IMG/VR virus record: IMGVR_UViG_3300045003_000247
Coordinates: 1 to 21,872 of that record
Source of the DNA: a virus
Length of the DNA: 21,872 bases
Direction: 5' to 3' (one strand)
The notes below the pieces were generated by a model. It was not told the origin of the DNA. It searched no databases and saw nothing but the letters and a program-made list of their open reading frames with translations. Made by a program: the position numbers and the translations under genes. Below, one piece after another: positions 1-21,872 of the stretch. Each line of letters starts with the position of its first letter. Within the stretch, counting starts at the first letter, position 1.

Positions 1-366
1 TCACTGCGTCTGCGCCCTCGCAATTTCGGCGGCAGCTCGAACAATTGCGTGACGTGTGGCTGCGCACTGGTCTCCATCATGGTCAGCAAATGCCTCGGAC
101 CTGGCGGCAACCTTGAGACCGGTAACCCACTGTGATGTGTACACATGGGTAACATGGAATTGCGTGTCAATTTGCAGCTTCGCAGCAAGGCGAAGCGCGT
201 CGCCGTCGTGCTCCAGCGGATTCCAGTAGCCGTCGAAGTCATCACAATCCAGATACAGCGCAGCCGTGTATCCGTAACGCGTTTCAAGCCACGATCCATC
301 CTCATAGTGGCCTGCGCCATATCCCGCTGCCTTTGCAGCCAACTCCAGTAGTTCGCGGGTTGTCAT
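1..366 (-). CDS. Phage hypothetical protein, 121 aa
   Basis: Last visible gene of the leftward operon. The ATG at 366 overlaps the stop of the next gene upstream (ATGA), and the TGA stop is the first three bases of the window, so the gene is complete. The protein is soluble and mixed alpha/beta, with a central WNPLEHDGDALRLAAKL stretch of a kind I associate with small accessory proteins of temperate phages. No catalytic motif, signal peptide or membrane segment is visible. Function is unknown; being real is supported by the operon coupling and coherent coding. Confidence 0.75.
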   Translation of the reverse strand: MTTRELLELAAKAAGYGAGHYEDGSWLETRYGYTAALYLDCDDFDGYWNPLEHDGDALRLAAKLQIDTQFHVTHVYTSQWVTGLKVAARSEAFADHDGDQCAATRHAIVRAAAEIARAQTQ

Positions 367-524
367 TCCGACTTCTCCTTCTCCAAATCCTCAACGAACT
401 CGAGCGCCCAAAGCAGCGCCGCGCCAGTGCGAGGCCCGTACATGCCGTTGTCCAGGCAGTAGCGAAGCTCTTCTTTCAGTGCGTCGAGATCGGTCGCGCT
501 GGGTGGTTGTGTGGTTGTCATCAT
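363..524 (-). CDS. Small hypothetical protein, 53 aa
   Basis: The frame stays open further upstream, but the ATG pair at 524/521 fits best. The ATG at 524 overlaps the TGA of the upstream gene (ATGATGA) and a purine-rich GAAGGGTGG lies just before it. The protein is acidic and helical (ALKEELRYCLDNGMYG, then ALEFVEDLEKEKSE). Its DNGMYGPRTGAAL core resembles small phage accessory proteins of unknown role. It is translationally coupled on both sides. Confidence 0.65.
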   Translation of the reverse strand: MMTTTQPPSATDLDALKEELRYCLDNGMYGPRTGAALLWALEFVEDLEKEKSE

Positions 525-835
525 CGTCCACCCTTCGCAACGTTTTGCATCTTGCTGTCGTAGGGCCAGCGGGGTTCTGTGGGTTGCTTTTTGCGCTCGG
601 GACCCTGCGCGAGACCGCGCCAAGACGTGATCTTGTGCGACACGCACTCCCACATCAGAAAAGGACCGAACACGCCCTTGCAGACATACCAGTCGTAATA
701 GTCCGTGCCGTCCAGTTTGCGCCAGTGAACCTCGGGCATTACACGCCGCGTGTTTCGCTCGCGGGCCTCGTATGCCCCCGGACGCTTCGGTTTAATGCTT
801 ACCGGGAACCACGGTGTCAATTGTTGTTCGCTCAT
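521..835 (-). CDS. Phage hypothetical protein, 104 aa
   Basis: ATG at 835 directly follows the TAG stop of the ASCH gene (836-838) with no gap. The protein is aromatic-rich and opens with WFPVSIKPKRPGAYEARE, then WRKLDGTDYYDWY. That opening recalls the W-x-PVS-x-P-x-PG-x-Y start of small phage and enterobacterial proteins of unknown function such as DUF551; this is a weak resemblance only. No membrane segment or metal site is visible. Likely a soluble host-interaction or accessory protein. Confidence 0.7.
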   Translation of the reverse strand: MSEQQLTPWFPVSIKPKRPGAYEARERNTRRVMPEVHWRKLDGTDYYDWYVCKGVFGPFLMWECVSHKITSWRGLAQGPERKKQPTEPRWPYDSKMQNVAKGGR

Positions 836-1120
836 CTAGGGCCCCACATTGATAGCGAACACCCGCACCGGCTCAGGCCCGAAGTGCGGATGCAAGATGG
901 TTCGTTCGACATATCCGCGCCACGGTTTGAGGATGCGTCGCTCCCAGTCGTCGGCCTTCGGATAGCCGAGCGTCAGCACGATTCGGCCGTAGTGGCGCAT
1001 GTACAGCCGTTTGCGCCAATAGTCGTTGGCTAGGCGATATTCCTCGACCTTCTCGCCGCGTTTTATCGCCTCGAAATACTCGCGCTTGAGCGGCAGAACT
1101 AGGGTTGGCAGTTCGGTCAC
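836..1120 (-). CDS. ASCH-domain protein (PUA-like fold), 94 aa
   Basis: The N-terminal part reads LVLPLKREYFEAIKRGEK followed by EEYRL, the typical first strand, helix and G-x-K-x-x-E-x-R signature of ASCH domains. A later strand (RIVLTLGYP) and a final strand (VRVFAINVG) complete a small beta barrel. ASCH domains are related to PUA domains and are thought to bind RNA or modified nucleobases; some members are amidohydrolases on modified cytidine. Which applies here is not known. The start is GTG at 1120, overlapping the upstream stop (GTGA). Confidence 0.75.
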   Translation of the reverse strand: MTELPTLVLPLKREYFEAIKRGEKVEEYRLANDYWRKRLYMRHYGRIVLTLGYPKADDWERRILKPWRGYVERTILHPHFGPEPVRVFAINVGP

Positions 1121-1317
1121 TTCACAGTCTCCCTCTTCGGCTCCCGCACTACCCGGATTCCCATCACCCCGATATACGCTGGCTTGGCTGTGTCGTCGGC
1201 CATCATCTGCGCAAAGGCTTCGCTGAGTTCTGCCATAAGCTGCGACGTGGGGCGAATGGCTTGCTTGTAGGCGTCGAATCGTTCCTCAAACTCGCGGCGG
1301 TTGGTGATGTTGCTCAT
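1117..1317 (-). CDS. Small hypothetical protein, 66 aa
   Basis: The ATG at 1317 overlaps the upstream stop (ATGA), which decides the start although the frame is open further upstream. The N-terminal two thirds look helical (NRREFEERFDAYKQAIRP, then LMAELSEAFAQMMADD), followed by a short beta-like stretch (IGVMGIRVVRE). No known domain is recognised. Coupled to the Ead/Ea22-like gene upstream and the ASCH gene downstream. Confidence 0.65.
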   Translation of the reverse strand: MSNITNRREFEERFDAYKQAIRPTSQLMAELSEAFAQMMADDTAKPAYIGVMGIRVVREPKRETVK

Positions 1318-1775
1318 GTCGGCTCCTGCTTCGCAGCGGCTCGCACGGCCTTCCCAAGCGCGGTATCGAAGTAACACGTTGTCGGCCAGTCGCAGATTTC
1401 CGCACACGTGCAATGCTCGGAACACGGTTCGAACATCTGCCGTTCTTCAACCAGGCCGCATTCGAGCGCCCATTGCTGAATCTCGCCGCCATCCACGTCG
1501 CCGGGATAGCCATCGTTGCGGTGGGCTGCGAAGATGAGTCCAGTGAAGCGGCGCAAGGCTCGAAACTCTGCAATCAGGGCAATGGCAACCTCGGGGCGAA
1601 GAGCCGCCGAGAACAGCGCATCGTTCGGATCAGTAAAGTAACCCTCATTCCCATATGCGCCACGAACGATTTCAAAGCCATTAGCGTGGCAGAGGTCGCC
1701 ATCGTTAGTGGCCAACCACTGTCCCTGCGTAGCCGCCCTAGCCAACCGCTCCACCTCATCAAGATCAACACCCAT
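1314..1775 (-). CDS. Ead/Ea22-like phage protein, 153 aa
   Basis: The pattern of an N-terminal ERLARAATQGQW, a central DPNDALFSAALRPEVAIALIAEFRAL and a Cys-rich C-terminus (CSEHCTCAEICDW) matches the layout of Ead/Ea22-like proteins encoded in the early left region of lambdoid phages. Their role is poorly known. The start at 1775 is chosen because GAGGGGA lies 6 bases upstream; an ATG at 1799 is possible. The four to five Cys near residues 120-140 could hold a metal. It overlaps the upstream gene's end by 11 bases. Confidence 0.65.
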   Translation of the reverse strand: MGVDLDEVERLARAATQGQWLATNDGDLCHANGFEIVRGAYGNEGYFTDPNDALFSAALRPEVAIALIAEFRALRRFTGLIFAAHRNDGYPGDVDGGEIQQWALECGLVEERQMFEPCSEHCTCAEICDWPTTCYFDTALGKAVRAAAKQEPT

Positions 1776-2079
1776 CTCGGTTCCCCTCAAGCGCCGCACA
1801 AGCGCGCTTCATAATTTCCAGACTCATCGCGTCGAACGGTCGCCCCAACTCGACTTTCTGGATCACACCGCGCAGTTCATACGCCTGCACCCGGCACAGA
1901 TTCCGCGTGCCAATCGCCGATCGGACTGCTTCGCTCGCGATGCGGACCTGTTCGGCGTTGTCGGCCATCAGGGCGGCGATGTCGCGGGATTGGCGTTCAA
2001 TGAGGTCGGCGGCTTCGTGGCATGTCTCAAGGCCCATGTTCCTTAGCCGCTCGCACAATAGGTCAGCGTCTGAGCTCAC
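1765..2079 (-). CDS. Helical phage protein, 104 aa
   Basis: The start is GTG at 2079, overlapping the upstream TGA (GTGA), with GGGGGAG upstream. The sequence CERLRNMGLETCHEAADLIE is a common opening of small phage proteins with paired helices. It is followed by a probable coiled coil (ERQSRDIAALMADNAEQ) and a helical C-terminus (AYELRGVIQKVELGR). No enzymatic motif is seen. Function unknown. Confidence 0.65.
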   Translation of the reverse strand: MSSDADLLCERLRNMGLETCHEAADLIERQSRDIAALMADNAEQVRIASEAVRSAIGTRNLCRVQAYELRGVIQKVELGRPFDAMSLEIMKRACAALEGNRDGC

Positions 2080-2525
2080 GACGGCTCCCCCGTTTCGAGC
2101 GGCTCCGCGAACAAATCGCCGATCGCCTTACGTGCGCGCCGAGTCGCACGCGCGGTTTCTGCGTGGTGCTCGGCGTCGTAGGCGAGGTGGTGTAGCTGAC
2201 ACAGCGCCTTCAGGTTATGGTCGTCACAGTGCTCCGGGACGTGGTCAAGGTGGGCAATCGTCAGCACGACCTTCGTCCACTTGGAGCCGCAGTATTCGGA
2301 TGCCCGGCAACGGCCGAGCAACCGGCCGTCGTCGGCCGCATACACCTCTCCTTCGCCGTGGAAACGCTGAAATGTGCCAGCGTCCTTATCGCGTCCGCGC
2401 ACGATTAGGTCGCCGTTTGCTACGCCGCACTGCTCGCAGCGATTGCCGGCCCGTTTGAGGATGCGAGCGCGAATCTCCGGCCAGTTGCTCGGATAACGGC
2501 CGCGGTTCTCAGGCTTGATTGGCAT
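2076..2525 (-). CDS. HNH endonuclease, 149 aa
   Basis: The start at 2525 (MPIKPENRGRYPSNW) is preceded by GGGAGGC. Zinc-type cysteines C30-x2-C33 sit near the N-terminus and C73/C79 in the middle. The HNH core follows: AHLDH (H92, D94, H95), N104 and LCQLHH (C109, H112, H113). This is a free-standing HNH nuclease of the kind found in early regions of phages, where such proteins cut host or competing phage DNA or act as homing enzymes. The target cannot be read from the sequence. It overlaps the upstream gene by 17 bases. Confidence 0.8.
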   Translation of the reverse strand: MPIKPENRGRYPSNWPEIRARILKRAGNRCEQCGVANGDLIVRGRDKDAGTFQRFHGEGEVYAADDGRLLGRCRASEYCGSKWTKVVLTIAHLDHVPEHCDDHNLKALCQLHHLAYDAEHHAETARATRRARKAIGDLFAEPLETGEPS

Positions 2526-3117
2526 CGTCGCCTCCCGTTTCGAGCGGCCCGGTGTCGCGGTACTCGTAGCGGCGCGACGGTGGCACTCCGCCCCCGGCTT
2601 CGCGCGCGTCGTTAGAGGGGGGAGTGGCGGCGAATTCACCCGACATTCCCCCTCGCAAAACCGAAGGTGAAAGGTCTTTGCGATACAAGTAGTCCAGTGC
2701 TTTAACCGGAAGATCGCTGTCCGGTGAGGCTTTGCGGAGAGCGCGGACTAGCCGCACGACAAGCGTGCTTAAATCGTCCACAAGGGCATCGGTCGCCTGA
2801 GCGCGATACTTAGCTGCGTCATCAGCCATGCGGCGAAGTTGCTCCAGCACTGTTACGCTGCCGCCGTCAGGTGGGTCCATGTAGTACGGCCCGGGAAGCA
2901 ATGACAAGAGGTCGGCTTCGTCCACTATCGTTGCCTGAGCGCTGGCAGCGGCGCGAACGTATTCCACCTCTTCGAGCGGCTCGCCAATGCTGTCTGATTC
3001 CACGCGATGCTCGCACCACGTATGCGAGCCTCCTTCGCCAATTCCGCGTTGCAGCCAGATACGTTCCGGCGCCCAATCTTCGGCGCCGCTCTGTGAGTTA
3101 AGTGTAGTGGTTGTCAT
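2509..3117 (-). CDS. Phage hypothetical protein, 202 aa
   Basis: It opens with a PERIWLQ strand followed by SHTWCEHRVESD and EEVEYVRA. This is a recurring module at the start of otherwise different small proteins in beta- and gammaproteobacterial phages. The rest is helical (VLEQLRRMADDAAKYRAQA) and ends in a low-complexity Gly/Pro tail. The final PLETG-coding bases are nearly repeated at the end of the next gene (see findings). The start at 3117 follows a 64-base gap, longer than most in this operon. Confidence 0.65.
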   Translation of the reverse strand: MTTTTLNSQSGAEDWAPERIWLQRGIGEGGSHTWCEHRVESDSIGEPLEEVEYVRAAASAQATIVDEADLLSLLPGPYYMDPPDGGSVTVLEQLRRMADDAAKYRAQATDALVDDLSTLVVRLVRALRKASPDSDLPVKALDYLYRKDLSPSVLRGGMSGEFAATPPSNDAREAGGGVPPSRRYEYRDTGPLETGGDDANQA

Positions 3118-3181
3118 TTAATGAGGTCGCTCCGCAAAAGAAATATGGAGTCGCTCCGGTGGTCGCCGCCAAAGCATTTGC

Positions 3182-3847
3182 CTACAGCTTCGTCACATGC
3201 CTGGTCTTGAATATGCTGTACATGCCGGATTCGTCTCTGCTCGACCCATACACTGACGGGGAAACGTCACGCGGGCCGATGTAGGCGAAAAACTGTTCCT
3301 TCGTTACCCGCCGCATACCGACAAGCTGGCTATCTATGCCCTCATCGCGAAGTAACTCTTCTAGCGCCTCTTCGCATTCAATCCAGTCAACCTGCAAATT
3401 GTCAGATTCGCCTTGCGGAGCGGCGGATTGCTCGGCGAGTAGGGCGCGGGCAGCATCGATTGCTTCGCGCAAGTTGAGCCATGCCTGATTTGTACGATGG
3501 CGCTCGCTTGTATCGGCGCATTCGAGGACGGCTAACAGCGCCTTGCGCTGCTCATCGCTCATCGCCCCTTGCGGTGCTGCCGAGCAATCCGGGCATGGCA
3601 CGCCGCCTTCGTCGGGCGAGTAGTACGACGGGCCGCCGATCATCCCACGGTCATTGCAAGTCGAACACGGCGCCCCGGCTTGCGGCGCTGCCTCGCGCTC
3701 GTCGGACTGCGGGGCCGCATCTGTGGCGACGGGAGCGGCGAGAAGCGTTTGCAGAATAGCCGCCGTAAGCCGTGAGCTATGCAGCACGCTGCCCGAAAAG
3801 TAATTGCACGCATAGGTCAGCGCTGCGCGCTGGTCGTCAGTCAGCAT
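3182..3847 (-). CDS. Modular phage protein with CxxC zinc-finger pair, 221 aa
   Basis: Three modules are joined by AAPQ linkers. Residues 1-37 start LTDDQRAALTYACNYF. A central DnaJ-like zinc knuckle follows (CSTCNDRG about residue 61, CPDCSA about residue 86). A third module starts MSDEQRKALLAVLECAD and resembles the first. The C-terminal 70 residues (EECEEALEEL-like, then VTKEQFFAYIGPRDVSP) form a different domain. The architecture looks like domain shuffling. The zinc knuckle is seen directly; function is unknown. The start overlaps the upstream gene's end by 7 bases. Confidence 0.6.
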   Translation of the reverse strand: MLTDDQRAALTYACNYFSGSVLHSSRLTAAILQTLLAAPVATDAAPQSDEREAAPQAGAPCSTCNDRGMIGGPSYYSPDEGGVPCPDCSAAPQGAMSDEQRKALLAVLECADTSERHRTNQAWLNLREAIDAARALLAEQSAAPQGESDNLQVDWIECEEALEELLRDEGIDSQLVGMRRVTKEQFFAYIGPRDVSPSVYGSSRDESGMYSIFKTRHVTKL

Positions 3848-4053
3848 GGCTGATCTCCCGTATCTGCGGGCACGTCATCCACTTCGAGCAACTCGAAGCG
3901 GCCGCGGTCTTGCACTTCGAGTTCCTCATAATCGAACTCGCCGCCTCCGCGCTCGACCACCGCACGCGCTTCATCTTCCGTCTCGGCGTCGACGTGGTAC
4001 ACCTGATGCCCACTCACCGACTGCACTTGGGCGATAAACGTGTAGCGTTTCAT
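3841..4053 (-). CDS. Small hypothetical protein, 70 aa
   Basis: The start ATG at 4053 overlaps the upstream stop by one base (TGATG), with GGGAGG 4 bases before it. The opening MKRYTFIAQVQSVSGHQVYH and the helix AETEDEARAVVE form a small beta-beta-alpha unit. The same plan occurs in the 49-residue protein at 14835-14984 (VQATNEDDARMAAL). The C-terminus is acidic (ELLEVDDVPADTGDQ). This resembles short phage proteins of unknown function. Confidence 0.65.
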   Translation of the reverse strand: MKRYTFIAQVQSVSGHQVYHVDAETEDEARAVVERGGGEFDYEELEVQDRGRFELLEVDDVPADTGDQPC

Positions 4054-4592
4054 CACGCCTCCCGTTCGGAATGGGATTGCAGGGCGGCGTCGAACACCGA
4101 AAACTCGCCGTGAAGTTTGAGCGAGGCATTCCGGTATGCGGCGTGCGCCTCTTCGGCCGTATCGAAATATCCCAACTCGATCTCCTTCCCGCCGTTGCGG
4201 ATACGCGCTCGCCAGCGCCCAACTGACTTGTGGAATGACGCTCCTCGTAGGCCGCCGTTGCACTCCGCACCGCGCCGATGTGCATTGTTCTGGCTAAGAT
4301 TGGCTTTCCGAAGATTGCAGATTCGGTTGTCGCTGCGAATACCGTTGATATGGTCCACATACGCCTCGGGCCAATCGCCGTACACATACAGCCACGCAAG
4401 CCGATGAGCGAAATACGAGCGCCCATCATGCTCAATCTTCACGTAGCCATCCGGCACTACCCGTCCAGCACGGCGTCCCGCACGCACACTCGGGCGAGCG
4501 CGCCATGTGAATGCTCCGGTTTCCGGGTCGTAGCTGAGGATCGCTCGAACCTGCTCGGCCGTCAGATCGTTGATCGTGATGATCGTCATCAT
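4053..4592 (-). CDS. HNH endonuclease with C-terminal AP2 DNA-binding domain, 179 aa
   Basis: An N-terminal region (YDPETGAFTWRARPS) is followed by the HNH_3-type core FAHRLAWLYVYG, VDHINGIRSDNRICNLR (H63, D80, H81, N83, N89, N93) and an AP2-like segment at about 118-162 (GASFHKSVGRWRARI, then GYFDTAEEAHAAYR). This is the usual layout of homing-type endonucleases in phages: the AP2 part reads DNA and the HNH part cuts it. All core HNH residues appear intact. The start is either ATG 4592 or ATG 4589; the second has better spacing to GGGAGG. Confidence 0.85.
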   Translation of the reverse strand: MMTIITINDLTAEQVRAILSYDPETGAFTWRARPSVRAGRRAGRVVPDGYVKIEHDGRSYFAHRLAWLYVYGDWPEAYVDHINGIRSDNRICNLRKANLSQNNAHRRGAECNGGLRGASFHKSVGRWRARIRNGGKEIELGYFDTAEEAHAAYRNASLKLHGEFSVFDAALQSHSEREA

Positions 4593-5410
4593 GCCTCCCG
4601 ATCCTGCGCGGGAGCGGCTTCGAACGACTCAGCGATGCGCTGAAGTTCGTCCAGCAACTCCCAGCCCTTTTCGTATGTGATCGCGTTCGGTTTGCGCGGA
4701 ACCTTTGCGAGCAATGCTCCTATTGCCTCTCCCGCCTCGGATGCGCGTGCCGGCTGAGGGGCGGGCGCGGCAAGAACGAACACGTCTTTCCCGCTATAGC
4801 CATCAATGAAGTCGACAGGTGTCGGATCATCGAGCCTCACACTGATGGCCATTTCGTGATGAAACGTCGCATAGCCGATACGCTTCAATTCATACGTCAC
4901 CGCTCCAGCCTCGGATGCGCGGGCCGGCTGATGGGCGCGCGCGGCAAGCGGATAGCTCGATTTGCTTGGGGTGGAATTCGGCAAGCACATCCAGCCGCAG
5001 TGTCGGCACTCACGCGCCGCCTCTGCTACCGGTGGCTGCGGTGCGGCGGCGAGCACTTCGCGCACGGCGTAGTCGTCGTCCACGTCATCCGGCACCTTGA
5101 CCACTTCGAATTGCACCGGTGCGTACCAGGCCGCATTGAGCGTGAACCGATCACCCAACTTGCGGCCCGACACGATCACCGCATCGTCCGGGCACTCGAA
5201 GCCGTGTTCATGGTCGCCGTAGAAGTACAGGCTCGGCGGCACCGCTCCCGCTTGCGTCGCCTCTGCGGGAGCGGAGAGAGCGTCGAGCAGTCCCTCGATA
5301 ACCGCCGCGCACGTGCCGTCGTCCTGCGTGAGCGCGTCGAGTCCATAGCCGTTTCCGTCGAGCATTTCGCGCAGTTCTGCGGCCGTGTAGCCGCCGTATT
5401 TCTTGTCCAT
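4589..5410 (-). CDS. Modular phage protein with repeated linkers, 273 aa
   Basis: The start is taken at 5410 (MDKKYGGYTAAELREML), preceded by AAGGA; an ATG at 5440 overlapping the upstream stop is the alternative. An N-terminal helical module is followed by a beta-rich module (PSLYFYGDHEHGFECPDD), a CxxC pair (CRHCGW), a module starting VTYELKRIGYATFHHEM, and a helical C-terminal module (AIGALLAKVPRKPN). Two near-identical QPARASEAG linkers flank the third module (see findings). Function is unknown. Confidence 0.65.
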   Translation of the reverse strand: MDKKYGGYTAAELREMLDGNGYGLDALTQDDGTCAAVIEGLLDALSAPAEATQAGAVPPSLYFYGDHEHGFECPDDAVIVSGRKLGDRFTLNAAWYAPVQFEVVKVPDDVDDDYAVREVLAAAPQPPVAEAARECRHCGWMCLPNSTPSKSSYPLAARAHQPARASEAGAVTYELKRIGYATFHHEMAISVRLDDPTPVDFIDGYSGKDVFVLAAPAPQPARASEAGEAIGALLAKVPRKPNAITYEKGWELLDELQRIAESFEAAPAQDREA

Positions 5411-5436
5411 GTCGGTTCGGTCCTTGTGAGTAGTGA

Positions 5437-6434
5437 TCATTCGCAGAGGCCGTATGCCGATGAGCACGCCTTCGCGTCATACGTGGGTTCGAGCAGGTCG
5501 TATTGGCGGCCGCCGCGCGTCGTTTTCGACCATTCGACGACTGCCCAGATGGTCGACGCCTCGCCTGAATGGCCCTGTGTTCCCATGTGGAAGAACGAGA
5601 CCGGTGAGCGCGGGCGCGCCACACTCGACACCAACCGCTCCCATTCGGCTAGTCGTTCAACCTCTTCAGGGAAGCGCCGAGCGATTTCAGCCAACTCGGC
5701 TTTGGCGGCATTGATGCAGGGCATGCAGCCGACACGTTTCATGCCTTGGCGATATAAAGGATTGGGCTCGATGCCGGCCGTCGCGTGTGCCTCGAAGACA
5801 TCCTCGACTCGCCAGCGGAGAATCGGGCGAAAATTGAACAGGCCGCCGCCAACGACATCGAAGGCCTTCACACAAGCGCCGGTTCCTTGGAGTCGAGTGC
5901 GTCGGGAATCGCTCTCGTCGATGCGCACGCCCTGCCACGACCAGACCGCATACCGGAATCGATCAAATCGAGAGCGTATTCGGTCAGCGGCTCTGTCTTC
6001 AGATACTGGGTGCAGAACTGCCGCTTACGCGACGGGAAACCACCTTTGAGCATGCACATGTCGAGGTACGGGTTCCCTGTCGGATGGAGCAATTCAAGCG
6101 CGCGGGCGGCGGCATCGGGAGACCACGGGTATTGAAATTTGCGTTTCCCGTAGACGGCAGCCTCTGACTCGCCGGCAGCGAGTCGCGTCAGATTCGCGCG
6201 CTTCGTCGCGAATTCATCAGTGAAATCCGCCTTCACAACGTCTACCGTGATGTCAAGCTTCGACGGCAAGTATTCGAGTACATATTCATACGTCTGTGCA
6301 TGCTCGTTGCCGGTGTCGGCGAACACGAATCGGCAGTTCTCACGACCGTGCATTTCCAGTGCCATGATGGCCGTCGCAGTGCTGTCCTTCCCACCGGACA
6401 TAGAGACGACGTGCATCGTCGGGCGTTCGATCAT
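5437..6434 (-). pseudogene. PAPS reductase/DndC-family phage protein, frameshifted
   Basis: Two overlapping frames make one protein of about 332 residues. The upstream frame (6434-5868) begins MHVVSMSGGKDSTATAIMA, the SGGKDS PP-loop of the adenine-nucleotide alpha-hydrolase/PAPS reductase family, and continues VFADTGNEHAQTYEYV and FPSRKRQFCTQYLK. The downstream frame (to 5437) holds the C-terminal part: VRIDESDSRR, the zinc-like GCMPC, and a helical tail. The frame is lost at the GGT codon 5954-5952. One missing base there would restore SG-x-AVWSWQGVRIDE. If real, the protein stops after about 188 residues with a wrong tail. Members of this family in phages are of uncertain role. Confidence 0.8.
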
Positions 6435-6460
6435 CGTTTCCTCATGCGGTAGTCAGGCGG

Positions 6461-6727
6461 TCAAAACGGCGGACAATCGCACTTGCTCGGCCACTCGCCG
6501 CAGTCTCGGCAGCGGCGCGGCACCCATGCAAACGACAGCCAGTACCAGCACGTTTTCAGCCGTCGCACGAAGCGGTAGTGGCGCGTCCAGCCCACCATGT
6601 CGGAGTAGTCGCAGTCGGGTGCGCCGCAGCGCAGACAAGGCGTTGCGGGCATGCCGTGATGCCATGCGAGGTAGTCGGGCTCGCAGCCGAACCACCAGCA
6701 CTGCAAGCGTTTTAGGAGAGTGGTCAT
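6461..6727 (-). CDS. Cys-rich small phage protein, 88 aa
   Basis: The start at 6727 gives MTTLLKRLQCWWFGCEPDY. Three CxxC-like pairs (CLRCGAPDC, CRDCGEW, CDC) suggest a zinc-binding protein. The opening (LxxLxCxxFGC followed later by CxRCG) resembles small phage proteins of the DUF1660 type, but the match is by eye only. It is coupled between the 6751-7044 gene and the PAPS-reductase-like gene. A role in the cell is not evident. Confidence 0.65.
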   Translation of the reverse strand: MTTLLKRLQCWWFGCEPDYLAWHHGMPATPCLRCGAPDCDYSDMVGWTRHYRFVRRLKTCWYWLSFAWVPRRCRDCGEWPSKCDCPPF

Positions 6728-6750
6728 GTCGCTCTGCCGTTGGGTGGTGG

Positions 6751-7044
6751 CTACCACTCGACGACGGTGTACATGTCGACGAACTGGCTGCCTTCGCTGT
6801 AGTAAAACCAGACCTTGTAGCCGAGCTTTTCGAGCATCTTCTTCGCTTCGTCGTATTGCTTCTCGCGGTGGCCGCTGCGATCCGATCCGTAGCCGCCATT
6901 GACCCAAAAGGTGTCATGCAGGTCGACGCGACGTTTCTGTTTTTCGGCGGCGGCACGTACGAGCGCGAGCACTGCATCTACTCGCTCCTCTACGGTTGGT
7001 CCGGCGAGTTCGCGCGCTTGCGCGGCGGTAAGTTGTTCGGTCAT
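6751..7044 (-). CDS. Small phage protein, 97 aa
   Basis: ATG at 7044 has GAGAGAT upstream. The N-terminal half is helical (VEERVDAVLALVRAAAEKQK). The C-terminal half has alternating strand and helix (YDEAKKMLEKLGYKVWFYY, then FVDMYTVVEW), typical of a compact alpha/beta fold. No known domain is recognised. It is the first leftward gene after the divergent gap at 7045-7179, so it may have its own promoter. Confidence 0.65.
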   Translation of the reverse strand: MTEQLTAAQARELAGPTVEERVDAVLALVRAAAEKQKRRVDLHDTFWVNGGYGSDRSGHREKQYDEAKKMLEKLGYKVWFYYSEGSQFVDMYTVVEW

Positions 7045-7120
7045 GGTGATCTCTCAAAAAGCGCCGGCCATACAGGCGAACGCGTTAGGTAGGCCGGCCA
7101 AGATGCGCCCCGAAAATTCC

Positions 7121-7153
7121 TTGACTTCCCGTACCGCTGAAGTACTGTGCGGT
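7121..7153 (+). promoter_or_regulatory. Candidate sigma-70 promoter with overlapping inverted repeat
   Basis: TTGACT (7121-7126) and TACTGT (7143-7148) are 16 bases apart and read toward the rightward gene at 7180. An interrupted inverted repeat ACCGC (7133-7137) / GCGGT (7149-7153), with AGTACT at its centre, covers the -10. That is a good position for a repressor to block transcription. The -10 matches the consensus at only 3 of 6 positions. Confidence 0.45.
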
Positions 7154-7179
7154 CTTCTAACAATGGGAGCCCCGGGACA

Positions 7180-7467
7180 ATGGAAACGGTCAATCGCCTT
7201 GGCAACGTCCCCGCGACGGAAATCGAGTACCGAGGAAGCCTGATTCGCGTCGTTGTACATTTCGACGGATTTGGTGGCACCCCTATTTGCCACGTCTACA
7301 TCGGTCAAAGGGGCGCTGAATTACGTCGGGTCTGCAGTGCACGGCGAGTCGACAGCGAAGCCGACGGTCACAGGCTTGGCTTCGGTATTGGGCGCGCCGA
7401 GATAGACCGCTCGCTAGCCGACAGTCAAGGAACTCCGAACGCGGCAACCGCGCGCCCCGGGGAATAA
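7180..7467 (+). CDS. Small hypothetical protein on the opposite strand, 95 aa
   Basis: This is the only rightward gene inside the leftward operon. The start at 7180 gives METVNRLGNVPATEIEYRGS; the ribosome-binding site is weak. The IEYRG opening and the later EADGHRLGFGIGRAEIDRSL resemble a group of short Burkholderia proteins with a YRG strand at the start and a Gly-Arg-x-x-Ile-Asp helix at the end. Those are unknown in function. Having its own promoter and opposite direction makes it look like a moron, a gene expressed independently of the lytic programme. Confidence 0.6.
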   Translation: METVNRLGNVPATEIEYRGSLIRVVVHFDGFGGTPICHVYIGQRGAELRRVCSARRVDSEADGHRLGFGIGRAEIDRSLADSQGTPNAATARPGE

Positions 7468-7491
7468 AGAAGCCGCAGACCTCGCGGCAAA

Positions 7492-7507
7492 CAGCCATCG
7501 CTGGCTG
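7492..7507. terminator. Short hairpin between convergent genes
   Basis: CAGCCA, loop TCGC, TGGCTG forms a perfect 6-bp stem between the end of the rightward gene (7467) and the end of the leftward gene (7523). There is no T-tract on either strand, so it is at best a weak or Rho-assisted terminator. Confidence 0.3.
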
Positions 7508-7522
7508 GCAGGGGTTCGGGCG

Positions 7523-7714
7523 TCAGCCGCAAATGAATTCGTTGGCTGCGTTCACTGCGGCGCGAGCGAGATCGAACGCGGCAGGCATGGCGGCTCTAAT
7601 GGCCTCGTCGGTGCATGGAATCTCTCCGCGCTCAATCTGGCCTTCGACTAGCCGGCGCATGAGGTTCGTGATGCGCTCCCGGTCTACCGGGTCGTAATGG
7701 TCAAGCTTTCCCAT
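7523..7714 (-). CDS. Small hypothetical protein, 63 aa
   Basis: ATG at 7714 has a good AGAGGAA site upstream. The protein is largely helical (DRERITNLMRRLVEGQIERG, then AIRAAMPAAFDLARAAVNAA). No known domain is recognised. It follows the exonuclease gene by 100 bases and ends tail to tail with the rightward gene at 7180-7467. Confidence 0.65.
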   Translation of the reverse strand: MGKLDHYDPVDRERITNLMRRLVEGQIERGEIPCTDEAIRAAMPAAFDLARAAVNAANEFICG

Positions 7715-7814
7715 GCGTTCCTCTTTGTAGGGCGCTCCCCGTCCTCGCGCTTACCGAGATTCGCGTGCAGGAGGGGGGCTGCACTTCATCGTGGCTGGAG
7801 GGGAGCGGTGAAGG

Positions 7815-9404
7815 TCAGGCTGCTTCCTTCTGCAGCGCAGCTTGTATGTGATTCACCAGGGCCGCGCAAATCCGCTCGAAGTCGCTCTCGTGGTAGAGCC
7901 TCGCGGCCTTGTCCGTTGCTGCGTGCTTAAACCCGAGCGTTGCGAGGCCTTCCGCCGTCAGCGAGATCGGCGCGAGGCGTTCGTTGATCTGGCCGAGTCG
8001 AAGCGTCGGCGCGCCGGTCGGCGTAGCGCCAGCCCAAGGCGCGGCGATCTGGACCGGTTTGGCGGTGATCGGTGCCGGCGTGACGACTGCTGGCGCGGGG
8101 GGCGCTGTCTTCTCCGCTTCCGCCTTCACGTGCTCGTCGATCCGCGCCTTCACGGCCAGCGCGAAGTCTTCTTGCGGCTTCTGGATAAGCGTCTGCAGGT
8201 CGCGGAACAGGAAGCCGTGTGCCTCTCGGTGGTGAGCCCTGTACCACTCCAGTTTCGTGCGCAGATCCTTCGCGGCTGCATCGGCGGCAATTTTGCCGTT
8301 TGCGAGCGCCGTATCGAGCTTGTCGTGCAGGCTGGCGATCGTCTTGAGTCCCTTGATTGCGTCCGCGAAATCCGGCGCAGGCACGACGATGCTCACGTCG
8401 CCCAGCTCCTCATTCAGCGCTGCAACGTAATCGGCGTACTTGCGACGGCGTTCCTCGATGGCGGCTTCCTTGATCTGCTTCTTGCGGCTCTCCACCAGCT
8501 TGTCGAGTGCGAGTCGCTTGCCCCTCAACTGCGCCTTGATGTGATCGACTGTCCGCATCAGTTCGTCGATGCTCGCGGTCTGCGCAATCGCGGCGTTCTT
8601 CGCGATTTCCAGGCTGTCCTCCGCCTCCTTGCAGAATTTCACCGTTGCATCGGCCTGAGCGAAGTCCTCGTCCGTTTTCAGATCGGTCTTGATGCTGGCG
8701 ATGAACTGCTCGGCAGCCGACTTGAACGCCGGCAGGTTGCTGGTGATGACTTCACCGCGGATTTGCACGGCGAGCGCCGGCAGTGCCATGATTGCGTCGG
8801 CCTTCGGCTTTTCGGTGATCTCCCGCGGCTGGTATTCGGCAAGGTCGCGCTCGAATTGTGCCCAGCCGGCGCGCAGCCGCTCGAACCAGCCTTCATCCGG
8901 CTCGACCTCGATGCGCTCCATGTTCTCCGCCGTGCCATCCGACACGACGAAGATAACCTTCTTGGCGCCCGTCACCAGCATGATCTGTTGACACTGCGGC
9001 CAGTATTCGTCGGGCAAGGCACCGCCGCGCACCGATTCGGCCAGTCCGGCATTCCATTGCTTATGCTCGAACGCGATGTCTTCGGACATCGTCAACCCGT
9101 CGCACGATGCAGACAGGCGCCCGAGCGAGCACGTCACCGGATAGAGATCGTCGCCGATGATTTCCTCTACAATCGGGCGCGCGAGCGCTTCGACCTCGTG
9201 CCCATAGTCCAGGATGTTCTCCTGTACCCAGTCGGAGAACTCCTGCGGCGTGCCGGTGTGCTTCATGTGAAGCAACTCGTTACGCTTCACCTTGGTCGAA
9301 AGGCCTAGCATCGCTGCCGCCTCGCTCGCGCCGAAGTGTTCGAGGCGAAATTGCATCCATTCAGGGCTACCCTGAACCAAGTTGTGGATGATGCGTTCAG
9401 TCAT
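7815..9404 (-). CDS. YqaJ-type (lambda Exo-like) exonuclease with long C-terminal region, 529 aa
   Basis: Residues 1-200 form a YqaJ viral recombinase domain of the PD-(D/E)XK fold. Visible parts are VQGSPEWMQFRLEHFGASEAA, GHEVEALARP (E70), D102 and the E-x-K pair E113/K115. Enzymes of this family resect double-stranded ends 5' to 3' to give single strands for annealing. The part after about residue 210 is helical with a coiled-coil region (RGKRLALDKLVESRKKQ) and resembles phage DUF1351-like extensions. A Pro/Ala-rich linker leads to a short C-terminal domain. It is paired with the annealing-protein candidate next door, overlapping it by 8 bases. Confidence 0.85.
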   Translation of the reverse strand: MTERIIHNLVQGSPEWMQFRLEHFGASEAAAMLGLSTKVKRNELLHMKHTGTPQEFSDWVQENILDYGHEVEALARPIVEEIIGDDLYPVTCSLGRLSASCDGLTMSEDIAFEHKQWNAGLAESVRGGALPDEYWPQCQQIMLVTGAKKVIFVVSDGTAENMERIEVEPDEGWFERLRAGWAQFERDLAEYQPREITEKPKADAIMALPALAVQIRGEVITSNLPAFKSAAEQFIASIKTDLKTDEDFAQADATVKFCKEAEDSLEIAKNAAIAQTASIDELMRTVDHIKAQLRGKRLALDKLVESRKKQIKEAAIEERRRKYADYVAALNEELGDVSIVVPAPDFADAIKGLKTIASLHDKLDTALANGKIAADAAAKDLRTKLEWYRAHHREAHGFLFRDLQTLIQKPQEDFALAVKARIDEHVKAEAEKTAPPAPAVVTPAPITAKPVQIAAPWAGATPTGAPTLRLGQINERLAPISLTAEGLATLGFKHAATDKAARLYHESDFERICAALVNHIQAALQKEAA

Positions 9405-10446
9405 TCTCGTGGCTCCACGCGTCGATGGTTAGCTTCTGGTCTTCGGTGAGCTTTGTCTTCGTTTCGATCATCGCGATGAGCTCGGCGACCGTTTTCGTCT
9501 TTTCGACGATCTGCTTGCGCCAACCTGCCTGCTTCTTTTCGAACTCTTCCGCAGAGCAAACCGGTGCCACCTTAGGCGCAGGATCATTGGACCCGCCCTC
9601 GCCGCTCTGCTCGGCCTTGTTCTCCATGACCGTCTTCCAGGTGGCTTCGCCGTCCTTAATCGCGCCGTAGATGCCGCGCAAGTCAACCAACTCAGTCGGC
9701 GAACAGGCGTCGAGCGAATGACCGAGATAGGCGACCAAATCCGCCGCCTTCACGCCGATGTCCGCGAACGCGTCGGCGATCTTCTTGCGCTCCGCTGCCG
9801 GATCGCGCGCCGCTTCGTTCATGCGGACGGACTTGATGATGTCTTCGGCTTCGTCCTGCAGATCACCGGGGATGATGCGCAGGCCCAGCGTCCGGATAGC
9901 CTTTGAAATCTGCGCTGCCCGCTTGTTCAGCAGGTCGTCATCGTTCGCCGGCACGGTGTAGACCATCTTCCCGTAGCTGTTCTTGCGGACCGAAATGTAC
10001 GAACCATCGTCGGCCGGCTTCGAGCGTTCGACCGTCTTCGACACGCGCACATCCAACGGATAGGTCAGGTTCGACTCGAGATCCGTCACGCTGACGCGGT
10101 GGACCTCCTTCGAATCGTCTTCGAAGATCATCGTCGTCTCGACCAGCACGTTTTTCATGCAGCGCAGCGCGACTTCGACGAAGCGAATCCCAAGGCCTTC
10201 CACGCCTTGGCCGATCGGCTTGCGGTAGTAGGCGCTCTTGTTGTGCGCGAACGACGGGCGCTTGCATTCGGCGATCAGGTCTTGGCGCACCTGATCCCAG
10301 TTCCGCGGGCGCTGCATCGCCATGATGTAGCGAGCCTCGACCATCGCTTTTGACTGGGCGGCGATGCCGGCCGATGCCGTCTCCACGACGGCGGTGGTTT
10401 GCTGCTGGGCGCCGAATTCCTGGCGTACGGAAAGTGCCGTGTTCAT
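9397..10446 (-). CDS. Putative single-strand annealing recombinase, 349 aa
   Basis: The core reads MQRPRNWDQVRQDLIAECKR, SAYYRKPIGQGVEGLGIRF, VTDLESNLTYPLDVRVSKTV, NDDDLLNKRAAQISKAIRT and LRIIPGDLQDEAEDIIKSVR. This is a conserved phage family that I do not place in RecT, Erf or Redbeta by motif. Its position directly before a YqaJ exonuclease is where a single-strand annealing partner is normally encoded, so that role is inferred from context. The C-terminus is helical and variable. The ATG at 10446 overlaps the upstream stop (ATGA). Confidence 0.7.
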   Translation of the reverse strand: MNTALSVRQEFGAQQQTTAVVETASAGIAAQSKAMVEARYIMAMQRPRNWDQVRQDLIAECKRPSFAHNKSAYYRKPIGQGVEGLGIRFVEVALRCMKNVLVETTMIFEDDSKEVHRVSVTDLESNLTYPLDVRVSKTVERSKPADDGSYISVRKNSYGKMVYTVPANDDDLLNKRAAQISKAIRTLGLRIIPGDLQDEAEDIIKSVRMNEAARDPAAERKKIADAFADIGVKAADLVAYLGHSLDACSPTELVDLRGIYGAIKDGEATWKTVMENKAEQSGEGGSNDPAPKVAPVCSAEEFEKKQAGWRKQIVEKTKTVAELIAMIETKTKLTEDQKLTIDAWSHEND

Positions 10447-10706
10447 GCCTGCTCCGGTTGCGCCTCGATCCGGATATACGGGTACTTTTCCGGGAAGGGC
10501 TTGATGTGTTTGTAGAAGTGGCTGCCGATCGATTCGGCGCCCTTGAACGCCGCGAAGTCCTCGGGCGTGAAGTTCGAGTACTGATACGTCGACCCAACGC
10601 CCGTCTTCGACTTGAACTGAATCGCAAGCGTCTGCGTCTCGGCGTCGTAGCCGATGGCGTTAAGTTGGGAGGACTCGACTGAGTCGAGGGCGATCTGGAT
10701 GGTCAT
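10443..10706 (-). CDS. KTSC-domain protein, 87 aa
   Basis: The sequence VESSQLNAIGYDAETQTLAI, a YQYSNFTPEDFAAFKGAES stretch and GSHFYKHIKPF match the KTSC domain (named after the lysyl-tRNA synthetase C-terminus). This is a small fold common in phage recombination operons. It is often found beside recombinases and is thought to bind nucleic acid, but no activity is established. It is coupled by ATGA to the annealing-protein gene. Confidence 0.85.
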   Translation of the reverse strand: MTIQIALDSVESSQLNAIGYDAETQTLAIQFKSKTGVGSTYQYSNFTPEDFAAFKGAESIGSHFYKHIKPFPEKYPYIRIEAQPEQA

Positions 10707-10708
10707 GT

Positions 10709-10867
10709 TTATCTCCTATAGCTAGCCGCCACCTGCCAACTCACCGCCCTGCTCTCGCTCAAATCCCACTTCTCCGCTGCGAGCATGATTGCGATGCAAC
10801 AGATAGCGCCGAGAAGAACAGCGGTGAGGGGGTGGCGGTTGGTCCAGCGGGTGAAGGTGCGTTTCAT
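10709..10867 (-). CDS. Tiny membrane protein, 52 aa
   Basis: The ATG at 10867 overlaps the upstream stop (ATGA). After a basic N-terminus (MKRTFTRWTNRHP) comes one hydrophobic segment, LTAVLLGAICCIAIMLAA. By the positive-inside rule the N-terminus would face the cytoplasm. Function unknown. Confidence 0.6.
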   Translation of the reverse strand: MKRTFTRWTNRHPLTAVLLGAICCIAIMLAAEKWDLSESRAVSWQVAASYRR

Positions 10868-11049
10868 TCGCACTGTCCGGTACGTGGGTTGTAGTTGCCG
10901 CGCTTCGGACTGTTTGCTGGGTGGAGAACCCACCGTGTACCGAGCAGCTCGCGCTGACGAATCCGCTGCGCCTCGTAAAGCGCTTCCCGGCGCTCCGCTT
11001 CCGTCAGGCCGGTTTCGATGGTGCGCAAATCAACGTTCTGCATATTCAT
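10864..11049 (-). CDS. Small hypothetical protein, 61 aa
   Basis: The start is at 11049 (MNMQNVDLRTIETGL) or the second Met at 11043. The central helix is highly charged (TEAERREALYEAQRIRQREL) and is followed by a short basic tail (KRGNYNPRTGQCE). It resembles small phage proteins of unknown role. Coupled by ATGA to the membrane protein gene. Confidence 0.55.
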   Translation of the reverse strand: MNMQNVDLRTIETGLTEAERREALYEAQRIRQRELLGTRWVLHPANSPKRGNYNPRTGQCE

Positions 11050-11058
11050 CGTCGTCTC

Positions 11059-11178
11059 CTAGCGGCACATAAAGCCGCCGAGTCCAGTGAGCAAGCCAAG
11101 CATCGCGAGCGCAGCAACGCTGAACCCGGCGATGAAGGCGTAGAGAATGTCTAGGTTGTCGGCGTGGCGGTCGTTCAT
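11059..11178 (-). CDS. Tiny membrane protein, 39 aa
   Basis: The ATG at 11178 overlaps the stop of the upstream gene (ATGA). The protein opens MNDRHADNLDILYAFIAGFS and continues as one hydrophobic segment (VAALAMLGLLTGLGGF) ending MCR. It is one of several single-span proteins in this operon. Function unknown. Confidence 0.55.
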   Translation of the reverse strand: MNDRHADNLDILYAFIAGFSVAALAMLGLLTGLGGFMCR

Positions 11179-11381
11179 GGCACCATCGCCTCCGCTCGTT
11201 CCTTCTCCAGCCAACGTTCCAACGTCGCTTCGTCAATCGAGAGCGGCAGCCACAGACCACCGAGCGTCACGCCAACCTGCAACCTGTCGCCTGCGTCGCG
11301 GTACATCATCAGTTCGTGCTCGGTTTCGCTTAGCAGTACGTCGGCGGGATCGGACATCAGGTGGATGGAGATGCGGATCAT
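11175..11381 (-). CDS. Small hypothetical protein, 68 aa
   Basis: The ATG at 11381 (MIRISIHLMSDPADVLLSE) is preferred over one at 11390 because it overlaps the upstream stop (ATGA). The protein is beta-rich, with a helix at the end (SIDEATLERWLEKERAEAM). It begins like its upstream neighbour (MIRFILKRRS). No domain is recognised. Confidence 0.6.
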   Translation of the reverse strand: MIRISIHLMSDPADVLLSETEHELMMYRDAGDRLQVGVTLGGLWLPLSIDEATLERWLEKERAEAMVP

Positions 11382-11587
11382 GGGGCGCATAACGGTTCCC
11401 CCGCTGTCTCGCCGCGCAGTAGTTCGGCGCCGACAAGTTCGTGAATCGTGAAGCCATATGGGCCGTGGCCTCCATTGCCAAGCGCACCTTCGAGTGCCGG
11501 CACGTCACAGTCGATCGTGTAGAGCGCTTCGTCGCGCATGTCGATGTGACCGTCATAGGAGCGGCGTTTGAGAATGAAGCGGATCAT
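11378..11587 (-). CDS. Small hypothetical protein, 69 aa
   Basis: ATG at 11587 follows TAGGAA by 8 bases. The protein opens MIRFILKRRSYDGHIDMRDE and continues ALYTIDCDVPALEGAL and FTIHELVGAELL. The short alternating strands suggest a compact alpha/beta fold. Function unknown. Confidence 0.6.
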   Translation of the reverse strand: MIRFILKRRSYDGHIDMRDEALYTIDCDVPALEGALGNGGHGPYGFTIHELVGAELLRGETAGEPLCAP

Positions 11588-11597
11588 GTTTGGATTC

Positions 11598-11756
11598 CTA
11601 CTTAAATTGGAGGGCTACTCGCTGCGTCGCATCTACTCGTACTGCCTTCAATGCGCATCCGCTTTGGCCCTCATGGATGGCGACCGACGCCACTTTAACT
11701 ACGGTGCCCGGGTCGCGCTGATCTGCACCGGCCACCATCCGTGAGGGCCCGGGCAT
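11598..11756 (-). CDS. Small hypothetical protein, 52 aa
   Basis: This frame fills the gap between the genes at 11587 and 11803. From ATG 11756 it reads MPGPSRMVAGADQRDPGTVV and then three beta-like stretches (KVASVAIHEG, CALKAVRVDA, QRVALQFK). A second Met lies at 11738. The GGGTGGG before 11756 is very close to the ATG, so the start is uncertain. Coding is supported by the strand periodicity and the fit to the gap. Function unknown. Confidence 0.45.
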   Translation of the reverse strand: MPGPSRMVAGADQRDPGTVVKVASVAIHEGQSGCALKAVRVDATQRVALQFK

Positions 11757-11802
11757 CCCACCCGGATAGGCACTCTTGTTAGCCGTGCTGGCTTCGGGGA
11801 AA

Positions 11803-11931
11803 TCAGTCCAGCAGCGTCAGCAGCCTCTGCATAAACCGCAGATACGCCGCCTCTGCTGCTGCCTGCTTCGCCGGCATCTGTTCTTCCAGCCATTCGCGGG
11901 TGATGTCGATCCAGTCGTCGGGTGGGATCAT
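11803..11931 (-). CDS. Small helical protein, 42 aa
   Basis: The ATG at 11931 overlaps the stop of the acyl carrier protein gene (ATGA). The protein opens MIPPDDWIDITREWLEEQMP and continues as an Ala-rich helix (AKQAAAEAAYLRFMQRLLTL). It is short, fully coupled and possibly an interaction partner of the carrier protein; that last point is only positional inference. Confidence 0.55.
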   Translation of the reverse strand: MIPPDDWIDITREWLEEQMPAKQAAAEAAYLRFMQRLLTLLD

Positions 11932-12182
11932 GGCTGTACCTTTGAACGTACGATGTCGATCGCATCCTGAACCGTGCGCACTGCCTCGCCTTCGCAGTCA
12001 GATATTTCGACGTCGAATTCGGATTCGATTGCCATGGCGGTCTCCAGCAATTCGATGGAGTCAAGGCCAAGGTCGTTGACGAGCAAATATGAAGGCTGGA
12101 TATCGGCAAGCGAGACGCCCGTGATTTCATGGATGCACTGCTTTACGCGGTCCTCAACGCTTCCGGTGTAGATCGTGCTCAT
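11928..12182 (-). CDS. Phage-encoded acyl carrier protein, 84 aa
   Basis: The sequence DRVKQCIHEITGVSLADIQP, then NDLGLDSIELLETAMAIESE and FDVEISDCEGEAVRTVQDAI, matches bacterial acyl carrier proteins throughout: four-helix length, acidic recognition helix II, and the Asp-Ser-Ile motif with Ser42 as the phosphopantetheine site. ACP carries acyl chains in fatty-acid synthesis and is also a partner for several unrelated enzymes. The start at 12182 (MSTIYTGSVED) overlaps the upstream stop (ATGA). The surrounding genes are phage genes and no fatty-acid enzyme is nearby, so its acyl substrate is unknown. Confidence 0.85.
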   Translation of the reverse strand: MSTIYTGSVEDRVKQCIHEITGVSLADIQPSYLLVNDLGLDSIELLETAMAIESEFDVEISDCEGEAVRTVQDAIDIVRSKVQP

Positions 12183-12490
12183 GCCCTCTCCCACTCTGCG
12201 TCCGCGAAGTACTGGCTCATCAGATATGCGACGCCAGCTTCTTTGTGCTCGTGTTTCGGCTCGAAAGACGCCATGATGGCGCGGACGTGCTTCAGCGCCG
12301 CGTCCTTGTCCACGCCCTCATTGGGCGCGAGCCTCAGCGATTTGAGGCCGGAATAGAACCAGTCGCTCATCAGCTTGTTCCACTTCGTGCCGCCGTGACG
12401 CTTGAATTCGGCGGGAATCGCGGCGTAGTCGGGCAGCCCTTTGATCGAGCCGAATGCGACTTCGACGTCGCTAATTTGCGGGATGTTCAT
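12179..12490 (-). CDS. Conserved phage protein, 103 aa
   Basis: It opens MNIPQISDVEVAFGSIKGLP and ends FEPKHEHKEAGVAYLMSQYF. I recognise this as a widespread phage family of unknown function, in which the start (IP-x-x-x-DVE-x-AFG) and the C-terminal SFEPKHEHKEAGVAYL are the conserved parts. The middle (WNKLMSDWFYSGLKSLRLAP) is aromatic-rich. The ATG at 12490 overlaps the upstream stop (ATGA). Confidence 0.75.
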   Translation of the reverse strand: MNIPQISDVEVAFGSIKGLPDYAAIPAEFKRHGGTKWNKLMSDWFYSGLKSLRLAPNEGVDKDAALKHVRAIMASFEPKHEHKEAGVAYLMSQYFADAEWERA

Positions 12491-12675
12491 CTTGCCTCCA
12501 TGAAAATTGGAGCTTGCGGAAGGCCCCCGTTCTGCTCTGCGTCGCGATTCGCTCGGCGCCGGCACTGCTCGGTTTTGCGATCGCCCTCAGCGGCTGCGTT
12601 GCAGAGCGCGAAGGCGAACAAGAGCGCGATGCCGAACGCGCTCAGGATGATGGCTACCCACGTTGCATAGTTCAT
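12487..12675 (-). CDS. Small membrane protein, 62 aa
   Basis: ATG at 12675 gives MNYATWVAIILSAFGIALLF, one hydrophobic segment to about residue 28, then a charged, Cys-containing tail (EGDRKTEQCRRRANRD). The hydrophobic segment starts close to the N-terminus, so a signal anchor is likely. No lipobox is evident. Function unknown. Confidence 0.6.
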   Translation of the reverse strand: MNYATWVAIILSAFGIALLFAFALCNAAAEGDRKTEQCRRRANRDAEQNGGLPQAPIFMEAR

Positions 12676-12683
12676 GGTGTTCC

Positions 12684-12803
12684 TCACTGAATGACAATGG
12701 CGTCATACGGAATCGAGCGTCGGTAATGCCAGTCGCCCCGCCATCGGCTCAACTCGATGTAGTGGTCGTGACGTAGGAAGATGACTGTGTGGACGCCTGG
12801 CAT
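12684..12803 (-). CDS. Small hypothetical protein, 39 aa
   Basis: ATG at 12803 has a strong AAGGAGA site 7 bases upstream. The protein opens MPGVHTVIFLRHDHYIELSR and ends DWHYRRSIPYDAIVIQ. It is aromatic- and His-rich with strand-like periodicity. It ends 8 bases before the next ATG (12675). The good ribosome-binding site and tight fit support a real gene. Function unknown. Confidence 0.6.
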   Translation of the reverse strand: MPGVHTVIFLRHDHYIELSRWRGDWHYRRSIPYDAIVIQ

Positions 12804-12828
12804 GGGGTTCTCCTTCGCCGCAGCGGGA

Positions 12829-13068
12829 TTAGGCCGCGATCAGTACCCGTTCGGAGCGCTGCAGCTTCGCCTGTTGCTTCGCGCCGAAGTGTGGCGCGTA
12901 CTTGCTGCGTTGCGCCTTGCGGACCATCGCGTGCGGCGTCGGCGGCACAGCGGGGCCGCTCATCATCCCGGCGACAATCTTGCGAACCGGATCGACCCAC
13001 GTCTGCGGATCGATCTGACGCTTCGCGAGGATTTCGGCGCGGGTGCGCTGGTTGTGCTTCTTGCTCAT
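12829..13068 (-). CDS. Small basic protein, 79 aa
   Basis: The start at 13068 (MSKKHNQRTRAEILAKRQID) is chosen because the frame further upstream runs through a region of inverted repeats. The protein is rich in Lys/Arg and Gln, with a middle segment WVDPVRKIVAGMMSG and a basic C-terminus (KAQRSKYAPHFGAKQQAKLQ), suggesting nucleic-acid or ribosome contact. A 13-base palindrome lies 12 bases upstream of the start. No domain is recognised. Confidence 0.6.
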   Translation of the reverse strand: MSKKHNQRTRAEILAKRQIDPQTWVDPVRKIVAGMMSGPAVPPTPHAMVRKAQRSKYAPHFGAKQQAKLQRSERVLIAA

Positions 13069-13080
13069 GGTCTCACTTGA

Positions 13081-13093
13081 TAAGTAGTACTTA
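13081..13093. promoter_or_regulatory. 13-base palindrome, candidate operator
   Basis: TAAGTA-G-TACTTA is a perfect palindrome around one central base. It sits 12 bases upstream of the 12829-13068 start codon, where a repressor or activator could act on a local promoter. It does not share the AGCA half-site of the phage repressor operators. Confidence 0.35.
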
Positions 13094-13131
13094 CTGTCTG
13101 TTGTGGTACTTGCCGATGGGCAACGTGCTAG

Positions 13132-13221
13132 GGTCAGGCAACTGCCTTCGAAGTAGCCACCGATGTCCCTCAGCGGCACAGTCGCCTGACCGTAGCAAGC
13201 TACGGAGCCCGTACGTGGGCT
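13132..13221. other. Cluster of inverted repeats between genes
   Basis: GTCAGGC (13132-13138) pairs with GCCTGAC (13184-13190). CCGTAGC-AA-GCTACGG (13190-13205) and AGCCC-GTACGT-GGGCT (13206-13221) follow back to back. No T-tract is present on either strand. This could be a structured leader, an attenuator or a small RNA. The tRNA T-loop and anticodon layout is absent. Confidence 0.35.
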
Positions 13222-13248
13222 AGACGGCCGCATTGTCTTGCTGGGTGT

Positions 13249-13476
13249 TCAGTGTGATCGTTGATGACGTACATACGCCTCGGCATACTTCCGCTGTTCT
13301 GCGGATATCGGCAAGCGCCCTTTGTCGGCCATGCCGTTTCTCCATCCATGCAGGAACGAACGACTCTTGTCGCTACCGGGCTCGGGTGCGCCATCAAGTC
13401 CGGCGCGGTAGCCTGCTAGGCAGTCGTCATCGTCCATGCCAGATTCGCCAAATTCGAAGTGTGCAAATTCGCTCAT
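13249..13476 (-). CDS. Protein with ribosome-modulation-factor-like motif, 75 aa
   Basis: ATG at 13476 has GAGAGGAA upstream. The central DCLAGYRAGLDG and later SRSFLHGWRNGMAD follow the plan of ribosome modulation factor (RMF): a GYxAG helix, a turn, then a W-containing GWR helix. RMF binds the ribosome and drives 70S dimers into hibernation. This protein is longer than RMF at both ends (acidic MSEFAHFEFGESGMDDDD start, charged tail). The RMF resemblance is by eye; ribosome binding is inference. Confidence 0.6.
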   Translation of the reverse strand: MSEFAHFEFGESGMDDDDCLAGYRAGLDGAPEPGSDKSRSFLHGWRNGMADKGRLPISAEQRKYAEAYVRHQRSH

Positions 13477-13753
13477 GTGTTCCTCTCAACACTCTCGAAG
13501 GCCCGCAACGCTTTGCGGGGGAGCCTGTGAGCTAACCTACTGCGCCTGCCCGGTCAGGGACCCATGTCTTACGGCGGATCGGTTTCGCGGGTACTCGGCT
13601 ATCGCAGGGAATGCTACGAGCCTTCGAGAAGGCTGCTGGTACTCCGCGAAGCGCTGGCAACTCCCAGCCGTGCTGGCTCCAGCTGCTCCGCGGTTTTGCA
13701 TTGATTACGACGCCATCAATGCGCTGTCATTGGCTGTCTTGTGTCGGGCTCGT

Positions 13754-13909
13754 TCAGATATCGTCCGGTAGCCAAACTTCGGCCTTAGCTCGGTTCATCT
13801 GTTCCGACTCACGACGCGGATCGCGCCGTCCGGTTGCTCCGCTTTCGCGGTCCCGGAATACCTTCAATTGTGTAAAGAGCGTTCCCGCTGGCCCGGGCCA
13901 GTCGGCCAC
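13754..13909 (-). CDS. Possible small protein, 51 aa, weak start
   Basis: From GTG at 13909 the frame reads MADWPGPAGTLFTQLKVFRD and ends AKAEVWLPDDI. The frame is open for about 28 more codons upstream with no ATG, GTG or TTG, back to a TAG inside the 13966 gene. There is no clear ribosome-binding site. The composition looks protein-like. It may be a remnant of a longer gene that continues in another frame at 13726-13532. Confidence 0.25.
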   Translation of the reverse strand: MADWPGPAGTLFTQLKVFRDRESGATGRRDPRRESEQMNRAKAEVWLPDDI

Positions 13910-13933
13910 ATCTACTGCTGTGCTATTCGCACT

Positions 13934-13954
13934 GAGAAGCGGCGAACGCTTCTC
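13934..13954. terminator. Strong hairpin after the P-loop gene
   Basis: GAGAAGCG, loop GCGAA, CGCTTCTC forms a perfect 8-bp stem about 12 bases past the leftward stop at 13966. There is no T-tract, so it may stall or protect the transcript rather than terminate it outright. Confidence 0.35.
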
Positions 13955-13965
13955 GCTACGAACAG

Positions 13966-14442
13966 TTACTTCTTGCTGGCCTGCTCTTCGCGTCTAACCT
14001 CTTCGGCCTCCAGTTTGGCGATGCGTGCGAAATTGGTAGCGCGTTCTTCTGCGGTCTGCCAGCCTTCGTGCAGGCCAGCAATAAGCGTCCAATCGTCACC
14101 CGCGATGCTGCGCATCTTGACTCGGCTCAAGCCAAGGAAAGTGCGCTCCGGTGCACCCGCGAAGCACAGCGGGTTTCCGTCGTTCGGCTCGGTCAAAAGC
14201 CAGTCAGCCAACTGCTTGACCGCCTTCGACGTAGCGTCTTGATACGCCTCAACGATCTCGACGCTCGGCTTGTACATCTCCAACGCGTCTGTCCAGTCGG
14301 CGTGCGTGAGGTTTTTTTCCTCGCGGCCATTGACCCAATCGACTTGCAGGCCAAGTGCCTTGCACAGAATCTCGATCTCGCCGCAGATTGCCGACTTGCC
14401 AGAGCCGACCGGACCCGAAACCGTGACAGTGACTTTGTTCAA
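13966..14442 (-). CDS. P-loop nucleotide-binding protein, kinase-like, 158 aa
   Basis: Residues 4-22 read VTVTVSGPVGSGKSAICGE with a Walker A motif G10-PVGSG-K16-S17. The strand VDWVNGREEKNL (about residue 34) is followed by a helical body and a charged C-terminus (RIAKLEAEEVRREEQASKK). This small P-loop plan resembles adenylate/nucleotide kinase-type proteins of phages; no clear Walker B is assigned and the substrate is unknown. The start codon is TTG at 14442, preceded by AGGAGA. Confidence 0.65.
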   Translation of the reverse strand: MNKVTVTVSGPVGSGKSAICGEIEILCKALGLQVDWVNGREEKNLTHADWTDALEMYKPSVEIVEAYQDATSKAVKQLADWLLTEPNDGNPLCFAGAPERTFLGLSRVKMRSIAGDDWTLIAGLHEGWQTAEERATNFARIAKLEAEEVRREEQASKK

Positions 14443-14542
14443 TCCATCTCTCCTAGAATCCGTTTCGCGTTATCAGTTGCTCTGTGCTGCCTCGAAAACG
14501 TCCGGCCTAACCCGCAGACCGCCGAGGCGGTTTCGACCTGTT

Positions 14543-14558
14543 GCCCGCCGTAGCGGGC
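14543..14558. repeat. Hairpin, partial copy of a repeated intergenic element
   Basis: GCCCGC-CGTA-GCGGGC followed by GCGGTTGGTCA parallels the two copies at 14807-14831 and 14986-15010. A second hairpin, ACCGCC-GA-GGCGGT, lies just before it. This 124-base gap before the TTG start at 14442 has no convincing gene. Confidence 0.45.
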
Positions 14559-14566
14559 GCGGTTGG

Positions 14567-14806
14567 TCAATAGGCGGCGCGCGACACGATCTCGCGCAGC
14601 AGGCCGCGGTCGTGCTCCGTCATGTTCTCGATGGCGCGCTCGCATGCCTGGGTGACGCGCTCCATCGCCGCGACTTGGCTGACGTTCGGCAGGTTCATGC
14701 TGGCGTAGTCCCAATCCTTCAGCCGCTCGGTAATCTCGGCCCGGTCGCCGGGCGTCAGGCGCGCGATGTACGCGAACAGGATGCGGGCGTGGTCGGCGGT
14801 CTGCAT
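14567..14806 (-). CDS. Small helical protein, 79 aa
   Basis: ATG at 14806 has AGGAGA upstream. The whole protein looks helical (ADHARILFAYIARLTPGDRA, ITERLKDWDYASMN, ERVTQACERAIENMTEHDR). No domain is recognised. Its ribosome-binding site lies inside one copy of the repeated 25-base intergenic element. Confidence 0.65.
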   Translation of the reverse strand: MQTADHARILFAYIARLTPGDRAEITERLKDWDYASMNLPNVSQVAAMERVTQACERAIENMTEHDRGLLREIVSRAAY

Positions 14807-14831
14807 GTCTTTCTCCTGTAGCGGGAGCGGT
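14807..14831 (-). repeat. 25-base intergenic repeat with RBS hairpin, copy 1
   Basis: Identical to 14986-15010. On the minus strand it contains CTCCCG-CTA-CAGGAG, a stem that would pair with the AGGAGA ribosome-binding site of the gene starting at 14806. Confidence 0.7.
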
Positions 14832-14834
14832 TGG

Positions 14835-14984
14835 TCAGCGGCGATTCACGGAAAATTCTTCGGACTCGCCGATGTCATACCGGCATAGAGCGGCCATGCG
14901 CGCATCGTCCTCGTTGGTTGCCTGCACGGTGCCGATGTGGCGAGATACACCGTCGCGATATACATAAACGTCCCAAGTGCTCAT
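14835..14984 (-). CDS. Small phage protein, 49 aa
   Basis: ATG at 14984 with AGGAGA upstream gives MSTWDVYVYRDGVSRHIGTV, then QATNEDDARMAALCRYDIGE. This is a strand-strand-helix unit with the plan seen in the 70-residue protein at 3841-4053, so the two may be distant relatives. Function unknown. Confidence 0.65.
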   Translation of the reverse strand: MSTWDVYVYRDGVSRHIGTVQATNEDDARMAALCRYDIGESEEFSVNRR

Positions 14985-14985
14985 C

Positions 14986-15010
14986 GTCTTTCTCCTGTAG
15001 CGGGAGCGGT
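14986..15010 (-). repeat. 25-base intergenic repeat with RBS hairpin, copy 2
   Basis: Identical to 14807-14831. It places the same potential RBS-masking hairpin before the gene starting at 14984. Confidence 0.7.
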
Positions 15011-15012
15011 GG

Positions 15013-15246
15013 TTAGGCTGAGACGCACGGAATCCAGGTGGAACAAACCAGCGTGCCGGATTCGACGCTGTCGCGGATAAGTCTCTTGCGCTCGAATTCA
15101 CTGATGGGGAATGCCACCATGCAGCACAGACGACCGTGCCAGCCGCGATTATCGCCATCCCATTGATGCATCGCGTAGCCGCCCGACTTGAACAGTTCCA
15201 GGCGGAATCCATTGGCACCGAACATTTTGATAACGTCCATCGTCAT
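15013..15246 (-). CDS. Small hypothetical protein, 77 aa
   Basis: The ATG at 15246 overlaps the upstream stop (ATGA); a second Met is at 15240. The protein opens MTMDVIKMFGANGFRLELFK and continues GGYAMHQWDGDNRGWHGRLC and SVESGTLVCSTWIPC. Four Cys and many aromatic residues suggest a compact fold. No domain is recognised. Confidence 0.65.
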   Translation of the reverse strand: MTMDVIKMFGANGFRLELFKSGGYAMHQWDGDNRGWHGRLCCMVAFPISEFERKRLIRDSVESGTLVCSTWIPCVSA

Positions 15247-15407
15247 TCCCCTTCGTCATTAGTACTGCTACTCACCCCAACAACTCCACCGCCCTCTCCC
15301 TTGCCGAACACCGCGTCATACGCTTGATCGATCGTCATGCCTTTTGCAACATGGGCGAGGATTGCGGCGCTGATCTGTGCGTTCTTCATGCCCTGTTGCG
15401 TGTTCAT
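15243..15407 (-). CDS. First gene of the leftward operon, small protein, 54 aa
   Basis: ATG at 15407 has GGAG 6 bases upstream. A longer frame from 15470 is ruled out because that ATG lies in the PL -10 region. The protein opens MNTQQGMKNAQISAAILAHV, then AKGMTIDQAYDAVFGKGE, a short helical unit, and ends with a Gly/Ser-rich tail. As the first gene from PL it holds the position of lambda N, but it has no arginine-rich RNA-binding motif, so an antiterminator role is not supported. Confidence 0.6.
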   Translation of the reverse strand: MNTQQGMKNAQISAAILAHVAKGMTIDQAYDAVFGKGEGGGVVGVSSSTNDEGE

Positions 15408-15460
15408 GACTATCTCCAGTTCGGTGTGGGTGGGTGTAGGTGTGTGCTGCGTTGAGATGA

Positions 15461-15489
15461 ACAATAGCAAATGCTCTCTCTTAATGCAA
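15461..15489 (-). promoter_or_regulatory. PL, leftward early promoter
   Basis: On the minus strand TTGCAT (15489-15484) and TATTGT (15466-15461) are 17 bases apart. The expected transcription start is near 15454, giving a leader of about 47 bases. The leader is rich in C and A and poor in G. The -10 region is part of a 17-base block identical to the one at PR. Confidence 0.7.
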
Positions 15490-15498
15490 GCAAAAGCT
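15466..15498. promoter_or_regulatory. Left operators
   Basis: AGCA-AA-TGCT (15466-15475) and the weaker AGCA-AA-AGCT (15489-15498) lie 23 bases apart centre to centre over PL. The half-site AGCA/TGCT is the same as in the four sites between the repressor and cro genes, so they are the likely left operators of the repressor and Cro. Confidence 0.65.
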
Positions 15499-15551
15499 AT
15501 CGCGCGAGCAAACTTTTTTGTTGCTGCCCGCGCCGGTCTGCGCGAAGACGC

Positions 15552-15570
15552 AAAAAGCCCGCTCGCGGGC
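15552..15570 (-). terminator. Rho-independent terminator, leftward
   Basis: On the minus strand a GC-rich hairpin (GCCCG/CGGGC with a CGAG loop) is followed by TTTTT. It lies just upstream of PL and would stop transcripts from the repressor/DUF3800 unit before they enter the leftward operon. Confidence 0.7.
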
Positions 15571-15608
15571 GGGCGTCGGTTATGCTGGCGAACTAGGAGG
15601 AGCTGACC

Positions 15609-15842
15609 ATGACCCGCGAAATGGCTCTCGCGCTGATGCGCTCAATGTCTAGGGACGACGATTTGGAGCCCGCGCAGGCGCTACTGGACCTGCTCGAGGT
15701 GCTCGCGCGAACGCACGAGACGATGGATAACGATGACTGGGAGAAGATTGCCATCGTGGGCGCGCTGCTGTGGCGAACCGAGATGGGCGACATCGAAGCT
15801 CAGGGCGAGTTCGAGATGCTTATGCGGCGGGTGCGGAAATAG
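15609..15842 (+). CDS. Small acidic helical protein in the immunity region, 77 aa
   Basis: A very strong site (AGGAGGAGC) lies before ATG 15609. The protein is almost all helix (MTREMALALMRSMSRDDDLE, LLDLLEVLARTHETMDNDDW, GEFEMLMRRVRK). It is a one-gene rightward unit with its own terminator at 15929-15963 and is convergent to DUF3800. A possible -10 (TATGCT, 15581-15586) lacks a clear -35. The isolated unit within the immunity region suggests a lysogeny-expressed accessory gene. Function unknown. Confidence 0.7.
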   Translation: MTREMALALMRSMSRDDDLEPAQALLDLLEVLARTHETMDNDDWEKIAIVGALLWRTEMGDIEAQGEFEMLMRRVRK

Positions 15843-15928
15843 GGCCATCATCCGCGCCAGATTGCCTTGCCATATTGCCGGGACACGAATAGAATTCTCT
15901 TAAGGGCTGGGGATTCTCGGCCGGCGAG

Positions 15929-15963
15929 GGCTTCCGGCGCTATGTCGGAGGCCTTTGCTTTTT
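15929..15963 (+). terminator. Rho-independent terminator, rightward
   Basis: GGCTTCCG (15929-15936), a 9-base loop and CGGAGGCC (15946-15953) form an 8-bp stem with one G-U pair. TTTGCTTTTT follows. It closes the 15609-15842 unit and ends right at the stop codon of the convergent DUF3800 gene. Confidence 0.8.
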
Positions 15964-16744
15964 ATGGCGGGAAAACTTTTAGACCCCACCCTTCCGCATA
16001 GCCCCTCACTTTGACGAACTTGGCCTTGAGCAGGTCAAACGCTCGATTGGGTTGATCCGGACGAATCACTGACATCCCTACTGGCCTGGCTACCAGGTCA
16101 GCAAGTTGCAGCCCGGATGAATTGGACTGCTTGTTGGCAAACACAATATCGAAGGCGAATTTTTCGTGATTGTAGTTTCCGCCGTCGCAGATGCGCCGAA
16201 ACTCCAGCTCTAGCTCATCGTCTTCGCTTCTTCCTCGTTGCTCCACGATAAGATGCACGCGGGGATGTGGCGTTTTGCCCCAATCGCCCTGCTGTCTGAG
16301 ATACGCGCAGACTCGTTCCAGCCCATACTGGAGCGCCAAGAAATAGGGATTCGCTGGATTGCGATAGCGCGCCTGCAATCGGTCCTTCCGAATGACTGTC
16401 GCCACGAGTGCAAATGGTGCATCTGCCATGATCGACGACAGTTCCCCCAAGAAACCCGCCTTCAGTTCCTTTGTCTTGAGGAACGAGAATGGGCCAAGAT
16501 CTCGCCTGATTTCTCGCTCGTGGAGGATTACCTGATCGTGCCCGAAGTGGCTGAACTTGAAGCCCTGAATCGCCGGCACGATCTGGCTGAGATATTGATC
16601 CTTCCTGACGATGAGGAAAGCGAGCACAAGCAGCGGGAAGTCTGGGTCGATACGGCCCATCGCCGGGCTGCCGCTTTCGTCGACGAAGACAAGATAGTCG
16701 CTGAATGTCTTTGCCGAAAGCGCCGGTTCGTGCGGTTGACTCAA
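15962..16744 (-). CDS. DUF3800 protein behind the repressor, 260 aa
   Basis: The start is TTG at 16744, two bases after the repressor stop. It gives MSQPHEPALSAKTFSDYLVF, then the DUF3800 hallmark VDESG (D22, E23). Further acidic positions follow: E76 in ILHERE, E168 in LIVEQRGR, and D216 in QLADLVARP. Proteins of this family are predicted to have an RNase H-like fold with metal-bound acidic residues, but their biochemical role is not established. All the key acidic positions seem present and the length is normal. It is cotranscribed with the repressor and so likely made in the lysogen. Confidence 0.85.
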   Translation of the reverse strand: MSQPHEPALSAKTFSDYLVFVDESGSPAMGRIDPDFPLLVLAFLIVRKDQYLSQIVPAIQGFKFSHFGHDQVILHEREIRRDLGPFSFLKTKELKAGFLGELSSIMADAPFALVATVIRKDRLQARYRNPANPYFLALQYGLERVCAYLRQQGDWGKTPHPRVHLIVEQRGRSEDDELELEFRRICDGGNYNHEKFAFDIVFANKQSNSSGLQLADLVARPVGMSVIRPDQPNRAFDLLKAKFVKVRGYAEGWGLKVFPP

Positions 16745-16746
16745 TG

Positions 16747-17541
16747 TCAGTTCCCACCAGCCATCGCCGAGCCTGAGCGGTAGATCACCTCCCCCACGAT
16801 CTTGACCAGTGCCATGCTCTCGGCTGGCACTTCCCGATCTGGGTACCGGCCGTTGTATGAGTGCAATACGATGCCGCCGCCCACCTGTTTGAATATCTGC
16901 TTTACCAGCGGCTCGTCCTCGAAGTAGATCGCGTACACCTTCCCGTCCCGCACGTGTACCCGGGTCGAGTCGATCATCATCATGTCGCGGTTGAACAAGA
17001 ACGGCTCCATGCTGTCGCCGCGAACCGTCAGCAGCTTGCAGTCCTTGGGCTTCGATCCGAGCGCCTTGAAGAAGCCGACGTCGAACGGCAGCGCTTTCTT
17101 TTCCCGCACTTCCCACTGAATCAAGCCTGTCCCCGCCGAGAAATGGTAGTCATAGCGGTCGATCCAGACTCGATTGTCGTCGGGCTCGAGATCTTCAGGC
17201 CGCTCCCATGCGACGACGTTACCCTTGTCGTCTGGAAGCAAACGCTTAATAAGCGCGTCGTCTTGGCTTGTGTCCGATGCACCAACATCGGGCGAAGTGT
17301 GCTTTCCGATCGCGAACCCTGAGTCGAAGTACATGGACGGCAGCCCAAGTTCTTCCTCGAGACGGCGCGCCGCCCTTTCACCGAAAGATTGCCCCTCCCG
17401 GTAGTTCGGATTCAGCACCTGCCGCAGCCGAGCCGCATCTTGATTGTGAATGCGCGAGAAGGCGGCAACGTTCCCCTTCGCTGCCTTGTCGGCCTCGATC
17501 AGGGCGCGCAAGCGCTGACGGCGGTACTCATGAATATCCAT
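16747..17541 (-). CDS. Phage repressor, LexA/CI-like S24 peptidase, 264 aa
   Basis: Residues 1-70 hold the DNA-binding part (IHEYRRQRLRALIEADK, a helical segment QDAARLRQVLNP). The C-terminal half is an S24 self-cleaving domain: cleavage site A136-G137 in HFSAGTG, catalytic Ser177 in VRGDSMEP and Lys214 in PLVKQIF. RecA-stimulated self-cleavage would induce the prophage on DNA damage. The start at 17541 (MDIHEYRRQR) has no ribosome-binding site but lies 6 bases after a -10-like TCTAAT. It is divergent from cro across the operator region. Confidence 0.9.
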   Translation of the reverse strand: MDIHEYRRQRLRALIEADKAAKGNVAAFSRIHNQDAARLRQVLNPNYREGQSFGERAARRLEEELGLPSMYFDSGFAIGKHTSPDVGASDTSQDDALIKRLLPDDKGNVVAWERPEDLEPDDNRVWIDRYDYHFSAGTGLIQWEVREKKALPFDVGFFKALGSKPKDCKLLTVRGDSMEPFLFNRDMMMIDSTRVHVRDGKVYAIYFEDEPLVKQIFKQVGGGIVLHSYNGRYPDREVPAESMALVKIVGEVIYRSGSAMAGGN

Positions 17542-17547
17542 GGCGCA

Positions 17548-17553
17548 ATTAGA
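17548..17553 (-). promoter_or_regulatory. Candidate PRM -10 for the repressor
   Basis: TCTAAT on the minus strand, 6 bases before the A of the repressor ATG. No good -35 is visible 17 bases upstream, as expected of a promoter that needs activation by repressor bound at a neighbouring operator. The transcription start would be at the ATG itself, giving a leaderless mRNA. Confidence 0.45.
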
Positions 17554-17563
17554 CCCGAAAACT

Positions 17564-17632
17564 AGCATTTGCTGTGTTCGCATTCGCTATTGTTTCGCAA
17601 GCACATGCTTGCTCTTTTCGAAAGCATTTGCT
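17564..17632. promoter_or_regulatory. Right operator cluster, four sites
   Basis: Sites: AGCATTTGCT (17564-17573), CGCATTCGCT (17579-17588), AAGCACATGCTT (17599-17610) and AGCATTTGCT (17623-17632). The last three are spaced exactly 22 bases centre to centre, about two helix turns. They cover the -35/-10 of PR and lie behind the repressor start. They match the left operators. The layout is like the three-site OR of lambda. Confidence 0.7.
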
Positions 17633-17637
17633 ATTGT
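17609..17637 (+). promoter_or_regulatory. PR, rightward early promoter
   Basis: TTGCTC (17609-17614) and TATTGT (17632-17637) are 17 bases apart. The predicted transcription start is near 17644, the A of the cro ATG. The -10 is part of the 17-base AGCATTTGCTATTGTTC block (17623-17639) shared with PL. Confidence 0.75.
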
Positions 17638-17643
17638 TCTCGC

Positions 17644-17970
17644 ATGGACATTTTTCATGCGTACTTCAAGGGCCTCCCGAAAGCTGAGCGCGAATCGTTC
17701 GCCGATCAGGTCGGCACGTCTGTCGCCTACCTCTGGCAAATCATCTACGGACAGCGCCGGTGTAGCGAGTCCATGGCAATCGAAATCGAGAAAGCTTCCG
17801 GGCGCGCGGTTCGGGTCGAGGATCTTCGGCCCGACGTCGACTGGGCGTACATACGCGAGTCGGCACGCTCGATAGCTGAAAGCCCCAACGGTATCACCGA
17901 ACGTGCTGCGGCAAGCGACGACACCCAACCTCCCGCAGGTGGATCGACGGATGACGGAGATGGTTCTTAG
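17644..17970 (+). CDS. Cro-like regulator, YdaS-type helix-turn-helix, 108 aa
   Basis: The start at 17644 (MDIFHAYFKGLPKAERESFA) is set by PR; upstream in-frame starts would lie inside the promoter. The helix-turn-helix is at about residues 18-45 (ADQVGTSVAYLWQIIYGQR). It is followed by SMAIEIEKASGRAVRVEDLR, the usual C-cap of YdaS/Cro proteins in which the recognition helix is followed by an LRPD motif. The tail is acidic and disordered. As the first gene from PR, diverging from the repressor, it would bind the shared operators and limit repressor synthesis. Confidence 0.85.
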   Translation: MDIFHAYFKGLPKAERESFADQVGTSVAYLWQIIYGQRRCSESMAIEIEKASGRAVRVEDLRPDVDWAYIRESARSIAESPNGITERAAASDDTQPPAGGSTDDGDGS

Positions 17971-18002
17971 GTTTGTGAGTGGCAATTTGTAGTCCTAAAA
18001 GA

Positions 18003-18026
18003 GGCGCCCTTGTGGCGCCATCATTT
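18003..18026 (+). terminator. Hairpin in the tR1 position
   Basis: GGCGCC, loop CTTGT, GGCGCC, then ATCATTT. It lies between cro and the next gene, where lambda has the conditional terminator tR1. The T-tract is poor, so termination would be partial. Confidence 0.5.
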
Positions 18027-18083
18027 GACCCCTTGTCCTACCGGAATCTCAACAAGAATCAACAGGAACATCAAGGCGAAACG

Positions 18084-18494
18084 ATGAATTCTCTCTATGA
18101 CAAGGTCCAGGAAGTCCTTCCAATCCTGACCACCATTCCCGGCCCGCGGATGCTGGACGAGGCGCTCATCGAGTCTTGCAGGGACTACACGGACGCCGTC
18201 CGGCTCTGCCTGGACAAGCGCATCCGCAAAATGCAGGAGGGCGAAATTGCCGCGTACTTGGGGTTCAAGAACCGAGCCCAGCTTGCCAAGGTCAAGATGA
18301 ACCTTGCCAAGCTCTCTAGCGAGCAAGAAGTACTGCTGCAGCACCTCTGTTCCAACTGGGCTATCAAGCAGTTCCGCGCCATGGAAGAAGCGAAGTTCGT
18401 GCAACTGCTCGAGACGAACGACTCCATGGAAGCAATCATCGCCCGCAAAGTCGCAGAACAACTGGCCGCAATGGGTCATGTGAGGGCCGCGTGA
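18084..18494 (+). CDS. Regulator-like protein in the cII position, 136 aa
   Basis: ATG at 18084 has AAGGCGA upstream. The middle (EGEIAAYLGFKNRAQLAKVK) looks like a helix-turn-helix, preceded by a helical basic stretch (LCLDKRIRKMQ). The C-terminal part is helical (EEAKFVQLLETND, then IARKVAEQLAAMG). By place it corresponds to lambda CII or a similar lysis/lysogeny regulator, but the sequence is not a recognisable CII. The stop overlaps the next start (GTGA). Confidence 0.6.
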   Translation: MNSLYDKVQEVLPILTTIPGPRMLDEALIESCRDYTDAVRLCLDKRIRKMQEGEIAAYLGFKNRAQLAKVKMNLAKLSSEQEVLLQHLCSNWAIKQFRAMEEAKFVQLLETNDSMEAIIARKVAEQLAAMGHVRAA

Positions 18495-18676
18495 ATCCGC
18501 AATCCATCTTCGCCGGCCCCGCTCTCGTCGTCATCGACGCCGAGCGCAAGACCTACGCGCGCTACTTCGGCCGCAAGCACACGATGACCGTCCAGGGCGA
18601 GGAGGCGCTGTCGCCCGAAGAGGTCGAGATGTTTCGCGCCAATCCGTTCAAGTTCATGGGCATGGAGACAGCATGA
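18491..18676 (+). CDS. Small hypothetical protein, 61 aa
   Basis: The start is GTG at 18491, overlapping the upstream TGA. The protein opens MNPQSIFAGPALVVIDAERK and continues TYARYFGRKHTMTVQGEEAL and VEMFRANPFKFMGM. It is a short alpha/beta protein of unknown function, coupled to both neighbours. Confidence 0.65.
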   Translation: MNPQSIFAGPALVVIDAERKTYARYFGRKHTMTVQGEEALSPEEVEMFRANPFKFMGMETA

Positions 18677-18762
18677 ACACCCTCCTCATCGACACCATCG
18701 CGTGGCTTGTCGTGCTCGCCCTGCTCATCAGGTTTCTGGTGCGGGCTGGGAGAGGCAAATGA
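18673..18762 (+). CDS. Tiny membrane protein, 29 aa
   Basis: The ATG at 18673 overlaps the upstream stop and its own TGA overlaps the next ATG (18759). The protein opens MNTLLIDTIAWLVVLALLIR, a single membrane span, with a basic tail (FLVRAGRGK). The tight coupling on both sides supports translation. Function unknown. Confidence 0.6.
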   Translation: MNTLLIDTIAWLVVLALLIRFLVRAGRGK

Positions 18763-18953
18763 AGCTCCGCGCTACCTATGAGACGCAAACCTACATCACC
18801 CGGGATGGCTATTTCGCCATTCACCAGGTCGATCAGCTTGGCGAGGAGAGCGTCGTTTGTCTCTCGCCCGATCAGATGCGATTGCTCGTTCTGAACATGC
18901 AGAAGGAACTCGAGGACACCAGTTGGTGGGCTGATGCCATTGAGGAAGAGTAG
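18759..18953 (+). CDS. Small hypothetical protein, 64 aa
   Basis: The ATG at 18759 (MKLRATYETQTYITRDGYFA) is set by the ATGA overlap. The N-terminal half is beta-rich (IHQVDQLGEESVVCLSPDQ); the second half is a helix (MRLLVLNMQKELEDTSWWAD) with an acidic end. No domain is recognised. Confidence 0.65.
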   Translation: MKLRATYETQTYITRDGYFAIHQVDQLGEESVVCLSPDQMRLLVLNMQKELEDTSWWADAIEEE

Positions 18954-18974
18954 CAGGCCTTACGTGGAGCAACT

Positions 18975-19838
18975 GTGAGTGATTTGCGGCCTGTGCCATA
19001 TCCAGCCGATACGCGAGCCAAGGGATGGCGCTTTGAGCTCGATCTGGAGCGAGTGATGCAGTCGGACACATGGGCATTGGCTTCGCCTGATACGCGACCG
19101 TGGCTGCTCATGCTGTGGACCGTCGCGTGGCAGCAAGTGCCATGCGGGTCGATGCCGTCCGACGACGCGCTTATCGCAGCACGCCTGGGGATGAAGCCGG
19201 CCGCATTCAAGAAGGTTAAGGACGTCCTGCTGCGGGGCTGGCATCTCGCAGAAGATGGGCGCCTCTATCACGAGACGATAACCGAACGTGTGCGGGACAT
19301 GCTGAACAGGAAGGAAGGTGAACGCAAGCGCAAAGCGGAGTATCGGGCGCGCATGGACGCCGAGCGGAAGGCTGCGGAATCCCCTGGAGTCCCAGCAATG
19401 TCCCACGGGACAGACGTGGGACAGACATGGGAATCCGGTGGGAGTGACGACACCGGAACCGGAACCGGAACCGGAACCGGTATTAAAACCAAAAACCCTT
19501 CCGTACCTATCGGTACGGACGCTGGCGCGTCTCCCGCCGGCCTGTCGGCCAAGGATGCGATCTACCACGTCGCCGTGCCATGGCTCGTTGAGCGCGGAGT
19601 GCCCGACAAAAACGCCCGGTCGCTGCTCGGCGGTGCCATCAAGCAGCTTGGCGATGACGGCGCATGGCTGCTCGCTCAGGAATGCATCGCTGCCGCGCCG
19701 CTTGAGCCTGCGGCGTGGATTGCCGGTTCGATTAATGCCCGCATGAAACCGGCGCTAGGTCGTCGGCAGAACAAGCAAGAGGCTTTGGAGGCGCAAAACC
19801 GCGCCGTTGCTGAACGTCTCGCTCGGGAGGCATCGTGA
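18975..19838 (+). CDS. O-like replication protein, 287 aa
   Basis: The start is GTG at 18975. The N-terminal 110 residues (FELDLERVMQSDTWALASPD, LMLWTVAWQQVPCGSMPSDD, AARLGMKPAAFKKVKDVLL, RLYHETITERV) form the winged-helix unit of phage replication initiators related to DUF1376 proteins. A charged helix (RKEGERKRKAEYRARMDAER) leads to a (Gly-Thr) repeat linker at about 156-168. A C-terminal helical domain (AVPWLVERGVPDKNARSLLG) follows. In lambda-like phages such proteins bind iterons in their own gene and recruit helicase; here this is inferred. GTGA overlap with the P-like gene. Confidence 0.75.
   Translation: MSDLRPVPYPADTRAKGWRFELDLERVMQSDTWALASPDTRPWLLMLWTVAWQQVPCGSMPSDDALIAARLGMKPAAFKKVKDVLLRGWHLAEDGRLYHETITERVRDMLNRKEGERKRKAEYRARMDAERKAAESPGVPAMSHGTDVGQTWESGGSDDTGTGTGTGTGIKTKNPSVPIGTDAGASPAGLSAKDAIYHVAVPWLVERGVPDKNARSLLGGAIKQLGDDGAWLLAQECIAAAPLEPAAWIAGSINARMKPALGRRQNKQEALEAQNRAVAERLAREAS
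19452..19518 (+). other. Candidate replication origin inside the O-like gene
   Basis: ACCGGA repeats just under five times (19452-19480). An A-rich run (TATTAAAACCAAAAACCC, 19481-19498) follows, then a perfect hairpin CCGTACC-TATC-GGTACGG (19501-19518). It sits between the DNA-binding and C-terminal parts of the initiator, as lambda ori does in O. The repeats are only 6 bases, so a simple low-complexity linker is the main alternative. Confidence 0.4.
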
Positions 19839-20485
19839 ACGCATCCGACAAACCGAAATTCTTTTCTTTGATGGCCGACGTCCTCGCCTTCTACGGCAAG
19901 GATTTTTCCGAGTTCGCTGGCCGCGTGTGGTGGGAGGCAATGCGCCCCTATGACCTGCGGGCCGTTACGGATGCCCTGAATCGCCACTGCGTCAATCCTG
20001 ACTCGGGCCAGTTCGCACCGAAGCCGGCCGACGTCGTGAAGATGCTCGGGGGCTCAACGCAGGATTCAGCTTTGGTCGCGTGGTCAAAGGTCGACCGCGG
20101 TGTTCGCGAGGTCGGAACCGGGCGCAGCGTCGTTTTCGATGATCCGGTCATTCATCGCGTGGTAACCGACATGGGCGGATGGGCGGCTTTCGGCACGAAG
20201 ACCGAAGACGAGTGGCCCTTTCTTCGCAATGAGTTCGTGAACCGATACCGCGGCTACCGAATGCGCAGTGAGACTCCGGAGTACCTGCCGGTGCTGATTG
20301 GCACGTACCAAGCGCAAAACCAGCGTCTCGGGTTCGAATCGGCTCCGCCGACGCTGATCGGTAACCCGGATGCCGCGAAAGCGGTCATGTTGTCCGGGTC
20401 CGATCGGCCGTTGCTGCAATTGAGTCGGCCTGATGCCGAGGGCGTGGCGGCTGCTGCGCTAATCGAACAACGAGGCGCCGCATGA
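19835..20485 (+). CDS. P-like replication partner, DUF6475-type, 216 aa
   Basis: GTG at 19835 overlaps the O-like stop. The N-terminal part (FFSLMADVLAFYGKDFSEFA, VWWEAMRPYDLRAVTDALNR, GQFAPKPADVVKMLGG) is a pattern seen in proteins directly after O-like initiators in phages. I associate it with DUF6475. A helicase-loader role is inferred from position only. The C-terminal half (EDEWPFLRNEFVNRYRGYR) is aromatic-rich, with a disordered tail. The stop overlaps the next ATG. Confidence 0.7.
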   Translation: MNASDKPKFFSLMADVLAFYGKDFSEFAGRVWWEAMRPYDLRAVTDALNRHCVNPDSGQFAPKPADVVKMLGGSTQDSALVAWSKVDRGVREVGTGRSVVFDDPVIHRVVTDMGGWAAFGTKTEDEWPFLRNEFVNRYRGYRMRSETPEYLPVLIGTYQAQNQRLGFESAPPTLIGNPDAAKAVMLSGSDRPLLQLSRPDAEGVAAAALIEQRGAA

Positions 20486-20763
20486 GCGCCCCCACTGCCC
20501 CGCTGATCGTCGAGTTCCTGTCGGCCCGGCCCCTAGGCGCGACCGGAAATGAGATTGCCGCGTACCTCGAGACGACGCCGAAAAGCGCCTGCCAGACACT
20601 GGCCCGAATGCTCGCGCGCGGCGAGGTCTGTCGTTCGGGCGCCGGCCCGCTCGCAGAGTCGATGTGGAGTCTGCCGGCGAAGGACGGCGTATCGGAAGCA
20701 ATGCTCACGCTCGAAGGAATGCGCGCCGTGGCGCATCGCGTGTTTGCGGAGTACGTGAGATGA
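20482..20763 (+). CDS. Winged-helix protein, 93 aa
   Basis: The ATG at 20482 overlaps the upstream stop (ATGA). Residues 8-62 form a winged helix: IVEFLSARPLGATGNEIAAY, then TPKSACQTLARMLARGEVCR, and a strand-like wing (SMWSLPA). The C-terminal helix (LEGMRAVAHRVFAEYVR) may dimerise it. DNA binding is likely, but the target is unknown. Confidence 0.7.
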   Translation: MSAPTAPLIVEFLSARPLGATGNEIAAYLETTPKSACQTLARMLARGEVCRSGAGPLAESMWSLPAKDGVSEAMLTLEGMRAVAHRVFAEYVR

Positions 20764-20915
20764 CTGATCGAATTTGCCGCCACTGCCGCCACGCAACGAC
20801 CGCGCCCGGCAATCGCGAAATGTACCGGCTCGGATACCGGAACTGCGAGCTGCTGCCGGCATATCGGTTCGTTCCGGGCAAGCATACGTGCACCAAGTGG
20901 ACCGCTAAAGACTAA
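20760..20915 (+). CDS. Zinc-ribbon-like small protein, 51 aa
   Basis: The ATG at 20760 overlaps the upstream stop (ATGA). The Cys pattern C-x2-C (CRHCRHA), C in YRNCELL and C in KHTCTKW makes a four-Cys zinc ribbon. Such small metal-binding proteins are common between replication and methyltransferase genes in phages. Function unknown. Confidence 0.7.
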   Translation: MTDRICRHCRHATTAPGNREMYRLGYRNCELLPAYRFVPGKHTCTKWTAKD

Positions 20916-20928
20916 CGAGGGTTGAGAG

Positions 20929-21645
20929 ATGGAGCAGATTTCGAACGGGGCGGATAGGAGTGCTAAGTGGCTGGATCGACGCCAGATCGGCGATGCGACG
21001 CTATATCTGGGTGATTGCCGCGAGATCCTGCCGACGCTGCCGCGCGTGGATGCGGTGATTACTGATCCTCCGTATGGGATGGGCGACAAGTTGTCAGGCT
21101 CCAGCTCGGGACGGTGGAAAAAGCTTTACGTCGAAAAAGGCGGCTTCAGTTGGGATCAAGAGGCTCCGCAAGAGATCGTCGAGTTGCTGCTGAAGGCTGA
21201 CAAGGCAATTATTTGGGGAGGAAATTTCTTCGAACTGCCGCCCAGCCGTGCTTGGCTCGTATGGAACAAGATCATTCGGAATTTCTCCACGAGCGTTTGC
21301 GAACTTGCGTGGACAAATCTGGATCGCCCGGTCGACGCATTCGACTACTCACATGGGCAACTTGCGACGGAGGGAAAGCATCACCCGACCCAGAAGCCGC
21401 TCCCACTGATGAAGTGGTGTGTCGACCGCGTTGGTGATGCTCAGACGATCCTGGACCCCTTCATGGGCTCGGGCAGCACAGGGGTCGCAGCTATCCAGAT
21501 GGGTCGCAAGTTCATAGGCATCGAGCGCGAACCCAAGTACTTCGAAATCGCCTGCCGCCGCATCGAAGACGCCCAGCGTCAGAAATCGCTATTCGAGCCG
21601 GAAGCGCCGAAGGCGGAGCAGACGGCACTTTTCGGAGGCGCGTAA
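20929..21645 (+). CDS. DNA methyltransferase (N4/N6 type), 238 aa
   Basis: The motif order is D46-PPY-G (catalytic motif IV) first, then HPTQKP (152-157) and DPFMGSGST (176-184, AdoMet-binding motif I), i.e. beta-class. The C-terminal FIGIERE ends motif II. It would methylate adenine (N6) or cytosine (N4) in a short site using S-adenosylmethionine. No restriction enzyme is adjacent, so protection of phage DNA from host restriction or control of replication are the likely uses. Start ATG 20929 follows GAGGGTTGAGAG. Confidence 0.85.
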   Translation: MEQISNGADRSAKWLDRRQIGDATLYLGDCREILPTLPRVDAVITDPPYGMGDKLSGSSSGRWKKLYVEKGGFSWDQEAPQEIVELLLKADKAIIWGGNFFELPPSRAWLVWNKIIRNFSTSVCELAWTNLDRPVDAFDYSHGQLATEGKHHPTQKPLPLMKWCVDRVGDAQTILDPFMGSGSTGVAAIQMGRKFIGIEREPKYFEIACRRIEDAQRQKSLFEPEAPKAEQTALFGGA

Positions 21646-21872
21646 TGACCCCCACCCAACGCAGCCTAGCCCATCTTCGCGATGAGGGCTATCGCGTCGC
21701 GACCGTCGAAAAATGGAATCCGCACGCCCGGATCCGCCAAGACCTCTTCGGCTTCATCGACATTCTCGGCGTGCGCGACGGCGAAACCATCGCCGTGCAG
21801 ACCACGAGCGGAAGCAACGTCGCGGCACGCGTGAAAAAGATCGCTGAGGCCGAAGCCCTGTCCGATGTGCGC
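21645..21872 (+). CDS. Nuclease-like protein, cut by the window end
   Basis: The ATG at 21645 overlaps the methyltransferase stop by one base (TAATG). The first 76 residues read MTPTQRSLAHLRDEGYRVAT, then HARIRQDLFGFIDILGVRDG and ETIAVQTTSGSNVAARVKKI. The IDILGV...IAVQTTS arrangement is like the strand pair of small PD-(D/E)XK nucleases in which Gln replaces the usual Glu/Asp. The coding frame is open at the end of the window. Nuclease activity is inference. Confidence 0.55.
   Translation, partial: MTPTQRSLAHLRDEGYRVATVEKWNPHARIRQDLFGFIDILGVRDGETIAVQTTSGSNVAARVKKIAEAEALSDVR

Follow-up and report, generated by a model that had tools for sequence, protein, structure and literature searches.

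A stand-alone acyl carrier protein gene in the leftward operon of a probable Burkholderiales temperate phage

Phage-borne acyl carrier proteins and the gene described here

Acyl carrier proteins (ACPs) are small proteins that normally shuttle fatty-acid chains. Many phages have already been found to carry genes for them, with roles that are annotation-based. In the available portions of the published reports, roseophages carry ACPs, some together with fabG and fabF (PMC8224337), and ACPs are also carried by Erythrobacter phage R6L, whose authors called the function unclear (PMC5463345), by Vibrio phage R16F (PMC10152775) and by Alteromonas phage R22Y (PMC11705849); two co-isolated cyanophages carry an ACP with a synthetase (PMC3037559). 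The part assigned to phage ACPs as lipid 'auxiliary metabolic genes' was, in the same portions, proposed from annotation (PMC8224337, PMC11705849).

Here we describe the ACP gene of a 21,872-base IMG/VR virus record (the window, by which we mean the whole stretch of DNA analysed). The gene occupies 11928–12182 on the minus strand, with its ATG at 12182 and its stop at 11930–11928, and its 84 codons encode a protein of 84 amino acids. The protein matches PF00550 above the gathering cut-off (E 7.5e-9; 36.2 bits against 20.8) and, over its whole length, the 'acyl carrier protein' family phrog_5934 (E 8.3e-15; residues 4–82 on profile positions 10–88 of 93), which PHROG places in the category 'moron, auxiliary metabolic gene and host takeover'. 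The solved structures nearest to it are all ACPs, among them that of Vibrio harveyi (2l0q, E 8.6e-15). Its AlphaFold model (pLDDT 85.8) has helices at residues 9–21, 42–56, 62–67 and 71–81, and the best Foldseek matches of the model are E. coli AcpP chains at 0.7–1.4 Å and about 43% identity. The AcpP equivalog cut-offs are not reached (60.5 against 70.45 for TIGR00517 and 72.8 against 106 for NF002149), yet the best fold matches are AcpP. The D41-S42-I43 codons (GAC TCC ATC; 12054–12062, minus strand) form, by sequence and alignment, the phosphopantetheine attachment motif, and Ser42 stands at the start of helix II in the model. The first-pass annotation had placed an ACP with all its parts intact here, and the reading frame and the two profile matches, both far above chance, agree with it; the modifiable residue that it named, Ser42, is likewise the serine of the predicted DSI motif.

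Operon setting, relatives and single-gene gain or loss

The ACP gene is part of a series of leftward genes that runs to position 1. The series also includes a KTSC protein, the 349-residue phrog_3657 protein in the RecT position (9397–10446, minus strand), which served as a lineage marker for finding related phages, and a RecE-like/YqaJ exonuclease (7815–9404, minus strand; phrog_7655, E 1.2e-163; PF09588). The ACP gene lies between these RecE/RecT-position genes and a CI-like S24 repressor (16747–17583, minus strand; PF00717, E 5e-21; phrog_4), which marks the control region and is followed by a YdaS/Cro-like gene (17569–17970, plus strand; PHROG and Pfam scans). This gene order is that of a left operon of the lambda kind. 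As no consensus leftward promoter was recognised in a scan of 15000–16000, we infer early expression from the arrangement of the genes; of the earlier label 'early left operon', the left-operon order stands and 'early' is to be taken in this conditional sense. Relatives of the 349-residue protein come mostly from Burkholderiales genomes, Caballeronia, Cupriavidus and Paraburkholderia among them, which suggests a Burkholderiales host for what is probably a temperate phage of Burkholderiales type.

Both neighbours are tightly coupled to the ACP gene. An ATGA overlap at 12179–12182 joins the stop of the phrog_36680 frame to the ACP start, and a second at 11928–11931 joins the ACP stop, TGA, to the start of a 42-residue frame (both on the minus strand); the latter overlap confirms the tight downstream coupling noted at first pass. 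The sequence GGGAGAGG precedes the ACP start at the upstream overlap and is likely a ribosome-binding site. The upstream neighbour, the phrog_36680 protein of about 103 amino acids (12179–12490, minus strand), is 76% identical to its counterpart beside the ACP in the related locus L002. The downstream neighbour is a 42-residue helical protein (11803–11931, minus strand) with relatives in ACP-less phages and a Pfam match below threshold (RsmI_C, 21.1 bits, under the cut-off of 27). PADLOC gave no match for the ACP or for these two neighbours.

Some other features of the operon and its surroundings deserve mention in their own right. The phrog_36680 protein has a conserved 'FEPKHEHKEA' motif and relatives on 61 viral contigs and in Salmonella phage 9NA and Klebsiella and Stenotrophomonas phages. 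A DUF3800 protein (15962–16738, minus strand) is encoded directly downstream of the CI-like repressor, in the position of rexAB in lambda, and may be expressed in the lysogen. Within the leftward operon, a homing-endonuclease-like protein with HNH_3 and AP2 domains (4053–4592, minus strand) has relatives in L002 and L086, sited elsewhere than in the window. Two overlapping frames (5437–5928 and 5868–6434, both minus strand) match PF01507 positions 131–174 and 2–62, respectively; since these correspond to opposite ends of a single PAPS-reductase-like protein, this gene looks frameshifted or misread, and the C-terminal part of the protein has weak matches to BrxP and SspD models.

Pattern scans with the ACP sequence alone over genome and viral contigs returned no relatives, the patterns being too specific, and relatives were reached instead via neighbour genes and an ACP alignment and profile. 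Of the 46 distinct upstream regions of related phages that span 3.5 kb or more, 6 carry a divergent ACP. ACPs lie about 1–4 kb upstream of the phrog_3657 gene in L065, L069, L070, L078, L086, L091, L094/L095 and L103/L143, and the ACP of L002 adjoins a phrog_36680 gene. The L143 relative belongs to Caballeronia glathei DSM 50014. The window ACP is 49% identical to that of L002, 52–53% to its best viral contig (L153), less than 60% to every match among named phage records and 43–46% to Burkholderiales AcpP. In a tree of 76 columns, in which most deeper forks are not resolved, it pairs with L002 (support 99/91). A recent host copy of acpP is ruled out by the identity of at most 46% to Burkholderiales AcpP and by this grouping. 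A recently acquired host pseudogene, which the first-pass annotation had raised as a contrary case, is not what was found either: the frame is intact, the identity to host AcpP is equally low, the sequence groups with a phage ACP and dN/dS against L002 is about 0.2, with dS saturated.

Two near-identical phages provide a direct view of how the gene is gained or lost. L086 and L071 share long blocks of 94–98% identity on both sides of the site, and the ACP gene is present in the former and absent from the latter. The L086 junction reads GTGAGCA-ATGA-(ACP gene)-ATGA-AAACCGCA, and the L071 junction reads GTGAGCA-ATGA-AACCCGCA, so that the difference at the site is the ACP gene alone, between two ATGA junctions. 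Since the two phages differ here by exactly this gene, the ACP is an exchangeable single-gene cassette, able to come and go as a coupled gene. We regard the window gene as a genuine, constrained and exchangeable phage ACP, ordinary as a kind.

The 42-residue protein had been suggested at first pass as a possible partner of the ACP. Its gene persists at the precise ACP-less site of L071 and is found in further ACP-less relatives (L064, the L066 group, the L073 group and L093); L070 and L091 have an ACP gene with no such neighbour, and in L103 the order is reversed, with the 42-residue gene upstream of the ACP. Its ACP-less occurrence and the L071 site rule it out as an obligate partner, and the idea of a dedicated partner is not supported as first put, with some co-occurrence of the two genes remaining (Fisher p 0.005, uncorrected for shared ancestry). 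Judged by this distribution, the 42-residue gene appears to be an independent accessory gene.

Conservation and possible roles of the protein

The first-pass annotation had proposed a comparison with other phage ACPs for selection on Ser42. Ten distinct lineage ACPs, found without the serine motif in the search, have serine at the attachment position in nine cases in a DS[LI] alignment; the exception, L086, has aspartate. In a wider set serine is present in 108 of 111 rows, a figure that includes host copies and duplicates and in which one of two search patterns required the serine. Aspartate replaces it in L086/L207 (L086:6094–6339) and arginine in L194 of another phage group (L194:5001–5240), with the frame intact in each case. 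Helix II is the ACP surface recognised by AcpS and by fatty-acid enzymes. It is the best conserved part of the ten lineage ACPs, where mean column entropy is 1.00 bit, compared with 1.67 in helix I and 2.02 in loop 1, and D41, E47, E53, E55 and D62 are invariant among them. Rough NG86 estimates of dN/dS are 0.09–0.23 in serine-bearing phage ACP pairs with dS above 0.3, 0.19 for the window against L002 (dS saturated) and 0.72 for the serine-less L194 against L187. Taken at sequence level, the values for serine-bearing pairs indicate that purifying constraint acts across phage ACPs.

A scan of 47 window ORFs revealed no fatty-acid gene, as the first-pass annotation had reported, and no AcpS. In 50 other ACP-bearing viral records neither ACPS (PF01648) nor a ketoacyl synthase (PF00109) was found (0 of 50 for each, with positive bacterial controls), which suggests that the phage ACP most probably depends on the AcpS and the ACP-clients of its host. 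The flanks of other phage ACPs hold mostly SSB, RecT, exonuclease, methylase and regulator families. Among the 25 commonest flanking families there are no acyl enzymes and no recurring partner family, and Lar-like and Tad3 counter-defence families are found among the neighbours.

The window ACP is most likely an AcpP look-alike that is charged by host AcpS and enters the host ACP-client network. The fuller reading, to which we give about an even chance, is that the protein functions as a phage ACP of the kind used in type II fatty-acid synthesis (AcpP), that its gene is a self-contained accessory cassette of one gene, placed in the early leftward operon of a temperate phage of Burkholderiales, and that the holo form of the protein competes for host ACP-clients. 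Early after infection or induction, the ACP would be translated in coupling with its neighbours, and host AcpS would attach 4'-phosphopantetheine to Ser42. The resulting holo-ACP would vie with host AcpP for the enzymes and regulators that bind ACPs, tilting both the host's acyl-ACP pool and its lipid metabolism to the advantage of the phage. The clients that matter may belong to fatty-acid synthesis or be regulatory, SpoT being one candidate. Family and fold, the conservation of helix II, the low dN/dS of serine-bearing pairs, the 50 records without AcpS or ketosynthase genes, the difference between L086 and L071, the flanks of other phage ACPs and the retention of the ACP in this operon by several divergent phages count for this reading; the serine-less L086/L207 and L194 and the scores under the AcpP equivalog cut-offs count against it.

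A tentative and rather unlikely alternative is that the phage ACP, holo or apo, acts as a decoy or regulator: it would bind a host ACP-client outside fatty-acid synthesis, such as SpoT, and block or alter its signal in host takeover or counter-defence. A one-gene cassette that is set in an early operon and lacks metabolic partners is consistent with such a role, as are the open L086 frame with Asp for Ser and the counter-defence families near other phage ACPs. In E. coli, binding of ACP to SpoT is established and the ppGpp output of SpoT responds to ACP; the ACP substitutions L42M, V43E and M44I abolish SpoT binding and still support growth (PMC3340395). The window ACP, however, has T48 and A49 at the positions of L42 and V43, so its binding to SpoT may be weak, and the lack of a PADLOC match also stands against the decoy. 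The aspartate of L086/L207 and the arginine of L194 suggest that a carrier-independent role is possible in some phage ACPs. A broader form of the idea is that stand-alone phage ACPs in general bind host ACP-clients early on, as modules for host takeover or counter-defence and not as metabolic helpers, and that some lineages (L086 and L194) have even lost the phosphopantetheine arm; we consider this unlikely.

It is improbable that the ACP bears an acyl or thiol group on behalf of a phage enzyme, or is built into a phage complex as a structural subunit, perhaps together with the coupled 42-residue or 103-residue protein. The tight ATGA coupling to both neighbours, the conserved phrog_36680 neighbour in L002 and the co-occurrence with the 42-residue gene would fit such a cofactor. 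However, an ACP match was found in only one (L002) of the 61 loci reached via the phrog_36680 neighbour, the 42-residue gene occurs without the ACP in L071, and the absence of a recurring partner family weakens the proposal further. The first-pass annotation had named diversion of host lipid synthesis, competition for the host phosphopantetheinyl transferase and service as a cofactor to a phage enzyme as possible mechanisms; the sequence is compatible with each, less so with the last. Improbable too is a neutral passenger, a host acpP acquired by chance and drifting, which the accessory occurrence and the dN/dS of L194 favour. Against it stand a frame and a motif that are intact at an identity to host AcpP of just 46%, the constraint in serine-bearing pairs and the retention of the ACP by many divergent phages.

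Comparison with known systems

The window ACP shares with bacterial AcpP (TIGR00517/PRK00982) the fold, the DS[LI] motif and the acidic helix II surface. It differs in lying outside a fab cluster and in an N-terminal extension of about six residues, and it has T, A and M where E. coli AcpP has L42, V43 and M44. According to the available portions of the reports, cyanophages P-HM1 and P-HM2 encode their own ACPS beside the phage ACP (PMC3037559), in contrast to the ACP-bearing records here, and three Rhodobacteraceae prophages hold fabG, acpP and fabF together (PMC8224337), whereas the window ACP stands alone. Like the acpP genes of roseophages and of Erythrobacter phage vB_EliS-R6L, as presented in those portions, it is a phage-borne ACP of the kind annotated as an auxiliary metabolic gene (PMC8224337, PMC5463345). 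By profile it is a member of the PHROG 5934 phage ACPs, without a close relative among them, and its gene falls unremarkably into an already known category of phage genes. The near-identical phages with and without the gene, L086 and L071, offer a clean comparison, and together with the natural serine-less variants they make the question of carrier versus decoy directly testable.
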